64,000 bases of DNA, taken from Stenotrophomonas sp. ASS1 (GTDB taxonomy: Bacteria; Pseudomonadota; Gammaproteobacteria; Xanthomonadales; Xanthomonadaceae). Positions within the stretch are counted from its first letter, which is position 1; each line of letters begins with the position of its first letter. Location: assembly GCF_004346925.1 (NCBI RefSeq), contig NZ_CP031167.1, positions 3,740,001-3,804,000 of the forward strand, read 5' to 3'. Below, piece after piece: positions 1 through 64,000 of this stretch. The notes under the pieces were generated by a model that worked only from the letters and a program-made list of their open reading frames with translations, was not told the origin of the DNA and did not search any database. The position numbers and the translations under genes are program-made.

Positions 1-2103
1 GGCACCGGCCGACCGACCGGCTACATCAAGTTCGATGCCGGCAGCGACCGGCGGGTGACCATGCGCATCGCCACCTCGCTGATCTCGGTGGAACAGGCAC
101 GGCACAACCTGGCCCTGGAAATCGCCGCAGCCGATACGCTGGAAAGCGTGGCCGGCCGTGCGCAGGATGCATGGGACGCGCGCCTGGGCCGCTTCGACAT
201 CGGCGATGCCAGCGACGACCAGAAGACCACGCTGTATTCCAGCCTGTACCGGCTGTTCCTGTACCCCAATTCCGGCCACGAGAACGTGGGCAGCGCCGCC
301 GCACCGGAGTGGCGCTACGCCAACCAGGCCAGCGCCAGCGATGACAACACCGAGGGCAGCGCGACCCGCAGCTACGCCGCCGTGCGCGACGGCAAGGTAT
401 TCGTCAACAACGGCTTCTGGGACACCTTCCGCACCACCTGGCCGGCCTATGCGCTGTTCGCTCCGGAGGATGCCGGGCAGCTGGTACAGGGCTTCATCGA
501 GCAGTACCGTGCCGGCGGCTGGATCGCGCGCTGGTCGTCGCCGGGCTACGCCGACCTGATGGTCGGCACCAGCTCTGACGTGGCGTTCGCCGATGCCTGG
601 CTGAAGGGCATCGGCGGTTTCGATCCGGCCGAGGCCTATGCCGCCGCGCTGAAGAACGCGACCGTGGTACCACCCGACCGCCATGTCGGCCGCAAGGGCA
701 TGGACCGTTCGACCTTCCGCGGCTACGCCAGCGCCGACGTGCACGAAGGCATGTCGTGGACGATGGAAGGCGCACTCAATGACTTCGGCATCGCCAACAT
801 GGCCGATGCCCTGGCCAAGCGCGCGACCGCACCTGCCGCACGCGAGCGCTACAGCACCGAGGCCGACTACTTCCGCCACCGCGCCGCCAGCTACGCGACG
901 ATGTTCGACCCTGCCGCCGGCTTCTTCCAGGGCCGCAAGGCCGATGGCCGCTGGCGCGTGGACGCCAAGGACTACGACCCGCGCGTGTGGGGCCACGATT
1001 ACACCGAATCCAACGGCTGGACCTTCGCCTTCACCGCCGCCCATGACGGCGAAGGCCTGGCCGCGCTGTACGGTGGCCGCGAAAAGCTGGCGGCGAAGCT
1101 GGATACCTTCTTCGCCACGCCGGAAACCGCGGATCCGGCACTTGCGGGCTCCTACGGCGGCACCATCCACGAGATGACCGAAGCACGCGACGTGCGCATG
1201 GGCATGTACGCGCACAGCAACCAGCCTGCGCACCACATCCCGTGGATGTACCTGTATGCCGGGCAGCCGTGGAAGACCCAGCAGCACGTGCGCGAGATCC
1301 TGTCGCGGCTGTACGTCGGCAGCGAGATCGGCCAGGGCTATCCGGGCGATGAGGACAACGGCGAAACCTCGGCATGGTACGTGCTGGCGTCGCTGGGCCT
1401 GTACCCGCTGCGCATGGGCGCCCCGGAGTACGTGATCGGCTCGCCGGCATTCGAGCATGCACGGGTGGAGCTGCAGGGTGGCGCGGTGCTGACCGTGAAC
1501 GCGGCCAACAACTCGCGCGAGAACGTCTACGTGCAGTCGCTGAAGATCAACGGTACGCCGTGGACGAAGACCTGGGTGCCGCACGACCTGATCGCCAAGG
1601 GCGCGACCCTCGACTTCGTGATGGGACCCCGTCCCTCGCGCTGGGGCAGCGGCGTGGACGATGTGCCGCGCTCGTTGACCGCGCGCGGCCAGCGCCCGCA
1701 GCTGCTGCACGACCTGCTCGGCAGCGGCGCGAAGGCGATGCTGGCCGATGGCCGTGCCCTGCCCGCACTGGTCGATGACGATGCGAGCACCACCGTGGGT
1801 CTGGGCGGCGGCGCAACCATCGCGCTGACCGGACTGAGCGACGGCACGCCGACGATGTACACGCTCACCAGCGGTGACGGCCGCATCCAGGGCGGTGAGT
1901 GGACGTTGGAGGCACGCAACGGCGGCGGCAGCTGGACCGTGCTCGACCAGCGCAGCGGCGAAGACTTCGCGTCTGCCCGCCAGACCCGTCCGTTCCGCAT
2001 CGCCAAACCCGGCCGCTACAGCGAATACCGACTGCGCCTGGCCGCACCGGGCCGGATGCCGCTGGCGGAAATCGAACTGCTGGCGGCCGGCACCGTACAA
2101 TGA
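1..2103 (+). CDS. GH92 family glycosidase (alpha-1,2-mannosidase type), 5' end outside window
   Basis: The reading frame is open from the first base, so only the last 700 residues are seen. GH92 enzymes are calcium-dependent exo-mannosidases, usually periplasmic or secreted, that trim mannose from glycans. Family signatures visible are HDYTESNGWTF (about residue 330), MYAHSNQPAHHIPWMY (about 400) and the acidic GDEDNGETSAWY block (about 450), which in this family carries catalytic acidic residues. After the catalytic barrel there is an extension of about 130 residues rich in beta-strand patterns and similar in feel to an F5/8-type carbohydrate-binding domain; that part is inference. The stop codon overlaps the start of the next gene (ATGA), suggesting co-expression. 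The family call is firm; the exact linkage cleaved is not shown by the sequence. Confidence 0.93.
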   Translation, partial: GTGRPTGYIKFDAGSDRRVTMRIATSLISVEQARHNLALEIAAADTLESVAGRAQDAWDARLGRFDIGDASDDQKTTLYSSLYRLFLYPNSGHENVGSAAAPEWRYANQASASDDNTEGSATRSYAAVRDGKVFVNNGFWDTFRTTWPAYALFAPEDAGQLVQGFIEQYRAGGWIARWSSPGYADLMVGTSSDVAFADAWLKGIGGFDPAEAYAAALKNATVVPPDRHVGRKGMDRSTFRGYASADVHEGMSWTMEGALNDFGIANMADALAKRATAPAARERYSTEADYFRHRAASYATMFDPAAGFFQGRKADGRWRVDAKDYDPRVWGHDYTESNGWTFAFTAAHDGEGLAALYGGREKLAAKLDTFFATPETADPALAGSYGGTIHEMTEARDVRMGMYAHSNQPAHHIPWMYLYAGQPWKTQQHVREILSRLYVGSEIGQGYPGDEDNGETSAWYVLASLGLYPLRMGAPEYVIGSPAFEHARVELQGGAVLTVNAANNSRENVYVQSLKINGTPWTKTWVPHDLIAKGATLDFVMGPRPSRWGSGVDDVPRSLTARGQRPQLLHDLLGSGAKAMLADGRALPALVDDDASTTVGLGGGATIALTGLSDGTPTMYTLTSGDGRIQGGEWTLEARNGGGSWTVLDQRSGEDFASARQTRPFRIAKPGRYSEYRLRLAAPGRMPLAEIELLAAGTVQ

Positions 2104-2834
2104 GCTGCATGCGCTTCCGTCTACTGCCTCTGGCCCTTGTTGCCCTGTCCTTCTCAAGCTTCGGCCAGACCCAGGCGTTCGATACGCAGCTGACCCGCGA
2201 CGGCGTGACGCTGAACTACCAGGACGCCCGTGGCGCCCTGGCCGCACCGCAGCGCAAGCGGGTGATCGATACGTTCTTCTTCGCGTACCTGCGCGAACGT
2301 GCGGACTTCCATCCCGCTGCGCCGTCAATGGTGCGCATCGTGATCGATCCGGCCTACACCGGCATTGCCTTCGTCGGCGACAAGGACCAGGCAGCGACGA
2401 TCACCATCAATCCGGGTTGGCTGGCGCAGCACCCGAACGACATCGACCTGGTCACCCATGAGGCGATGCACATCGTGCAGGGGTATCCCGGCTACGGCGA
2501 TGCACGGGTACCGGGCTGGCTGGTGGAAGGCATCGCCGACTACGCGCGCGACCGCTACGGCATGGACAACGCCGCCGCTGGCTGGGCATTGCCGATGAAG
2601 GTCGAGAAGGGGCAGAACGTCGACAGCGGCTACCGGGTGACCGGTGCGTTCCTGAAGTGGGCGGAGGCGGAACATCCCGGCCTGGTGCTGGCACTGGACA
2701 AGGCCCTGCGCGACGGCCGCTATGCACCGGCGCTGTGGCAGAAGCACACCGGCAAGGCACTGCCGGCGCTGTGGGCGCAGTACGCCAAGCCGCGTTCGGA
2801 TGCACCGGCGCCGGCACGGCGCGGCAAGCGCTGA
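2100..2834 (+). CDS. Secreted basic secretory protein (BSP)-family putative metallopeptidase
   Basis: This encodes 244 residues with an N-terminal signal peptide (hydrophobic RLLPLALVALSFSSFG, cleavage probably near GQTQA). The zinc-type motif HEAMHIVQGYPGY lies at about residue 119, followed by a conserved PGWLVEGIADYARD block, which is characteristic of the plant basic secretory protein family found in bacteria next to glycan-degrading genes. It is predicted to act in the periplasm or outside the cell as a peptidase or peptide-binding protein. The ATG at 2100 overlaps the stop of the GH92 gene by four bases; a second in-frame ATG at 2109 is possible. The coupling suggests that mannosidase and peptidase act on the same glycoprotein substrates, which is inference. 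Confidence 0.85.
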   Translation: MSCMRFRLLPLALVALSFSSFGQTQAFDTQLTRDGVTLNYQDARGALAAPQRKRVIDTFFFAYLRERADFHPAAPSMVRIVIDPAYTGIAFVGDKDQAATITINPGWLAQHPNDIDLVTHEAMHIVQGYPGYGDARVPGWLVEGIADYARDRYGMDNAAAGWALPMKVEKGQNVDSGYRVTGAFLKWAEAEHPGLVLALDKALRDGRYAPALWQKHTGKALPALWAQYAKPRSDAPAPARRGKR

Positions 2835-2840
2835 CCGCAG

Positions 2841-2910
2841 GTAGCACCGTGGCTTGCCCGGCGAAACGCCTGTTTCGCCGCGCTGCGCGCCCGCCTGGCA
2901 TGGCCCGGCA
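2841..2910. repeat. SMAG/REP-type palindromic repeat pair (degenerate)
   Basis: It starts with GTAGCACCG and contains GCCCGGCG, then a partner GGCATGGCCCGGC in inverted orientation. It resembles the GTAG-headed palindromes of S. maltophilia and sits just downstream of the BSP gene. Confidence 0.6.
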
Positions 2911-3040
2911 TGACCTGCCCAACGGGATCTCATTACGATCTCACGCGGAGTAATCCGACGAGTCGGATAGGCGCCTGTTCACAACAGCACGCGGCAGCAA
3001 CCGACATCGTGACTGAGCGAGGGTCGCTAACCTTGCTTGC

Positions 3041-3856
3041 ATGAAAATCAGAACCAAGGTCGGTAGGCGCAAAGCGGTCGTTGTGCTGGTGACAGGAGCA
3101 GCCATTGCACTGATCACGACCGCGATCTGGACGAGAAGCAACACGCCGAGCGTTCTCGCTGTTGCCCCCCAAGAGCAGCAGACCGTACGGGTTCGTATCA
3201 ACGGAAAAGATGCTGCGATCGAGACGACGCAGGCCGCAAGCGTTGCCGCCGCCGGGACTCAGTTGATTGCAATTCGCCGAAAGTTGTCGCCCCAGCAGGC
3301 CCTTCTGCTGGCGCAGGACATAGCGCGTTGCATAAACGCCGCAAGCTTGGCGGGAACAGACATTCCGACGGGACTGACTCCCGACCAGCAGCGTGAGTTC
3401 CGGGAAAACGTTCTGGGTGACTCAGACTGCTCCGCTCTTGAATCAGAACACTCCATCTATGACCTCGCCTACTACGCGGCGTCAGACGGCGACTCCACTG
3501 CGAAATTGATGTTCTCGGGACTGGCGTCTCATCAGTTCGACGATGAGCACTCCATGTTCGATGAAGAGCTCGTCAAGCGATTCAAGGAAGCGACAGTGAG
3601 ATTCCTCAACGAAGCCGCGGACTCGGGTGACAGCAATGCCCTGATGCTTCTTGCGGCCACCTTTGAGGATGGCCTGCATGTGCCTCGCGATGCAGCACGC
3701 GCACACGCCTATGCGCGCGCATTCAGCCAGGCCAGTGGCGGCAAGGGGCTTCGCTATGCCGAGCGGCTCTGGAGCCAACTCTCACCGGACCAGCAACGGG
3801 AATCGAACCGATGGCATATCGAGATATCGAATCGAAGAAAAGGAGAAATGAAATGA
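3041..3856 (+). CDS. Membrane-anchored hypothetical protein with Sel1-like repeat region
   Basis: The 271 residues begin with a basic N-terminus and one hydrophobic segment (about 13-31), which should act as a membrane anchor with the rest in the periplasm. Near the C-terminus the run EAADSGDSNALMLLAATFEDG is followed by DAARAHAYARAF, the pattern of a Sel1-like (TPR-like) repeat used for protein contacts. No enzyme motif is visible. Base composition is less GC-rich than in flanking genes, suggesting an accessory gene. Its stop overlaps the next small gene. The function is unknown. Confidence 0.7.
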   Translation: MKIRTKVGRRKAVVVLVTGAAIALITTAIWTRSNTPSVLAVAPQEQQTVRVRINGKDAAIETTQAASVAAAGTQLIAIRRKLSPQQALLLAQDIARCINAASLAGTDIPTGLTPDQQREFRENVLGDSDCSALESEHSIYDLAYYAASDGDSTAKLMFSGLASHQFDDEHSMFDEELVKRFKEATVRFLNEAADSGDSNALMLLAATFEDGLHVPRDAARAHAYARAFSQASGGKGLRYAERLWSQLSPDQQRESNRWHIEISNRRKGEMK

Positions 3857-3996
3857 AAGGAAAGTCGAAACGCAATCGCTGGCTGATGATCGTGGTCGCG
3901 TGCCTGGGAGGCGCAGCAATCGCAGCGTCGGTTGGGAAATTCTACTGCGGCAAGGCCTGCAATGTAGCCGGGGATATGGTGGCGGAGAAAGGGTGA
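3853..3996 (+). CDS. Small single-pass membrane protein (47 aa)
   Basis: The ATG at 3853 overlaps the stop codon of the upstream gene (ATGA), and an AAAGGAGAA ribosome site ends about six bases before it, which decides this start. The peptide has a basic head (MKGKSKRNR), a hydrophobic helix (WLMIVVACLGGAAIAASVG) and a short tail with two cysteines (FYCGKAC). It is probably co-translated with the Sel1-like protein and could be a membrane partner for it. No family is recognised. Confidence 0.6.
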   Translation: MKGKSKRNRWLMIVVACLGGAAIAASVGKFYCGKACNVAGDMVAEKG

Positions 3997-4063
3997 CCAT
4001 CGGAGATATTTCGGTAGCTCAATAGCTACCACTGCGGCACACCTTGGTTGCCACGTTCGCTCA

Positions 4064-4137
4064 GTAGCGCCAGGCCACACCCGGCGAAATGCCTGATTCG
4101 CCACGCTGCGCGCTCGCCGGGCATGGCCAGGCGCTAC
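4064..4137. repeat. SMAG-type inverted pair
   Basis: GTAGCGCCAGGCC at the left end is mirrored by GGCCAGGCGCTACC at the right end, with a second palindrome (CGGCGAAATGCC / ATTCGCC) between. This is the dimeric GTAG-headed REP arrangement. The wider gene-free stretch 3997-4520 holds only this repeat, the next repeat and hairpins. Confidence 0.8.
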
Positions 4138-4377
4138 CACATCACTGCCTCAGCGCGACCGCACGAAGCCGGCGTAGAGCGCGAACAGCTGCTGAAAGTA
4201 CCGCCGCGTCACTCGATTGCGCATGACACCCTCGCCCATGAAAAGTTGGTCGGGCCCAGGGTGGGAAGGCCGGTCCGGTCCCTTCCCACGGCCGGGCCGC
4301 GTGGGCGTATTGGGCCGCAACGGCGTTGCAGGGACATGACCGGGCGGCGTAGCGCGTGTGGCACAGGCCGGCGGGCG

Positions 4378-4450
4378 GTAGAGCCGGCCGCTGGCCGGCT
4401 GCGGTGGTGGTGGACATGATTGCGGTTGCCGGCCAGCGGCCGGCACTACC
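4378..4450. repeat. SMAG-type inverted pair
   Basis: GTAGAGCCGGCCGCTGGCC and its inverted partner GGCCAGCGGCCGGCACTACC are separated by about 30 bases. It lies downstream of maeB. Confidence 0.85.
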
Positions 4451-4451
4451 C

Positions 4452-4492
4452 GTTTCCGCTTTGCGGAAACAGAAACGCGCCCCGGGGGCGCG
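4452..4492 (-). terminator. maeB terminator hairpins
   Basis: On the minus strand, past the maeB stop, there is a GC hairpin (CGCGCCC with GGGCGCG, 4476-4492) followed by TTTCTGTTT. A second hairpin follows (GTTTCCGC with GCGGAAAC, 4452-4470). This fits rho-independent termination of maeB. Confidence 0.6.
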
Positions 4493-4520
4493 CTTCTGCA
4501 GCTGACGCTGGAAAGAAGGC

Positions 4521-6812
4521 TTACGCCTTCTTTTCCGCTTCCAGCTGCTTGCGGATCTGCGCATCCACCGCCGCAATGGCGGTCATGTTCAGGATCCTGC
4601 GCGAGGTCGCGCTGGTGGTCAGGATATGCACCGGCTTGTTCACGCCCATCAGGATCGGGCCGATCGCCACGCCGTCGGTGAACACACGCACCAGGTTGTA
4701 GGCGATGTTGGCCGCTTCCAGGTTCGGCAGCACGAACAGGTTGGCTCGACCCTGCAGGGTCGAGCCCGGCAGCAGCTTCTGGCGCAGCGCTTCGTCCCAC
4801 GCGGTGTCGCCCTGCATTTCGCCGTCCACGTTCAGACGCGGGTTGCGCTTGAGCAGCAGCTCGCGCACCTGGCGCATCTTCAGCGCGTCCTTCGAATCGT
4901 GGCTGCCGAAGTTGGAGTGCGACAGCAGCGCCACCTTCGGCTCGATGCCGAACAGCTTCATGCGGTAGGCCGCCTGCAGGGTCGCTTCGCACAGCTGCTC
5001 GGCGGTCGGGTCTTCCTGCACGTGGGTATCGACGAAGAAGAACACGCCCTGCTGGTTGATCACGCCGGTCATCGCCGAGGTCGAGGTGACCTTCGGCTCC
5101 AGCGGCAGCACGCTGCGCACGTAGCCCAGCTTCTTGTGGAAACGGCCGACGATGCCGGTCAGCATCGCATCGGCTTCGCCACGGGCCACCATCACTGCAG
5201 CGATCAGGGTCGGGCGCGAACGCATCAGGTTCTTCGCCGCGGCCACGGTCACGCCACGACGGCCGGTCAGGCCGTGGTAGTACTGCCAGTACTCGTTGAA
5301 GCGCGGGTCGTCGTTGATGTTGGTGACTTCAACGTTCTCGCCGATCTTCAGGCGCAGGCCGAGGCGCTCGATGCGCGACTCGATCACTTCCGGGCGGCCG
5401 ATCAGGATCGGGTGCGCCAGGCCGTCATCGACCACGTTCTGCACCGCCTGCAGCACCACTTCCTCTTCGCCCTCGGCATACACAACGCGCTGCTTGTCGC
5501 TGCGCGCGCGGTCGTAGACCGGCTTCATCATCAGGCTGGTGCGGTAGACGAACTGGGCCAGCTTGTCGCGGTAAGCGCCCATGTCGTCGATCGGGCGCGA
5601 GGCCACGCCCGAGTCCATCGCGGCCTGGGCCACGGCGGCCGACAGCTCCACCAGCAGGCGGCGGTCGAACGGGCGCGGGATCAGGTATTCACGACCGAAG
5701 CTCGGGGTCTCGCCGCCATAGGCCGAACCCATGTCGGTGGCCGCACGACGCGCCAGCGCCGCGATGGCGCGCACGCAGGCGATCTTCATTTCCTCGTTGA
5801 TCGCGGTCGCGCCCACGTCCAGCGCACCACGGAACAGGTACGGGAAGCACAGCACGTTGTTGACCTGGTTCGGGTAGTCCGAACGGCCGGTGCCGATGAT
5901 CGCGTCCGGACGGGCGGCGCGCGCCAGTTCCGGCATGATTTCCGGAGTCGGGTTGGCAAGCGCGAAGATCACCGGATCCGGCGCCATGGTCTTGACCATG
6001 TCGGCAGTCAGGATGCCCGGCGCCGACAGGCCCAGGAAGATGTCCGCGCCGTCGACGATCTCGGCCAGGGTGCGCTTGTCGGTGTCGCGCGCATAGCGCT
6101 GCTTTTCCGGGTCCAGGTCGGTACGACCGGTGTGGATCACGCCCTCGCGGTCGAAGGCCAGGATGTTCTCCGGCTTCAGGCCCAGCTGCACCAGCATGTT
6201 CACGCAGGAAATGCCGGCCGCGCCCATGCCCGTGGTCGCCAGCTTCACTTCCTCGATCTTCTTGCCGGTGATCGCCATGGCGTTGAGCACGGCTGCGCCG
6301 ACGATGATCGCCGTGCCGTGCTGGTCGTCATGGAACACCGGGATCTTCATGCGCTCGCGCAGCTTGCGCTCGACCACGAAGCATTCCGGCGCCTTGATGT
6401 CTTCCAGGTTGATGCCGCCGAAGGTCGGCTCCAGCGAGGCGATGATGTCGACCAGCTTGTCCGGGTCGGTTTCATCCACTTCGATGTCGAACACATCGAT
6501 GCCGGCGAACTTCTGGAACAGCACACCCTTGCCTTCCATCACCGGCTTGCCGGCCAGCGCGCCGATGTTGCCCAGGCCCAGCACCGCGGTGCCGTTGGAG
6601 ATCACCGCCACCAGGTTGCCACGGGCGGTCAGCTCGCTGGCCTGCTGCGGGTCGGCCTTGATCGCTTCACAGGCGTACGCCACGCCCGGCGAATACGCCA
6701 GCGACAGGTCGCGCTGGGTCAGCATGGGCTTGGTAGCGGAAACCTTGATCTTTCCCGGCGGGGACATCCGGTGGTAATCGAGGGCGGCCTGTTTGAAATC
6801 TTCGTTGGACAT
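4521..6812 (-). CDS. maeB: NADP-dependent malic enzyme, malic/phosphotransacetylase fusion
   Basis: The enzyme oxidatively decarboxylates malate to pyruvate with NADP, feeding gluconeogenesis and NADPH supply when cells grow on C4 acids. It is cytosolic. The 763-residue length is that of the long bacterial MaeB type. The N-terminal malic domain shows the [14 protein letters not shown] and [18 protein letters not shown] blocks, the [19 protein letters not shown] motif, and the nucleotide-binding GMGAAGISC. From about residue 430 a phosphotransacetylase-like domain follows, in this family a regulatory rather than catalytic region. A dicarboxylate transporter module lies next to it, which fits its role. 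The start at 6812 gives the standard N-terminus MSNEDFK. Confidence 0.96.
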
Positions 6813-6990
6813 CGATGTGGGTTACATGAATGGGCAGAAGGGACAGGGGATGATACCCCCGTTGGAGCGTCTGGACCTGTCGCTATCCTGTCGCAGGCAT
6901 GCTGCGACCGCACAATTCCGTGCCGTATGCGACGGTACCGCGAGACCAGCTTCGGCGCTCCGCATGACAGCCATGGGTCGCCTTGAAACG

Positions 6991-7027
6991 CCGCGGGGCC
7001 GTACCACTGTCGTGATCGGCCCCGCGG
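6991..7027 (-). terminator. Hairpin downstream of dctA
   Basis: CCGCGGGGCC (6991-7000) pairs with GGCCCCGCGG (7018-7027) over a 17-base loop, 16 bases past the dctA stop. It has no strong T-run. The rest of 6813-7042 is the maeB upstream region, in which I see no clear promoter. Confidence 0.5.
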
Positions 7028-7042
7028 TACCACACACCTGGA

Positions 7043-8386
7043 TCAGCCCCTGGCCGGCAGCGCCTCGGGCACGGCATCGACCAGCGGCGGCAGTTCGCTT
7101 TCGCGGCCATCCAGCGCCAGCTTCAGGCGGTTGCGGTCCAGCGCCCCCTCCCAGCGCGAGACCACCACGGTGGCCACGGCATTGCCGATGAAGTTGGTCA
7201 GCGAGCGGCATTCGCTCATGAAGCGGTCCACGCCCAGGATCAGCGCCATGCCGGCCACCGGCACCTCCGGCACCACGGCCAGGGTGGCGGCCAGGGTGAT
7301 GAAGCCGGCGCCGGTGACGCCGGCCGCGCCCTTGGAGCTGAGCATGGCGACCAGCAGCAGGGCAATCTGATGGCCCAGGGTCAGTTCGGTGTTGGTGGCC
7401 TGGGCGATGAACAGCGCCGCCAGGGTCATGTAGATGTTGGTGCCGTCCAGGTTGAACGAGTAGCCGGTCGGGACCACCAGGCCCACCACCGACTTGCTGC
7501 AGCCGGCGCGTTCCATCTTCTCCATCAGCGACGGCAGCGCCGACTCGGACGAGGAGGTGCCCAGCACCAGCAGCAGTTCGGCCTTCAGGTAGCGCGCCAG
7601 CTTGAACACCGAGAAGCCGCACAGGCGGCAGACCAGGCCCAGGATGACCGCCACGAACAGGAAGGCGGTGAGGTAGAACGAACCCACCAGCCAGGCCAGG
7701 TTGATCAGCGAGCCAACACCGTACTTGCCGATGGTGAAGGCGATTGCGCCGAAGGCACCGATCGGCGCGGCCTTCATCAGGATGTGGACCAGCTTGAACA
7801 CCGGGGCGACCAGCGCCTCCAGGAAGTTCACGATCGGCTTGCCCTTCTCGCCCACCGATGCCAGCGCGATGCCGAACAGCACGGCCACGAACAGCACCTG
7901 CAGGATGTTGCCATCGACGAACGCGCTGAGCAGCGTCTTCGGAATGATGTCCATCAGGAAGCCGACCAGGGTCAGGTCATGCGACTTCTCGACGTAGCTG
8001 TGCACCGCGGTCTGGTCCAGCTCGGCCGGATTGATGTTCATGCCGGCGCCAGGCTGCACCACGTGCGCCACGATCATGCCGACGATCAGCGCCAGCGTGG
8101 AGAAGAACAGGAAGTACGCCATCGCCTTGGCGAATACGCGGCCCACCGTGCGCAGGTGGGTCATGCCGGCGATGCCGGTGACGATGGTCAGGAAGATCAC
8201 CGGTGCGATGATCATCTTTACCAGGTTGATGAAGGCATCGCCGAGCGGCTTCATCTTCTCGCCGATCAACGGTTCGTAGTGGCCGAGGATGGCGCCCAGG
8301 ACGATCGCCACGATCACCTGGAAGTACAGCTGGCGATAGATCGGCAACGGCTTTGCAGGCACCGGTGCTGCGGTCGGGATGTGCAT
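7043..8386 (-). CDS. dctA: C4-dicarboxylate:cation symporter DctA
   Basis: An inner-membrane symporter of the DAACS family that imports succinate, fumarate and malate with sodium or protons. The 447 residues match family length. Diagnostic stretches are [20 protein letters not shown] (serine-rich re-entrant loop), [19 protein letters not shown] and [20 protein letters not shown], together with about eight hydrophobic segments. The ATG at 8386 was chosen because a CCGGAG ribosome site precedes it and the normal N-terminus begins there; an upstream ATG at 8500 would add 38 atypical residues. It is divergent from a porin and close to a DctB-like kinase, which suggests that they form one uptake system. 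Confidence 0.95.
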
Positions 8387-8718
8387 GGCGGACTCCGGAA
8401 GGGGCGTTTTCAGGCACGTACGGCCCCGGGACTGCACGGGAACCGTTACCGTGGAAACTGACCGCAGGCCCTGTGCAGCACGCGCAGGGGGTGCGACCAA
8501 TGGACGCCTTTGTACGCGCCGGGCACGCTGGCGCAGATAACCTATTGGTACTAGCCCCCCGGTTCAGGTGGCCGCGGTGCCTACACTGGCGCCGCACCGC
8601 CCGATCACGGGGAGGCCGGTGGCCCGAGCTGAACGGCCGGGCGCGTCATTGCGAAAGTTCCGGCCCTTGCGGCCGTTGTTGTCCTGTCCACACGCAATCT
8701 GAGAGAGCCGCACCCAAC
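8387..8718. promoter_or_regulatory. Divergent control region of dctA and the porin
   Basis: These 332 bases contain no gene. They must hold both promoters. A compact candidate regulator site, CCTATTGGTACTAGCCCCCC, lies at 8541-8560. I could not find a convincing sigma-54 (GG-N10-GC) promoter for dctA. The assignment of the site to the neighbouring LuxR-type regulator is inference. Confidence 0.35.
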
Positions 8719-9888
8719 ATGCGCCCGATTCCCACCTTGCTGGCCCTGTCGCTGGCCGCGCTTCCCGCCTTCGCTTCGGCTGCCGATTTCGACAACTGGC
8801 CGACCAAGTACGCCTTCGGCGACGGCACCGAGCTGGCCGCTACCGCCAACATCGCCTACGACTACAACGATTTCTCCTCGGGCAGTGGCCTTGAGGACGA
8901 CGACGCCGTGCGCCGCAAGGAGTTCGGTGCGACGCTGAAGAAGAAGGGCGTCTACGACGCGATGGTCTATTACGACTTCCAGTCCGATACCTGGCTGGAC
9001 GTGTTCGTGCGCTTCGAAAGCAAGGCCTTCTTCGGCCGCGACATCGGCCGCTTCCGCTTCGGCTACATGAAGACCCCGGTCGGCCTGGACGCGAACACGT
9101 CCTCGCGCGCCGGCAGCTTCCTGGAAACCGCGCTGCCGGTGCAGGCCTTCTACGCTGGCCGCCGCACGGGTGTGGAATGGGTGCTTGAGCGCCCGCAGTA
9201 CCTGCTGCAGGCCGGCGCCTATGGCGGCAAGGACCTGCAGGGTGACAACCCGGGCACCACCCAGGCCGTGCGTGCGGTGTGGACCCCGGTGAAGGCGCCG
9301 GGTGACGTGATCCACCTGGGCCTGGCCTACTCGCAGGAAAATCCGCGCGGTTACAGCGATGGCCGCGACGTGCACCACGAGGCCAGCGCGCGCCTGCGCG
9401 CACGTCCGGAAGCCGGCCTGACCGACATCCGCTATGTCGATTCCGGCGCGCTGGTCACCGCCGACCAGATCCGCCGCACCGGTCTGGAAGGCATCTGGAT
9501 CCGCGGCCCGTTCTCGGTGCAGGCCGAAGCCCTGCGCGCCACGGTCACCCGCCATGACGGCAAGCCCGACTACACCGGCAGCGGCCAGTACGCGATGGCG
9601 AGCTGGGTGCTGACCGGCGAATCGCGCCCGTACAACGCCGGTGCGGTGGCCAACATCAAGCCGGCGCACGACTACGGCGCGGTGGAACTGGTGGCCCGTT
9701 ACAGCCGCATGGACCTCGACGATGGCAGCATCCTCGGCGGCCGCCAGCACGACCTCACTCTGGGTGCGAACTGGTACCTGACCAGCCACTTCAAGTTCCA
9801 GGCCAACTACGTCAAGGTCGACGCCAGCCGTCGCGGCGTGCACAGCACGCCGGAGATCTTCGAACTGCGCGCGCAGATGCACTTCTGA
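8719..9888 (+). CDS. OprO/OprP-type outer-membrane porin
   Basis: The 389 residues start with a clear signal peptide (MRPIPTLLALSLAALPAFASA, AxA cleavage). The mature part has alternating aromatic and charged beta-strand patterns, a strand-rich GRFRFGYMKTPVGLD segment typical of phosphate-selective-type porins, and a C-terminal strand ending in phenylalanine (FELRAQMHF), the outer-membrane insertion signal. Next to dctA and the DctB-like kinase it is likely to pass dicarboxylates through the outer membrane rather than phosphate, which is inference. A second member of the family sits in the citrate cluster at 17067-18242. Confidence 0.85.
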   Translation: MRPIPTLLALSLAALPAFASAADFDNWPTKYAFGDGTELAATANIAYDYNDFSSGSGLEDDDAVRRKEFGATLKKKGVYDAMVYYDFQSDTWLDVFVRFESKAFFGRDIGRFRFGYMKTPVGLDANTSSRAGSFLETALPVQAFYAGRRTGVEWVLERPQYLLQAGAYGGKDLQGDNPGTTQAVRAVWTPVKAPGDVIHLGLAYSQENPRGYSDGRDVHHEASARLRARPEAGLTDIRYVDSGALVTADQIRRTGLEGIWIRGPFSVQAEALRATVTRHDGKPDYTGSGQYAMASWVLTGESRPYNAGAVANIKPAHDYGAVELVARYSRMDLDDGSILGGRQHDLTLGANWYLTSHFKFQANYVKVDASRRGVHSTPEIFELRAQMHF

Positions 9889-9906
9889 CCCCTTCCACGT
9901 CAGATC

Positions 9907-9935
9907 CCGGCGGGCGTGTACGCCACGCCCGCCGG
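9907..9935 (+). terminator. Hairpin downstream of porin
   Basis: CCGGCGGGCGTG pairs with CACGCCCGCCGG (12 bp) over the loop TACGC. It lies 18 bases after the porin stop and 20 before the kinase start. There is no T-run, so it may attenuate rather than fully stop transcription. Confidence 0.5.
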
Positions 9936-9954
9936 CCCTGCGTAGACTGCCGCC

Positions 9955-12597
9955 ATGTACTGGCTCAGCCGCCACCGGATGCTGTTGCTGACCATCGCGG
10001 TGATGGTCGGCGGCACCGTGCTGTGTGCGGTCGCCGCCGGCCACTACGCCTGGCGGCGCGCCCTCGGTGAGGAAAGCAGCCAGGTACAACGCCAGCTGCA
10101 GTTGTATGGCCAGGGCCTGCAGCAGCGCATCGACCGCTTCGGCACGCTGCCGCAGGTACTGGCACTGGATCCGGATCTGCTGCACGCCCTGCGTGTGCAG
10201 CCCTCGCCCACCGAACGGCAGCGGCTGAACCTCAAGCTGCAACGCGCCAATGAAGTCACCCGTGCCTCGACCCTGACCCTGGTCGGTCACGATGGCGTGG
10301 CGGTGGCGGCGAGCAACTGGGACCAGCCGACCACCAACGTCGGTGAGAACTACAGCTATCGTCCCTATTACCGCCAGGCGCTGGCCCAGGGCCGCGGCCG
10401 CTTCTACGGCATCGGCATGACCACCGGTGTGCCCGGCTACTACCTGTCGCAGGCCATCGAGGAAGACGGCAAGCGGCTCGGCGTGGTGGTGATCAAGGTC
10501 GAGCTGTCGGCACTGGAGCAGGAGTGGCTGAGCAGCCCTGACGTGGTGCTGGCCAGTGACGACCACGACGTGGTGTTCCTGGCCAACCGTGACAGCTGGC
10601 GCTACCGCCTGCTGCGACCGCTGGGCGCCGATGAGCGCCGCGAGATGCTGGACGCCCGCCAGTACGCCGATCGCACCCTGCAGCCACTGCGCGCACGTAC
10701 CGAGGATGTACTGGCCGATGGCGGCCGCATGGTGCGCCTGCTGGATCCGGCATTGCCGCAGCCGATGCTGTGGCAGAGCCTTGCGCTGCCGGCCGAAGAC
10801 TGGAACCTGCACCTGCTGCACGACGCCAGTGCCGCCACCGCCGCCGGCCGTGCGGCCGCGCTTACCGGAGGTGCTGCGTGGCTGGCGCTGGGCTTCCTGG
10901 TGCTGTTCGTGCAGCAGCGCCGGCGCCTGGCCAAGCATCGCCTGCGCAGCCGCCGCGAGCTGGAAACCCTGCTCAAGCAGCATGCACAGGAACTGCGCAC
11001 CGCACAGGATGGCCTGCTGCAGGCCGCCACCGATGCCGACAGCGGCCTAAGCCGCAGCCTTGAACACCTGCCGCAGGGCGTGGTGGTGATCGACCGGGAC
11101 CTGCGTCTGGTCGCATGGAATTCGCGCTACCTGGAACTGTTCCGTTTCCCGCTGGACCTGGTGCGCGTGGGGCGGCCCATCGAGGAACTGTTCCGCTTCA
11201 ACGCACGCCGTGGCCTGCTCGGTCCCGGCCCGGTCGACGAGGCCATCGAGCGTCGCCTCAACCACCTGCGCAGCGGCCGTCCGCACATGCGCGAAAGTGA
11301 GAAGGACGACGGTACGGTGCTGGAAATCCGCGGCAACCCGCTGCCCGACGGCGGCTTCGTCACCAGCTACGCCGACATCACCAGCTACAAGAATGCTGCA
11401 CGCGAACTGCGCTCGCTGGCCGATGCACTGGAACACCGCATCGCCGAACGTACCCACGACCTGGACGAAGCACGCCGCGAGGCCGAACAGGCCAACCGCT
11501 ACAAGACCCGCTTCGTCGCCTCGGCCGTGCACGACTTGCTGCAACCGCTCAACGCAGCACGCATGTTCGTCTCGGTGCTGCGCGGCAAGCTGAGCGATCC
11601 GGCGCAGCAGCAGACCAGCGATCACATCGACGCTGCATTGGCCGCGCAGGATGCGATCCTCAACAGCCTGCTGGATATCGCGCGGTTGGAATCGGGCAGC
11701 CTGCCGACCCGTGTGCAGGCGTTCCGGCTCGGGCCGCTGCTGCAGACACTGGCGCGCGAATTCGGCATCGCCGCGCAGTCACGTGGCCTGGTGGTGGACT
11801 GGGTCGATACCGATGCGGTGGTGGTCAGCGATGAAGCGCTGCTGCGCCGCATCCTGCAGAATTTCCTGTCCAACGCGCTGCGCTACAGCGAGCGCGGTCG
11901 CGTGCTTCTGGGCTGCCGTCGCCGCGAAGGCCTGCTGTGGATCGAGGTGCACGACCAGGGCCCCGGCATCCCCGATGCGTTGCAGGGCGAGATCTTCGAG
12001 GAATTCCGCCGCCTGCACGACGGCCAGCAGCGCGGTGCCGGCCTTGGCCTGGCCATCGTCGACCGCATCGGCCGCCTGCTCGGACATCCGATCCGGCTGC
12101 GCTCGCAGCTGGGCCAGGGCAGCGTGTTCGCCGTGGGCGTGCCGTTCGGCGACGCCAGCGCGATACCCGCCACCGCGCCCGCGCCGGTGCTCGCGCAGGA
12201 ACCGGCGGCGGACAACCCGCTGCGAGGGCGCCGGGTGTGGGTGATCGATGACGATCCGCACGTGTGCGCGGCCAGCCGCGCGCTGCTGGAGCGCTGGGGC
12301 TGCGAGGTGCTGCTGGCCGATGGCCCGCAGGCAGCGCTGCAGTTGGCCACGACGGCAACCGTGCCGGAGCTGGTGCTGCTGGATGTGCGCATGGGTGACC
12401 ACCACGGCCCGGTGCTGTACGAGACATTGGCAGAGCTGTGGCAGACCCGCCCGCCGGTGGTGCTGGTCACTGCAGAGCGCGATGCGGGATTGCGTGAGAT
12501 GGCTGCCGAGCGTGGCTGGGGAATGATGGCCAAGCCGGTGAAGCCGCCGGCGCTGCGGGCGCTGATGAGTCAGTTGTTGATCCGGCATCGCGGGTAG
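9955..12597 (+). CDS. DctB-like hybrid sensor histidine kinase (PAS, HisKA, HATPase, REC)
   Basis: Membrane sensor kinase of 880 residues. Two hydrophobic segments (about 9-26 and 300-318) enclose a periplasmic domain whose RIDRFGTLPQVLALDPDLL, YRPYYRQAL and MTTGVPGYYLSQA blocks match the dicarboxylate-binding sensor region of DctB. A PAS domain follows (about 370-470), then a HisKA box with the phospho-accepting His526 in VHDLLQPLNAARM, an ATPase with an NALRYSERG N-box and GLGLAIVDRIG, and a C-terminal receiver with Asp810 in LLDVRMGD. It lies 66 bases after the porin and probably controls dctA and the porin, perhaps through the LuxR-type regulator encoded convergently downstream. Family and domains are clear; the ligand is inferred from the DctB-like domain. 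Confidence 0.9.
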   Translation: MYWLSRHRMLLLTIAVMVGGTVLCAVAAGHYAWRRALGEESSQVQRQLQLYGQGLQQRIDRFGTLPQVLALDPDLLHALRVQPSPTERQRLNLKLQRANEVTRASTLTLVGHDGVAVAASNWDQPTTNVGENYSYRPYYRQALAQGRGRFYGIGMTTGVPGYYLSQAIEEDGKRLGVVVIKVELSALEQEWLSSPDVVLASDDHDVVFLANRDSWRYRLLRPLGADERREMLDARQYADRTLQPLRARTEDVLADGGRMVRLLDPALPQPMLWQSLALPAEDWNLHLLHDASAATAAGRAAALTGGAAWLALGFLVLFVQQRRRLAKHRLRSRRELETLLKQHAQELRTAQDGLLQAATDADSGLSRSLEHLPQGVVVIDRDLRLVAWNSRYLELFRFPLDLVRVGRPIEELFRFNARRGLLGPGPVDEAIERRLNHLRSGRPHMRESEKDDGTVLEIRGNPLPDGGFVTSYADITSYKNAARELRSLADALEHRIAERTHDLDEARREAEQANRYKTRFVASAVHDLLQPLNAARMFVSVLRGKLSDPAQQQTSDHIDAALAAQDAILNSLLDIARLESGSLPTRVQAFRLGPLLQTLAREFGIAAQSRGLVVDWVDTDAVVVSDEALLRRILQNFLSNALRYSERGRVLLGCRRREGLLWIEVHDQGPGIPDALQGEIFEEFRRLHDGQQRGAGLGLAIVDRIGRLLGHPIRLRSQLGQGSVFAVGVPFGDASAIPATAPAPVLAQEPAADNPLRGRRVWVIDDDPHVCAASRALLERWGCEVLLADGPQAALQLATTATVPELVLLDVRMGDHHGPVLYETLAELWQTRPPVVLVTAERDAGLREMAAERGWGMMAKPVKPPALRALMSQLLIRHRG

Positions 12598-12667
12598 TTT
12601 CCAGCCAACGGCGCAGCCCCTCGTGGGTGGTGCCTGGTTTGTCGTGGAAAGCAGAAGCCGTGGGTGG

Positions 12668-12770
12668 GCCGGTCGGGATGGGTTCGCGGGGGACGCCGTG
12701 AATCCGTCCCTGGAGGCTTGGCAGCCGCATCCATGCGGCTGACACCCCCGCGAACCCAACCCGACCGGCC
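12668..12770 (+). repeat. Structured intergenic element, copy A (outer stem, linker, inner hairpin)
   Basis: The outer arms 12668-12692 and about 12745-12769 pair at 24 of 25 positions (GCCGGTCGGGATGGGTTCGC on the left). The linker 12693-12719 begins ACGCCGTGAATCC. The inner hairpin CAGCCGCATCCATGCGGCTG is at 12722-12741. The same architecture recurs at 24233-24336 and 24475-24582 with different stems. It lies downstream of, and in the same direction as, the hybrid kinase gene. Confidence 0.8.
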
Positions 12771-12849
12771 TCTGACAGATTTCGGTGGCCTGCCACCCAC
12801 GGAGAAGAAAAAGAAGAACAAAAGCCGGTCGCGCGCTGCGCTTGCTCGT

Positions 12850-12917
12850 GTAGAGACGAGCCCATGCTCGGCTTCGCGGACCGACCGCAAAGCAGCCGAG
12901 CGTAGGCTCGGCTCTAC
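12850..12917. repeat. SMAG-type inverted pair
   Basis: GTAGAGACGAGCCCATGCTC at the left end and its inverted partner ending GGCTCGGCTCTAC at the right end form a dimeric GTAG palindrome. Confidence 0.75.
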
Positions 12918-12918
12918 A

Positions 12919-12950
12919 AAAGGCGGCCTGCCAGGCTGCCTTTGCTTTTG
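12919..12950 (+). terminator. Rho-independent terminator
   Basis: AAAGGCGGCCTG pairs with CAGGCTGCCTTT and is followed by GCTTTT. It is the strongest terminator between the two convergent genes. Confidence 0.65.
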
Positions 12951-13055
12951 ATGTTCTTTTCTCTTCCGTGGATGGATGCGCACGGAACCTGCCCGGCCTC
13001 ACCCATGAACTGCTCTACGTGTCCACCCACAAGGGGCTGCGCCGTTGGCTGGAAA

Positions 13056-13706
13056 CTACAACCCGATGCCCGCGTCGCCTTCCGGCTCCAGCGCCTTCAC
13101 CAGCACTGCCGCCTGCGTTCGGCTATGGCATTCGAGCTTCTTCAGGATCGCGGTGACATGCACCTTCACCGTGTTCTCGGCCAATCCCAGCGTATAGGCG
13201 ATCTGCTTGTTGAGCAGGCCATCGGCCAGGCACAGCAGCACGCGGAACTGCTGCGGGGTCAGCTGGGCCAGGCGGCTGGCCAGCAGTGCGTCGGCCTCGG
13301 AGCGTTCGGCGGCCATCGCCGGGAACCACAAGCCGCCATCAAGGACCGCCTGCACGGCCTCGCCAATGGTCTCGGCCGGGGCCGACTTCGGGATGAAACC
13401 GGCGGCACCGAACTGCTGGGCGCGGCGGATCACACGGGGGTGGTCGTTGGACGAGAGGATCACCACCGGAATGTCCGGATGCGAGCCGCGCACGTGCAGC
13501 AGCGCGGAGAAACCGTGCGCGCCGGGCATGGTCAGGTCGAGCAGCACCAGGTCCACGTCCGGGTGCGCGTCGAGGGCTTCGGCCAATGCCTCGGCGCTGG
13601 CGACCTCGCGCACCTGCGCCAGCGGCAGGCTCTGCCGCAATGACTGCACCACCGCCGAACGCAGCAGCGGGTGGTCATCGGCGATCAGGATGGTGTATTC
13701 GCTCAT
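13056..13706 (-). CDS. LuxR/NarL-family response regulator
   Basis: Cytosolic DNA-binding response regulator of 216 residues. The receiver domain has acidic pocket residues in LIADDHPLL, phospho-accepting Asp57 in LVLLDLTMPG, and the switch lysine in GFIPKSAP. A LuxR-type helix-turn-helix occupies about 150-205 (LTPQQFRVLLCLADGLLNKQ, then LAENTVKVHVTAIL). The receiver resembles the AgmR/ErdR/CrbR group that responds to hybrid kinases in carbon-source control, which fits the neighbouring kinase. The ATG at 13706 gives the normal MSEYTILIADDH N-terminus; longer upstream forms lack support. Confidence 0.9.
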   Translation of the reverse strand: MSEYTILIADDHPLLRSAVVQSLRQSLPLAQVREVASAEALAEALDAHPDVDLVLLDLTMPGAHGFSALLHVRGSHPDIPVVILSSNDHPRVIRRAQQFGAAGFIPKSAPAETIGEAVQAVLDGGLWFPAMAAERSEADALLASRLAQLTPQQFRVLLCLADGLLNKQIAYTLGLAENTVKVHVTAILKKLECHSRTQAAVLVKALEPEGDAGIGL

Positions 13707-13734
13707 GCCGCCATTGTACGGGCAGGCCGTCGCC

Positions 13735-14790
13735 TCAGCGCCCTGCCGGCTCCACGCTGCTGCGCCAGGCATCGAGGAACTGGCGGCGCTTGAGTGCATC
13801 CAGGTACACCAGCAGGCCCGGGCCCAGCTGGATCGGGCGGCGGCTGCGGCCGGGCGCATCGTCGCCACGTGCGCTGCCGGTGACGATCGGCATCAGCCGT
13901 GCCTCGCGTGACAGCACCTGCTGGCCACGCGGCGACAACAGGTAATCGAGGAAGCGCCGGGCTTCTTCCGGGTGTGGGCCGGTGCGTGGAATCACCGCGG
14001 TACGCAGTACCACCAGCGTGTAGTCCTCAGGCTCCACAATCGCCAGCGGAGCACCCGCGTCGATGCGCGCCTGCGCGTAAGAGCCGAGCACGTTGTAGAC
14101 CAGCGACAGCTGTCCGCTGGCCACCTTGTCCAGCAGCACGCCGGTGCGCTCCTCGCGCACCACATCGTTGTCGCCCAGCGCGCCCAGCAGCGCACCGGCG
14201 ATGCTGCCACGCTGCGCATCCTGCGTTGACAGCAGGTAGCCGACGCTGCTGCGTTCGATGTCATAGGTGCCGACCCTGCCGCGCAGCGGTGCGCCTTCGG
14301 CGCGCAACCGGTCCAGCAGTTGCCGGCGCGTGTGCGGCACCTTCGCCGACGGCAGTGCACGGGTGTTGTAGACCATCACCACCGGCTCGTAGCTGATGCC
14401 GAATGCCTCGTTGCGCCACTGCGCCCAGGCCGGCAGCGCGGCGGTCTGAGCGGAGCGGTGCGGCAGTGCATGACCATCGTTGACCAGCTTGGTCTGCAGG
14501 TCCATGCCACTGGAGATCAGCAGGTCCGGCGATGCCGGTCCGCCGCGGTCGTGCAGGTACCGCGCGTACAGGTCCTGGGTGATGATGTCCTCGTACACCA
14601 CTTCGGTGCCCGGGTGCAGCCGCTGGTAGTCGGCGATGACCACCGCGAACACTTCGATGTCGGTGGTGCCGTGGATGCGCAGCTGCGCCGTGGTCTTTGC
14701 CTGTGCGGGAAAACGGCGCACATCGCCTGGCGCAGCCAGCACCGGCAGGGCCAGCAGCAAGGCAACGGCAGCAGTGAACAGGCGGATCAT
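13735..14790 (-). CDS. Periplasmic ABC-type substrate-binding protein, orphan, in a two-component operon
   Basis: The 351 residues begin with a signal peptide (MIRLFTAAVALLLALPVLAA). The body follows the type-2 periplasmic binding fold used for iron or small anions (HGTTDIEVFAVVIADYQ, SPDLLISSGMD, PVVMVYNTRAL). The gene overlaps the sensor kinase upstream by four bases (ATGA), and no ABC permease or ATPase lies nearby. It may therefore serve the kinase as a ligand-presenting protein rather than a transporter; that is inference. It is the last gene of the operon regulator-kinase-binding protein. Confidence 0.85.
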   Translation of the reverse strand: MIRLFTAAVALLLALPVLAAPGDVRRFPAQAKTTAQLRIHGTTDIEVFAVVIADYQRLHPGTEVVYEDIITQDLYARYLHDRGGPASPDLLISSGMDLQTKLVNDGHALPHRSAQTAALPAWAQWRNEAFGISYEPVVMVYNTRALPSAKVPHTRRQLLDRLRAEGAPLRGRVGTYDIERSSVGYLLSTQDAQRGSIAGALLGALGDNDVVREERTGVLLDKVASGQLSLVYNVLGSYAQARIDAGAPLAIVEPEDYTLVVLRTAVIPRTGPHPEEARRFLDYLLSPRGQQVLSREARLMPIVTGSARGDDAPGRSRRPIQLGPGLLVYLDALKRRQFLDAWRSSVEPAGR

Positions 14791-16196
14791 GGACTGCTCC
14801 GGGGCAGGCGGATGGTGGCGATCAGCCCGCCCTGAGGACGATTGCTGAGGTCGATGCGGCCACCGTGGCTGTCGACCACACGCTTGACGATGGCCAGGCC
14901 AAGCCCGGCGCCGCCGGACGGCGCGCCTTCGCCACGGGCGAAGCGCTCGAACACGCGTTCGGCATCGGCGGCGGCAATGCCGGCACCGTGGTCGGCGATG
15001 GTCAGCACGGCCTGCCCGCCTTCCACGGTCAATGCGATCTGCAACGGCCCATCACCACCGTACTTCAACGCGTTGTCGACCAGGTTCTTGATCGCCTCGC
15101 GCAGCAGCAGCGCATCGCCATGCACCTGTACCGGCTCGGCAGTCATCGCCAGCTGCACGCGCGGCGCCGGGCCGGCCTGCGGCAGCGCTTCATGCAGGGC
15201 CTGGTGCACGGTCTCGGCCAGATCCACTGCAGCAAAGCGCTGCAGATGCGAACGATGGATCACGCTGGCATCGCTGAGCAACTGATTCAACAACCGGCTC
15301 ATGTGGGTGGCGTTGCGCTCGATCGCCTGCAGGCTGCGCCGCATGTCTTCGGGATCGTCGTCATCCAGCGCCAGCTGTGCCTGCGCACGCAATGCCGCCA
15401 ACGGCGTGCGCATCTGGTGCGCGGCCTCGGCCATGAACGCACGCAAGGTCTCGTTGCTGCTGGACAGGCGTTCCATGAAGCGGTTCAACGCCGCCACCAT
15501 CTGGTCCATCTCGCGCGGTACACGGGCATCCAGCGGCTTCAGGTCAGAGGGCTCGCGGCGTGACAGCTCGCGTTCCACCCGCACCAATGGCCGGAATGCG
15601 CGATGCACGCCAAAGGCCACCAGCGCCAGCAGCAGGCCGGACAGCACACCGATCGCCAGCAGTGCGCGGTTGACCATGTCCTGCGCGACCGCTTCACGCG
15701 CACGCCGGGTCTGGCCGACCTGCACCTGTACTTCGCCCTGCGCCGAGGCGGCGGCGAAACTGCGGCCGACCACCACGAAGCGCACGGTCTCGCCACTGTA
15801 CGCCGCATCAAACAGCTGCGGTTGCGTGCCGGGCCGGCGCGGCGGCGCCGGCAGGTCGCCATAGCCGGTGATCAGGTTGCCACGGCTGTCGGCGACCCGA
15901 TAGAACACGCGGTCTTCCGGGGCCATCGCCAGCAGGTCCAGCGCCGCATAGGGCAGATCGACCTGCCATTGGCCATCGACCAGGGCCACCGAATCGGCAA
16001 TGGACAACGCCGAGGACACCAACAGGTGATCGTAGGAACGGTTGGCGGCGCGCTGGCCATAGCCGCGCGCGGCAAACAGCAGAGCCACCGCGAACACCGC
16101 CAGCAACGCGCCGAGGTAGAGCAGCAGCGTGCGCCGCAGCGAGCCCGGTGCGGCGTTCGCGGTACGCGCGTCAGCCATCGGCGTCGGCGCTGTCAT
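14787..16196 (-). CDS. tctE: TctE-like sensor histidine kinase
   Basis: Inner-membrane sensor kinase of 469 residues. Transmembrane helices lie at about 24-43 and 178-198 with a periplasmic region between that resembles the TctE N-terminal sensor. A HAMP-like linker leads to His260 in AEAAHQMRTPLAALRAQ. The ATPase shows the N-box NLVDNALKYGG and GLGLAIVKRVVDSHGG. TctE-type kinases control tricarboxylate uptake, and the neighbouring porin and citrate transporter agree. The ATG at 16196 was chosen because GGAAG precedes it at good distance; it overlaps the regulator gene by 26 bases. A start at 16178 is the alternative. Confidence 0.88.
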   Translation of the reverse strand: MTAPTPMADARTANAAPGSLRRTLLLYLGALLAVFAVALLFAARGYGQRAANRSYDHLLVSSALSIADSVALVDGQWQVDLPYAALDLLAMAPEDRVFYRVADSRGNLITGYGDLPAPPRRPGTQPQLFDAAYSGETVRFVVVGRSFAAASAQGEVQVQVGQTRRAREAVAQDMVNRALLAIGVLSGLLLALVAFGVHRAFRPLVRVERELSRREPSDLKPLDARVPREMDQMVAALNRFMERLSSSNETLRAFMAEAAHQMRTPLAALRAQAQLALDDDDPEDMRRSLQAIERNATHMSRLLNQLLSDASVIHRSHLQRFAAVDLAETVHQALHEALPQAGPAPRVQLAMTAEPVQVHGDALLLREAIKNLVDNALKYGGDGPLQIALTVEGGQAVLTIADHGAGIAAADAERVFERFARGEGAPSGGAGLGLAIVKRVVDSHGGRIDLSNRPQGGLIATIRLPRSSP

Positions 16197-16866
16197 CACT
16201 GGCTTCCAGCAGATAGCCAACGCCGCGCACCGTGGTGATGCGCAGCGGTGCACCTGCCAGCTTCTTTCTCAGGCGCCCCACATACAGCTCGATGGCATTC
16301 GGGCCGGCTTCATCGTCGAAGCCGAACAGGCCATTGCCTATCTCATCCTTGCCGACCACCTGGCCGAGGCGGCCGACCAGAATCTCCAGCAGCCGGTACT
16401 CGCGGTTCGGCAGTTCGATCGGTTCGCCGTCGAGGCTGACCCGGTGCGCGGCATTGTCGAACTGGAAGCCACCGATCTGCACCACTTCGCTGGCCTGGCC
16501 GCGCGCGCGTCGCAGCAGCACGCGGCAGCGCGCTTCGAACTCGCGGAAATCGAACGGCTTGCCCAGGTAATCGTCGGCGCCGACGTCCAGCGCCTGCACA
16601 CGGTCTTCGATGCCGTCGCGCGCGGTCAGCATCAGCACCGGTGTGCTGTCGCCGCGCTCGCGCATGCCGGCCAGCACGCGCAGGCCATCGAGCTTGGGCA
16701 GGCCGATATCCAGAACCACCAGGTCGAAGCTCTGGTAGCGCAGCACGCTGGCGGCCGCCAGGCCATCGGCCTGCCAGTCCACGGCGTGCCCACTGCGGCG
16801 CATGCGGCGGATGATCGCATCGGCCAGATCCGGGTTGTCTTCGACCAGCAGCAGGCGCATGGGCAC
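16171..16866 (-). CDS. tctD: TctD-like OmpR/PhoB-family response regulator
   Basis: This encodes 231 residues. The receiver has LLLVEDNPDLAD and phospho-accepting Asp53 in LVVLDIGLPKLDG; the switch lysine is in LGKPFDFREFEARCRVLLRR. A winged-helix DNA-binding domain follows (PNREYRLLEILVGRLGQVV and NAIELYVGRLRKKL). It is the partner of the TctE-like kinase downstream, with overlapping reading frames. It is divergent from the porin at 17067 and probably activates the porin/citMHS genes in response to citrate or related acids, by analogy with TctD systems. Confidence 0.92.
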   Translation of the reverse strand: MPMRLLLVEDNPDLADAIIRRMRRSGHAVDWQADGLAAASVLRYQSFDLVVLDIGLPKLDGLRVLAGMRERGDSTPVLMLTARDGIEDRVQALDVGADDYLGKPFDFREFEARCRVLLRRARGQASEVVQIGGFQFDNAAHRVSLDGEPIELPNREYRLLEILVGRLGQVVGKDEIGNGLFGFDDEAGPNAIELYVGRLRKKLAGAPLRITTVRGVGYLLEASDDSADADG

Positions 16867-17066
16867 GGGGGTGGGAGGGGAAACGAATGCTACCGCATGC
16901 CGCCGCCGCGCTTGCCGGGCGTGGCCCAGTGAGCGCAGTGGCCGGTTTTACGCTGCACCGCACAATCCGTTGACAGGACGATGACAGCTACGGCGACCCA
17001 GACTGCGGCCGCGCACCGTCCGGTGCCCACGATTGCCGCGCGCCTGGCGCGCACCTGGGAGGGTTT

Positions 17067-18242
17067 GTGGAATTCACGTTTGCCTGGCGGCGCCCTGCCG
17101 CCATGATGGCGCTGGCTGCCCTGTCGGCGCCGGCCTTTGCCGCCGAAGACGATCGTCCGGTCACGGCCTCGCTCGGAGGCCGCCTGCACCTGGACTTCGC
17201 CACCTTCGACAACGACAACCGCGGTACGCCGAACAAGGATGACACCGAGATCCGCCGTGCCTGGGTCGATGTGTCCGGCAAGTTCTTCGTGGTCGACTAC
17301 AAGCTGGAAGCCGATTTCTCCGGCGACCGCGTCGAGGCCAAGGACGTGTACCTGGCACGCAGCTTCGGCAAGGCCGGCAAGCTCACCGTGGGCCAGTTCA
17401 AGCAGTACTTCTCGCTGGATGACCGCACCAGCTCCAACTACGGCAGCTTCCTGGAGCGCGGCAACGCCGGCACCACGCTGGCGCCGCTGTATCGCCTGGG
17501 CGCATCGTGGCAGGCCAACCCCGGCGACTTCACCTGGGCGGCCAGCCTCTACAGCCTGGAGAGCATCGACGCCTGGCAGGTGAAGGGCCGCGCCGCCGGT
17601 GGCCGCGTCACTTGGGCCCCCTCGCCCAGCGATGGCGACGTGCTGCACCTGGGCCTGTCGCTGGCCCGCGAGGCCTATGACAACCCGGGCGCCAACGGCG
17701 TGCCCGGCCTGCGCATCCGCCCGCGCCCGGCCGGCCACCTGTCCGACGAGAGCCGCCTGACCCTGGTCGACTTCTCCGCTGGCCGCGATACCGACGTCAA
17801 CAAGTGGTCGCTGGAATACGCGCAGGTGCGCGGCCCGCTGTCGTGGCAGGGCGAGTTCAGTGGTGCCACCTTCGATGACGGCGCGCAGCGCGGTGACGTG
17901 ATGGCCGCCTACGGCATGCTCAGCTGGTTCGTCACCGGCGAAAGCCGCGCCTACGACCGCAAGACCGGCCGCTTCGCGCGGGTGAAGGACATCCGCCACA
18001 AGGCCGGTGCCTTCGAAGTGGCACTGCGCTACGACCAGATGTGGGGCGCACAGCACCTCGACGGTGCAGCCGACCTGCGCCGCGGCAGCACCGAAGCGTG
18101 GACGCTGGGTGGCAACTGGTACCTGCGCGACAACCTGCGCTTCATGCTCAACGTGATCGAAAGCCGCAACCGCGACCGCCTCGCCGGGATCACGGTGGAC
18201 CGCACGCGTGCGGTCACCGGCCGCCTGCAGTACGACTTCTAG
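17067..18242 (+). CDS. OprO/OprP-type porin of the tricarboxylate cluster
   Basis: The 391 residues start at a GTG preceded by GGGAGG (17058-17063), which decides the start. The signal peptide ends near SAPAFAAEDD. The mature porin shows the RRAWVDVSGKFFVVDYKLEAD and VGQFKQYFSLDD blocks of the OprO/P family and ends in a beta-strand with terminal phenylalanine (RLQYDF). It is divergent from the TctD-like regulator and 72 bases ahead of the citrate transporter gene, so it is likely the outer-membrane entry route for citrate or other tricarboxylates, as described for similar porin-Tct pairs. Confidence 0.88.
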   Translation: MEFTFAWRRPAAMMALAALSAPAFAAEDDRPVTASLGGRLHLDFATFDNDNRGTPNKDDTEIRRAWVDVSGKFFVVDYKLEADFSGDRVEAKDVYLARSFGKAGKLTVGQFKQYFSLDDRTSSNYGSFLERGNAGTTLAPLYRLGASWQANPGDFTWAASLYSLESIDAWQVKGRAAGGRVTWAPSPSDGDVLHLGLSLAREAYDNPGANGVPGLRIRPRPAGHLSDESRLTLVDFSAGRDTDVNKWSLEYAQVRGPLSWQGEFSGATFDDGAQRGDVMAAYGMLSWFVTGESRAYDRKTGRFARVKDIRHKAGAFEVALRYDQMWGAQHLDGAADLRRGSTEAWTLGGNWYLRDNLRFMLNVIESRNRDRLAGITVDRTRAVTGRLQYDF

Positions 18243-18314
18243 ACCTGATATTCCGGGCATGCCGCCCGGGCCCCTTCCACTCCCCCACGTCCTGTTTTCG
18301 CAAGGAGTCCGCAG

Positions 18315-19646
18315 ATGATGCTGAGCATCCTCGGCTTTGGCATGGTCATTACGTTCATGTACTTGATCATGAGCAAACGCCTGTCGCCGCTCGTCGCCCT
18401 GATCACCATCCCCATCCTGTTCGCGCTGATCGGCGGCTTCGGCGCCAACATCGACGAGATGATGCTGGAGGGCATCAAGAAGATCGCGCCGACCGGCGTG
18501 ATGCTGATGTTCGCCATCCTCTACTTCGGGGTGATGATCGACGCCGGCCTGTTCGATCCACTGGTGCGGGTGATCCTGCGCTTCGTGAAGGGCGATCCGA
18601 TGAAGATCGTGCTCGGCACCGCGGTGCTGGCGATGCTGATCTCGCTCGACGGTGATGGCTCGACCACCTACATGATCACCGTCTCGGCGATGCTGCCGTT
18701 GTACCAGCGGCTGGGCATGAACGCGCTGAACATGACCTGCGTGACCATCCTCGCCGGCGGCGTGATGAACCTGACCCCGTGGGGCGGCCCGACCGCCCGC
18801 GCGGCCACCGCGCTGCACGTGGACCCCGCCGATGTGTTCGTGCCGCTGATCCCGTCGATGGTGATCGCCTGTGCTGGCGTGCTGCTGCTGGCCTGGTACC
18901 TGGGCCTGAAGGAACGCCGTCGCCTCGGCGTGGTGACCCTGCCCAAGGGCGGCAGCTGGATGGACAACAGCGTGTCCGACGACAGCAACCCGCTGCCGAC
19001 CGTGGAAGACGCCGAGGACATCAAGCGTCCGAAGCTGCTGTGGGTCAACCTGGCCCTGACCGTGGCGCTGATGACCGCGCTGATCATCGGCGTGCTGCCG
19101 ATGCCGGTGCTGTTCATGGTCGGCTTCGCCATCGCCCTGGTGATCAACTACCCGAACCTGGCCGAGCAGCGCCGCCGCGTGGTCAACCACGCCGGCAACG
19201 TGCTGTCGGTGGTGTCGCTGATCTTCGCCGCTGGCATCTTCACCGGCATCCTCAACAACACCGGCATGGTCGAAGCGATGTCGCACAGCTTCCTGGCGGT
19301 GATCCCGGAATCGTGGGGGCCGTACCTGGCGGTGATCACGGCGGTGGCGTCGATGCCGTTCACCTTCTTCATGTCCAACGACGCGTTCTACTTCGGCGTG
19401 CTGCCGATCCTGTCCGAAGCCGCCGGCAACTACGGCATCACCCCGGTGGAAATGGCGCGCGCCTCGCTGGCCGGTCAGCCGGTGCACCTGCTCAGCCCGC
19501 TGGTGCCGTCCACCTACCTGCTGGTTGGCCTGGCCAAGGTCGAGTTCGCCGATCACCAGAAGTTCACCCTGAAGTGGGCTATCGCCATCTCGATGCTGCT
19601 GATGGTCGGCAGCCTGCTGTTCGGCCTGTACCCGCTCGCGGCCTGA
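18315..19646 (+). CDS. CitMHS-family metal-citrate transporter
   Basis: Inner-membrane protein of 443 residues with about twelve hydrophobic segments. Family marks include MFAILYFGVMIDAGLFDPLV, LDGDGSTTYMITVSAM and LTPWGGPTARAATAL near the first half, and MSNDAFYFGVLPILSEAA near the end, all typical of the CitMHS/CitM group that imports citrate complexed to divalent metals with protons. It is preceded by AAGGAGTCCGCAG. It lies in line with the porin upstream and a reductase 24 bases downstream, so one transcript is likely. Confidence 0.93.
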   Translation: MMLSILGFGMVITFMYLIMSKRLSPLVALITIPILFALIGGFGANIDEMMLEGIKKIAPTGVMLMFAILYFGVMIDAGLFDPLVRVILRFVKGDPMKIVLGTAVLAMLISLDGDGSTTYMITVSAMLPLYQRLGMNALNMTCVTILAGGVMNLTPWGGPTARAATALHVDPADVFVPLIPSMVIACAGVLLLAWYLGLKERRRLGVVTLPKGGSWMDNSVSDDSNPLPTVEDAEDIKRPKLLWVNLALTVALMTALIIGVLPMPVLFMVGFAIALVINYPNLAEQRRRVVNHAGNVLSVVSLIFAAGIFTGILNNTGMVEAMSHSFLAVIPESWGPYLAVITAVASMPFTFFMSNDAFYFGVLPILSEAAGNYGITPVEMARASLAGQPVHLLSPLVPSTYLLVGLAKVEFADHQKFTLKWAIAISMLLMVGSLLFGLYPLAA

Positions 19647-19670
19647 CCCCTTACCAAGGAGCCTTCTGCA

Positions 19671-20411
19671 ATGACGCTTCGAATCGCTTACGTCACCAGC
19701 GGCATGGGCAGTGTCGGTACTGCCATCTGCCAGAGCCTGGCCCGCAGCGGCCACACCGTGGTCGCCGGTTGCGCGCCGAACTCACCGCGCAAGGCCAACT
19801 GGCTGCGCGAGCAGCGCGAACAGGGCTTCGACTTCATCGCCTCCGAAGGCAACGCGACCGACTGGGCCTCGACCAGCGCGGCGTTCGCCAAGGTCCGCGC
19901 CGAAGTCGGCGAGGTGGATGTACTGGTCAACAATTCCGGCGGCAGCCGCGACCTGCTGTTCCGGCAGATGACGGTGGAAGACTGGAACGCGGTGATCGCC
20001 TCCAACCTCAATGCGCTGTTCAACCTGACCAAGCAGGTGGTGGACGGCATGGCCACGCGGGGCTGGGGCCGCATCATCAACATCGGTTCGGTCAGCGCCC
20101 ACAAGGGCCAGATCGGCCAGGTGAACTACGCCACCGCCAAGGCCGCGATGCATGGTTTCAGCCGTGCGCTGGCCGCGGAAGTGGCCTCGCGCGGGGTGAC
20201 CGTCAACACGTTGTCGCCGGGTTATATCGCCAGCCAGGCGATCAGCAGCTTCCCGCCGGATGTGCTGGACCGGCTGGCCGCCTCGGTGCCCGTGCGCCGC
20301 CTCGGTCGCCCGGAGGAAGTAGCCGGCCTGTGCGCGTGGCTGGCCTCGGATGAAGCCTCGTACGTGACCGGCGCCGACTATCCGGTCAACGGTGGTCTGT
20401 ACATGGGCTAA
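19671..20411 (+). CDS. PhaB-like acetoacetyl-CoA reductase / SDR family
   Basis: A 246-residue short-chain dehydrogenase. It has the nucleotide-binding TSGMGSVGTAICQSLARSG, the NNSGGSRD strand, a catalytic Ser in INIGSVSAHKGQIGQ, and the YATAKAAM Tyr/Lys pair. The segment GHTVVAGCAPNSPRK is typical of PhaB (NADPH-dependent reduction of acetoacetyl-CoA) rather than FabG. No polyhydroxyalkanoate synthase gene is seen in the window. It follows the citrate transporter at 24 bases with an AAGGAG site and ends at a strong terminator, so it is the last gene of that operon. Confidence 0.85.
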   Translation: MTLRIAYVTSGMGSVGTAICQSLARSGHTVVAGCAPNSPRKANWLREQREQGFDFIASEGNATDWASTSAAFAKVRAEVGEVDVLVNNSGGSRDLLFRQMTVEDWNAVIASNLNALFNLTKQVVDGMATRGWGRIINIGSVSAHKGQIGQVNYATAKAAMHGFSRALAAEVASRGVTVNTLSPGYIASQAISSFPPDVLDRLAASVPVRRLGRPEEVAGLCAWLASDEASYVTGADYPVNGGLYMG

Positions 20412-20434
20412 GCCCTCCCCCACGGAGTGCGCGG

Positions 20435-20478
20435 GGGCCGGATCACCTTCAGTTGTGAAGGTGATCCGGCCCCTTTTG
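20435..20478 (+). terminator. Strong rho-independent terminator
   Basis: GGGGCCGGATCACCTTCA pairs perfectly with its reverse complement (18 bp) over the loop GTTG and is followed by TTTTG. It closes the porin-citMHS-reductase operon. Confidence 0.9.
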
Positions 20479-20593
20479 TTTCTGCATTTCTGAGACGCAC
20501 TTCCCGATACATCGGCAGAACCGGTGCTATACCTGCCAGCGCTCGCCGAGCCCGATGGATGAACGGCTGGAATCGCGGATCAAGGAGGTTGGC

Positions 20594-21214
20594 ATGCGTG
20601 CATTGCTGATTGCGCTTCTCGTGGTCGCCACTACGCTGCTGGCGACACCGACCCGCGCGGAGCCCCCGCCCATGCGGGTGATCACGGGCCTGGGCTGCCC
20701 CGACTGGCTGATCCCAGGCGCGCCCACGCTCGACGCGCAGATCACCGGCCATCCGGAGTGGACCTTCGCCTGGGCTCCCGCGTCCTATACCAATCGCGAT
20801 CCCATCCGGATCTACATCCAGTCCTTCGACTGCGATTCCTCCGACATTGCGGGCTATTACTTCCGGATCGCAGCCATTGCCCATGAAGTGGGACACGCAC
20901 TGTATTTCGAAGGTATCGCCTTGAGCACCCGAGGTGCGTTCATCCAGCACTTCTGCACCATGGAGGGGAAAGCGGTACTCAACAACCTCACCGCGCGCAG
21001 TGAGCTTCTGGTGACCAGCCTGGGGTACTACGACATCGGCGTAGCTGCGTCCAACGGTCCTGGCCTCATCGCACAGGCCGATGCCGGCGGTGAAGACCTG
21101 GACCGGCAGGTAGGTAAGCTGTTCTGCGACAACAACGTAACTTCAACCACCGGCGAGAACTACAACGACTTCTACGGAAGAATCTACGATGAAGCGATCG
21201 CAGCCCGTCCCTGA
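20594..21214 (+). CDS. Secreted putative zinc metalloprotein with HEVGHAL motif
   Basis: The ATG at 20594 is fixed by an AAGGAGG site at 20582-20588. The 206-residue product has a signal peptide (MRALLIALLVVATTLLATPTRA). A metallopeptidase-type HEVGHAL motif sits at about residue 101, and a possible third ligand occurs in TMEGKAVLNN about 20 residues later. Cysteine pairs suggest a disulfide-bonded periplasmic or secreted protein. No named family is recognised. It overlaps the next gene by 26 bases, and both products carry signal peptides, so they probably work together. Confidence 0.72.
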   Translation: MRALLIALLVVATTLLATPTRAEPPPMRVITGLGCPDWLIPGAPTLDAQITGHPEWTFAWAPASYTNRDPIRIYIQSFDCDSSDIAGYYFRIAAIAHEVGHALYFEGIALSTRGAFIQHFCTMEGKAVLNNLTARSELLVTSLGYYDIGVAASNGPGLIAQADAGGEDLDRQVGKLFCDNNVTSTTGENYNDFYGRIYDEAIAARP

Positions 21215-21731
21215 ACTTCTTCTGATCCTGAGCCTGTTGGTTGCCGGTTCTGCAACAGCAGCCACGTCCGCTGCCACTGCGGAAGAGGCGGATGCAACCT
21301 GGCGGCTCGTGGAGCGCTGGTCCTTGCAGCTGTCACGCTCTGACCTTGTCGCGCAGCTATCACCCCTGGCTCCGGCCGGCTCGCGTTCGGAGGCAAGAAT
21401 GGGCCGGGGCGACAGCGCCACCATCGATCTGGCGCCATTCGCGGTCGCTGGGAGGATCAAGGGGCCCTCTGGCCAGATCTACACCGACGCGTCGGGGCGA
21501 ATCATCAAAGGCATTACGCTGCGGCTGAGCGGCGCCTGCATCTCGCGAAAGCAGATGGGTCGTCGCTACCCCGACTTCAATGTCCTTTCCGTGCCGTCAG
21601 GGCATAGCCTGGACGAGTCGACGGTGTTCGGCACGGTACTGAACGGCATCCAGATCGGGTTCTCATTCTCCGAACATGACCGTGACTGCATGGACCAGCT
21701 CAAATTGAGCTGGCCTGGGGAGCGCTTCTGA
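21189..21731 (+). CDS. Secreted hypothetical protein, partner of the HEVGHAL protein
   Basis: This encodes 180 residues with a signal peptide (LLLILSLLVAGSATAATS). It has two widely spaced cysteines (SGACISRK and DRDCMDQ) that could form a disulfide. No domain is recognised. The start lies inside the upstream gene (26-base overlap), which implies translational coupling. A partner or inhibitor of the upstream putative peptidase is possible but is inference only. Confidence 0.65.
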   Translation: MKRSQPVPELLLILSLLVAGSATAATSAATAEEADATWRLVERWSLQLSRSDLVAQLSPLAPAGSRSEARMGRGDSATIDLAPFAVAGRIKGPSGQIYTDASGRIIKGITLRLSGACISRKQMGRRYPDFNVLSVPSGHSLDESTVFGTVLNGIQIGFSFSEHDRDCMDQLKLSWPGERF

Positions 21732-21891
21732 TTCCCACCGGCCTACCACCATGACGAACATGTTGCAGGACACGCACCACTGCCCTGCATCGTTCGTTGG
21801 TTTTTCGTAAAGAAGGTTTCATGTTCCGTTCGCATAGTGGCCATGCACCGCGCACCCGTGCCGGTGACCACCCCCAATGCAACGGACCACC

Positions 21892-24189
21892 ATGCAGACC
21901 CGACACCTGACGATCGCCGTGGCGATCGCGCTTTCCGCCACCGCCAGCGCCCATGCTGCCACCGCCGCCGATACCGGCGCCAGCACCGATGCCGCGCTGA
22001 GCGCGCAGACGCTGGATACCGTCTCCGTGATCGGCCAGGGCGAGACCCGCCAGGTGCAGCGCATCACCGCCGTCGACAAGCAGGTGCTGCCGCCGGGCAC
22101 CAGCGGCCAGAAGATCCTCGATCGCCTGCCGGGCGTGTCGGTGCAGTCCAACGACGCCTTCGGTGCCAACGAGGAATCGCAGACCATCAGCCTGCGTGGC
22201 TTCGACAAGAGCCGCCTGGGCTACACGCTGGACGGCATCCCGCTGGGCGACAACAGCTACGGCAACTACAACGGCCTGAGCATCGCCCGCGCGATCATCG
22301 CCGAGAACCTGGCCGGTGCCGAGCTGTCGCAGGGCATCGGTTCGCTGGGCGTGGCCTCGACCAGCAACCTGGGCGGCACCATCCAGTACTTCTCGATGGA
22401 CCCGTCCACCGAATTCGGCGGTCGCGCCAGCGTCACCGTTGGCGACAACAGCCAGCGCCGTGGCTACCTGCGCGTGGATACCGGCGACATCAACGGCTTC
22501 TCGGCCTACGTGTCCGGCGTGCACCAGGACCAGGACATGTGGGCTGCGCCGTACCAGAACCAGACCACTCGCCAGTTCAACGCCAAGGCGGTGTGGAACG
22601 TGGGCGACCATCGTTTCGGTGCGTTCGTGGCCACCTCGCGCGCCAGCCAGGCCAACTACGCCTACCTGTCCAAGGACATGCTGGCCCGCGGCCTGGGCTA
22701 TGACTGGAACATCTACGCACCGGACTGGGATCGAGCCGTGGCTGCTGCGTACTGCGCGCCGGGCACTCTGGACCGCAGCAAGTGCAGGTTCAGCGGTGGC
22801 GTCACCAGCATCGACGATGCGTACTACCAGAGCCGTGCACTGCGTGACGACAACCTGTACTCGGTGGATGCCGACCTGCGCCTGGGTGAGCAGGGGCGCC
22901 TGAAGCTGCTGGCCTATCACCACGACAACCGTGGCCAGGGCCACTGGTGGGCACCGGGCCAGCCGTCCTACCCGGGTACCGACAAGATGCTGCCGATTTC
23001 GATCCGCAGCACCAACTACACGATCAACCGCGATGGCCTGACCGCCGCGCTGTCGTGGACGGTGGGCATCCACGAACTGGAAGCCGGCCTGTGGTACGAG
23101 CAGAACGACCATAACGTTTCGCGCAACTTCTACTACATCAGCGGCCCGTTCCTGGACGACCTGTACCTGAAGAACCCGGACCGCCTGCTGTTCAACCAGG
23201 ACTTCGACATCCGCACGCGCCAGTTCTACGTGCAGGACCGCATGCGCTTCCTGGACCAGCGCCTGACCGTGGACGTGGGCATCAAGAGCCCGAACACCCG
23301 CATGCGCGCCACCGCCAACCCCGGCGTGGAAACCAGCATCGCCTCGGGCACGCTGACCGCCAAGGAATCGGTGCTGCCGCAGGTGGGCCTGGGCTTCAAG
23401 CTCAACGCCAACAACGAGCTGTTCGCCTCCTACGCCGAGAACATCGCCGCCTTCGTCGGCGGTGGCAGCGGCGGCCCGCTGCAGGTGTCGCCGGAATCGT
23501 TCGCGGCCAGTGCTGGGCTGGAGCCGGAGAAGTCCAAGAGCCTGGAAGCCGGCTTCCGTACCTTCGGCGAGAAGTACCAGGCGTCGATCGCGGGCTACAA
23601 CGTGAAGTTCGACAACCGCCTGCTGTCGCTGAACCCGTGCTCGAGCATCGAAGTCGGCACGCGTCCGGAGTGCGTGACGCGCTTCATCAACGTCGGTTCG
23701 GTGAAGAGCTACGGTGCGGAACTGACCTTCATCCTCAAGCCGATCGACGGCCTGCAGTGGTACAACGCGCTGTCCTGGAACAAGACCACCTACGAGGACG
23801 ACTACCTGTCCGGCGGCGCGGTGGTGCCGGTGGCCGGCAAGATCACCGTGGATACGCCGCAGCGCATGGCCTCCAGTGAAATCAGCTGGAACCGCGATGG
23901 CTTCTTCGCCAGCCTGCGTGCCAAGTACACCGGCAAGCGCTACTACACCTACACCAACGACCAGTCGGTGCCGGGCGTGACCACCTTCGACGCCGGTGCG
24001 GGCTACGATTTCGGCCCCGGCCTGGGCCTGCGCAACGTTCGGGTGTCGTTGAACGCGACCAACCTGACCAACAAGCGCTACGCCGGCCAGCTGAGCTCGT
24101 TCGCGCCGACTGATCCGAAGGGGACGCGTTATGCGATCCATGCGAGCGCACCGCGGCAGTTGTTCATGACGGTGGCGGCAGAGTTCTAA
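21892..24189 (+). CDS. TonB-dependent outer-membrane receptor
   Basis: This encodes 765 residues with a signal peptide (MQTRHLTIAVAIALSATASAHA). The plug domain shows LDTVSVIGQGETRQVQ, ILDRLPGVSVQSND and ISLRGFDKSRLGYTLDGIP; the barrel ends in the insertion signal LFMTVAAEF with terminal phenylalanine. Such receptors import iron chelates, cofactors or carbohydrates with energy from TonB; the substrate cannot be read from the sequence, and no siderophore genes are adjacent. A start at 21877 would add five residues; 21892 places the signal peptide directly at the N-terminus. Confidence 0.9.
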   Translation: MQTRHLTIAVAIALSATASAHAATAADTGASTDAALSAQTLDTVSVIGQGETRQVQRITAVDKQVLPPGTSGQKILDRLPGVSVQSNDAFGANEESQTISLRGFDKSRLGYTLDGIPLGDNSYGNYNGLSIARAIIAENLAGAELSQGIGSLGVASTSNLGGTIQYFSMDPSTEFGGRASVTVGDNSQRRGYLRVDTGDINGFSAYVSGVHQDQDMWAAPYQNQTTRQFNAKAVWNVGDHRFGAFVATSRASQANYAYLSKDMLARGLGYDWNIYAPDWDRAVAAAYCAPGTLDRSKCRFSGGVTSIDDAYYQSRALRDDNLYSVDADLRLGEQGRLKLLAYHHDNRGQGHWWAPGQPSYPGTDKMLPISIRSTNYTINRDGLTAALSWTVGIHELEAGLWYEQNDHNVSRNFYYISGPFLDDLYLKNPDRLLFNQDFDIRTRQFYVQDRMRFLDQRLTVDVGIKSPNTRMRATANPGVETSIASGTLTAKESVLPQVGLGFKLNANNELFASYAENIAAFVGGGSGGPLQVSPESFAASAGLEPEKSKSLEAGFRTFGEKYQASIAGYNVKFDNRLLSLNPCSSIEVGTRPECVTRFINVGSVKSYGAELTFILKPIDGLQWYNALSWNKTTYEDDYLSGGAVVPVAGKITVDTPQRMASSEISWNRDGFFASLRAKYTGKRYYTYTNDQSVPGVTTFDAGAGYDFGPGLGLRNVRVSLNATNLTNKRYAGQLSSFAPTDPKGTRYAIHASAPRQLFMTVAAEF

Positions 24190-24200
24190 GTCGAAAGCGT

Positions 24201-24234
24201 TGCCCCGCGGCGTCTTGATTATCGTCGCGGGGCA
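24201..24234 (+). terminator. Hairpin after TonB receptor
   Basis: TGCCCCGCGGCG pairs with CGTCGCGGGGCA across a ten-base AT-rich loop, 12 bases after the stop codon. Confidence 0.5.
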
Positions 24235-24336
24235 GGGCCGGATGGGCCGGCGCAGGACACGCCGTAAACCCATCCATGGGGGCTCGATGGCGCCATCCAT
24301 GGCGCCAACGGTCCTGCGCCGGCCCATCCGACCCTG
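24233..24336 (+). repeat. Structured intergenic element, copy B
   Basis: The outer arms 24233-24258 and 24311-24336 pair at 25 of 26 positions. The 29-base linker (24259-24287) starts ACGCCGTAAACCCATCC, and the inner hairpin is TGGCGCCATCCATGGCGCCA (24288-24307). The linker is identical to that of copy C on the opposite strand. It lies downstream of the TonB receptor and in its direction. Confidence 0.85.
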
Positions 24337-24380
24337 CTCGACGGTTTCCCGCGCCACGGTGCGGAAGGCAAAGAAGAGCA

Positions 24381-24419
24381 AAAAGCAAAGAGCCGGGCAT
24401 TGCCCGGCTCTTTGCTTTT
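24381..24419. terminator. Bidirectional terminator between convergent genes
   Basis: AAAAGCAAAGAGCCGGGC pairs perfectly with GCCCGGCTCTTTGCTTTT (18 bp) over the loop ATT. It has A-runs and T-runs at the two ends, so it can stop transcription from both sides. Confidence 0.9.
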
Positions 24420-24474
24420 CAAGCGCAATCCCTTCGGCGCGGTGATGTGCTGCCGCCCGCGCGGGAAAATGTCT

Positions 24475-24582
24475 GGCGGCGGTGGGGCACCCTGGCCAGG
24501 ACCGTGAGGCGCATGGATGCGCCGATCGAGCCCCCATGGATGGGTTTACGGCGTGTCCTGGCCAGGGTGCCCCACCGCCGCC
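24475..24582 (-). repeat. Structured intergenic element, copy C
   Basis: The outer arms 24475-24502 and 24555-24582 pair perfectly over 28 bases (GGCGGCGGTGGGGCACCCTG at the left). Read on the minus strand the linker (24526-24554) matches copy B at all 29 positions, followed by the inner hairpin GGCGCATCCATGCGCC. It sits downstream of the minus-strand gene at 24629-25882 and in its direction. Confidence 0.85.
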
Positions 24583-24628
24583 CAGCGACATCAATCGAGG
24601 CGCCAGCGCATCATCCCGCCAACGCATT

Positions 24629-25882
24629 TCATTCCGGCGCCAGCTGGTCCATCCGTATCCGGTTGGCGAACAGCGAGAACGCCAGCATCCCGGCCAGGCC
24701 ATTCGCCCGGCTCACCCAGTGCGGCAGCCAGCGCGGCGGCTTCAACACCCCCGCCTCGAACAACGGCGCGAACGCGATCGCATCGGTCAGGCTCATCTTG
24801 CCGGCAAACAACCAGCGGCAGACCTGCAGGCGGTCCTCGGCCAGCATGTGGCGGAAGAAGGTGTGCACCGACACCAGGCCGCGCAGGTACACCGTGTCCT
24901 TGGTGAAGGCCAGGCCGCCACTCGGCGGTACCCCACGGAACACGCGCTGTGCCGAGGCGAAGCTCTCCTCCGCGTTCTGCCCGGCATCGCAGAAATAGCG
25001 GAACACTTCGATGAAATCAGCACCTTCGCGGGCCATCGCAATCGCTTCGGTACGCAGGCTGATGCGCTTGAGGCGCTCGATGTCGATGCTGCCGGTGATC
25101 TGCTCGGCAAAGGTGGCCAGCCCTTCCTGGGTTGCCGTCACCCGCGGCGAGGACAGTGCCAGGCTCGGCAGCACCGGCTGCTCGCGGCCGTTCAGGGCGG
25201 TCAGCGAATGCACCAGCGCTTCATGGTGGAACAGCTGCGCGCGGTCGTAGGCACTGAAGCGCGCACTGGTGCGCAGGCGGATGCGGGTCGGGCCTGCAGC
25301 CGCCTTGGACACCAGTTCCGGATCCAGCTGCACCTGGATGATGCGTGATTCGAAGAAGGCGTCCAGATCGTTCTGCAGCTGCAGTTGCAGCGCGATGGCC
25401 GAAACCGGCACCTGCTCTTCCGGTGCCAGCAGTTCGTGGTCCAGCTCGGCGGCAATCTGGATGAAGTGGCGCGCCGCTTCGCGCGTGCTCGGGCCATTGC
25501 CCGGCAGCGGCTGCTCGGGTGCGCCGAACAGCTGCACCGAACAGGAGTCGACGGCAGCAGTGCCCAACCCTTCCAGCAGCTGTGCAGCCAGGTCCCAGCT
25601 CTGCGCCGACTGCCGCACGTAGTGACCCAGCGGATGGCTGTCGTCGCAGTCGGCGGCGATCGCGGCCAGTGCGCGGCGTTCTTCGCTGAAGTCCAGCTTC
25701 GGGTAATCCACCTTCGGCAGTACCGGCTGGCCACGCGCCACGCTGGCCAGGAACGGCGCCTGCACCGTGGCTGGCCAGCTGGTCAGGCCCAGCAGGCGGA
25801 TGCCTCCCACGGCCTCGACCAGGCGCGCATCGAGCGCTGCATGGTGGGCCACGTCACGGTCCAGCGTCGCAGTCGGTTCCAT
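24629..25882 (-). CDS. QEGLA-motif protein (flavohemoglobin expression-modulating type, DUF1704)
   Basis: The 417 residues contain the signature TQEGLATFAEQ and, upstream, FHHEALVHSLTALNG, a metal-site-like HExxxH motif; both are typical of the DUF1704 family. The family name comes from a reported effect on flavohemoglobin expression, and related eukaryotic proteins are tyrosine carboxypeptidases, so a metallopeptidase role is likely. It is cytosolic, with no signal peptide. The ATG at 25882 gives MEPTATLDRD and avoids the repeat-derived upstream extension. Confidence 0.85.
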   Translation of the reverse strand: MEPTATLDRDVAHHAALDARLVEAVGGIRLLGLTSWPATVQAPFLASVARGQPVLPKVDYPKLDFSEERRALAAIAADCDDSHPLGHYVRQSAQSWDLAAQLLEGLGTAAVDSCSVQLFGAPEQPLPGNGPSTREAARHFIQIAAELDHELLAPEEQVPVSAIALQLQLQNDLDAFFESRIIQVQLDPELVSKAAAGPTRIRLRTSARFSAYDRAQLFHHEALVHSLTALNGREQPVLPSLALSSPRVTATQEGLATFAEQITGSIDIERLKRISLRTEAIAMAREGADFIEVFRYFCDAGQNAEESFASAQRVFRGVPPSGGLAFTKDTVYLRGLVSVHTFFRHMLAEDRLQVCRWLFAGKMSLTDAIAFAPLFEAGVLKPPRWLPHWVSRANGLAGMLAFSLFANRIRMDQLAPE

Positions 25883-25931
25883 GCGCGGACTATAGCGCCC
25901 TGCCCGCGCGTTGGTAGGTGCAATGGATCGG

Positions 25932-26008
25932 GTAGCTGCCAACCTTGGTTGGCATCCGCTGAAGGCGGACTTCGGATACATCCGTGCCAACCAAGGTTGG
26001 CACCTACC
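25932..26008. repeat. SMAG-type inverted pair
   Basis: GTAGCTGCCAACCTTGGTTGGC and the mirrored GCCAACCAAGGTTGGCACCTACC flank about 30 bases. This sub-type recurs at 38229-38288 and 39009-39066. Confidence 0.85.
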
Positions 26009-26060
26009 AGGAGCGGGCAGTTGGCACCCACCCGAAGCAGGCAGGCGCGAGTTCATTGCA

Positions 26061-26099
26061 GGGGTCAGAGCCCATTGCGGTGCAATGGGATCCGACCCC
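26061..26099 (-). terminator. Hairpin downstream of rsgA
   Basis: GGGGTCAGAGCCCATTGC pairs with GCAATGGGATCCGACCCC (16 of 18) over the loop GGT. It lies ten bases past the rsgA stop on the minus strand. Confidence 0.6.
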
Positions 26100-26109
26100 G
26101 CGATACCGA

Positions 26110-27219
26110 TCAACGCCTGCGCGGCTTGCCTGCCGGGCGGAACTGCTGGCCCTTGCCCTTCTTGCCACCGCGTTCCTGCGCGGTCTCGGCCTGGCGTACT
26201 GCCAGCTTGGCGGCAGCGGCGGCCACTTCTTCCTTCAGCTTGAAGTAGTTCAGCAGCCGGCTCTCTTCAATCTCGCCAGCCTCGATCGCTGCACGCACGG
26301 CACAGCCCGGCTCCTGCTGGTGCTTGCAGTCGTTGAAACGGCACTGTGCGGCCAGCGCTTCGATGTCCGCGAACCCACCCTCGGACAGGGTCTCTTCGCC
26401 GGTCGGCTTCAGCTCGCGCATGCCGGGGGTGTCGATCAGGCAGGCGCCGGTCGGCAGCGGCATCAGCGCGCGGTGCGTGGTGGTGTGGCGTCCACGCGAA
26501 TCGTTGGCGCGCACTGCGTTGGTCTTCATCCGCTGCTCGCCGAGCAGGGTGTTGGTCAGCGTGGACTTGCCGGCACCGGAGGAACCGACCAGCACCACCG
26601 TGCGGCCCGGGCCCAGCCACGGCTGCAGCACCGCCACGCTGTCGGCATCCAGGCCGTTGATCGCATGCAGCGCGATGCCCTGCATCTCCAGCTCTTCCAG
26701 CACCGCCAGCGCATCCTCGCTGTACTCGGTCTGGTCGGCCTTGGTCAGCACCACTACCGGTTCTGCACCACCACCACCGACCAGCAGCAGGTAGCGCTCG
26801 ATGCGGCGCGGATTGAAGTCGGCATCCAGGCCACAGACGATGAACACCGTATCGATGTTGGCGGCGATCACCTGCTGGTGGTAATGCTCGCCGGCCGCAC
26901 CGCGCTTGATCGCGGTACGCCGCGGCAGCAGGGCGACGATGCGGATGCCATCGAGCAGCACCCAGTCACCCACCGCTGGCCGTTCATGGCTGGGGAAGCG
27001 CGGTCGCTGCCATTCCGGCAGCGACTCGGCCTTGATCGACGCATCCGGGCCATCGGCCACCACGTAATGGGTGCGGTGCTGTTCGATCACCCGTGCCGGG
27101 CGGGCCTGCGGATGTGCGGCCATCGCGGCCTGCCAGTCGGCCTGCTGCGCCGGGCCCGGCCAGGGCCAGCCAATGGTCTGCAGGGCGATGAAATCGGGGG
27201 TCTGGGTCATCGCCGCCAT
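26110..27219 (-). CDS. rsgA: Ribosome small-subunit-dependent GTPase A
   Basis: RsgA is a circularly permuted GTPase that helps 30S subunit maturation. The 369 residues show an OB-fold region, then the permuted G motifs: VVLTKAD (G4), VLVGSSGAGKSTLTN (G1), RGRHTTTHR (G2) and LIDTPGMREL (G3). A zinc knuckle CRFNDCKHQQEPGC lies near the C-terminus, followed by a basic tail. The start at 27219 (MAAMTQTPDF) is used; 27210 is equally possible. Confidence 0.95.
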   Translation of the reverse strand: MAAMTQTPDFIALQTIGWPWPGPAQQADWQAAMAAHPQARPARVIEQHRTHYVVADGPDASIKAESLPEWQRPRFPSHERPAVGDWVLLDGIRIVALLPRRTAIKRGAAGEHYHQQVIAANIDTVFIVCGLDADFNPRRIERYLLLVGGGGAEPVVVLTKADQTEYSEDALAVLEELEMQGIALHAINGLDADSVAVLQPWLGPGRTVVLVGSSGAGKSTLTNTLLGEQRMKTNAVRANDSRGRHTTTHRALMPLPTGACLIDTPGMRELKPTGEETLSEGGFADIEALAAQCRFNDCKHQQEPGCAVRAAIEAGEIEESRLLNYFKLKEEVAAAAAKLAVRQAETAQERGGKKGKGQQFRPAGKPRRR

Positions 27220-27309
27220 TCTACCTGTGCCGGCGCCCTGCCAGCCCAGCAATGACGGGCCTGGAGCCCTTGCCATGCATTGCAGCAATTCCGGTAGGAT
27301 GGAAGCCCC

Positions 27310-28608
27310 ATGCCTTTTGACGGCCCAGCTCCCATGTCCACCAACTCGCCCAAGCCCCTGGCCATCCGCGAGCGCCTTTCCGAAGTGCGCTACGAAATCC
27401 GCGGAGAACTGGCGCGGCGAGCCCGGGAGCTGGAGGCGCAGGGCCGCAAGCTGATCAAGCTCAACATCGGCAATCCCGGCGCCTTCGGTTTCCGCGCGCC
27501 GGAGCACCTTCAGCGTGCAATCGCCGACGACATGGGCCGCACCGACCCCTACACGCACCAGCAGGGCCTGCCGGTCGCGCGTGAAGCCATCGCCAGCTAC
27601 TACGCCCGCCGTGGCGCGCCCGATGCGCACCCGGACCGCGTCTTCCTCGGCAATGGCGTCAGCGAACTGATCGACCTGTCGCTGCGTGCGCTGCTCAATC
27701 CCGGCGACGAAGTGCTGGTGCCCTCGCCCGACTACCCGCTGTGGTCGGCCTCGACCATCCTCAACGATGGCCGCCCGGTGTACTACCGCTGCGCACCGGA
27801 GAACGGCTTCCAGCCGGACCCGAGCGAGATCGAGACGCTGGTGTCCTCGCGCACCCGCGCCATCGTGCTGATCAACCCGAACAACCCCAGCGGCGCCAGC
27901 TACCCACGCGAACTGCTGGAGCGCGTGGTGGAGATCGCGCGCCGCCACAACCTGCTGTTGCTGGTTGATGAGATCTACGACCAGATCCTGTACGACGACG
28001 CGGTGTTCCAGCCGGTCGCGCCGCTGGCCGGTGATCATCCGTGCCTGACCTTCAGCGGCCTGAGCAAGGTGCACCGCGCCTGCGGCTGGCGCGTGGGCTG
28101 GGCCCACCTCAGCGGCGATGATGCCCGCCTGGGTGACTTCCGCGCGGCGCTGGACCTGCTCGGTGCGCTGCGCCTGTGCGCCAACGTGCCGGGCCAGTAC
28201 GCCATCGAGGCAGCGGTGAACGGCCCGGACACCATTTCCGAGCTGTGCACGCCGGGCGGCCGCCTGTACGAAACCCGCCGTGCGGTGATCGAAGCCTGCG
28301 AAGCCAGCGAACACCTGTCGCTGGTCGCGCCGGCCGGCGCGCTGTACGCGTTCCCGGCCGTGGTCGGCGCCGCGGCAAAGGGCTTCGACGACCACAACTT
28401 CGCGCTGGACCTGATGAACAACGAGGGCGTGCTGGTGGTGCCGGGCTCGAGCTTCAACGTGCCCTACCGCCACCATTTCCGCGTGACCCTGATGCCGGAA
28501 GCCTCGGTGATGCGCGATGTATTCGCGCGCATTGACCGTGCCCTGGCCCGCCGTGCCGAGGACGCGACCAAGGTCGTGCCGCTGAAGCCGCGCCGTTCGG
28601 TGGCCTGA
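27310..28608 (+). CDS. alaA: Alanine-type pyridoxal-phosphate aminotransferase
   Basis: Class I/II aminotransferase of 432 residues, most similar in motif layout to AlaA, which makes alanine from pyruvate and glutamate. Visible are LNIGNPGAFGFRAPEHL, GNGVSELIDLSLRALLNPGDEVL, INPNNPSGA, DEIYDQILYDDA, and the PLP lysine in SGLSKVHRACGWRVGW. The C-terminal FRVTLMP is the substrate-binding arginine motif. GGAAG lies six bases before the ATG at 27310. An SGNH hydrolase gene follows after three bases, so the two are probably one transcript. Confidence 0.9.
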   Translation: MPFDGPAPMSTNSPKPLAIRERLSEVRYEIRGELARRARELEAQGRKLIKLNIGNPGAFGFRAPEHLQRAIADDMGRTDPYTHQQGLPVAREAIASYYARRGAPDAHPDRVFLGNGVSELIDLSLRALLNPGDEVLVPSPDYPLWSASTILNDGRPVYYRCAPENGFQPDPSEIETLVSSRTRAIVLINPNNPSGASYPRELLERVVEIARRHNLLLLVDEIYDQILYDDAVFQPVAPLAGDHPCLTFSGLSKVHRACGWRVGWAHLSGDDARLGDFRAALDLLGALRLCANVPGQYAIEAAVNGPDTISELCTPGGRLYETRRAVIEACEASEHLSLVAPAGALYAFPAVVGAAAKGFDDHNFALDLMNNEGVLVVPGSSFNVPYRHHFRVTLMPEASVMRDVFARIDRALARRAEDATKVVPLKPRRSVA

Positions 28609-28611
28609 CCT

Positions 28612-29229
28612 GTGACCCTGTCCTACCTGGCGCTGGGCGATTCGTACACCATCGGTGAAGCGGTTGCAGTCGAAGGCCGCTGGCCGCACCAGCTGGCTGC
28701 CGCGCTGCGTGCACAGGGCACTGAGCTGTCCGATCCGCAGACCATTGCGACTACCGGCTGGACCACCGACGAACTCGATGCGGGCATCGATGCGGCCGCG
28801 CCGCAGGGGCCGTTCGATTTCGTCAGCCTGCTGATCGGCGTCAACAACCAGTACCGTGGGCGTCCGCTGGACGAATACCGCAGCCAGTTCCAGGCGCTGC
28901 TGCAGCGGGCCATCGGTTTCGCTGGCGGTGATGCCGGCCGCGTGCTGGTGCTGTCCTTCCCCGATTGGGGTGCGACCCCGTTCGGCGCCGGCAGTGGCCG
29001 CGACCTGGCCACGATCGAGATCGAGACCGACGAATTCAATGCGGCTGCCGAGGTGATCAGCACCCAGCAGGGCGTGGCCTTCGTCGACATCACCGATATC
29101 AGCCGCGCGCAGGGCGAAGACCCGACGATGATTGCCGAGGACGGCCTGCACCCTTCGGCGCGGATGTACGCGCTGTGGAGCGCGCGCGCTCTGCCGGTGG
29201 CCGCGCATCTGCTTGGCGGCACGGACTGA
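28612..29229 (+). CDS. SGNH/GDSL-family hydrolase
   Basis: The 205 residues start at GTG three bases after the aminotransferase stop. The catalytic serine block is YLALGDSYTIGE (block I), the glycine is in TTGWTTDEL, asparagine in LIGVNNQYRG (block III), and the Asp/His pair in EDGLHPSARMYALW (block V). All four SGNH residues are present, so an esterase or acetylhydrolase activity is likely. There is no signal peptide, so it acts in the cytosol. The substrate is unknown. Confidence 0.9.
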   Translation: MTLSYLALGDSYTIGEAVAVEGRWPHQLAAALRAQGTELSDPQTIATTGWTTDELDAGIDAAAPQGPFDFVSLLIGVNNQYRGRPLDEYRSQFQALLQRAIGFAGGDAGRVLVLSFPDWGATPFGAGSGRDLATIEIETDEFNAAAEVISTQQGVAFVDITDISRAQGEDPTMIAEDGLHPSARMYALWSARALPVAAHLLGGTD

Positions 29230-29233
29230 GGCG

Positions 29234-29950
29234 ATGGACGGCACGCCACGGAACGGCACGCCCCTGCCCTGCACGCCCCTGACCGCCCCGCAGGCCCGCG
29301 CGATCGCAGAAGCATTCCGGCCAGCGCAGGCCTGGGGCAGCCGCCGCGACTACTACTACACCCGCGGCAAGCTCGGCAGCGATCCGCTGTACGACGGCGT
29401 GCTGCAGCATCTGCCTGACGATGGGCAGCCGGTGCTGGACCTGGGCTGCGGGCTGGGCCTGTTCGCCCATGTGCTGCGCCAGCGCGGCGGTACCCAGCAT
29501 TACCTGGGCGTGGACGTGGATGCCGGCAAGATCACCCGCGCGCAACGTGCTGCCGCCGACCTGCAGGACGTGCGCTTCGACTGCGTGGATGTGCAGGCGC
29601 CGCTGCCGGCGCAGGCCGGGCACGTCCTGCTGCTGGACGTGCTTCAGTATCTGGACGCGGGCCCACAGCAGGCCCTGCTGCGCGCGGCCAGCGCGCAGGT
29701 GGCCCACGGCGGCTGCCTGTTGCTGCGTACACCGCTGGCCACCGGCGATGGCCGCGACCGCACCACACGGGTGGCCGACCGGCTGGCCTGGCTGATCGGC
29801 TGGATGGGCACACGACCGCGCCACTATCCCGATCCGCAGGTGCTGCAGGCGACATTGATCGAGGCCGGATTGCAGGTGACGTCGCCCCGGCCGCTGCACG
29901 GGCGTACCCCCTTCAACAGCTGGCTGCTGGTGGCGCACCGCATCCGGTAG
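29234..29950 (+). CDS. Class I SAM-dependent methyltransferase
   Basis: The 238 residues contain the SAM-binding motif VLDLGCGLGLFAHVLR, the acidic post-I strand YLGVDVDAGKI, and HVLLLDVLQYLD (motif IV region). It follows the SGNH hydrolase after four bases. The stop codon TAG lies within the GTAG head of the repeat downstream. The methyl acceptor is unknown. Confidence 0.85.
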   Translation: MDGTPRNGTPLPCTPLTAPQARAIAEAFRPAQAWGSRRDYYYTRGKLGSDPLYDGVLQHLPDDGQPVLDLGCGLGLFAHVLRQRGGTQHYLGVDVDAGKITRAQRAAADLQDVRFDCVDVQAPLPAQAGHVLLLDVLQYLDAGPQQALLRAASAQVAHGGCLLLRTPLATGDGRDRTTRVADRLAWLIGWMGTRPRHYPDPQVLQATLIEAGLQVTSPRPLHGRTPFNSWLLVAHRIR

Positions 29951-30016
29951 CGTCGGGCCATGCCCGGCGGATTCCATCCATGCCGCTGCGCTCGCCGGGC
30001 GTGGCCCGGCGCTACC
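29947..30016. repeat. SMAG-type inverted pair overlapping a stop codon
   Basis: GTAGCGTCGGGCCATGCCCG at the left is mirrored by CGCCGGGCGTGGCCCGGCGC, with TACC at the right. Its GTAG supplies the TAG stop of the methyltransferase, and its right end is two bases from the deacetylase stop. Confidence 0.85.
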
Positions 30017-30018
30017 GG

Positions 30019-30813
30019 TTATCCGGCCGGCAGCTGCGCCTTCAGCCCGCGCTCGTGCAGCGCCTGCAGCACGCGCTCGATGATCACCAGGTTGTGCCCA
30101 TGGGCGGCACCTTCGTGCAGCAGCACGATCGCGCCCGGGCGCAGGTCTGGCAGCAGCCGTGCCAGCACGCCGTCCGGCGTGCAGCCGACGCCGTCGTAGC
30201 CGCGCGCGCTCCACCCTACCCGGACCAGCCCCAACCGCTGCAGCACCGGCGCCACGAACGGATTGGTCATGCCCACCACCGAGCGGTACCAGCGCACCGG
30301 CTGGCCGCTTACCGCCTGCAGGGCATGCTGGCAGCCCTCGATCTCGGCGCGCATCGCCGCCGGGCCCAGCCGCCAGAAGCGTGCCTGCGGATGGCTGTGG
30401 CTGTGATTGCCCAGGTCGTGGCCACGGCGCAGAATCTCGGCGACCAGTTCCGGCTGCGCCAGCGCACGTTCGCCCACCAGGAAGAAGGTGGCGCGCGCCT
30501 GGTGGCGGTCCAGCAGGTCGAGCACGGCGCGGGTTTCCGGGCCAGGACCGTCATCGATCGTCAGCCATACCGTGTTGCCGGCCTCCGGCAGTCGGCTCAG
30601 CACCGGCGCATAGAAGCGGCTGTTGGGCAGGAACACCGGCACCATGAACAATGCGTGGCTGGCCACCATCAGCGGCAGCCCCCACTGCCAGCCGTCCAGG
30701 GCCCAGACCAGGATCACGACCAGCTGCGACGCCACCAGCCAGGGCAGCCAGCGCCAGGGGCGGGCCGGGATGCGATGCAATGTTCCTGCGTTGCTCATCC
30801 CCCATGATGCCAT
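30019..30813 (-). CDS. Membrane-anchored polysaccharide deacetylase (NodB homology)
   Basis: The 264 residues begin with two hydrophobic segments (about 24-40 and 46-62), probably membrane helices, followed by a NodB domain. The catalytic Asp and metal Asp lie in WLTIDDGPGPETR, the metal histidines in LGNHSHSHPQARF, and a late motif is AIVLLHEG. Such enzymes remove N-acetyl or O-acetyl groups from envelope polysaccharides. A shorter start at 30798 (MSNAGT) is possible. Confidence 0.87.
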   Translation of the reverse strand: MASWGMSNAGTLHRIPARPWRWLPWLVASQLVVILVWALDGWQWGLPLMVASHALFMVPVFLPNSRFYAPVLSRLPEAGNTVWLTIDDGPGPETRAVLDLLDRHQARATFFLVGERALAQPELVAEILRRGHDLGNHSHSHPQARFWRLGPAAMRAEIEGCQHALQAVSGQPVRWYRSVVGMTNPFVAPVLQRLGLVRVGWSARGYDGVGCTPDGVLARLLPDLRPGAIVLLHEGAAHGHNLVIIERVLQALHERGLKAQLPAG

Positions 30814-30857
30814 GGGGGTTAGAATTGATGATTCGAATTCCCGGAAACCCGACGTCC

Positions 30858-31784
30858 ATGTCCCTCGATCCCGCCCTGCGTTCGCGCATCGAATCCATCC
30901 TCAACGCCAACCGCGTCGTGCTGTTCATGAAGGGTCAGCCGTCGATGCCGCAGTGCGGTTTCTCGGCCAAGGCCGTGGGCGCCCTGCAGGACCTCGGCGT
31001 CGAGTTCGCCCACGTCAACGTGCTGGCCGACCAGGAAATCCGTGAAGGCATCAAGGCCTACGGCGACTGGCCGACCATCCCGCAGCTGTACATCGACGGC
31101 GAGCTGGTCGGCGGCAGCGACATCGTGCTGCAGATGGCCGCCAGCGGCGAGCTGAGCAGCGTGCTGGGCCTGGCTGCGCCGGACCGTACCCCGCCGAGCA
31201 TCACCGTCACTCCTGCCGCCGTGGAAATGCTCAAGGGCGCGCTGGCCGATGCTCCGGGCGCTGCCCTGCAGCTGTCCATCGACGCCGGTTTCCAGCCGAA
31301 CTTCCAGCTGGCCCCGCACGACGAAGGCGCGATTGCCGCCGAGTCCAACGGCCTGCGCGTGCAGTTCGACCTGGCCAGCGCGCGTCGCGCCAACGGCATC
31401 ACCATCGACTGGGTGGACGACATCCGCGGCAAGGGCCTGGCGATCGACAACCCGAACGCGCCCAAGCCGGTGCAGGAAATCAGCGTGCGCGATGCCGACG
31501 ACCTGGTGCGTGCCGGCAACATCACCCTGGTGGACGTGCGCCCGGCCGACGAGCGTGAAATTGCCGCCGTGGGCGTGCCGTTCAAGAGCTTCGACGGCAA
31601 CGGCCGCGCCGCGCTGGAAGCCCTGCCGAAGGACACCGCGCTGGCCTTCATGTGCCACCACGGTGGCCGCAGCGCGCAGGCCGCCGAGCAGTTCCGCGCC
31701 CTCGGCTTCACCAAGGTGTTCAACGTCACCGGCGGCATCAACGCCTGGTCGGAAGACGTGGACAACGGCGTGCCGAAGTACTGA
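30858..31784 (+). CDS. Three-domain fusion: monothiol glutaredoxin, IscA-like domain, rhodanese
   Basis: The 308 residues start with a Grx4/GrxD-type domain (about 1-105) with Cys33 in PQCGFSAKAV and the glutathione site WPTIPQLYIDGELVGG. The middle (about 118-205) follows the A-type iron-sulfur carrier fold (ITVTPAAVEMLKGAL, then LAIDNPNAP) but has none of the three cluster cysteines. The C-terminal rhodanese domain (about 210-305) carries Cys266 in MCHHGGRSAQAAEQF. The parts suggest handling of iron-sulfur clusters or sulfane sulfur in the cytosol. Fusions of Grx with rhodanese are known; the cysteine-free middle is probably structural. The ATG at 30858 gives the standard MSLDPALRSRIE. Confidence 0.9.
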   Translation: MSLDPALRSRIESILNANRVVLFMKGQPSMPQCGFSAKAVGALQDLGVEFAHVNVLADQEIREGIKAYGDWPTIPQLYIDGELVGGSDIVLQMAASGELSSVLGLAAPDRTPPSITVTPAAVEMLKGALADAPGAALQLSIDAGFQPNFQLAPHDEGAIAAESNGLRVQFDLASARRANGITIDWVDDIRGKGLAIDNPNAPKPVQEISVRDADDLVRAGNITLVDVRPADEREIAAVGVPFKSFDGNGRAALEALPKDTALAFMCHHGGRSAQAAEQFRALGFTKVFNVTGGINAWSEDVDNGVPKY

Positions 31785-31793
31785 TCGGCACTG

Positions 31794-31860
31794 AAAAAGG
31801 GGACGGAGGGGATTAAGTCGTTTTTGCCATAAACGACTTAATCCCCTCCGTCCCCTTTTT
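31794..31860. terminator. Perfect 30-bp hairpin, bidirectional terminator
   Basis: The arms 31794-31823 and 31831-31860 are perfect reverse complements (AAAAAGGGGACGGAGGGG at the start), with a seven-base loop TTGCCAT. The poly-A and poly-T ends let it stop transcripts from both convergent genes. Confidence 0.95.
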
Positions 31861-31861
31861 C

Positions 31862-32401
31862 TTAGCCGGCGAACCCGCCTTCGGCCAGGTAATCCAGTTC
31901 TTCCGGCGTGGGGATGCGGCCCAGCACGGCGTTGCGATGCGGGAAGCGCCCGAAACGGCGGATGATGTCGCGGTGCAGTTCGGCGTACTGCAGGTATTCC
32001 TTGTCACCCAGCACGTCGAACATCGCCACCGAGCGGTCCTGGTCCAGCGGATCCTCGGAGTGCTCGAACGGCAGGTAGATGAAGGCGCGCAGCTTCGGCA
32101 CCAGCTGCAGGTCCAGGCCCTCCTCGATGGCACGCATGGCGTAATGCCGGGCCAGGCCATCGGTGGCGTAGGAATGGGCAGTGCCCCTGAAGCAGTTGCG
32201 CGGGAACTGGTCCAGCAGCAGCATCAGGGCCAGCGCCCCTTCGGCACTGCCCAGCCAATGCTCGCGCCCGCGCGAAGCGGCGGCGAAATGCTCATCCAGA
32301 AACAACTGGCGGAACTGCGCGTCGAACGCGTCGTCGCGGGCGAACCACTTCGCAGGGCCCGCCTCCTTCCAGAATTCCACCACTTGCGCGGCAACGTCCA
32401 T
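31862..32401 (-). CDS. DUF924 family protein
   Basis: This encodes 179 residues. The family signature is visible as VVEFWKEAGPAKWFARDDAFD at the N-terminus, LLLDQFPRNCFRGTAHSYA in the middle and YLPFEHSED, HRDIIRRFGRFPHRNAVLGR near the end. The family is helical with a TPR-like fold and an unknown biochemical role. It is a cytosolic protein with no signal peptide, 43 bases from the AMP nucleosidase gene on the same strand. Confidence 0.9.
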   Translation of the reverse strand: MDVAAQVVEFWKEAGPAKWFARDDAFDAQFRQLFLDEHFAAASRGREHWLGSAEGALALMLLLDQFPRNCFRGTAHSYATDGLARHYAMRAIEEGLDLQLVPKLRAFIYLPFEHSEDPLDQDRSVAMFDVLGDKEYLQYAELHRDIIRRFGRFPHRNAVLGRIPTPEELDYLAEGGFAG

Positions 32402-32444
32402 TACCTACTCCCAAGCCCGGACGCCCCGCGCCCGGCCTTCATCA

Positions 32445-33221
32445 TCATTCGTCGAAGCGCAGGTGGCGGACCGACTTGCCGTTGCGCCGGATAAGCTTAA
32501 GCGCCTCGATGCCGATCTGGATATGGTTTTCCACGAACTGGGAGCTGACCTTGGCATCGGAGGCCTCGGTCTTGACCCCGTCCGGGATCATCGGCTGGTC
32601 CGAAACCAGCAGCAGCGCGCCGCTGGGGATGTGGTTGGCGAAGCCGGCGGCGAACACCGTGGCCGTTTCCATGTCGATGGCCATGCAGCGCATTGCCCGC
32701 AGCCGCTCCTTGAAGGCCTCGTCGTGCTCCCAGACCCGGCGGTTGGTGGTATAGACGGTGCCGGTCCAGTAATCGTGGCCGAGGTCGCGGATCATGGTCG
32801 AAACCGCACGCTGAAGCGCGAAGGCCGGCAGCGCCGGTACTTCCGGCGGCAGGTAGTCGCCCGAGGTACCCTCGCCACGGATCGCCGCGATCGGCAGCAC
32901 CAGGTCGCCCAGCTGGTTCTTGCGCTTGAGACCACCGCACTTGCCCAGGAACAGCACCGCCTTGGGCATCACCGCCGACAGCAGGTCCATGATGATCGCG
33001 GCATTGGGACTGCCCATGCCGAAGTTGATCATGGTGATGCCATCGATGGTGGCACTGGCCATCGGCCGGTCCAGGCCGATGACCGGCGCGCCGGTCAGCT
33101 CGGAAAACGTATGCAGGTAGCCGCCGAAGTTGGTCAGCAGAATGTGCTGGCCGAACTGGTCCAGCGGTACGCCGGTATAGCGCGGCAGCCAGTTGTCGAC
33201 GATTTCCTGCTTGCTCTTCAT
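32445..33221 (-). CDS. amn: AMP nucleosidase, short catalytic form
   Basis: It cleaves AMP to adenine and ribose 5-phosphate, part of adenylate balance. The 258 residues correspond to the catalytic phosphorylase-like domain; the E. coli enzyme is nearly twice as long, with an extra N-terminal domain. Visible are TNFGGYLHTF, NFGMGSPNAAIIMDLL, LFLGKCGGLK, GEGTSGDYLPPEVPALP, and AIDMETATVFAAGFAN, the nucleoside-binding glutamate region. The start at 33221 gives MKSKQEIVDNWLPRYTG. Confidence 0.9.
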   Translation of the reverse strand: MKSKQEIVDNWLPRYTGVPLDQFGQHILLTNFGGYLHTFSELTGAPVIGLDRPMASATIDGITMINFGMGSPNAAIIMDLLSAVMPKAVLFLGKCGGLKRKNQLGDLVLPIAAIRGEGTSGDYLPPEVPALPAFALQRAVSTMIRDLGHDYWTGTVYTTNRRVWEHDEAFKERLRAMRCMAIDMETATVFAAGFANHIPSGALLLVSDQPMIPDGVKTEASDAKVSSQFVENHIQIGIEALKLIRRNGKSVRHLRFDE

Positions 33222-33373
33222 GGGCAGTCCGGTACGGCGGGGGACCGGGTATTTTCAGCCACCCGGCCGGTGCCGTCGAGCCACCGTCGGCAGGCCTGTG
33301 AAGAAGGTCACTTGGCAATCCCGCCGCCTCCGGGCTAGCGTCGACGGTTGGACCAGGCTGCAAGGGGAACTGC

Positions 33374-34782
<1,409 letters not shown>

Positions 34783-34783
<1 letters not shown>

Positions 34784-36045
34784 TGGGCGTGTTGAGCAAG
34801 CGTCGCCGGGCATGGCCCGGCGCTACCTTGGTTGCGCTGTTGTTGATGACAACCGCAGCCTCGGCGCAGGACCTGCTGGTGCGCAACGCAACGGTGCACA
34901 CCGCCAGCGCACGTGGCAGCCTGCAGAACGCCGATGTGCTGGTGCAGGGCGGCATCATCCGCGCGGTGGGCAACGGCCTGTCGGCGCCGGCCGACGCCAG
35001 CGTGGTCGAGGCCAATGGCCGTCCCCTGACACCGGCACTGTTCGGTGGCATCACCGAGACTGGCATCGAAGAAGTTTCCGGTGAATCGAGCACGGTGGAC
35101 AGTTCGTTGAAGCTCGGTGAGCAGCCACTGCGCCCGGAATTCGACGTCACCCTCGCCTACAACCCGGCCTCAGTGCTGATTCCGGTCACGCGCCTGGAAG
35201 GCATCGGCTTCACCGCGCTGGGCGCTGCCACCGGCGGTGGTTTCGTGGCCGGCCAGGGCGGCGTGATGCGGCTCGATGGCAGCACCGATCCGATCGGCCC
35301 GCGTGCCCTGTTCCTGCGCATCGGCGCAGCGGCCTCAGAACTGACCGGCCATTCGCGTGCCGCACAGTGGATGCTGCTGCAGCAGATGATCGACGAGGCG
35401 CGTGGCCAGGTGGCTGCGGACTCGCCGCATGCATTGCTGACCCCGGCCGGGCGCCGCACGCTCAGCCGCTACCTGGCCGGCCAGGGCCGCATCGTGGTGG
35501 AAGTGGACCGTGCCGCCGATATCCGCCAGCTGCTGCGCTGGGCCGCCCGCGAGAAAGTGAAGATCGCCATCGCCGGCGCCAGCGAAGCCTGGCAGGTCGC
35601 GCCGGAGCTGGCCGCCGCACAGGTGCCGGTGTTCGTTGACGTGCTGGCCAACCTGCCGGCCAGCTTCGACCAGATCGGCGCCACCCTGGAAAGCACCGCG
35701 CGCCTGCAGCGTGCCGGCGTGGCGGTTTCCTTCGTGCAGCGCGGCGACGCCACCCACAACGCGCGCAAGATGCGCCAGCTGGCCGGCAACGCAGTGGCCA
35801 ACGGCCTGCCGTGGGCCGATGGCCTGGCCGGCCTGACCCGGGTGCCTGCACAGGCGTTCGGGGTGGCCGATCAGATCGGCAGCATCGAGCCCGGCAAGCG
35901 CGCCGACCTGGTGCTGTGGGAGGGCGATCCGCTGGACGTGGCGCACTATGCCGAGCAGGTCTGGCTGGGCGGCCGTGCGATGCCGATGCGCTCGCGCCAG
36001 ACCGAACTGCGTGACCGCTACCTGCAGCGCAACGCGCAGCCCTGA
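34783..36045 (+). CDS. Amidohydrolase-fold protein lacking the metal-binding histidines
   Basis: This encodes 420 residues, a secreted relative of the preceding protein. It keeps the fold marks (LLVRNATVHTASARGSLQNA, IGSIEPGKRADLVLWEGDP), but the site where HxH should stand reads TPALFGGITETGIEE, and I find no replacement histidine pair. It may be a non-catalytic partner of the upstream enzyme, which the one-base overlap of the genes supports. The N-terminus is odd: residues 6-15 (KRRRAWPGAT) are encoded by a SMAG-type palindrome at 34802-34826, followed by the hydrophobic part of the signal peptide. Confidence 0.8.
34802..34826. repeat. SMAG-type palindrome inside a coding region
   Basis: GTCGCCGGGCATGGCCCGGC, then GCTACC, is the same motif as in intergenic copies at 38163-38185 and 60049-60066. 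Here it encodes the charged start of a signal peptide. Confidence 0.8.
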
Positions 36046-36065
36046 CCGCACACGAGGACACACCG

Positions 36066-36698
36066 ATGGCGACACTGCGCTGGTACTTCGACCTCATCTC
36101 GCCCTACTCCTACCTGCACTGGCAGAAGCTGAAGCAGCTGCCGCAGTTCGCGCAGATCCAGACCGTGCCGATCGCCTTCGGTGCGGTGCTGCATCACCTG
36201 GGCAACCTCGGGCCGGCCGAGATTCCGGCCAAGCGCCGCTTCATCTACCGCCAGCTGTTGTGGACCGCGCAGGCCGAGGGCACACCGCTGCGATTCCCGC
36301 CCGGCCATCCGTTCAACCCGCTGCCCGCCCTGCGCCTGTGCCTGGCCGCGGGTGCCAGCGTGCAGGCGGTGGACGTCCTGTTCGACTGGATCTGGCGCGA
36401 CGGCAACGCGGCCGACAGCCCTGACGCCCTGCGCGAACCGGCCGCACAGCTGGGTATTGACGATGTCGCCAGCGCCATCGCCGACCCGGCGGTGAAGGAG
36501 CAGCTGCGCCGTAACACCGAGGCCGCAATTGGCGCCGGGGTGTTCGGTGTGCCGACCCTGGCTATCGATGAGGAGCTGTTCTGGGGCAACGACGCGCACC
36601 CGCTGATGGCGGCGGTGCTGGCCGATCCGGGCCTGCTGCGGCAGCCCGAATGGCTGCGCCTGGCCACCCTGCCGGTGGCGGTGCAGCGCAGTCGCTGA
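36066..36698 (+). CDS. DsbA-fold 2-hydroxychromene-2-carboxylate isomerase family protein
   Basis: The 210 residues show the kappa-class/HCCA isomerase N-terminus RWYFDLISPYSYLHWQKL, in which the serine takes the place of a catalytic cysteine and binds glutathione. GAGVFGVPTLAIDEELFWGND is the cis-proline region with the conserved tail. Members isomerise aromatic breakdown products or conjugate glutathione. No aromatic pathway genes are adjacent, so the substrate is open. It lies 20 bases after the amidohydrolase pair. Confidence 0.88.
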   Translation: MATLRWYFDLISPYSYLHWQKLKQLPQFAQIQTVPIAFGAVLHHLGNLGPAEIPAKRRFIYRQLLWTAQAEGTPLRFPPGHPFNPLPALRLCLAAGASVQAVDVLFDWIWRDGNAADSPDALREPAAQLGIDDVASAIADPAVKEQLRRNTEAAIGAGVFGVPTLAIDEELFWGNDAHPLMAAVLADPGLLRQPEWLRLATLPVAVQRSR

Positions 36699-36793
36699 AC
36701 AGGGCGTGGCGCGTTTCCCTCGCGCGCCTGCCTGGAATTTGAGATAGATTTCACGTTTCCGAACCTACAACCGCCCTGGAGGGGGAGCCGCGG

Positions 36794-37735
36794 ATGCGCA
36801 TCGGAATCGTCGTCGACTCGGCCTGCGACCTGCCGCCGGACTTCATCGCCACCCACAACATCGTGCTGCTGCCGATCACCGTACGCATCGGCGAAGCGGT
36901 GCTGGCCGATCATCGCGATGAACAGGCCACACTGAGCTTCCTGCACGCGCACGTGGCCGAACACGGTGCTGAAGCGGAAACCATCCCCTTCAGCGTCAAC
37001 CAGATCCGCGACCTGTTCCTGCAGCAGCTGGTGATCGATTACGACCACGTGTTCTGCATGACCATCACCAAGACCCGCAGCCCCATCCATGACAACGCGC
37101 TGCAGGCCAGCTTCGCCATCCTCAACGACTACAAGCCGGTGCGGCAGGCGGCGGGTTACAACTCGCCGTTCGCGCTGCGCGTGCTCGACACCCAGAACCT
37201 GTTCGCCGCGCAGGCGGTGACCGCAGTGGAAGCGGTGCGCCTGCGCGACAGCAACGCCAGCGTGCAGCAGATCCGCGAGCGGCTGGAGGAGCTGGCCAGC
37301 AACGTGCACGGCTACATGGTCACCCGTGACCTGTACTACATGCGCGCGCGTGCGCGGCACAAGGGCGACCGCAGTGTCGGCCTGCTCAGCGCCGCACTGG
37401 GCAGTGCGCTGGACATCAAGCCGGTGCTGCACGGTTACCGCGGCGAGACCGGACCGGTGGCCAAGATCAAGGGCTTCGACAACGCCGTGCAGAAGTTGTT
37501 CGCGGTAGTTGGCCAGCGCGTACGCGCCGGGCTGATGACACCGACGGTGTGCGTCAGCTACGGCGGTGAGCTGGAAGAGCTGCGCACCCTGCCCGGCTAT
37601 GCACAGCTGAAAGAGGTCTGCGCCACCCATGGCGTGACCGTGTACGAATCGGTGATGAGCCTGACCGGCATGGTCAACGTCGGCAAGGGCGCGGTCACCG
37701 TGGGCTTCGCCGATGGGCCGCATCGGTTCGAGTGA
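36794..37735 (+). CDS. DegV family fatty-acid-binding protein
   Basis: The 313 residues start with IGIVVDSACDLPPDFIATHN, the DegV signature, followed by SQP-like loops (HAHVAEHGAEAETIPFSVNQ) and a C-terminal domain ending VSYGGELEELRTLPG and SLTGMVNVGKGAVTVGF. DegV/FakB proteins bind fatty acids in the cytosol and in some bacteria hand them to a fatty-acid kinase; no FakA-like gene is seen here. A GGAGGGGG site precedes the ATG. Confidence 0.9.
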   Translation: MRIGIVVDSACDLPPDFIATHNIVLLPITVRIGEAVLADHRDEQATLSFLHAHVAEHGAEAETIPFSVNQIRDLFLQQLVIDYDHVFCMTITKTRSPIHDNALQASFAILNDYKPVRQAAGYNSPFALRVLDTQNLFAAQAVTAVEAVRLRDSNASVQQIRERLEELASNVHGYMVTRDLYYMRARARHKGDRSVGLLSAALGSALDIKPVLHGYRGETGPVAKIKGFDNAVQKLFAVVGQRVRAGLMTPTVCVSYGGELEELRTLPGYAQLKEVCATHGVTVYESVMSLTGMVNVGKGAVTVGFADGPHRFE

Positions 37736-37812
37736 GGCCCCGACGCGGCGCGGATCTGCACATCGATTCCACCGCGGTTGTGCCAGTCTTCCCGCACTTC
37801 AAGGAGAACTCC

Positions 37813-38151
37813 ATGCCTGCGCAGTACCACATCAGCCTGCCCGACCCGTCCAAGGCCCGCGGCAACGATCCTGACCTGTCCTTCCATTCGCAGGGCGCCG
37901 CCGGTTTCGCCGAAGAGCTGCAGGACGCCCTGCGCAGCGGCACGCTGTTCGAGCGCTGGAAGGCCAAGCAGCCTGACCCGGACGCGGTGGAACCGCAGTG
38001 GGGCGTGACCGATCCGGACGCCACCGTGACCGGCGAGCAGAAGGACCTGCGCATCAATCTGGTGGCCACCACCCGCATCGACAGTGACGTGTTCAAGCAG
38101 CGCCTGCGCCTGCTGGCCGGCAGCCACTGGGAACTGCGCGACGTGCGTTGA
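37813..38151 (+). CDS. Conserved-looking hypothetical protein (112 aa)
   Basis: The start is chosen at 37813 because AAGGAG lies at 37801-37806. The product is small and acidic (SLPDPSKARGNDPDLSFHSQ at the N-terminus, LRLLAGSHWELRDVR at the end), without signal peptide or membrane segment. No domain is recognised. Confidence 0.7.
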   Translation: MPAQYHISLPDPSKARGNDPDLSFHSQGAAGFAEELQDALRSGTLFERWKAKQPDPDAVEPQWGVTDPDATVTGEQKDLRINLVATTRIDSDVFKQRLRLLAGSHWELRDVR

Positions 38152-38156
38152 GGCAC

Positions 38157-38360
38157 CCGCCCGCCGGGCATGGCCCGGCGCTACCGTGCCCGTGTCGTGA
38201 TCGACCCGGTGCCGATGACCATGCTCTGGTAGACGCCAACCTTGGTTGGCGCTTGCACAAACGGCTGCCAACCAAGGTTGGCCACTACTGACGCGCCGCC
38301 GGACATGGCCCTGCGCTTCCGAGGGCTGCTCCGGTAGATGCCAACCTCGGTTGGCGCTTT
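38157..38360. repeat. Cluster of SMAG-type palindromes
   Basis: There are three units: GCCGGGCATGGCCCGGCGC (38163-38181), an inverted pair GTAGACGCCAACCTTGG ... CCAACCAAGG ... CACTAC (38229-38288), and a single GTAGATGCCAACCTCGGTTG (38334-38353). They fill the gap between two small genes. Confidence 0.85.
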
Positions 38361-38396
38361 CCAACCCGCCGCGCATGTGGCTGGCACACTGTGGGA

Positions 38397-38960
38397 ATGA
38401 GAAACAGAGATGCCATCACCCGGCCGGGTACGCGCGGCGAGAAGAAGCTGCGCGATGCCCCACGCCGACTACGCGACCTGCAGCATTGGGCTGACTGCTT
38501 CAGTGGTGCGTTTCCCTCGCCAGAGGAGTTGGGCAGTCAAGCTCGCTACTGGAACTACAAGGTTCCGACCCGAGCCGGTCTGATCGAAGGCCCGGCCACC
38601 ACCCTGAGAATCCAGCGTGCCTGCGCCCAATCGCTCATCAGCGCCTGCGCAAATCTGATCCAGTCGCGGCCCGCTTCACAAGCTACTGTGCGGGTAACCT
38701 GCTGCATCGCCCAGCCAGGGATGTTCTCCAGCGAGATTTGCCTTTACCTGGACGAAGCGTACTTCCAGGGCCACGTCACCTCGACAGCGGATGGCCAGGT
38801 CACCGCCATCACCTCGCGCAGTCTTTCCGCCGAATGGCAGCTCGTCCTACCCCAAGGCGTTGAGGAGCGAGGTGTGCAGGTCAGCATTCCTCCCACCGAC
38901 CACGATGACGGTCTGGAACAGGAATACTGGTTTTACGGCGAGGTAGCGGACCGGCGTTGA
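38397..38960 (+). CDS. Hypothetical protein, possibly DUF3916
   Basis: The 187 residues begin at ATG 38397 (GTG at 38391 is an alternative). The KKLRDAPRRLRDLQHWADCF start and the ARYWNYKVPTRAGLIEG segment resemble the DUF3916 family. Base composition is lower in GC than in flanking genes, suggesting an accessory gene. It has no signal peptide. It is flanked on both sides by SMAG repeats. The function is unknown. Confidence 0.65.
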   Translation: MRNRDAITRPGTRGEKKLRDAPRRLRDLQHWADCFSGAFPSPEELGSQARYWNYKVPTRAGLIEGPATTLRIQRACAQSLISACANLIQSRPASQATVRVTCCIAQPGMFSSEICLYLDEAYFQGHVTSTADGQVTAITSRSLSAEWQLVLPQGVEERGVQVSIPPTDHDDGLEQEYWFYGEVADRR

Positions 38961-39008
38961 TGCGTCCACCGGGTCCACAGCACGTGGCCCGGCGCACGAC
39001 GGGCTCTG

Positions 39009-39095
39009 GTAGACGCCACCCTTGGTTGGCGCTCCAAAAAAACTGCCAACCAAGGTTGGCAACTACCGACGAACCGCCGGGCATGGCCCGGCGTT
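39009..39095. repeat. SMAG-type palindrome cluster
   Basis: GTAGACGCCACCCTTGGTTGG is paired with the inverted CCAACCAAGGTTGGCAACTACC, followed by CGCCGGGCATGGCCCGGCG (39076-39094). It lies just past the efflux operon stop. Confidence 0.85.
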
Positions 39096-39104
39096 TCCCT
39101 ATCG

Positions 39105-40517
39105 CTACCAGCCGCCGCCCAGCGCGCGGTACAGCTCTACACGCGCGATCGCGGCGGTGGCCTGGCTGTTGGCCAGCGCGGCCTGGTTGTCCAGTGCGAT
39201 GCGCTGGGTGGTCAGCACGTCCAGCATGTCGACCACGCCGGCCTGGTACTGCCGGCGCGCCGCCCCCAGTGCCGTCTCGCTCTCATCCACCGCCACGTGC
39301 AGCTGCACCGTGCGCTGCTGCTCGGCACTGTAGCCATCCATGGCGTCATCCACTTCGTGCCATGCCTGCAGCACGGTACGGCGGAACTGCAGGGCCGACT
39401 GTTGCTGCTGCAGCCTGCTCAGCGCGAGATTGGCCTTCAGCCGTCCGCCCTGGAAGATCGGTAGGCTGATCGACGGACCGATGCTGAAACGGTGCGCGTT
39501 CCAGCCATCCAGATCATCCAGCTGCTTGGCCTGGAAGCCGGCGTCGCCATTCAAGGTGATGCGCGGCAGGAAACTGGCCTTGGCCACGCCGATGCCTGCC
39601 GTTGCCGCATGCAGTGCCGCTTCGGCACGACGGATGTCCGGGCGACGCTCGGCCAGTTCACTGGGCAGCCCCACCGCTACGGCTGGCAACGCCGGCCAGT
39701 CACGGCGTGCATCCTGCAGCTGCGCGTCCAGCGCCTGCGGCGGCTGCGCCAGCAGGAACGCCAGCGCATTGCGCAGCTGCGATTCGCGATGCTGCAACGG
39801 CGCGATGCGTGCCTGCAGCGATGCCACCTGCGCGGCCGCGCTGGACACCTGCAGCGTGCTGGCCACACCCTGGCGTTGGCGTGCTTCGGTCAGGCGTTTG
39901 ATGTCGTGGGCGATGCTGAGGTTATCCTCGGTGATCGCCAGCAGCTGCCGCGTCGCGCGCAGCTGCAGGTAATCACGCGCGGTTTCCGCCAGCAGCGCGA
40001 TGCGCACGGCATGTGCATCCTCCTCGGCCATCTGCACGCGCGCGTCGGCCGCTTCCACCTGCCGCCGCACGCGGCCCCACAGGTCCAGTTCCCAGCTCAG
40101 GCCGATACCGGCCTGGAACAGCCCGTAGTCATCACGGCCGCCGTTGCCGGACGGATCATTCAGGCCCACCTCGCTGTTGCGTGCACGCACGCCACTGGCG
40201 CTCGCGCTGACGCTGGGCAGGCGATCGGCGGCGGTGATGCCGCGTGCAGCACGGCTCTGCTGCACGCGGTTGGCCGCCAGCTGCAGGTCCAGGTTGGCCG
40301 CCAGCACCTGGTTGGCCAGCTGCCCCAGCAGCGGATCGTCGAAACCGGCCCACCAGGCCGCGTCCTGGTCGATGGCGTTGCCGGCGACGGCCTCACCCTG
40401 CCAGTGGCTGGGTAGTTCCGCCTGCGGGCGTACGAAGTCCGGCCCCATCGTGCAGGCAGCCAAGGCCGTGCACAGGCTGGCCGCAACGAAGGTGCGGAAC
40501 ACGGTGACTGCGCTCAT
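39105..40517 (-). CDS. Outer-membrane efflux lipoprotein (NodT/OprM family)
   Basis: The 470 residues have a lipoprotein signal ending in the lipobox LAAC (Cys22). Two OEP repeats are visible, with long helical stretches (ANQVLAANLDLQLAANRVQQ and similar at about 280-450) typical of trimeric TolC-like channels. It is the outer-membrane part of the tripartite pump encoded with the two genes upstream; its ATG overlaps the adaptor stop by four bases. Confidence 0.93.
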   Translation of the reverse strand: MSAVTVFRTFVAASLCTALAACTMGPDFVRPQAELPSHWQGEAVAGNAIDQDAAWWAGFDDPLLGQLANQVLAANLDLQLAANRVQQSRAARGITAADRLPSVSASASGVRARNSEVGLNDPSGNGGRDDYGLFQAGIGLSWELDLWGRVRRQVEAADARVQMAEEDAHAVRIALLAETARDYLQLRATRQLLAITEDNLSIAHDIKRLTEARQRQGVASTLQVSSAAAQVASLQARIAPLQHRESQLRNALAFLLAQPPQALDAQLQDARRDWPALPAVAVGLPSELAERRPDIRRAEAALHAATAGIGVAKASFLPRITLNGDAGFQAKQLDDLDGWNAHRFSIGPSISLPIFQGGRLKANLALSRLQQQQSALQFRRTVLQAWHEVDDAMDGYSAEQQRTVQLHVAVDESETALGAARRQYQAGVVDMLDVLTTQRIALDNQAALANSQATAAIARVELYRALGGGW

Positions 40518-41596
40518 GCGCCCTCCCCGCTCTTGTGGCCCGGACTGTGCTGCACGCTCTGCGCGCGCGCGCGGCTGCCCAGGTCAACGCTGGCTTCCAC
40601 CGACATGCCGGCACGCAGCTGGTCCAGCAGCGGCTGGCCCGGCTCCAGCACGATCTTCACCGGAATGCGCTGCACCACCTTGGTGAAGTTGCCGGTGGCG
40701 TTCTCTGGTGCGACTGCAGCAAAGGTGACGCCGGTGGCTGGTGCAATGCTGTCGATGTGCCCGCGCAGCGGCTTGCCCGGGAATACGTCCACCTTCAGTT
40801 CGACCTGCTGGCCGGCCTGCATGCGGGTCATCTGCGTTTCCTGGAAGTTGGCGACCACGAAGGCGCGCTTCAGCGGCACCACCGCGGCCACCGGCGTACC
40901 CGGCGTCAGGTAGGCACCCACGCGCACCGCGCGGCGACCGACCATGCCATCGATCGGTGCGCGCAGCACGGTGTGCGACAGATCCAGTTCGGCGCGCGCC
41001 TGCGCCGCTTCCGCACGCTGCACCGCCGCCTGTGCAGCCTGCACGCCCGCGCTGAGGATGTCGGTGCGCTGGCGTGCGGTCGACAGCGCGGCCTGGCCCT
41101 GCTGCAGATGCGCACTGGCCACGGCCTGCTTCGACTGCGCCTGCTGCGCGTTCTGCACGGTACCGGCGCCGTCACGGGCCAGTTCGCGGTAACGCTGCTG
41201 GTCGGCACTGGCCAGGGTCAGTTCGGAACGGCTGACATCGACACTGGCCCTGGCCTGCGCGATCAACGAGTCCTGCTGGGCCAGTGCGGCCTGCGCGTTG
41301 GCCAGCTGTGCACGGGCGTTGGCGAGGTCGGCACGGGCCGCCTGCAGGGCCACCTGGTAGTCGCGGTCGTCGATGCGGGCAAGCACGTCGCCCGCCTTCA
41401 CCGACTGGTTGTCCTCTACTTCCACGGCACTGACGAAGCCGGGAATCTTCGGCGCAACCAGCGTGTAGTCGGCAACGACATAGGCATTGTTGGTGGTCTG
41501 GTGACCGCCGTCGCGCAGCAGCAGCCAGGCACCGATGGCCAGGGCCAGCACGCCCAGGCCCAGGCCGGTATTGAGAGTGGTTCGATTGATCGTCAT
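40514..41596 (-). CDS. EmrA/HlyD-family membrane fusion protein
   Basis: The 360 residues have one N-terminal transmembrane helix (GLGLGVLALAIGAWLLL), a lipoyl-like half motif (PGFVSAVEVEDNQSVKAGDVLARIDDRDY), a long alpha-helical hairpin (about 80-200), and the second lipoyl half (LRAPIDGMVGRRAVRVGAYLTPG). It bridges the inner-membrane MFS pump and the outer-membrane channel across the periplasm. Confidence 0.93.
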   Translation of the reverse strand: MTINRTTLNTGLGLGVLALAIGAWLLLRDGGHQTTNNAYVVADYTLVAPKIPGFVSAVEVEDNQSVKAGDVLARIDDRDYQVALQAARADLANARAQLANAQAALAQQDSLIAQARASVDVSRSELTLASADQQRYRELARDGAGTVQNAQQAQSKQAVASAHLQQGQAALSTARQRTDILSAGVQAAQAAVQRAEAAQARAELDLSHTVLRAPIDGMVGRRAVRVGAYLTPGTPVAAVVPLKRAFVVANFQETQMTRMQAGQQVELKVDVFPGKPLRGHIDSIAPATGVTFAAVAPENATGNFTKVVQRIPVKIVLEPGQPLLDQLRAGMSVEASVDLGSRARAQSVQHSPGHKSGEGA

Positions 41597-41617
41597 GAGG
41601 GGGTTCCTGCGAAAGGT

Positions 41618-43147
41618 TCAGGCCACGGCACGTGGCGGATGGATGCGGGTGGGCATCCAGGCAATGAGGGGAATGAAGGCCAGCGCCACCAGCGCGACCA
41701 CCCAGTACAGGTCGGCCGAGGTCAGCGCCTGCACCTGTGCATGCAGGCGCGCACCCAGCTGCGGGCCCTCGGCCAGCCACGGCTGCTCGCCGAGGCGGTC
41801 GACCAGCACGGTGGAATGGAAATGACGGCGGCCCTGGGCGACGGCATCCAGCACGCCGCTGGCGAGCACGGCAGCAAAGCCCTTGACCGTGTTGAACCAC
41901 GCCGAGGCGAACGGACCGTCCTGCGGTGCCAGCCCGCCAGTGGCCAGCATCAGCAGCGGCAACACCGCCATCGGCTGGGCGAATACCTGCAGCAGCTGTA
42001 CCCACAGGAAGTTGTCGCGGATCCAGGCCACATCCAGGTGCGAGCCCAGCCAGCAGGCCAGCGCCAGCATCGCCAGGCCGGTGGCCTGCACCCAGCGGCA
42101 ATCCACTGCGCGGATGTTCAACAACGCCGCCACCAACGGCAGTGCGATCACCTGTGGCAGCGCCACCCACAGCAGCATCGGTGCGGTCTGCAATGGCCGG
42201 TAGCCCTGCACGCTGGCCAGGAAACCGGAGGGAATCGAGATCACTGCCAGCAGCACGAACAGCACGCCGCCCAGCGTCACCAGCGAGTAGCTGAGGTTGC
42301 GGTTGGCCAGCAGCTGCAGCTTGAAGAACGGCAGCGGGTGGAACCATTCATTGATCATGAACAGCACCATCAGGCCGGCGCCGCCACCGATCATCAGGGT
42401 GATCATCGGCGAGTCGAACCAGTTCAGGCGCGGGCCCTGCACCAGGCCCAGCACCAGCAGCACCAGCGCCGGCAGGCCCAGCGCCAGACCCACGCCATCG
42501 AACTGGGCAAAACGCTCCAGCCGCAGCGGGTCCTGCGGCAGGCCCCAGCTGACCATCGCCATGGCAGCCAGGCAGTACGGCACGATCTGCCAGAACGCCC
42601 AGTGCCAGCCCACCTGCTCGACCCAGAACGCGGCCAGCGGCGTGCCCATGCTCGGGCCGAAGGTAGCGGTCAACGCGTAGCCCGCCAGGCCATACAGCTT
42701 GATGCCGGGCGGCAGGAAGCGCAGTGCCACGCTCATCAGCAGCGGCGGCAGCGCACCACCACACAGCCCCTGCAGCGCGCGCAGCAGCAGGAACACCTGC
42801 AGGTTCGGCGCAAGCGGGCAGAGCACGCCCAGCACCATGAAGCCACCGATCATCGCCAGCGCGAAGCGGCGCAGCGAGAAGGTGGCGGCACACCACGGGG
42901 CGAAGGCCATCGCGCTGACCGACATCGCGCTGTAGAGGGCGACGATCCAGCTGCCGTCATCGACGCTGAAACCCATCGCACCACGGATGTCGGCCAGGGC
43001 GACCTTGGTGATGTTCTCGTTGAAGCCCGACACCAGCACCGCCAGCAGCACGCCACACAGGCCGACCAGAACGCGGCGGTCGAGCCCGGGGGCGGCGGCA
43101 GGACGGGGCGCAGCAGCGGCCGGGACAGCGGCGGCCGGCGTACTCAT
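41618..43147 (-). CDS. DHA2-family MFS drug:proton antiporter (EmrB type)
   Basis: The 509 residues have about fourteen hydrophobic segments. Typical pieces are DDGSWIVALYSAMSVSAMAF in helices 1-2 and LLLRALQGLCGGALPPLLM, the motif region of helix 4-5. With the adaptor and outer-membrane genes it forms a tripartite efflux pump. The order MFS-HlyD-OMF with an upstream LysR gene differs from S. maltophilia EmrCAB, which has a MarR-type regulator, so I give no symbol. The ATG at 43147 precedes an alanine-rich cytosolic head. Confidence 0.92.
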   Translation of the reverse strand: MSTPAAAVPAAAAPRPAAAPGLDRRVLVGLCGVLLAVLVSGFNENITKVALADIRGAMGFSVDDGSWIVALYSAMSVSAMAFAPWCAATFSLRRFALAMIGGFMVLGVLCPLAPNLQVFLLLRALQGLCGGALPPLLMSVALRFLPPGIKLYGLAGYALTATFGPSMGTPLAAFWVEQVGWHWAFWQIVPYCLAAMAMVSWGLPQDPLRLERFAQFDGVGLALGLPALVLLVLGLVQGPRLNWFDSPMITLMIGGGAGLMVLFMINEWFHPLPFFKLQLLANRNLSYSLVTLGGVLFVLLAVISIPSGFLASVQGYRPLQTAPMLLWVALPQVIALPLVAALLNIRAVDCRWVQATGLAMLALACWLGSHLDVAWIRDNFLWVQLLQVFAQPMAVLPLLMLATGGLAPQDGPFASAWFNTVKGFAAVLASGVLDAVAQGRRHFHSTVLVDRLGEQPWLAEGPQLGARLHAQVQALTSADLYWVVALVALAFIPLIAWMPTRIHPPRAVA

Positions 43148-43300
43148 CGCCGGGCACCGATCCGTGCAGTGCACGGCATGTTGGGGGTCATTGGAATGCG
43201 CTCAGTGAAACTCCGGGGAGCGCAGTCTAGGGAGCTGGTACCCTGCGAAAAATGGCGCAGCCCGCATCCCAGGCGTGCGCCAGGCGCACGCATGCAGATG

Positions 43301-44218
43301 TCAGCGCGGGGCCTCCCCTGCGCTTTCGCACATGGTCTTGATCGAGCGCCGCAGCCACTGGTGGGCGGCGTCGTTGTCCAGGCGTGGATGCCAGGCCTGC
43401 ACGATGGCGGCGGTGCGCACCGGGATCGGCAGCGGGAACAGGCGCAGCGGCAGGCGCATGCTGACGATCCGCTCCAGCATCACGCTCGGCATCTGCGGCA
43501 GGATCAGGTCCGACTCGGCGGCAGCGAAGATCGCGCCGTGGAAGGTCGGGCTGATCAGCGCCACCCGCCGCTGCAGGCCCAGCGTGGCCAGGTCGTCATC
43601 GATCGGGCCACGCGGCAGCCCCCGCCGCGACACCGCGATGTGGTCGCAGGCAGCAAAACGCTCGGCGCTGATCTCCTCATCGAACAACGGATGATCTTCG
43701 CGCGCGGCGCCCATGAACGAGGTACTGAACAGGTTCTGCACCTTGGTATCGGGTGCATGCTTGCCCGCGGTGCTGATGTACAGGTCGATCCGGCCCTGCG
43801 CCATCGCGTCGTCGTCGGTATCGCCCTCGGGCACGAAGCGCAGTACCGCGCGCGGCGCCTGCTGGCGGAACAGTTCACGCAGGCGTCCGCCGAATCCACC
43901 GATGAAGACATCGTTGGCGCGGACATTGAAGGTGCGTTCCAGGGTGCGCAGGTCGATCTCGCGACCGGCGTTGAACACACGGTGGGCCTGCTCGATCACA
44001 TCGCGGACCTGCTCACGCAGCTGCAGCGCGCGGGGCGTGGGGGCCAGACCGCGGCCGGCACGCACCAGCACCGGGTCGCCCAGCGCGGTGCGGATCCGGC
44101 CCAGGGTACGGCTCATCGCCGGCGCGCTCAGGTTCATCCGCCGCGCGGCGGCGGCCACGCTGCATTCGTCAATCAGCACGTCCAGTGCCAGCAACAGGTT
44201 CAGGTCCGGCAGGGGCAT
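43301..44218 (-). CDS. LysR-family transcriptional regulator of the efflux operon
   Basis: The 305 residues start MPLPDLNLLLALDVL, with a winged helix-turn-helix (CSVAAAARRMNLSAPAMSRTL) and a substrate-binding domain. It lies 153 bases upstream of the MFS gene on the same strand, so it likely controls the pump or is transcribed with it. The inducer is unknown. The start at 44218 is chosen over longer frames because it gives the standard LysR N-terminus. Confidence 0.9.
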   Translation of the reverse strand: MPLPDLNLLLALDVLIDECSVAAAARRMNLSAPAMSRTLGRIRTALGDPVLVRAGRGLAPTPRALQLREQVRDVIEQAHRVFNAGREIDLRTLERTFNVRANDVFIGGFGGRLRELFRQQAPRAVLRFVPEGDTDDDAMAQGRIDLYISTAGKHAPDTKVQNLFSTSFMGAAREDHPLFDEEISAERFAACDHIAVSRRGLPRGPIDDDLATLGLQRRVALISPTFHGAIFAAAESDLILPQMPSVMLERIVSMRLPLRLFPLPIPVRTAAIVQAWHPRLDNDAAHQWLRRSIKTMCESAGEAPR

Positions 44219-44359
44219 GACAGTCTCCAGTAAATCAGATGACTCTACGACACTTGTAACCACAGCGGATTGCGTTTTACGCATTCATTGACTGCCGCGC
44301 ACGGCATGGGTGCGCGCAGTGACATCGGCGACCATCCCCGGCCTGCCAAGGAGACATCC

Positions 44360-44806
44360 ATGTTCAATACCCTGCTGGTCGCCCTGGACGGTGGCCCCCA
44401 GCACGCACGCGTGCTGGACCTGGCCGCAGCCATCGCCGGCCCCCACAGCCGCCTGCACCTGCTGTGCGTGCTCGACCCCGAATTCGCGCTGGCGGCCGAT
44501 GCCAGCGAAGCCGACCGCATCGAGTACCCGGAAGCCGCCCGCCAGCGCTCGCGGGCCGAAGCGGTGCTGGCCGAAGCCCTGGCCGAGCTGCGCGAGCGCG
44601 GCGTCGACGCCATCGCGCAGATTCCCTCGGGTGACCCGGGCGAAGTGATCAGCGAGCAGGCCCGGCGCCTGAAGTGCGACCTGATCGTCATCGGCCACCG
44701 CCACCTGTCCCGCCTGGAACGCCTGTTCGAACCCTCGATCGGGCAATGGACCATCGACCACGCGCCCTGTCCCGTGCTGGTGGAAACCCGCGACCCACGA
44801 CCCTAG
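44360..44806 (+). CDS. Universal stress protein (UspA family)
   Basis: The 148 residues start FNTLLVALDGGPQHARVLDLA and end in the ATP-type loop IVIGHRHLSRLERLFEPSIGQ, although the usual GxG-9-GS pattern is only partly kept (GHR...EPSIG). It is a cytosolic stress protein. An AAGGAGA site precedes the ATG. It is divergent from the LysR gene, with a small gene following after five bases. Confidence 0.88.
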   Translation: MFNTLLVALDGGPQHARVLDLAAAIAGPHSRLHLLCVLDPEFALAADASEADRIEYPEAARQRSRAEAVLAEALAELRERGVDAIAQIPSGDPGEVISEQARRLKCDLIVIGHRHLSRLERLFEPSIGQWTIDHAPCPVLVETRDPRP

Positions 44807-44811
44807 CAACC

Positions 44812-45282
44812 ATGGCCTCCCGTTCCCCGTTGTTTCCCACCCGCGTCAACTACCGCGCCTTCGGCCGCCAGTTCGGCCGCGGCGAACAGGCACTGCTGGC
44901 GGCGATACGCCAGCTGCACGATCCTGATCAACAGGCCGATGGACTCGCCCAGCTGAGCAGCCTCGGTATTGATCCCGAAGGCTGCGACGCGTTCGTCGGC
45001 CTGCTGCCGCTGCTGGCCACGCCCACCGCCCCGATCGACCTGCTGCCCGCCGGCTCACCGTTCATCGCGGCCAGCGAACTGGACCTGCTGGTCTGCCTGC
45101 TGCGCATCGCCCAGTGGCGGCATGCACGCCCGCGCGAAGATGACACGCTGGCACCGTTGCGCCAGCAGCTGGCGCGCTGTGCGATGGCCGTGCAGGCGGC
45201 AAACCTGCCGTTGCGCCAGCGCTCGTTGTCACCGGTCGGGCTGAGGCTGCTCGATCCCACCGGCTGGTTGCGGCAGCGCTGA
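44812..45282 (+). CDS. Hypothetical protein (156 aa) in operon with usp
   Basis: It starts at ATG 44812, five bases after the stop of the stress protein gene. It is mainly helical, leucine-rich and cytosolic (RQFGRGEQALLAAIRQLHDP, LDLLVCLLRIAQWRHARP). No family is recognised. The tight spacing suggests a linked role. Confidence 0.65.
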   Translation: MASRSPLFPTRVNYRAFGRQFGRGEQALLAAIRQLHDPDQQADGLAQLSSLGIDPEGCDAFVGLLPLLATPTAPIDLLPAGSPFIAASELDLLVCLLRIAQWRHARPREDDTLAPLRQQLARCAMAVQAANLPLRQRSLSPVGLRLLDPTGWLRQR

Positions 45283-45295
45283 CCCGGCCGCACCG

Positions 45296-45317
45296 CCCGT
45301 GCGCAATCACGCACGGG
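45296..45317. terminator. Hairpin between convergent genes
   Basis: CCCGTGCG pairs with CGCACGGG over CAATCA, between the small hypothetical gene and the diguanylate cyclase gene. Confidence 0.45.
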
Positions 45318-45336
45318 GACCGGGCACCCGGCGCGC

Positions 45337-46782
45337 TCAGCAATCCATCCTGCCATGCGCACTGCCTTCGTCGTCGAGCACGTGCGCATGCAGGATCACC
45401 TGGTTGCGACCGGCACGCTTGGCGGCGTACAGGCCGGCATCGGCATCCGCCAGCAACTGATCGGCGCTGGCCAGAGCCGGCGGGTGCAGGTAGCCCACGC
45501 CGATGCTGATACTGACCGACCCTTCCGGCAGTGGCAGCGCCGCCACCGCCTCACGCAGGCGCTCGGCCAGCGCCAGCACGCCCGACAGCGGGCTTCCGGG
45601 CACGATCACCGCAAATTCCTCGCCGCCGTAACGGGCAACACTGTCACCGGCACGGCCTGCACTGATCTTCAGGACCGTGGCCACGGCCTGCAGGCAGCGG
45701 TCCCCGGCCGGATGTCCGTGGCGGTCGTTGAAGACCTTGAAATGGTCGATGTCCAGCAACAGCAGCCCCAGCTCGCTGCCGCTGCGCCGCGCACGGTTCC
45801 ATTCCGCCAGCAGCAGTGCATCGAACTCGCGCCGGTTGGCCACACCGGTCAGGCCATCCTGCCGAGCGAGCTGGTCCAGCGATGCCTGCCGTTCCATCAG
45901 GTCCACCTGCAACAGGATGCTGCGCACGCCGAAGCCCAGCGTTGCCACCACGAAGCCAGTGACCGCCAGCGGCCGCGCATGATCAACCACCAGGGTACCG
46001 ACCACCAGCAGCAGCAATGGCAGGATCATCGGCCCCGCCGCCTGCACCGTTCTGCCCAGCCTCGGGTGCATCACGAACGTCGGCGCGGGCGCCTGGCTCA
46101 TCGCCAGCAACGCCAGCAGCAGGAACGGCAGGTCGATCAGCAGATCGTTGTAGGCACCGAAGGACTGTTCCGAGGTGTAGTGGTTGATGTAGTACGCCAC
46201 CATCAGGTAGCCCACCGCGTAGATCGCCAGCGCGCGGAAGAAGTTGCGCCGCTCCGGAACGTCGCCCACCAGCCAGCGCACCACCGCGAACCCGGCAATG
46301 CACAGATTCTGGATATCGAACATGCGCTGCATGTTGGACAACGCGTGGTCGTCGATGTCGACGCGCGCGGCGAACGACTGCGCATGCACGAAGAACAGCA
46401 CGCCCAGCAACGCGGCCATCGCCGCGTCGATCAGGCTGATGCTCAGCCGCTCGCGGCGTGCACGGGCCAGGATGAACACCAGCGGCACGCCGTACAGCAC
46501 ATACAGGAACAGGCTGGCCTGCGGCGTGACATCGGCACGGCCGGCACCGAGCGCATCGATCATGTTGACGGCCATGCCACCCGCCCAGAGCAGCAGCGCC
46601 AGGGCGGTGGCGCGCCAGCCGAGCGCGGCACGGTCGCGGCGCGCCCGCCACAGGCAGGCGGCTGCCGCCAGCAACGGGGCACCCGTGAGGAACCCGAAGG
46701 AACCCGCACCGGCGGGACCCGGCCACAGGGCCACGACCAGGCCGTGGCACAGCACATACAGCAGCGCCAGCACTACCGGCAT
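45337..46782 (-). CDS. Membrane diguanylate cyclase (GGDEF)
   Basis: The 481 residues have about eight hydrophobic segments in the first 300, resembling a seven-helix sensor region, then a GGDEF domain that makes cyclic di-GMP. The active site reads RYGGEEFAVIVPG, the substrate region LLLDIDHFKVFNDRHGHPAGD, and the product-inhibition I-site RxxD is present as RAGD five residues before GGEEF. All key residues are intact, so it should be active and feedback-controlled. The ATG at 46782 gives MPVVLALLYVLCHG. Confidence 0.92.
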   Translation of the reverse strand: MPVVLALLYVLCHGLVVALWPGPAGAGSFGFLTGAPLLAAAACLWRARRDRAALGWRATALALLLWAGGMAVNMIDALGAGRADVTPQASLFLYVLYGVPLVFILARARRERLSISLIDAAMAALLGVLFFVHAQSFAARVDIDDHALSNMQRMFDIQNLCIAGFAVVRWLVGDVPERRNFFRALAIYAVGYLMVAYYINHYTSEQSFGAYNDLLIDLPFLLLALLAMSQAPAPTFVMHPRLGRTVQAAGPMILPLLLLVVGTLVVDHARPLAVTGFVVATLGFGVRSILLQVDLMERQASLDQLARQDGLTGVANRREFDALLLAEWNRARRSGSELGLLLLDIDHFKVFNDRHGHPAGDRCLQAVATVLKISAGRAGDSVARYGGEEFAVIVPGSPLSGVLALAERLREAVAALPLPEGSVSISIGVGYLHPPALASADQLLADADAGLYAAKRAGRNQVILHAHVLDDEGSAHGRMDC

Positions 46783-46885
46783 GCATCCCCCGATCCGCAA
46801 GGCCGTATGGGCGCACGATAGCCCCGCCCGCGCCACGGCCACGTGATCCAATACGGCAATACGACACTTCGCGTGCCCCGCCATG

Positions 46886-46959
46886 GGAGTGCCGGCCGCT
46901 GGCCGGCAATCCCGGGGAATCACAGGGCTGCAGGTTGCCGGCCAGCGGCCGGCACTACC
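46886..46959. repeat. SMAG-type inverted pair
   Basis: GTGCCGGCCGCTGGCCGGCA is mirrored by TGCCGGCCAGCGGCCGGCAC, with TACC at the end. It lies between the diguanylate cyclase promoter side and the fghA stop. Confidence 0.85.
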
Positions 46960-46968
46960 GGAAAGCCG

Positions 46969-47799
46969 TCAGCCGTGCAGGGCGCGGGCGTGGTGGGCGA
47001 TGTGCTCGCCGATGAAACTGGCGATGAAGTAGTAGCTGTGGTCGTAGCCCGGCTGCAGGCGCAGGGTCAGCGGATGGCCGGCGGCATCACAGGCCTGCTG
47101 CAGGCGCTGCGGTTGCAGCTGGGTCTGCAGGAATTCGTCCGCCTCGCCCTGGTCGACCAGCAACGGCAGGCGCTCAGTGGCCACGGCGACCAGTTCGCTG
47201 GCATCCCACTGCGCCCAGTCCGCCGGGTTGTCGCCCAGGTAGGCGTGGAAGGCCTTCTGCCCCCACGGCACGTGGCTGGGCGCAACGATCGGCGAGAACG
47301 CCGACACGCTGCGGTAGCGCCCCGGGTTGCGCAGCGCGATCACCAGCGCACCGTGACCGCCCATCGAGTGGCCGCTGATGCCGCGCGCATCGGTGACCGG
47401 GAAATTCGCCTCGATCAGTGCCGGCAGTTCCTGCGCCACGTAGTCGTGCATGCGGTAGTGCTTCGCCCACGGTGCACGGGTGGCATTGAGGTAGAACCCC
47501 GCCCCCTTGCCCAGGTCATAGCTCTCGGCATCGGCCACGTCATCGCCGCGTGGGCTGGTATCGGGCGCGACGATGATCACGCCATGCTCGGCCGCGTAGC
47601 GCTGCGCGCCCGCCTTGGTGATGACGTTCTGCTCGGTGCAGGTCAGCCCGCTCAGCCAGTACAGCACCGGCAGTTTCTGCGTTTCCGCCTGCGGCGGCAG
47701 GTACACGGCGAACTGCATGTCGCAGCCCAGCGTGGTGGAATGATGCCGGTAGACGTCCTGCCAGCCGCCGAAACAGGCGCGGTGTTCAATACGTTCCAT
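46969..47799 (-). CDS. fghA: S-formylglutathione hydrolase
   Basis: The 276 residues belong to the esterase D family and convert S-formylglutathione to formate and glutathione, the last step of glutathione-dependent formaldehyde removal. Motifs are YLPPQAETQKLPVLYWLSG, TNKAG-like TKAGAQRYAAEHG, the nucleophile serine in ISGHSMGGHGAL, and the Asp/His pair (DQGEADEFL, PGYDHSYYFI). It is the last gene of the frmR operon. Confidence 0.95.
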   Translation of the reverse strand: MERIEHRACFGGWQDVYRHHSTTLGCDMQFAVYLPPQAETQKLPVLYWLSGLTCTEQNVITKAGAQRYAAEHGVIIVAPDTSPRGDDVADAESYDLGKGAGFYLNATRAPWAKHYRMHDYVAQELPALIEANFPVTDARGISGHSMGGHGALVIALRNPGRYRSVSAFSPIVAPSHVPWGQKAFHAYLGDNPADWAQWDASELVAVATERLPLLVDQGEADEFLQTQLQPQRLQQACDAAGHPLTLRLQPGYDHSYYFIASFIGEHIAHHARALHG

Positions 47800-47840
47800 G
47801 GTGCTCTCCTGCGCGGCGCGTCAGCGCACGCGTGCTTCTG

Positions 47841-47863
47841 GTAGATGCCGACCTTGGTCGGCT
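47841..47863. repeat. SMAG-type palindrome
   Basis: GTAGATGCCGACCTTGGTCG is a single GTAG-headed palindrome between fghA and the YqcC-like gene, touching the stop codon of the latter. Confidence 0.6.
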
Positions 47864-48222
47864 TATCCACGCGCGGCGTGGATGCCTTTGTTGATCCGTT
47901 CATCCAGCTGCGCCAGCAGGCGCAGCAACGATTCGACGCCAGGCTGGCCATCAAGATTGCGCCAGGCCGCCACGGCCACATCGCTGCGCGGCGGCCACTG
48001 ACCGGCCGCGCGCGCCTCATGAAGGCGCGGCAGGAATACCTGCGCAAGCCACTGCTCGAACGGCATGCCATCGTCGCTGCCGAAGGCCGAGGTCACCGCA
48101 CGCGGTGGCCCCACCTCCCCCACTACCCAGCCAAGCGCACGCAACGCCTGCTCGATCGGAACCACCAGAGCCGCGCGCGGGTCTTCCGCACGCGGCCGGC
48201 GCAGGGCATCAAGCCAGCCCAT
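47863..48222 (-). CDS. YqcC-like (DUF446) protein inside the formaldehyde operon
   Basis: The 119 residues contain the YqcC-type block PFEQWLAQVFLPRLHEA, with GVESLLRLLAQLDERIN near the C-terminus. YqcC is a small helical protein of unknown role. It lies eight bases downstream of frmA and ahead of fghA, so it is co-transcribed with formaldehyde detoxification genes, an unusual place for it. The start MGWLDALRR at 48222 is used. Confidence 0.7.
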   Translation of the reverse strand: MGWLDALRRPRAEDPRAALVVPIEQALRALGWVVGEVGPPRAVTSAFGSDDGMPFEQWLAQVFLPRLHEARAAGQWPPRSDVAVAAWRNLDGQPGVESLLRLLAQLDERINKGIHAARG

Positions 48223-48230
48223 GACGCGGC

Positions 48231-49674
<1,444 letters not shown>

Positions 49675-49693
49675 GGCGGGGCCACCTCGGAAC

Positions 49694-49712
49694 TATACTG
49701 GGGGATAGTATA
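49694..49712. promoter_or_regulatory. FrmR/RcnR-type operator
   Basis: TATACTGGGGGATAGTATA is an AT-rich inverted repeat around a G-tract, the same layout as the TACT-G6-N-AGTA sites of the RcnR/FrmR family. It lies 20 bases upstream of frmR and about 175 bases upstream of the divergent TonB receptor gene. Confidence 0.8.
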
Positions 49713-49886
49713 CACACAGGGGCGAATGAAGCCATCTGGTGCTGCCGAGGCATGCCCCAGGGACAGATCAGCCCAGAATATGAATGAACAATAAATGGAT
49801 TCATTTGTTACTTTTTCATGACGTAGGGTGCCTGCCTTCCGCCCGCGTTTACCCCCGAGTCACATTGGCGTGACCAGGGAGAAATC

Positions 49887-52800
49887 ATGTACCGACCGTT
49901 GTTCGCCCGCAGTCGCTTGTCTGTCGCGCTGGGTTCGGCATTGGTGCTGGTGGCCGCCGCACCGGCCATGGCGCAGCAGGCCGCCACGCAGGAACAGAAG
50001 GCCGAGCCCGCCAGCAGCAAGACCCCCGTGCAGCTGGACCGGATGACCGTCACCGGCTCGCGCATCTACCGCGCCGGTTTCGACACGCTCGAGCCCGCCG
50101 CGGTGGTCAGCCGTGAATCGATCGAGAACTATGGCGACACCAACCTCATCGATGCCCTGACCCGGATTCCCGGGGTCAGTGCCGGCGTCAGTTCGCGCGG
50201 CGACCAGGCCGGCTTCGGTGCAGGCGTAAACTTCGCCAGCAAGTTCGGGCTGGGCAGCAATCGCCTGCTGACCCTGGTCAATGGACGCCGCTTCGTCACC
50301 TCTACGCCGCCCACCATCTTCGGAGCCGGCGGCGGCTCGGGCATCCAGGTCGACATGAACGCAATTCCCAGCGTCATGGTGCAACGCATTGAAAGCCTGA
50401 GCGTTGGCGGTGCCCCCACCTATGGCTCGGATGCGATCTCCGGCGTCAACAACATCATCCTGCGCGACCGGTTCGAGGGTGCCGAAGTCGAACTGGGCTA
50501 CGGCAGGACCAGCAAGAACGACAACGAGCGCTACTCCTGGTCGGCCATCTTCGGTACCGACTTCGCTGATGGCCGTGGCCACATCGTGGTGGCGGCGGAA
50601 CTGGACAATGCCGATGGGGTGAACGCGCTGCAACGCGATTTCTACCGCCAGGGCTACAGCCTGCAGGCCAATCCCACGGCGGCCAATGCCACTGCCCAGC
50701 CCCTGCGCCGGCCGACCAATGATGGCCGCATCGACGGCAGCATTCCGTTCAACACCGGGCCCCGCGATGGTATCCCCGACCAGGTCTGGATCCGCAACCG
50801 GCGCATTGCCAGCATGACCTTCGGTGGCCTGGTGATGCCGGCCACCGGCAGCTACACGCGCAACGGCCTGGGCGACATCCTTGGCTTCGGCCCGAACAAA
50901 GACAAACTGTGGCAGTTCAACAACGAGGGCAAGCTGGTCGAGTTCAATCCCGGCACCAGCTACGCGGGCGGCAACGCCTCCGGCGGTGACGGCCTGAACC
51001 TGTTCGAGACGGTGCCGCTGATCGCCGACCTCGAACGACGCTCGGTATTCTCCACCGGCAGCTTCGACTTCACCGACAACGTGCGCGGCTTCTTCGAACT
51101 TTCGCGATACGAAGCGACCGCCCGCGAAACCCTCGACCAGAACGTCTACAACGCGGTGTCCTTCGGCAATGCGCGCCTGGATGGCGGCGGTACCGCCAGC
51201 GGTGCACTGACCTTCAGCGCCAGCAATCCGTTCCTCAGTGCGGAAACCCGCAAGATCCTCGCCGACAACGGCATCACCTCGTTCCGCCTGTCGCGATCTT
51301 CGCGCGACCTGTCGATGAACAACGCCAGCACCGAGACCCGCCTGACCCGTGCGGTGCTCGGCCTGAACGGCTTCTTCGAGGTCGGAAAACGCAGCTTCAA
51401 CTGGGAAGCCAGCGTCACCCACGGCCGCGGTGACTTCGACTACCTCGGCACCGGCCTGATCCAGCAGAACTTCATCAATGCGATCAACGTCACCACCGAC
51501 GCCAGCGGGCGCATCATCTGTGATGCCACCCGCCCGGGCACCACGGCCGATGCGAACTGCCGCCCGCTGAATCTGTTCGGCGAGAACCAGGCGTCGCGCG
51601 AAGCCCTGGACTATGTCTCCACCCGGACCGTGGCCAAGGCGCAGACCCGCCAGACCGTCATCAATGCGTCGGTATCCGGCGGCCTGTTCGATCTTCCCGG
51701 CGGCGAGCTGTCCGCAGCGGCCGGCTTCGAACACCGCCGCGAAGAAGGCTCCTTCACCCCCAGCGAGTACCAGCGCCTAGGCCAGGGCCGTTCGGTGCCG
51801 ACCCAGGCGGCCGAGGGCAAGTACCACACCAACGAAGTGTTCGCCGAAGTGCTGGCACCGCTGTTCAATCCCGACTGGGATATCCCGGGCCTGCATCGCC
51901 TGGATCTGACCGCCAAGTTCCGCCGCGTCGACAACTCCGTCGCCGGCGCGTTCAATGCGTTCACCTACGGCATCCAGTACGAACCGATCGCCGGCCTGCA
52001 GCTGCGCGGCAACAAGACCCAGTCACTGCGCGCGCCCTCCATCGCCGAGCTCTACACCACCCAGCAGCCGGCCTACTACAACATCCCGGAAGTGTGCTCG
52101 CTGGACAACATCAGCGGCGGCTCAAATCCGGCGGTGCGTCGCCGCAACTGCGAGGCGTTCTTCGCCGCCTACCCGGGTGCCGATCCGAACACCTTCCGCC
52201 AGCAGCCGACCAATACGCTGGGTTCGACCAACGGCAGCACCCGCCTGCAGAACGAAACGGCGAAGTCGTGGACGGCCGGCATCGTGTTCGCGCCGGAATG
52301 GATCCCGGGCCTGCGCGTCGCCGCCGACTGGTATGACATCAAGATCAACAACGTGATCACGTCGCTGAGCGCCAACGACATCATCACCGGTTGCTTCGAC
52401 ACTGCCGACTTCAACGCCGCCAACGTCCCCAACGCCAACCGCTTCTGCAGCCTGGTGACGCGTGATCCGAACACCGGCGTGGCTACCAGCATCAAGACCG
52501 AGTATGGCAACGGCCCGGTGCTGATGTTCCGTGGCTGGACCGCCGAAGTCGGCTACCGTTGGGACCTGTCGCGCTTCGGCGTACTGGACCTGGACTTCTA
52601 CGGCTACATGCCGAAGAACCGTGGCCAGGCCGCGAACCGGGACGTGCCGTTCGTCGAACAGGCGGGCAGCTTCAACGAGCCCAAGCGCCAGTTCCGTTGG
52701 ACGGCCCAGCATCGCATCGGCAACTGGAACTACGGCGTGGCCTCCAACTACACCAGCCGCGCCCAGTACACGATGACCGATACCCCGGAAAGCCGTCAGT

Positions 52801-52976
52801 ACTTCTACCGCGACAGCTGGACCACCTGGGACGCCAACGTCACCTACCGCATCACCGACGCCGCGCGCGTGACGTTGTCGGTGATCAACGTGGGCGATGA
52901 CATCGGGCCGTTCCCGTATGTACTGGATGCACTGGGCCGTCGCTACATGGCCAGCCTGCGCTACAACTTCAAGTAG
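49887..52976 (+). CDS. Large TonB-dependent outer-membrane receptor
   Basis: The 1029 residues have a signal peptide (LSVALGSALVLVAAAPAMA) and a plug with LDRMTVTGSRIYRAGFDTLE, LIDALTRIPGVSAGV and LLTLVNGRRFV. The very long barrel contains NETAKSWTAGIVF (a TonB-receptor mark) and ends YMASLRYNFK. The length and the GSRI box are those of the iron-independent carbohydrate/peptide-type receptors common in Xanthomonadaceae, but the substrate is not shown. It is divergent from frmR and shares an intergenic region of 212 bases that contains the FrmR operator and an AATGAA/TTCATT inverted pair (49783-49805). Confidence 0.9.
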   Translation: MYRPLFARSRLSVALGSALVLVAAAPAMAQQAATQEQKAEPASSKTPVQLDRMTVTGSRIYRAGFDTLEPAAVVSRESIENYGDTNLIDALTRIPGVSAGVSSRGDQAGFGAGVNFASKFGLGSNRLLTLVNGRRFVTSTPPTIFGAGGGSGIQVDMNAIPSVMVQRIESLSVGGAPTYGSDAISGVNNIILRDRFEGAEVELGYGRTSKNDNERYSWSAIFGTDFADGRGHIVVAAELDNADGVNALQRDFYRQGYSLQANPTAANATAQPLRRPTNDGRIDGSIPFNTGPRDGIPDQVWIRNRRIASMTFGGLVMPATGSYTRNGLGDILGFGPNKDKLWQFNNEGKLVEFNPGTSYAGGNASGGDGLNLFETVPLIADLERRSVFSTGSFDFTDNVRGFFELSRYEATARETLDQNVYNAVSFGNARLDGGGTASGALTFSASNPFLSAETRKILADNGITSFRLSRSSRDLSMNNASTETRLTRAVLGLNGFFEVGKRSFNWEASVTHGRGDFDYLGTGLIQQNFINAINVTTDASGRIICDATRPGTTADANCRPLNLFGENQASREALDYVSTRTVAKAQTRQTVINASVSGGLFDLPGGELSAAAGFEHRREEGSFTPSEYQRLGQGRSVPTQAAEGKYHTNEVFAEVLAPLFNPDWDIPGLHRLDLTAKFRRVDNSVAGAFNAFTYGIQYEPIAGLQLRGNKTQSLRAPSIAELYTTQQPAYYNIPEVCSLDNISGGSNPAVRRRNCEAFFAAYPGADPNTFRQQPTNTLGSTNGSTRLQNETAKSWTAGIVFAPEWIPGLRVAADWYDIKINNVITSLSANDIITGCFDTADFNAANVPNANRFCSLVTRDPNTGVATSIKTEYGNGPVLMFRGWTAEVGYRWDLSRFGVLDLDFYGYMPKNRGQAANRDVPFVEQAGSFNEPKRQFRWTAQHRIGNWNYGVASNYTSRAQYTMTDTPESRQYFYRDSWTTWDANVTYRITDAARVTLSVINVGDDIGPFPYVLDALGRRYMASLRYNFK

Positions 52977-52998
52977 GCCTGGCGCAGCGTTTCCACAG

Positions 52999-53023
52999 GC
53001 GGGGCCCGGTGTACGGGCCCCGC
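52999..53023. terminator. Bidirectional hairpin between convergent genes
   Basis: GCGGGGCCCG pairs with CGGGCCCCGC over GTGTA. It ends one base before the stop codon of the LysR gene. Confidence 0.7.
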
Positions 53024-53938
53024 TCAATCAAACAGACCTTGTTCCGCCAACCGGGTCAGCTCATCCACCACGTAGCGCACCTTCGGCCGCAGGTGGCGCG
53101 TCGGTGGCCACAGCGCATGGATGTCGATGTGCCGCTGCATGTGTTCGTCCAGCACCGATTGCAGCACGCCGGAATCCAGATGGCGGCGCACCAGTGAAAT
53201 GGGCATCTGGCAGATGCCGAGGCCGGCGATGGCCGCTTCGATCACCGCGTCGCCATCATTGAGTTGATAGGGCGCACTGGGAATGAACGTTCCCTCGTCC
53301 TCCTCGCTGCCGATCCGCCACCAGATCGGTTGCCCGTGGCGGAAGCCGACGATGCTGCGGTGCTGCGCCAGTTCCTGCACCGTGCGCGGCACGCCATGCG
53401 CCTGCAGGTACGCCGGCGATGCGCAGGTGACCAGGCGCTGGCGCCCCAGCCGGCGCGCGACCAGGTGCTCGGCCTGGTGCAGCCCACCGAAACGGATCAG
53501 CAGATCGATGCCCTCTTCGACCGGATCGACGAAGTGATCGGTGAAGGTCATCGTCAACTGCAGGTCCGGATACTGCCGGCACAACCGCAGCAGCACCGGC
53601 AGCACCACCAGCCGCCCGAACGAGGACGGCATGTCGATGCGCAGCCGCCCGCTGGGCAGGCCCGCCGAACCCAGACAGGCCTCGGCCGCGGAGATTTCTT
53701 CCAGCGCCGCCGCACAGGAGGCGTAGTACGCCTCGCCATCAGTGGTCAGTGCGATGCGCCGCGTAGTGCGATGGAACAGGCGCACCCCCAGCCGCGCTTC
53801 CAGACGGGCGATGGCCTTGCCCACCGCCGAGCGCGAGATGCCCAGCGCGTCTGCCGCCTCGGTGAAGCTGCCCGAGCGTGCGGTCGTGACGAACGTGACC
53901 AGGCCATTCAAGGATTCCAGCGGCAGCATCGTTCGCAC
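53024..53938 (-). CDS. LysR-family regulator, divergent from OYE reductase
   Basis: The 304 residues have the helix-turn-helix GSFTEAADALGISRSAVGKAI followed by a LysR substrate domain (LRIDMPSSFGRLVVLP). It is probably the activator or repressor of the divergently placed alkene reductase. The region between them contains a perfect inverted repeat at 53945-53961. The inducer is unknown; electrophilic quinones or enones would fit. Confidence 0.92.
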   Translation of the reverse strand: MRTMLPLESLNGLVTFVTTARSGSFTEAADALGISRSAVGKAIARLEARLGVRLFHRTTRRIALTTDGEAYYASCAAALEEISAAEACLGSAGLPSGRLRIDMPSSFGRLVVLPVLLRLCRQYPDLQLTMTFTDHFVDPVEEGIDLLIRFGGLHQAEHLVARRLGRQRLVTCASPAYLQAHGVPRTVQELAQHRSIVGFRHGQPIWWRIGSEEDEGTFIPSAPYQLNDGDAVIEAAIAGLGICQMPISLVRRHLDSGVLQSVLDEHMQRHIDIHALWPPTRHLRPKVRYVVDELTRLAEQGLFD

Positions 53939-53944
53939 CCCATT

Positions 53945-53961
53945 GGGGACAAATAGTCCCC
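53945..53961. promoter_or_regulatory. Candidate operator of the LysR/OYE pair
   Basis: GGGGACAAATAGTCCCC is a perfect 6-bp inverted repeat with a five-base spacer, seven bases upstream of the LysR start codon and about 100 bases upstream of the reductase. Confidence 0.55.
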
Positions 53962-54058
53962 CACCAAGGGAGATCGAAGCGCTTTATGCGCCCGCATGTC
54001 AACTCCATCCTGTGTGCATCGCGCCGCTGGCGCTCTTCCCCGCACCGAGATGACCAAC

Positions 54059-55162
54059 ATGACCACCGCCCTCTTTCGCCCGTTCGACCTGACAGGCATC
54101 GCCCTGCGCAACCGCATCGCGATGGCCCCGATGACCCGTGCCCGCAACCCCGGCTCGGTCGCCAATGAGCTCACCGCGCAGTACTACCGGCAGCGTGCCA
54201 GCGCCGGCCTGATCATCAGCGAAGGCACGCCGGTCTCGCCGCAGGGCCAGGGCTACATCGACGTGCCGGGTATCTGGTCGGCCGAGCAGGTGGCCGGGTG
54301 GAAGCTCGTCACCGAGGCGGTGCATGCCGCGCAGGGCACGATCTTCGCCCAGCTCTGGCACGTCGGCCGCATGTCGCATTCCTCGCTGCAGCCTGAGGGC
54401 GGACAACCGGTCAGCGCCGGTACCCGCCCGGTGGCCAGCGCACCGAAGAACACCTCGTTCGTCTATCTGGACGACGGCAGCCGCGGCCATGCCGATCCCA
54501 CCCCGGCACGTGCACTGGAGACTGCGGAGATCCCCGGCATCATCGACGACTTCGTACGCGGGGCGGACAACGCCATTGCCGCCGGCTTCGACGGCATCGA
54601 ACTGCATGCCGCCAACGGCTACCTGTTCGAGCAGTTCCTCAACCCGCTCATCAACGAACGCGAGGACCGCTACGGCGGCTCATTGCCGAACCGTGCGCGG
54701 TTGATCCTGGAGACGGTGGATGCGATGGCCCAGCGCATCGGCGCCCACCGCATCGGCGTGCGCCTGGCACCGAACAACCTCACCTTCGACATGCCGTACT
54801 ACCCCGACAACGAGGCCACCTATCTGTACCTGGCCGAGGAACTGGGCAAGCGCGGGCTGGCCTATGTGCATCTCAACGACAACCTGCAGGCGGGGCAGTC
54901 GGTGCTGGGCGAGGCGTTCCTGCAGCAGTTCAAGCAGGTCTACGGTGGCACGTTGATCCTGGCCGGTGGCATGACCCGCGAACGCGCCCTGCAGCTGGTC
55001 GAGGCCGGCACCATCGACCTGGCCGCATTCGGCCAGCCGTTCATCGCCAACCCGGATCTGGTCGAACGCCTGCAGCACAACGTCGCGCTGGCCACGCCCG
55101 ACCGCAATACCTATTACGGTGGCGGCGAGGCCGGCTACCTCGATTACCCGCGCGCGCAGTAG
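54059..55162 (+). CDS. nemA: Old yellow enzyme family alkene reductase (NemA type)
   Basis: The 367-residue FMN-dependent oxidoreductase reduces activated C=C bonds, nitro compounds or maleimides. Visible are LFRPFDLTGIALRNRIAMAPMTRA, the catalytic-site FDGIELHAANGYLFEQFLNP with the His/Asn pair, DRYGGSLPNRARLILE, and LAGGMTRERALQLVEAG. The start MTTALF at 54059 is preceded by GAGATGA; 54050 is an alternative. The stop TAG lies in a GTAG repeat head. Confidence 0.92.
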   Translation: MTTALFRPFDLTGIALRNRIAMAPMTRARNPGSVANELTAQYYRQRASAGLIISEGTPVSPQGQGYIDVPGIWSAEQVAGWKLVTEAVHAAQGTIFAQLWHVGRMSHSSLQPEGGQPVSAGTRPVASAPKNTSFVYLDDGSRGHADPTPARALETAEIPGIIDDFVRGADNAIAAGFDGIELHAANGYLFEQFLNPLINEREDRYGGSLPNRARLILETVDAMAQRIGAHRIGVRLAPNNLTFDMPYYPDNEATYLYLAEELGKRGLAYVHLNDNLQAGQSVLGEAFLQQFKQVYGGTLILAGGMTRERALQLVEAGTIDLAAFGQPFIANPDLVERLQHNVALATPDRNTYYGGGEAGYLDYPRAQ

Positions 55163-55182
55163 AGCCACGCGATGCGTGGATG
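55159..55182. repeat. GTAG-headed palindrome at nemA stop
   Basis: GTAGAGCCACGCGATGCGTGG: the TAG within the GTAG is the nemA stop codon. The same sub-type occurs at 57081-57117 and 57836-57874. Confidence 0.55.
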
Positions 55183-55221
55183 CGGGCGTACACTGCCCAC
55201 CCGCATCCACCGGATCTGGCC

Positions 55222-55638
55222 ATGGATACGCCCACCGCATCGTTCATCGTCAACCTCGATGTCCCCGATCTTGCCGCTGCCGAGGACTTCTACATCCGAG
55301 TCTTCGGCCTGCGCATCGGGCGCCGTCTAGGCCCAGGCGCCGTGGAGCTGCTCGGTGGGCCAACGCCGCTGTACCTGCTGCAGAACGAGGCCGGCAGCGC
55401 CGCCACCGAAGACGGCGACGTGCGCGACTACGAGCGCCATTGGACGCCGCTGCACCTGGACTGGGTGGTGGATGACATCGAAGCCGCACTGGTCCGTGCG
55501 GTTGCGGCCGGGGCGACGCTTGAGCAGCCTGTGCGCGAGCGCCGCTGGGGCCGCATCGCCGTGCTGGCCGATCCGTTCGGGCATGGCTTCTGCCTGATCC
55601 AGTTCAGCGGCGAAGGCTACAACGCGCTGGTCGAATGA
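55222..55638 (+). CDS. VOC-superfamily (glyoxalase-like) protein
   Basis: The 138 residues show the paired beta-alpha-beta modules of the vicinal oxygen chelate fold: FIVNLDVPDLAAAEDFYIRV at the start, LHLDWVVDDIEAALVRAVAAG in the middle, and VLADPFGHGFCLIQF at the end. The VOC fold is used in glyoxalases, dioxygenases and resistance proteins; the metal-ligand set cannot be assigned with certainty here. It is a single transcription unit after nemA. Confidence 0.87.
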   Translation: MDTPTASFIVNLDVPDLAAAEDFYIRVFGLRIGRRLGPGAVELLGGPTPLYLLQNEAGSAATEDGDVRDYERHWTPLHLDWVVDDIEAALVRAVAAGATLEQPVRERRWGRIAVLADPFGHGFCLIQFSGEGYNALVE

Positions 55639-55650
55639 CCGGTGCGCCGT

Positions 55651-56346
55651 TCACCACGGCAACGGCACTGCTTCACCGTTGGCGCGCTCACCGTAGTACA
55701 GCGACGGCAGCAGGCGCGAGAGGAAACTGAACTCCGTGTAGCAGTGCTTGAGCAGGCCCAGGCCGACCGCATCGCCGGCATCGCAGTGCGGATCGGTGCT
55801 GTTCAGGCCGAGCACGAAGCGGCTGCGCAGCACGCAGCCAAACGGCGTATCGCGCGCGACATGCAGCATCTGCCCGTCGCAGGGATCACCGTTTGCATCC
55901 AGGCGTACGTGATCTCCGAAGCCGATGCGCGCGGCGATCACCGCCGACACATCGCCTGCATCCTGTGCCACCTGCAGGCGCTCGGGCACCAGCAACGTGC
56001 GCGGGTCATGGAACTTCAAACGCGCCGCCACCGGCGGGATGTCGGCCAGCGATTCCACCGCGTGGATGCTGGCACCGTGGTAGCTGCGTCCGCGCTGCCA
56101 GGCCGCGTCCCAGCCGCGATGCTCGACATGATCGACCGGATGCCACCAGCGGATGTGCTGTGTGGTCTCAAAGAACGTAAACCACCAGTCCAGCATGCGG
56201 CCCTTGCAACCGTGCAGATCGGTACGCACCGCCACCAGCAGGGTGCCATCTTCGCGGCGCTGGATGCCGGTTTCCAAGCGCATCGGTGCGGGGTCGAGCA
56301 GATCGTGGTGGTCCAGCCAGGCGCGGGCGTTCACAGCGGTATCCAT
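55651..56346 (-). CDS. DAPG hydrolase (PhlG)-like family protein
   Basis: The 231 residues resemble the 2,4-diacetylphloroglucinol hydrolase family, which cuts a C-C bond in acylphloroglucinols. The family's central block appears as GRMLDWWFTFFETTQHIRWW followed by HPVDHVEHRGW, and late conserved pieces are GLGLLKHCYTEFSFLSRLLP. Histidine and glutamate positions fit a metal site. The ATG at 56346 is chosen because AGGAGA precedes it by six bases. A TetR gene is divergent, as expected for a regulated degradation gene. The substrate is inferred from the family. Confidence 0.75.
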   Translation of the reverse strand: MDTAVNARAWLDHHDLLDPAPMRLETGIQRREDGTLLVAVRTDLHGCKGRMLDWWFTFFETTQHIRWWHPVDHVEHRGWDAAWQRGRSYHGASIHAVESLADIPPVAARLKFHDPRTLLVPERLQVAQDAGDVSAVIAARIGFGDHVRLDANGDPCDGQMLHVARDTPFGCVLRSRFVLGLNSTDPHCDAGDAVGLGLLKHCYTEFSFLSRLLPSLYYGERANGEAVPLPW

Positions 56347-56382
56347 CGGGGTCTCCTGCATGTCGGGAGACCTGACAATACG

Positions 56383-56399
56383 GAAACGTTCTTCGTTTC
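56383..56399. promoter_or_regulatory. Candidate TetR operator
   Basis: GAAACGTTCTTCGTTTC is a perfect 6-bp inverted repeat around TTCTT in the divergent promoter region between the hydrolase and the TetR gene. Confidence 0.55.
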
Positions 56400-56430
56400 G
56401 CAATTATCCGAATGCGGTAAGATGGGCGCA

Positions 56431-57084
56431 ATGAACAGCACCACCCTGCCCGAGCCACCCTCACCAATCCGCCGCCGCGGCCGCCCTGCGCGGCCGGAAG
56501 CCGAAGTCCGCCACGCCGTGCTGCAGGCCACGCTGGAGCTGCTGCTGGCACAGGGTTACGAGGCCACTACCATCGAAGCGGTGGCGGCGCACGCCGGGGT
56601 AGCGAAGAAGACCGTGTACCGCCACGCCAGCAACCGCGAAGAACTGGTCGGGTTGGCCGTGCGCGAGTGGACCGACGGCTTCGCGCCGCAGTTGCAGCGC
56701 GATGCGCACGACGCCGACGAGGTGATGCCGTTGCTGCAGGCCATCCTGCACGCGGTGTGCGCGCAGGCACTGTCGGCGCAGGCAGTGCAGGTATTCCGCC
56801 TGCTGGCCACCGACTTTCCTGGTAAGGACGCGCTGCTGCAGGCCTATCTGGACAATGGCATCGAACGCGGCCGTGCGCTGCTGGCCGACTGGCTGGCGCG
56901 TCAGCAGCAGCGCGGGCTGCTGCGCGAGGGAGATGCCGCGTGCATGGCGCGGCTGATCCTGGCGATGGCCGTGGCCGAGCCGCTGCGCGAACGCGTGATC
57001 GGTGTGGTGGCCGAGGATGCGCCGGTAGAGGTGCATCTGCGTGATTGCCTGGAATTGTTGGCACCCGTACTGCAGGTGCCGTAG
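56431..57084 (+). CDS. TetR-family regulator, divergent from DAPG hydrolase-like gene
   Basis: The 217 residues have a basic head (IRRRGRPARPEAEVRHAVLQ) and a TetR helix-turn-helix (TTIEAVAAHAGVAKKTVYRH), then a ligand-binding helical domain. It probably represses the divergent hydrolase gene and itself through the inverted repeat at 56383-56399. The stop codon lies in a GTAG repeat head. Confidence 0.92.
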   Translation: MNSTTLPEPPSPIRRRGRPARPEAEVRHAVLQATLELLLAQGYEATTIEAVAAHAGVAKKTVYRHASNREELVGLAVREWTDGFAPQLQRDAHDADEVMPLLQAILHAVCAQALSAQAVQVFRLLATDFPGKDALLQAYLDNGIERGRALLADWLARQQQRGLLREGDAACMARLILAMAVAEPLRERVIGVVAEDAPVEVHLRDCLELLAPVLQVP

Positions 57085-57117
57085 CCGGCCGCATCCACGC
57101 ATGGCGAGGTTCTACCG
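57081..57117. repeat. GTAG-headed palindrome at TetR stop
   Basis: GTAGCCGGCCGCATCCACGC, then ATGGCGAGGTTCTACC. The TAG is the stop codon of the TetR gene. Confidence 0.55.
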
Positions 57118-57135
57118 GCAGCGCTTCGGATCAGG

Positions 57136-57798
57136 TCACGCCTGCACGTAGGGCATTTCGCTGTCGATACCGTCGAACGCGATCAGCTGCAGCAGCGGCT
57201 GCACGTCCTCGTCACTGATCTCACCCGCAGTGATGTCATCCACGCGTGCATACAACGCCTCCAGCGCCGCTACCTGGTCCCCTCGCAGCCAGCCACGATG
57301 GGTACCGAGCCAAGCCTGCAGATTGGTTCCGATATCGCCCTCCGAAAGCAGCGAATCCTCTTCCTCCAGCTCCACCACCGCTTCGGCCATCTTGCGGAAC
57401 AGGAAGTCCTGGAAGTTCGCGGCCAGCAGATCGGCGCGATCATCGTCATGCCAGACCAGCAGCACCGGCGACTCGCTGGAACCCGGTGCATTGGTCCAGA
57501 AACAGTAGTGATCACCCGCGCCGGTGCGCGCGAACGGCAGCAGTTTCAGATCATCGCGCAGCGGGTTGTAATGATCTTCGGCAGTCAGATCTTCCCACGC
57601 TGCGCGCAGTTCGCTCGGCTCGATCGGTTCATAGTCGTTGGCATACAGCAGTACCGGCGGCTGCGGCTGCACCTGCGGGAACACCGTGCGGTACCAGTTC
57701 GGGCCCTGCTCGCCCCAGCTGAAACGGTTGCCTTCCACCAGCTGGCGGAACAACGGCGGGAAGGTCTGGCCGGAAGCCTGTTCGAGATCGGCGAGCAT
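57136..57798 (-). CDS. SMI1/KNR4 (SUKH)-like protein
   Basis: The 220 residues follow the SUKH pattern: SGQTFPPLFRQLVEGNRFSWG near the start, then LKLLPFARTGAGDHYCFWTN and PVLLVWHDDDRADLLAANF. SUKH proteins often act as immunity proteins against nuclease toxins, but many free-standing members have no toxin partner, and none is seen next to this gene. It is cytosolic and acidic. The ATG at 57798 gives MLADLEQASG. Confidence 0.72.
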   Translation of the reverse strand: MLADLEQASGQTFPPLFRQLVEGNRFSWGEQGPNWYRTVFPQVQPQPPVLLYANDYEPIEPSELRAAWEDLTAEDHYNPLRDDLKLLPFARTGAGDHYCFWTNAPGSSESPVLLVWHDDDRADLLAANFQDFLFRKMAEAVVELEEEDSLLSEGDIGTNLQAWLGTHRGWLRGDQVAALEALYARVDDITAGEISDEDVQPLLQLIAFDGIDSEMPYVQA

Positions 57799-57835
57799 GC
57801 TCAATGGCGTCCTTTTGTTGAGAAGACTCACTCTA

Positions 57836-57874
57836 GCGGGTGAACGCCATCCACGCATGGCGTGGATCTACCCG
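57836..57874. repeat. GTAG-type palindrome
   Basis: GAACGCCATCCACGCATGGCGTGGATCTACCC is an inverted-orientation unit of the same sub-type as at 57081-57117. It lies upstream of the SUKH-like gene. Confidence 0.5.
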
Positions 57875-57927
57875 GAAAGCTCTCGTTGGAGCCGGTCATT
57901 GGACGGCACTGCGCCATCCACCGCGAT

Positions 57928-58812
57928 TCACTCGCGCAGCATATCCACGAACGCACGCAGCGCACCGGGCATCTGCCGCTGCTTCGGGTAGTACAGCGCG
58001 AAGCCGGCGAACGGTTCGCTCCAGTCTTCCAGCACCGCCACCATCTGCCCCGATTCGATGTAGGGCCGCGCGGTGTCTTCCAGCACGTAGGCCAGGCCGA
58101 TGCCATCGAGTACCGCGCCGACCACGGTGCCCTGCTCGCCCAGCGTCAGCCGTCCGGGCACGTCGATCTCCAGCGCCTGCCCACCGCGCTCGAACTGCCA
58201 CTTGTACAGATGCCCGCTGGCGAAGCGGAAGCGGATGCATTCGTGTGCAGCGAGATCGCGCGGATGCTGTGGCGCGGGATGCCGCCGCAGGTAGTCCGGC
58301 GATCCGACAATCAGCCCGCGCAGTGGTGGCCCCATCGGCACTGCCACCATGTCCTCGGGTACGAACTCGTGCAGGCGCACGCCGGCGTCGTAGCCCTCGG
58401 CGACGATGTCGACCAGGCCGTCGTTCTCGGTCAGCTCCACCCGCACGTCGGGATGGGCGTGCAGGAAGCGCGCCAGCCGTGGTCCCAGCTGTGTCGCCAC
58501 CGCAGCACGGGTGGCGTTGATGCGCAGCAGGCCAGCCGGTGCGGCGCGGAACTGGTTCATCTCCTCCAACGCATCGTGCACCTGCCCCAAGGCCGGCTGC
58601 AGGCGCTCCAGGAGACGCTGCCCGGCCTCGGTCAGGGCCACGCTGCGGGTGGTGCGATGGAACAGGCCCACGCCCAACCGTTCTTCCAGCGCGCGGATCG
58701 CATAACTCACCGCCGAGGTCGACAGCGCCAGCTCGGCGCCGGCACGGCGGAAGCTGCGATGGCGGGCGACTGCGGCGAACGCGGCTAGGTGGGAGAGATT
58801 GTCAGTGGCCAT
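57928..58812 (-). CDS. LysR-family regulator, divergent from alcohol dehydrogenase
   Basis: The 294 residues have the helix-turn-helix RSFRRAGAELALSTSAVSYAI and a substrate domain. It is divergent from the zinc alcohol dehydrogenase at 58920. ATGATT and AATCAT flank the gap (58811-58841) and could be part of its operator. The inducer is unknown. Confidence 0.92.
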   Translation of the reverse strand: MATDNLSHLAAFAAVARHRSFRRAGAELALSTSAVSYAIRALEERLGVGLFHRTTRSVALTEAGQRLLERLQPALGQVHDALEEMNQFRAAPAGLLRINATRAAVATQLGPRLARFLHAHPDVRVELTENDGLVDIVAEGYDAGVRLHEFVPEDMVAVPMGPPLRGLIVGSPDYLRRHPAPQHPRDLAAHECIRFRFASGHLYKWQFERGGQALEIDVPGRLTLGEQGTVVGAVLDGIGLAYVLEDTARPYIESGQMVAVLEDWSEPFAGFALYYPKQRQMPGALRAFVDMLRE

Positions 58813-58919
58813 GATTGTGCAGTTTCACTTGATGAATCATGCCGATATCCGGGCTTTCTGCCGCTGGGTACGGGGCGTATTGTAAAGCGCCTTTCGACAA
58901 ACCCTGCCAAGGATTCCCC

Positions 58920-59978
58920 ATGTCCCTCGCCCGTGGTTACGCCGCCCATTCACATACCGACCCGCTGATCCCCTACGAGTTCGAACGCCGCGCGGTCGGC
59001 CCGGACGATGTACGTATCGAGATCCTCTACAGCGGCATCTGCCACTCCGACCTGCACCAGGCCCGCGACGACTGGGGTGGCTCGATCTACCCGATGGTGC
59101 CGGGCCACGAGATCATTGGCCGCGTCACCGAGGTCGGCAGCAACGTCACCCGCTTCAAGGTGGGCGACCACGCCGGCGTGGGCTGCATGGTCGACTCATG
59201 CCGCCACTGCGACGCCTGCGAGCACGACCTGGAGCAGTACTGCGCCGAAGGCGCGACCTGGACCTACAACGGCCGTGAACGCGAAAGCGGCGCGCCGACC
59301 TACGGCGGCTATTCCGACCACGTGGTGGTCGAACAGCGATTCGTGGTGAAGGTGTCCGAAACGCTGGACCTGAAGGCCGCCGCCCCGCTGCTGTGCGCCG
59401 GCATCACCACCTGGTCGCCGCTGCGCCACTGGAAGGTCGGCCCGGGCCAGAAGGTCGGCGTGATCGGCCTCGGTGGCCTCGGCCACATGGGCGTGAAGTT
59501 CGCCAAGGCCCTCGGCGCGCACGTGGTGATGATCACCACCACGCCGGAAAAGGGTGCCGATGCCAAGCGCCTGGGCGCCGATGAAGTGCTGGTCTCGCGC
59601 GATGCCGCGCAGATGAAGGCGCACGCCGGCAGCTTCGACTTCCTGCTCAACACTATTCCGGTTGGCCATGACACCAACCCGTACATGGGCCTGCTCAAGC
59701 GCGAGGCCACCATGTGCCTGGTCGGCGTGCTGACCGAACTGGATCCGCCGCTGACCGGCGGCAGCGTGATCTTCGGCCGCAAGCACCTGACCGGCTCTGC
59801 GATCGGCGGCATGGCCGAAACCCAGGAAATGATGGATTTCTGCGCCGAGCACGGCATCGTCAGCGATGTCGAGATGATCGACATCAAGAACGTCAACGAA
59901 GCCTGGGAGCGCATGGCGAAGAACGATGTGCGCTACCGCTTCGTGATCGACATGGCGACGATGAAGAACGCCGCCTGA
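58920..59978 (+). CDS. Zinc-dependent NAD(P) alcohol dehydrogenase (YahK/cinnamyl alcohol type)
   Basis: The 352 residues have catalytic zinc ligands in SGICHSDLHQA and VPGHEIIGRV, four structural cysteines in CRHCDACEHDLEQYC, and a Rossmann motif VIGLGGLGHMGVKFAKALGA. The pattern is that of YahK-like broad aldehyde reductases that turn toxic aldehydes into alcohols with NADPH. The ATG at 58920 gives MSLARGYAAHSH. It is controlled probably by the divergent LysR regulator. Confidence 0.93.
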   Translation: MSLARGYAAHSHTDPLIPYEFERRAVGPDDVRIEILYSGICHSDLHQARDDWGGSIYPMVPGHEIIGRVTEVGSNVTRFKVGDHAGVGCMVDSCRHCDACEHDLEQYCAEGATWTYNGRERESGAPTYGGYSDHVVVEQRFVVKVSETLDLKAAAPLLCAGITTWSPLRHWKVGPGQKVGVIGLGGLGHMGVKFAKALGAHVVMITTTPEKGADAKRLGADEVLVSRDAAQMKAHAGSFDFLLNTIPVGHDTNPYMGLLKREATMCLVGVLTELDPPLTGGSVIFGRKHLTGSAIGGMAETQEMMDFCAEHGIVSDVEMIDIKNVNEAWERMAKNDVRYRFVIDMATMKNAA

Positions 59979-60001
59979 TCGATCGGCGACTGTGAACGAA
60001 G

Positions 60002-60028
60002 AACCCCGGCACTGCCGGGGTTTCTTGT
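60002..60028 (+). terminator. Rho-independent terminator after alcohol dehydrogenase
   Basis: AACCCCGGC pairs with GCCGGGGTT over ACT, followed by TCTTGTTT. Confidence 0.85.
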
Positions 60029-60048
60029 TTGCGTTGCACGGCCCGTCC

Positions 60049-60066
60049 GCCGGGCATGGCCCGGCG
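60049..60066. repeat. SMAG-type palindrome (half unit)
   Basis: GCCGGGCATGGCCCGGCG matches the copies at 34804 and 38163. It lies upstream of the nnrS-like gene. Confidence 0.65.
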
Positions 60067-60142
60067 AGCGAAGCGGTTGCCTCCCTCCTTGGGCATGACG
60101 AAGATCAAGGACCCGGCCACCAGCCGGGCGCAGACTCGCTGC

Positions 60143-61186
60143 ATGGCCCGCCTGCCCTCCCCTGCGATGCTGATGCGCGCGCCGCACCGGCTGCTGTTCT
60201 TCATCGGCGCCAGCAACCTGCTGCTGGCAATGCTGTGGTGGGCGTTGTGGCTGGGCGCATTGCGCGGGTTGTGGACGCCACAGCCACCATCGCTGCCACC
60301 AGCCTGGCTGCACGCGCTGCTGATGCAGTACATGGTGCTGCCCAGTTTCATCTTCGGCTTCCTGCTTACCGTGTTTCCGCGCTGGATGGCACAGCCGGAG
60401 CTGCCACGCAGCCGTTACGCGCCGGTCGGCATCGGGCTGTTTGGCGAGCAGGCGCTGCTGATTGCCGCCGCCTGCGGGTGGACACCCGGGCTGTGGCCCG
60501 GCCTGCTGCTGGCACTGGCCGGCTGGAGCGCCGGACTGATCGTGCTGGGACGCGTGCTCAAGGCCGCCGGTCCCAACCGCAACTGGCATGCACGCTCCTG
60601 CTATGCCGCACTGCTGCTGGGCTGGCTGGGGCTGCTGCTGTTCATGGCGGTGGGGCGCGGCCACGCCACGCTGATGCCGGTCACGGTGGCACTCGGCACC
60701 TTCGGCCTGCTGCTGCCGGTCTACCTCACCGTCGCGCACCGGATGATCCCGTTCTTCGCCAACAACGTGGTGGATGGCTATGTGGCGTGGCGCCCGCTGC
60801 GCTGGTTGGCTGCGATGTGGGCGCTGCTGATGCTGCGCCTGCTGTTGAGCGCGTTGCAGATCGACCACCTGCTGTGGCTGGCCGATGGGCCGCTGCTGAT
60901 GTTGTCGCTGCAGGCGCTATGGCACTGGTGGCCACGCGGGCCGATGCCGGGCCTGCTTGCCGCCCTGTTCCTGGCACTGGCGTGGCTGCCGATCAGCTTC
61001 GCGTTGTATCTGCTGCAGGACATCGGCCAGATGCTGGGCCATCCGCAACTGCTCGGCCGCGCGCCGCTGCATGCCCTCGCCGTGGGCCTGTTCGGCAGCC
61101 TGCTGGTGGCGATTAAACGGGCAGCTATAGTGCTGCACTTTTACTCAACCTATGGTTGCGCAAGGGCTGAAAACCTTTGGTTGTAA
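60143..61186 (+). pseudogene. NnrS-like heme-copper membrane protein, C-terminus lost by insertion
   Basis: NnrS proteins are polytopic inner-membrane proteins linked to nitrosative stress relief. This frame shows the family start (LMRAPHRLLFFIGASNLLLA), the YMVLPSFIFGFLLTVFPRWM block, and HRMIPFFANNVVDG. It remains family-like up to LHALAVGLFGSLLVA, where the usual continuation with M-x-x-R-x-x-x-GH-x-GR and about three more helices should follow. Instead it reads IKRAAIVLHFYSTYGC and stops after about 25 foreign residues. The change falls at about 61112-61114, where the DNA also becomes richer in AT. I therefore treat it as a truncated gene at an island junction. The start is uncertain (60095, 60143 or 60167). 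Confidence 0.8.
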
Positions 61187-61820
61187 GAGCCCACGGATAG
61201 GGCGGGCGTCACCGCTCACTGGCCCTAGCCATCGACCAATGGCAGAGAGCAGCGTCCTGATGCCGGTCCAAACTCGCCGATTCTTAGCAAACGAGCAGAC
61301 CTCTTGAAGGGACGGAGGAGGAGGACGGCCCTGGAATGCGGACGAAGCATCCAGTTAGTCCTAGCGACTCAGGAGCAGCAGTGGCCGCGATCGCCAGAGT
61401 AACGTTCGCATTGTCTCTCAAGCTGCCGGCCAGCGGCAGACGGCCAGCACTACCGCGTAGTTGTTCAGAGCATCCCTGAGTCGGTAGATCCTGGTAACAA
61501 ACAGCTGTTGCAAATTGCAAAAAGTGAAAGTAGTGTGCAGAACAGGCATAAGGAATGTGACTAAAGCTAATTGACATGCGTAAATTTAGAAAATCGCGGA
61601 CTCAAGGAAGAATCACTGGTCACTCGGACGCAGTCATCCGCGGACTCCTCAGCCACGCACAGCCACTAGCGACCAAGCCCGCTGCGCGGCCTATTATCAC
61701 CAATTCCGTGTACCGGGGACGCGTTGCCTGCCGGCGCGAACCCTCGTTTACAAATTGCTTTTCGGGTTCCAGCCCGAGCCTCGGCGCTAGGACTGCGCCA
61801 AATTAAAGAAGGAGTTTTAA
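61187..61820. other. Gene-poor, AT-richer left end of the inserted region
   Basis: I see no convincing gene in these 634 bases. They hold a SMAG-type unit in the first part (61423-61454) and, further right, AT-rich DNA with a TTGACA hexamer at 61571-61576 that lacks a good -10 partner. The stretch 61807-61820 carries the strong AAGAAGGAG ribosome site of the first precursor gene. The promoter of the peptide genes should lie here. Confidence 0.5.
61423..61454. repeat. SMAG-type palindrome in the island
   Basis: GCTGCCGGCCAGCGGCAGAC, then GGCCAGCACTACC, is a degenerate GTAG-type unit. Confidence 0.6.
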
Positions 61821-62018
61821 ATGTTCGAACTCGGAACAGCAATGCTGAAGCACGTTGCTGGTGGTCAACAAGCGCCATCGACCTCTACTTCAGGGAACAC
61901 CACCACTCTCACCTGTCCCGCGGGAACCACTCCGATGGTGGTTGTGTTTGGGCCGACAGGCGACTCAGGCGGTGGAGTTACTGTGACCTGCATTCCTGAT
62001 AGTCGTAGCCATTCCTAG
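61821..62018 (+). CDS. Double-glycine leader precursor peptide 1 (65 aa)
   Basis: The ATG at 61821 is set by AAGGAG ending eight bases upstream. The 65 residues divide into a 15-residue leader, MFELGTAMLKHVAGG, with the GG cleavage signal recognised by C39-peptidase exporters, and a 50-residue core that starts QQAPSTSTSG. The core is rich in Thr, Ser and Gly, has two cysteines (core positions 17 and 42) and contains CPAGTTP. It is likely cut and exported by the transporter encoded at 63270. It resembles class II bacteriocin or microcin precursors in layout, but I do not recognise the core. No modification enzyme is visible in the window. Confidence 0.75.
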   Translation: MFELGTAMLKHVAGGQQAPSTSTSGNTTTLTCPAGTTPMVVVFGPTGDSGGGVTVTCIPDSRSHS

Positions 62019-62121
62019 TTGTCACTGGGGCTTTCATCTACGCGGGGAAGAGCCTGCCAATAAGGTGCCTTTTCTTGCGGGCATACATATCTATCAACAA
62101 ACACAAACAAACGGAATCGAC

Positions 62122-62319
62122 ATGCGCACGATCAAATCAAGTGAAATGGAATTCATCAGCGGCGCTGCACAGGCACCAAATTGCGTGGTAGTTACCGCCA
62201 ACATTACCGGCTCCAACGGCGTCTCCAGCCAGCAGGTCGCTGTCGTCTGCTCCTGCCCGGAGGGCACGACGATGTCAACCACGACCTCGGGCGGCACCAC
62301 CACCGCCACATGTAATTGA
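62122..62319 (+). CDS. Double-glycine-type leader precursor peptide 2 (65 aa)
   Basis: The start at 62122 follows an ACGGA ribosome site. It has the same design as precursor 1: a 15-residue leader MRTIKSSEMEFISGA (classic SSEMEFISG hydrophobic spacing, GA instead of GG) and a 50-residue core that begins AQAPNCVVVTAN. The core has four cysteines (core positions 6, 28, 30, 49) and contains CPEGTTM, matching CPAGTTP of peptide 1, and GGTTTATC near the end, like NTTTLTC in peptide 1. The two are probably related and exported by the same transporter. A strong hairpin follows the stop. Confidence 0.78.
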   Translation: MRTIKSSEMEFISGAAQAPNCVVVTANITGSNGVSSQQVAVVCSCPEGTTMSTTTSGGTTTATCN

Positions 62320-62326
62320 TGGAACC

Positions 62327-62350
62327 AGGGGACCTCCTGTGAGGTCCCCT
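62327..62350 (+). terminator. Perfect hairpin after the precursor genes
   Basis: AGGGGACCTC pairs perfectly with GAGGTCCCCT over CTGT. No T-run follows, so it may be an RNA stabiliser or partial terminator that leaves the peptides expressed more than the genes downstream. Confidence 0.7.
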
Positions 62351-62373
62351 GAACGAAGCGAACAGGAGTGAAA

Positions 62374-63066
62374 GTGGTGATCAACCGCTATTTCTGCCCT
62401 CTGGTTCTGTCTGGAATCATCCTGTCGACCTGCCCTAAGCAGGCTACAGCTGAACCAGTTTCCGAAATCAATATATCGTCAGCGTCATCAGCTTGGAACT
62501 CATGCCAAGTCTTGAAAAAGGGGGTGGTCTATGTCCAAGGGAGTAACGCTCTATGCGTAAAGGGATATATCGACTACGACCTAGCAGACCAGTTTATGAC
62601 GCGAGTGAAGAATGCCGAGAGCATTGGACTCTCCATCGATCTTGTTTTAATTGAAAGCCAAGGTGGCGAGCTTCGTCCAGCCATACGGATTGCGAAGAAA
62701 ATTGAAGAACTCCATGCCAGCGTGGCTGTTGGCGGGATGTGTGCTTCCTCCTGCGCGCAGTTCGTATTCATGGCAGGGAGACAGAAGCTCCTGTTGAGGC
62801 AAAGCCATCTGCTTTTCCATGGCGGCCCTGTTTCCGAGCAGCAGATCAAGAGAATGAACCTTTCCGCCTCCGCAGTCTCCAGCCTGAATCGCCAAAATCT
62901 GGAAATGACTGAGTTTTATCAGGAGCGCAACCTCGACTTGCGGATGCTCACGGAACCACCGGCCAAAGTGCAGGCGCGAATTGACGCCGGAGAGATTGTC
63001 ATGTGGTCTTGGAGCAAGGCCGAACTTGAGTCCTTTGGCGTTACGGGACTGGCTCTTGAAGAGTGA
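62374..63066 (+). CDS. Periplasmic ClpP-like (COG3904-type) putative serine hydrolase
   Basis: The GTG at 62374 is five bases after AGGAG and is preferred to the GTG at 62368 that would overlap this site. The 230 residues begin with an N-terminal signal sequence (YFCPLVLSGIILSTC). The core follows the ClpP/crotonase fold of COG3904 periplasmic proteins: LIESQGGELRPAIRIAKKI (oxyanion loop), GGMCASSCAQFVFMAG with a Ser (125 or 126) at the nucleophile position, and LLFHGGP with a candidate His149. It could process or degrade the exported peptides or protect the producer; neither is shown. Base composition is AT-richer than the chromosome around it. Confidence 0.75.
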   Translation: MVINRYFCPLVLSGIILSTCPKQATAEPVSEINISSASSAWNSCQVLKKGVVYVQGSNALCVKGYIDYDLADQFMTRVKNAESIGLSIDLVLIESQGGELRPAIRIAKKIEELHASVAVGGMCASSCAQFVFMAGRQKLLLRQSHLLFHGGPVSEQQIKRMNLSASAVSSLNRQNLEMTEFYQERNLDLRMLTEPPAKVQARIDAGEIVMWSWSKAELESFGVTGLALEE

Positions 63067-63269
63067 ATACAATTTTCTTGAATTGATTCCATCTCTGATC
63101 GCCTCAGATAAAGCCAAATATTGACGCCAAGACGTGTCCGCATTGGAGCCGAGTTCTACTGGCACTCGCGGTACCAGAGAGCCGTTCGGCATATCACCAC
63201 AGGCCACCTCAAACAGTGCATTCTGCACGAATCGATTCACCCGTTTCATCGAAACCTGGATCAAGCTAC
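63067..63269. other. Intergenic gap before the exporter gene
   Basis: I see no gene here. The exporter frame is open back to 63087 but has no ATG before 63270, and the upstream part does not look like exporter sequence. Confidence 0.45.
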
Positions 63270-64000
63270 ATGGATGTCGTTCTCCAATCTGAAGCGGCTG
63301 AGTGCGGAATCGCTTGCTTGGCGATGATCGCCTCGCATCATGGTAATGCCATCGGCCTGCGCGAGATTCGTCGCCGGCACTCATTTTCACTTAAAGGCAC
63401 CTCTCTCCCTCAGTTAATCGCTGTCGCAGGCAAGCTTGGCCTACAGTCGCGTGCGCTCCGGTTGGAGCTTGACGAGCTGGATCAACTGAAACTTCCCTGC
63501 ATAGCTCACTGGGATCTCAATCACTTCGTGGTGGTACGCAAAGTTGAGCGGAACACGGTCACCGTCGTGGATCCGGCATTGGGAACGCGCAAGCTCGCAA
63601 TGAGCGAGTTCTCGAAGCACTTCACCGGGGTTTCCCTTGAGCTACAGCCTGGGGGCGATTTCCGCCGAATCCGTCGCCCGGAACCAACGCCGTTACCTTG
63701 GCTTACCGGAAGAATTAGAGGCCTTGGCAGATCGTTGGCCCTGCTGATCGTCCTCTCTCTTTCTCTGCAGATCTTCGTGCTTTCGGCTCCATTTTTTATG
63801 CAATGGGTGGTCGACCAGGCACTCGTTGCATCCGATCACAACCTTCTCTCTGTGCTGGCCGCTGGCTTCGGCTTGGCGCTTCTCATTCAAGTTGGTATCG
63901 GTCAGATCCGCGGCAGGTCGGTCATCTATTTGTCCAGCCGTCTGGGCTCACAATGGTCGGCAAACGTATTTAGCCACTTGATCAAACTACGTCTGGATTT
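63270..64000 (+). CDS. Peptidase-containing ABC exporter (C39 domain), 3' end outside window
   Basis: The first 243 residues of a PCAT transporter that cuts double-glycine leaders and exports the core peptide. The C39 peptidase domain (1-125) is complete: Gln6 and Cys12 in LQSEAAECGIACLAM, His85 in WDLNHFVVV, and Asp101 in VVDPALG, giving the papain-like triad. After a linker, transmembrane helices start at about residue 154 (LALLIVLSLSLQIFVLSAPF). The ATPase must lie beyond the window. The ATG at 63270 is the only ATG of the open frame before the peptidase motif. It is very probably the exporter of the two precursors upstream. Confidence 0.92.
   Translation, partial: MDVVLQSEAAECGIACLAMIASHHGNAIGLREIRRRHSFSLKGTSLPQLIAVAGKLGLQSRALRLELDELDQLKLPCIAHWDLNHFVVVRKVERNTVTVVDPALGTRKLAMSEFSKHFTGVSLELQPGGDFRRIRRPEPTPLPWLTGRIRGLGRSLALLIVLSLSLQIFVLSAPFFMQWVVDQALVASDHNLLSVLAAGFGLALLIQVGIGQIRGRSVIYLSSRLGSQWSANVFSHLIKLRLD

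Follow-up and report, generated by a model that had tools for sequence, protein, structure and literature searches.

NnrS proteins belong to NO-responsive regulons, and the family member has been described as a hypothetical haem-copper membrane protein (PMC1274295). Among mobile elements, Tn7-like transposons have arrays of transposase sites at both ends as their shared mark, and they frequently carry defence genes and other cargo (PMC8649781). Both descriptions bear on one locus in a Stenotrophomonas genome assembled as a single contig of 4.56 Mb. The window, meaning the whole stretch of 64,000 nucleotides that was analyzed (contig 3740001-3804000), ends inside a foreign segment of 6,565 bp (contig 3801114-3807678). 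We consider it highly probable that this segment is a decayed mobile island with a Tn7-like left boundary, that it split a normal nnrS gene of 402 codons, and that NnrS is very likely non-functional as a result. The features of the locus are as follows, in window coordinates unless the contig is named.

60143-61113, + strand: 5' part of nnrS, 323 native codons plus 2 nt (PF05940 columns 2-299; the alignment with 12 relatives stops at 61113)
61114-61186, + strand: foreign fused tail, 24 codons plus stop, read through the transposon left end (ORF translation)
61114-61408, + strand: Tn7-like left end, 295 nt, with terminus TAAACGGGCA (end homologues in G028, G082 and G040; G065 and X. citri plasmids match its inner part)
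61147-61160 and 61172-61183: transposase sites AACCTATGGTTGCG and AACCTTTGGTTG, respectively, in the left end
61409-61475, - strand: remnant of an IS5-type end, 67 nt, in opposite orientation to the copy at contig 3806831-3807084 (supported by inverted repeat pairs I1 and I3)
61821-62018, + strand: small peptide ORF 1, 65 aa, GG-type leader by eye (no match in the family search)
62122-62319, + strand: small peptide ORF 2, 65 aa, GA-type leader by eye (no match in the family search)
62368-63066, + strand: ClpP-related protein with a signal-like N-terminal segment (PF00574, E 1.8e-5; NF045542, E 7.5e-6)
63216-64000 and on to contig 3805378, + strand: C39-peptidase ABC transporter (PF03412, E 2e-39)
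contig 3805375-3806655, outside the window: HlyD adaptor
contig 3806831-3807084: second IS5-type remnant, 254 nt, with a transposase start
contig about 3807100-3807632: TrlF-like pseudogene fragment of ~530 nt with a stop codon and frameshifts
contig 3807633-3807678 (L009:8633-8678): insert end of 46 nt

A first-pass annotation, made from the letters of the window, had proposed that an nnrS-like gene is broken at 61112-61114 and continues into about 25 unrelated residues. Alignment with the DNA of 12 close relatives confirms this break to the base. The last nnrS base that matches the relatives is 61113 (L009:2113) and the first foreign base is 61114, and GC content falls across this step from about 69% to about 53-55%. 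The foreign tail comprises 24 residues (IKRAAIVLHFYSTYGCARAENLWL), giving a chimeric product of 347 aa. Its stop codon lies at 61184-61186, so the ORF ends at 61186 and not at 61190 as annotated. In a profile search, the ORF from 60143 matches only columns 2-299 of the 371 columns of PF05940 (NnrS; E 3e-35). The M-x-x-R-x-x-x-GH-x-G region that had been reported absent is indeed missing from this 5' part, and from its R onward it is kept only on a stranded 3' part.

That 3' part had been predicted to lie at the far end of the island, beyond base 64000, and it was recovered there. It occupies contig 3807679-3807910, outside the window and 6,565 bp downstream on the same strand, and it carries the GH-x-G motif and an intact stop codon. 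A profile search of the whole genome matches PF05940 columns 300-371 to contig 3807679-3807888, again on the same strand. The genome holds exactly two PF05940 places (3800170-3801120 and 3807679-3807888), which are complementary and co-linear; they are two parts of one gene, the sole nnrS of the genome. Its origin in the family is certain, but with the profile matched in two separate pieces rather than along its whole length, the gene is not an intact member.

The target can be read directly from the empty site in the 12 relatives, GCG ATG GTG ACC CGG GTC ACC CAG (A M V T R V T Q), which lies in the conserved MVTRVTQGHSG region of nnrS. The left side of the insertion retains codon 323 (GCG) and the bases AT, and the right side retains R327 (CGT for CGG) onward; codons 324-326 are gone except for these two bases. 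Just before R327 there is partial agreement with the relatives (ACCCCG for GACCCG), which leaves the right junction fixed only to within a few bases and puts the number of missing target nucleotides at 5-8. The short duplicated target that the first-pass annotation anticipated is absent at both junctions in the empty-site alignment, and these 5-8 nt are missing instead. They fall in the first half of GGTGACCCGGGTCACC, a perfect palindrome of 16 bp with its left edge precisely at the left junction. This palindrome is present in all 12 close relatives and is the only perfect one of at least 12 bp in the nnrS gene checked. Since 16-bp palindromes occur four times in the 64-kb window, landing on one by chance would happen about once in a thousand insertions, a figure to be read with the knowledge that the coincidence was noticed post hoc and that other insertion sites of related left ends have no such palindrome.

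At the left junction the insert opens with TAAACGGGCA. Homologous left ends in G028, G082 and G040 start from the same base (TAGACGGG) and have differing flanks, the inner part recurs in G065, and two X. citri plasmids carry a diverged relative of the region. Most of the related ends share the site AACCTATGGTTGCG, followed ~25 nt further in by AACC(T/A)TTGGTTG; the nnrS insert has its repeats at 61147 and 61172. Close to the tip, most also have an opposite-facing copy of the site; the copy in the nnrS insert (near 61120) is degenerate. When the left end or the 46-nt right end was searched for in family-wide samples, nothing turned up outside Stenotrophomonas, and in an exact scan of the species collection the only hit was S. 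rhizophila DE0483.

The left end in G082 belongs to an element of 23.8 kb (L071:9970 to L087:14795; G082:C11 about 226969-250794), which has both ends. Its right end bears several copies of the same site and an inverted terminal repeat, GGTTGCCCGTCTA. Among its products are TniQ, a protein matching TnsC chains (8fcu, 9bw1) and a 797-aa protein that has the 'Integrase' chain of PDB 9bw1 as a relative and is read as a TnsA-TnsB fusion. Homology to the G082 left end, with transposase-site arrays as a Tn7-like mark, identifies the left boundary of the insert in nnrS as a Tn7-like end. The cargo of the G082 element includes a 1696-aa STAND/NACHT-like ATPase and a protein-kinase gene. Also, related ends in G028 (L086:17760) and G082 (L071:9951) adjoin the same chromosomal gene in opposite orientations, which suggests a shared insertion hot spot.

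None of the ORFs in the nnrS insert encodes TnsA/TnsB, TnsC or TniQ, no transposase or integrase is kept, and no TnsAB relative was found anywhere in the genome. The right end has no matching site within 2 mismatches, whereas such an array is present in G082, and the 5-bp target duplication expected of a Tn7-like transposon was not found. The lack of both a duplication and a right-end array indicates that the right junction is no simple transposition product. Two IS5-type remnants flank the C39/HlyD cassette. Their homologues are degraded IS copies whose transposase C-terminus is of IS5 type, and the family was named by eye. The truncated TrlF-like pseudogene, named by reading of its sequence, is ~82% identical to sequence in two relatives. 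For the 46-nt end, the sole relative found is in G061 (L075:8591-8637), where a sequence about 87-89% identical lies beside an island with an integrase gene. Phage records gave no match to the insert. At 54.5% GC against about 69%, the insert is a mosaic, layered remnant. The annotation was right that the break marks the left end of a transferred segment; a single simple island does not fit a Tn7-like end combined with IS5-type pieces, a peptide cassette and a TrlF-like pseudogene. The composition shift placed at the break stands, and the peptide locus said to begin there is set back by ~360 nt of transposon end and IS remnant.

The best account of these features is that an intact 402-codon nnrS once existed here and received the 6,565-bp insertion at the left edge of GGTGACCCGGGTCACC. 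The most probable course is that a Tn7-like element transposed into nnrS and that its right end and most of its interior were afterwards replaced through IS events and deletions. We infer this order of events within the insert from what is left of it. Judged by membership, what is left amounts to the scar of a Tn7-like element and is not a complete Tn7-like transposon.

An unlikely alternative is that a tyrosine-integrase island recognized the nnrS palindrome and that the Tn7-like left end is mere cargo. A tyrosine recombinase would be well matched to a perfectly palindromic target, the G061 relative of the 46-nt right end lies ~5.5 kb from an integrase gene, and the X. citri plasmid relative has an integrase ~9 kb away. 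However, the left junction is, to the base, the terminus common to other Tn7-like ends, and direct reading finds no core sequence repeated at both junctions. Furthermore, there is no integrase within 90 kb of the insert, nor any near the left ends in G028, G082 and G040. A broader proposal, that a Xanthomonadaceae Tn7-like lineage targets palindromes inside ordinary genes, that of nnrS included, and spreads peptide-toxin export cassettes and defence genes, is doubtful.

The peptide-export cassette carries a recognizable C39 transporter and HlyD adaptor, with peptide leaders of GG and GA type as judged by eye and peptides that lack a family match. Many genomes of the genus have C39/HlyD loci, for the most part with no Tn7-like sites close by, and a search around 14 other such loci revealed no convincing sites. 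In G083 (L125, G083:C1:167001-187000), a C39/HlyD locus lies between two partial TnsAB genes and so shows that these loci can sit in Tn7-like surroundings. This case suggests that they can ride in or land in Tn7-like elements. The cassette in the nnrS insert might have travelled in on the Tn7-like element, or IS action might have added it later.

Comparison with relatives, at one genome per species, places the interruption in this genome alone among those aligned. The nnrS gene is uninterrupted, at 402 codons, in all 12 close relatives, and the insertion site is uninterrupted in all 25 aligned relatives. A short nnrS in related strains, or a natural subfamily ending at this point, had been named as the observations that would speak against a break, and neither was encountered. 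Taken with the partial profile match and the complementary piece downstream, this leaves the annotated break well founded. Both nnrS halves are free of internal stops and frameshifts, and dN/dS against the nearest relative is 0.14, with a median between relatives of 0.13. The two parts carry five amino-acid changes private to this genome. Because the halves are otherwise undamaged, the break looks recent on the scale of the relatives' divergence.

The last 79 codons have been severed or lost, and their region has residues invariant in the 25 aligned relatives. With these codons cut off and no second copy, NnrS function has very likely been lost. Life without nnrS is common in the genus, as the gene is patchy and gives a clear match in only 25 of 90 other genomes. 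It might be argued that the 347-aa truncated product still works as a short NnrS and that the insertion was functionally neutral, given that the frame of the 5' part is open and its dN/dS is low. This reading is highly improbable: no relative has such a form, the region that it lacks holds the residues invariant in 25 of 25 aligned relatives, and the stranded 3' part is just as undamaged, for which a recent insertion accounts. Least credible of all is an assembly artefact joining unrelated DNA, which has nothing but the mosaic look of the insert in its favor and can be dismissed for a single-contig genome rated 100% complete, in which both gene halves stand in order on one contig and flanking genes match relatives on both sides.

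Gene loss caused by the insertion of mobile DNA that has since decayed is an event of an ordinary kind, and the novelty of this example is low. The useful addition is a vehicle whose left end is assignable, by homology, to a Tn7-like lineage. The locus provides base-level proof of recent gene loss by mobile DNA in Stenotrophomonas. One conserved end links a Xanthomonadaceae Tn7-like lineage to remnants at several sites in genomes, and at one of these a peptide-export locus was brought in or was acquired later.

There are several ways in which the locus parallels known systems and departs from them. Relative to Tn7-like transposons with fused TnsAB, TnsC and TniQ (9bw1 and 8fcu relatives; PMC8649781), its left end is homologous to that of G082 and has similar subterminal repeat spacing, whereas the insert is without transposition genes, a recognizable right end and a target duplication. 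Relative to the C39/HlyD (microcin-like) loci of Stenotrophomonas, it shares the same transporter and adaptor with 14 other loci, at a transporter identity of 43-67%, but the two peptide ORFs and the ClpP-related gene are not found at those loci. Relative to the NnrS family (PF05940), the gene is alike over its first 323 and last 76 codons, in a locus arranged as in relatives, and differs by the 6,565-bp interruption.

Follow-up and report, generated by a model that had tools for sequence, protein, structure and literature searches.

A candidate class II microcin-type locus of Stenotrophomonas with a ClpP-like protein in the position of an immunity factor

Export of small peptides by ABC exporters carrying a C39 peptidase domain, together with cleavage of the exported precursors by that domain, is established. 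The loci of class II microcins normally consist of the peptide, an immunity protein, an adaptor and the exporter, and the microcin immunity proteins known so far are mostly small membrane proteins (PMC9746304). Immunity of a proteolytic kind is indicated for a Vibrio cholerae microcin by the title of Kim et al. 2024, as cited in PMC13174018. Small proteins are also exported in the Cdz two-protein bacteriocin system of Caulobacter, and Cdz-like systems have been reported from many other bacteria (PMC5380434). Our literature search found no paper combining a class II microcin with ClpP.

Here we describe a locus at the right edge of a 64,000-nucleotide stretch (hereafter the window; G000:C1:3740001-3804000) of the 4.56-Mb genome of Stenotrophomonas sp. 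ASS1. It resembles the class II microcins of the MccV/CvaC type in its GG/GA leaders, its C39 exporter (PCAT) with HlyD adaptor and its compactness, but differs from them in that its cores, which look like Cys-bounded Thr/Ser-rich hairpins, fall in no microcin family, and in that the place usually taken by a small membrane immunity protein is held by a predicted periplasmic ClpP-like protein. With the Vibrio cholerae microcin it would share a protease acting as immunity protein within a microcin locus, a likeness drawn from the cited title (PMC13174018). The Cdz system is similar in its two small proteins and type I export, whereas the glycine zippers of CdzC/D and the three predicted transmembrane domains of CdzI have no counterpart found in the window locus (PMC5380434). 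The genes follow in the order ORF1, ORF2, the 232-residue ClpP-like protein, the exporter and HlyD, the last two lying mostly past the window edge.

60167..61113, + strand: 5' part of nnrS, broken by the island; the 3' part restarts at G000:C1:3807677, outside the window
61114..64000 and on to G000:C1:3807676, no strand: low-GC island, 6563 bp in total, from empty-site comparison
61409..61475 (left) and G000:C1:3806835-3806902 (right), no strand: inverted repeat bracketing the operon
61821..62018, + strand: ORF1, precursor 1, 65 aa, with a 50-residue core containing one Cys-bounded segment, C32...C57
61821..61865, + strand: ORF1 leader MFELGTAMLKHVAGG, fitting the double-glycine leader pattern and ending ...HVAGG
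62122..62319, + strand: ORF2, precursor 2, 65 aa, with a 50-residue core containing four cysteines and two consecutive beta-hairpins predicted by AlphaFold2
62122..62166, + strand: ORF2 leader MRTIKSSEMEFISGA, fitting the double-glycine (GA) leader pattern and ending ...FISGA
62326..62351, + strand: RNA hairpin in the gap between ORF2 and the ClpP-like gene, -23.2 kcal/mol, z = -3.1, without a T-run
62368..63066, + strand: ClpP-like protein, predicted periplasmic, 232 aa; the true start may be GTG at 62374 or 62377
63216..64000, + strand: C39-peptidase ABC exporter, N-terminal part, starting at GTG 63216 or ATG 63271 and ending at G000:C1:3805378
G000:C1:3805375-3806655, 3' of the exporter: HlyD adaptor, 426 aa (HlyD_3, E=5.6e-22)

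The locus lies on a horizontally acquired island. In four relatives (L069-L072, 87-94% identity around the site) nnrS is uninterrupted, blastn places the island junctions such that 6563 bp stand in place of 5 bp of nnrS, and the GC content is 51-58% across the gene-bearing part of the island as against 64-69% in the flanks. The first-pass annotation had recognised the peptides and the exporter, both of which are upheld here, but had overlooked this insertion as well as the gene at 62368-63066. The inverted repeat has 48-nt arms that are 88% complementary, with similarity reaching ~67 nt; the genome has just two occurrences of a core pattern of it, single similar stretches being present in other Stenotrophomonas genomes, and the repeat is possibly a REP-like element or marks the termini of a mobile cassette. 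The region from the peptides to the ClpP-like gene was found in no other Stenotrophomonas genome among 91, and matches elsewhere were confined to pieces of the leftmost 365 bp. The left edge (61114-61438) recurs at 69-80% identity in three other Stenotrophomonas genomes (L192:9814-10102, L193:9470-9765 and L194:9514-9671), where no match to the exporter, HlyD or ClpP-like genes of the cassette occurs near it, which looks as though this segment were part of some other element, whether mobile or intergenic. A common nnrS neighbourhood with L056 and L066, suspected from frame-shadow ORFs, was rejected, as there is no nnrS match there.

Both precursors divide into a leader of 15 and a core of 50 residues, MFELGTAMLKHVAGG followed by QQAPSTSTSGNTTTLTCPAGTTPMVVVFGPTGDSGGGVTVTCIPDSRSHS in ORF1 and MRTIKSSEMEFISGA followed by AQAPNCVVVTANITGSNGVSSQQVAVVCSCPEGTTMSTTTSGGTTTATCN in ORF2. 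The description given in the first-pass annotation, namely 65-residue precursors split in this way, cores starting with [Q/A]QAP and sharing CP[AE]GTT, and two and four cysteines, respectively, is accurate throughout; the TTTxTC motif that it had also listed is indeed present in both, yet at non-equivalent positions, before CPAGTT in ORF1 and at the C-terminus in ORF2, and may be coincidence. A strong ribosome site (AAGGAG) lies closely 5' of ORF1, and that of ORF2 is weak. The two sequences are mutually similar, the full-length score being reached by 2 of 2000 shuffles (p=0.001) and the cores alone giving p=0.004 in the same kind of test. ORF1 belongs to no family in Pfam, NCBIfam or PADLOC; the cores of both match no Pfam or NCBIfam microcin and on this basis show no similarity to a verified microcin. 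Chance-level matches were all that tblastn of both returned from 120 relatives, or a pattern search for ORF2 from 85,000 species genomes, and the exact cores were not found in the 91 Stenotrophomonas genomes or in any other genome searched.

The AlphaFold2 model of ORF2, built on a three-sequence alignment and with a pTM of 0.41, places strands at 20-29/35-44 and 51-56/59-64, that is, two consecutive beta-hairpins (core pLDDT 81-85), and a PDB fold search with this model gave nothing significant (best E=1.2). Both cores resemble Thr/Ser-rich beta-hairpins with cysteines at their limits, a single one for ORF1 and a predicted two for ORF2.

Downstream, the first-pass annotation had placed a C39 exporter with a Cys-His-Asp triad, and C30, H103 and D119 are found there together with Q24, Walker A, LSGGQ and Walker B; the gene is complete in the genome (720 aa), with Peptidase_C39 (E=1.3e-38), ABC_membrane and ABC_tran domains. 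The RNA hairpin following ORF2 possibly stabilises or attenuates the transcript. The island ORF list contains no small membrane-bound immunity protein and no further unassigned gene of substance, and it is the ClpP-like protein that occupies that slot.

The ClpP-like protein carries an N-terminal signal sequence (by inspection) and matches Pfam CLP_protease (E=1.8e-5). Its AlphaFold2 model (pLDDT 76.9) has ClpP chains as top PDB matches (Foldseek E=8.7e-7, probability 1.00), and all of the matches listed are ClpP. In profile alignment Ser127 (62746-62748, within C-A-S-S-C) and His151 (62818-62820) fall on the active-site Ser and His of ClpP, whose oxyanion strand corresponds to G99-G100; S127, H151 and G99-G100 are invariant in alignments A1, A3, A4 and A6, and C-x-S-x-C around the serine is conserved in the family. 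The candidate for the catalytic acid, D206, is not conserved, being replaced by Asn in L121, and the alignments contain no other invariant acid, which counts against a proteolytic immunity role. Fold and aligned residues are thus those of ClpP and of the COG3904-like periplasmic ClpP-fold proteins, from which the window protein differs in its signal peptide, in the conserved C-x-S-x-C, in having no ATPase partner in the window locus and, for some of the lineages, in the link to microcins. We also rejected an origin from phages or defence systems, there being only weak head-maturation-protease matches, no PADLOC match and no phage match for the Pantoea relative.

In Lysobacterales, Rhodoferax, Pantoea and Klebsiella, relatives of this protein are encoded next to C39 exporters and peptides with GG leaders. 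A profile of the protein yields seven strong members, including the window's own, at 242 bits or more, the remainder scoring at most 64.5 bits. C39-exporter loci house all seven; a GG-leader peptide lies 27-758 nt upstream in five, and in the other two (L066, L093) GG peptides are found ~2 kb off, beside the exporter. The linked peptides include MREITTQEVELVNGG KTEAGCSTTTTTTKNPDGSTTTTKTKECHISHS in L056, which has a second near-identical copy, MEELTVDEINIVNGG ISAGCSYTKTKTTTKDGTTTTTSTLECHGSSK in L095 and MKELNMSEVAGVSGG TDTPPVKNPDGTTSCPTGTFPSQLPNGTIVCSKPN in L121. The last (TDTPPVKNPDGTTSCPTGTFPSQLPNGTIVC) has the start, the CPxGT motif and the ClpP-like neighbour in common with the window, so that the earlier statement that the cores match nothing known holds for Pfam and NCBIfam families but not for this relative.

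Linkage of ClpP-like gene and peptide was also obtained by searches independent of the exporter, in Pantoea, Klebsiella variicola and one enterobacterial chromosome. Tblastn of plasmids with the window ClpP-like protein, exporters not being used as a criterion, gave a Pantoea dispersa locus in the order ClpP-like, GG peptide (FSIGSCSIGGSFSTSKDGHGGSTTSASFHAGC...), HlyD and C39 exporter; through it we reached pKLVA-1 of Klebsiella variicola, with the same order around a GG peptide containing ...GCNGSYSHTSTTNKDGSHSESTSFSGGC..., and the enterobacterial chromosome has the same four genes with unrelated chromosomal genes on either side. The Klebsiella relative gives a weak match to Pfam MccV, covering the leader and the beginning of the core (E=0.0043, short of the curated cut-off). 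Lack of conserved leaders and cores beside the exporter in related genomes had been named as a refuting condition; the exact sequences are indeed not kept within the genus, and only the design and the gene set recur, in other families and orders. On the Klebsiella pneumoniae plasmid p298-2 (L198:6597-6737) an IS3 element truncates the microcin-type peptide gene after residue 46, and neither HlyD nor an exporter is annotated for 6 kb around; the ClpP-like gene is nevertheless intact, as might be expected of an orphan immunity gene. In Rhodoferax (L134) and a betaproteobacterium (L167) diverged ClpP-like genes lie by GG peptides whose cores are without the hairpin design.

Most ClpP-like homologues in a phylum sample are unlinked, GG peptides being near them in 2 of 30 genomes, which speaks against an immunity role, as does the prevalence of small membrane proteins among known microcin immunity factors; of 22 in Enterobacterales one has an adjacent GG peptide and one more is part of a different C39 cluster. 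When 59 proteins are placed on a tree, the microcin label takes five changes (4-6 over bootstraps), at least two of them forced by well-supported branches, and a single shallow clade of microcin-linked proteins is rejected on this ground. The linkage would consequently be either old and often lost or of repeated origin.

The peptides linked to these genes also share a design. In L056, L095, Pantoea and Klebsiella the inter-cysteine segment is Ser/Thr-rich with a central (N/S/T)KDG or NPDG turn, and a design like that of the window cores, C...KDG...C, is common to the peptides that accompany ClpP-like genes in Pantoea, Klebsiella and Lysobacterales. A hairpin criterion set after seeing the data (two cysteines 13-27 apart, Ser+Thr of at least 35%, a Gly in the centre) is passed by 7 of 11 ClpP-linked cores and by none of 48 other exporter-linked GG cores. 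Fisher's p of 1e-6 has only descriptive value here, given the post hoc criterion and the fact that the seven include a pair of near-copies (L201/L204). ORF1 and L121 possess the Cys pair, with a lower Ser/Thr content between, and both fail.

That this is a class II microcin-type locus, as the first-pass annotation had proposed, is well supported by the leaders, the C39 exporter, HlyD, the island context and the relatives. The fuller reading that we favour, a horizontally acquired microcin-type locus in which hairpin peptides are combined with proteolytic self-immunity, has in our judgement an even chance of being right. Both precursors would be recognised by their GG/GA leaders, the C39 domain would cut after residue 15, and the peptides would leave by way of exporter and HlyD together with a TolC-type channel encoded on the chromosome; disulfides, formed in the periplasm or outside, would staple them into Thr/Ser-rich beta-hairpins, one for ORF1 and two for ORF2. 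Such peptides probably target competing bacteria, an antibacterial activity that the company they keep in the sequence makes likely. Since loci of the Klebsiella type consist of the ClpP-like gene, peptide, HlyD and exporter only, the ClpP-like gene appears to fill the immunity slot, and its product would most likely confer self-immunity in the producer periplasm by cutting, or at least binding, the cell's own peptides. MccF, which protects against microcin C, is a further precedent for immunity of a proteolytic type. The recurrence of a ClpP-like protein beside such peptides in unrelated bacteria, Klebsiella plasmids included, points to a type of microcin not described before, with a protease protecting the producing cell. 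More tentatively, these loci could constitute a new Gram-negative microcin family of disulfide-stapled Thr/Ser-rich beta-hairpins with a dedicated periplasmic ClpP-fold protease as protection, to which ClpP-like proteins became linked more than once (Lysobacterales, Burkholderiales, Enterobacterales).

The main rival to proteolytic self-immunity gives the ClpP-like protein a role in maturation, as a protease trimming or otherwise processing the secreted peptides in the periplasm, with immunity lying elsewhere or unneeded. The conserved Ser/His and ClpP fold would suit such a role, and processing is plausible in an enterobacterial cluster (L250:932-6781) where HlyD and a C39 exporter occur with a radical-SAM-like protein (CxxxCxxC), an acetyltransferase-like protein and a ClpP-like lipoprotein; this may be a locus for a modified peptide (RiPP) that likewise uses a ClpP-like partner. 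We nevertheless regard it as unlikely, for the leader would already be removed by the C39 domain, a second cleavage motif is not recognisable in the cores, the four-gene loci show no other candidate for immunity, and the K. pneumoniae plasmid keeps its ClpP-like gene despite the broken peptide gene. Somewhat less probable still is that the peptides are no toxins but secreted signals or adhesive or surface peptides of Thr-rich beta-structure, regulated through turnover by the ClpP-like protein: unlike pore-forming microcins they have Thr-rich beta-hairpins and neither hydrophobic helix nor glycine zipper, but a low-GC island in a chromosomal gene, plasmid-borne relatives and a patchy distribution are typical of bacteriocin loci, and related exporters accompany many GG-leader peptides, several of them glycine-rich like microcins.

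The first-pass annotation had read the matched lengths as a two-component peptide, that is, a bacteriocin in which the ORF1 and ORF2 products are active only together. They are indeed adjacent, both of 65 residues and similar beyond the shuffled level; yet Klebsiella, Pantoea, L095 and L121 have one hairpin peptide and L056 two almost identical copies, each paired with a ClpP-like gene of its own, so that the matched length looks incidental. GxxxG, typical of class IIb pairs, is by inspection absent from the ORF2 core and occurs once in that of ORF1, within the turn GDSGGG, and we consider obligate pairing improbable. Least probable, indeed very improbable, is that the island is old, carries IS fragments and has decayed to the point where its product is no longer made: an IS-like fragment, identified by eye, lies downstream of HlyD (ORF near L004 6861-7055), no sigma-70-type promoter was found for the locus and no relative keeps the same peptides, against which all five genes are intact and the exporter and ClpP-like protein retain their catalytic residues.

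Should proteolytic self-immunity hold, a ClpP-like gene with a Cys-bounded-hairpin GG-leader peptide and a C39 exporter would form a searchable signature for a type of microcin missed by searches based on known cores or small membrane immunity proteins, and proteolytic immunity, so far reported for one class II microcin, would extend to a family with the ClpP fold. The four parts are all small and amenable to tests in laboratory E. coli.

The closeness of exporters by itself was rejected as a predictor of peptide type, the nearest ones (Stenotrophomonas maltophilia, 67%) accompanying unrelated GG peptides. In Pseudoxanthomonas jiangsuensis (L105:7349-9003) three GG-leader peptides lie by the exporter and no ClpP-like gene was detected in the locus; one of the peptides, ending NCPDGTAPKVSATEATCVKVE, is similar to the core of ORF1 (a level reached by 2 of 1000 shuffles). 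In a relative (G480; L093:10258-12965) the exporter frame is in two parts, 11895-12965 and 10770-11894, and downstream of the split exporter lies a GG-leader peptide of 113 aa that contains the motif TTTQCPDG.
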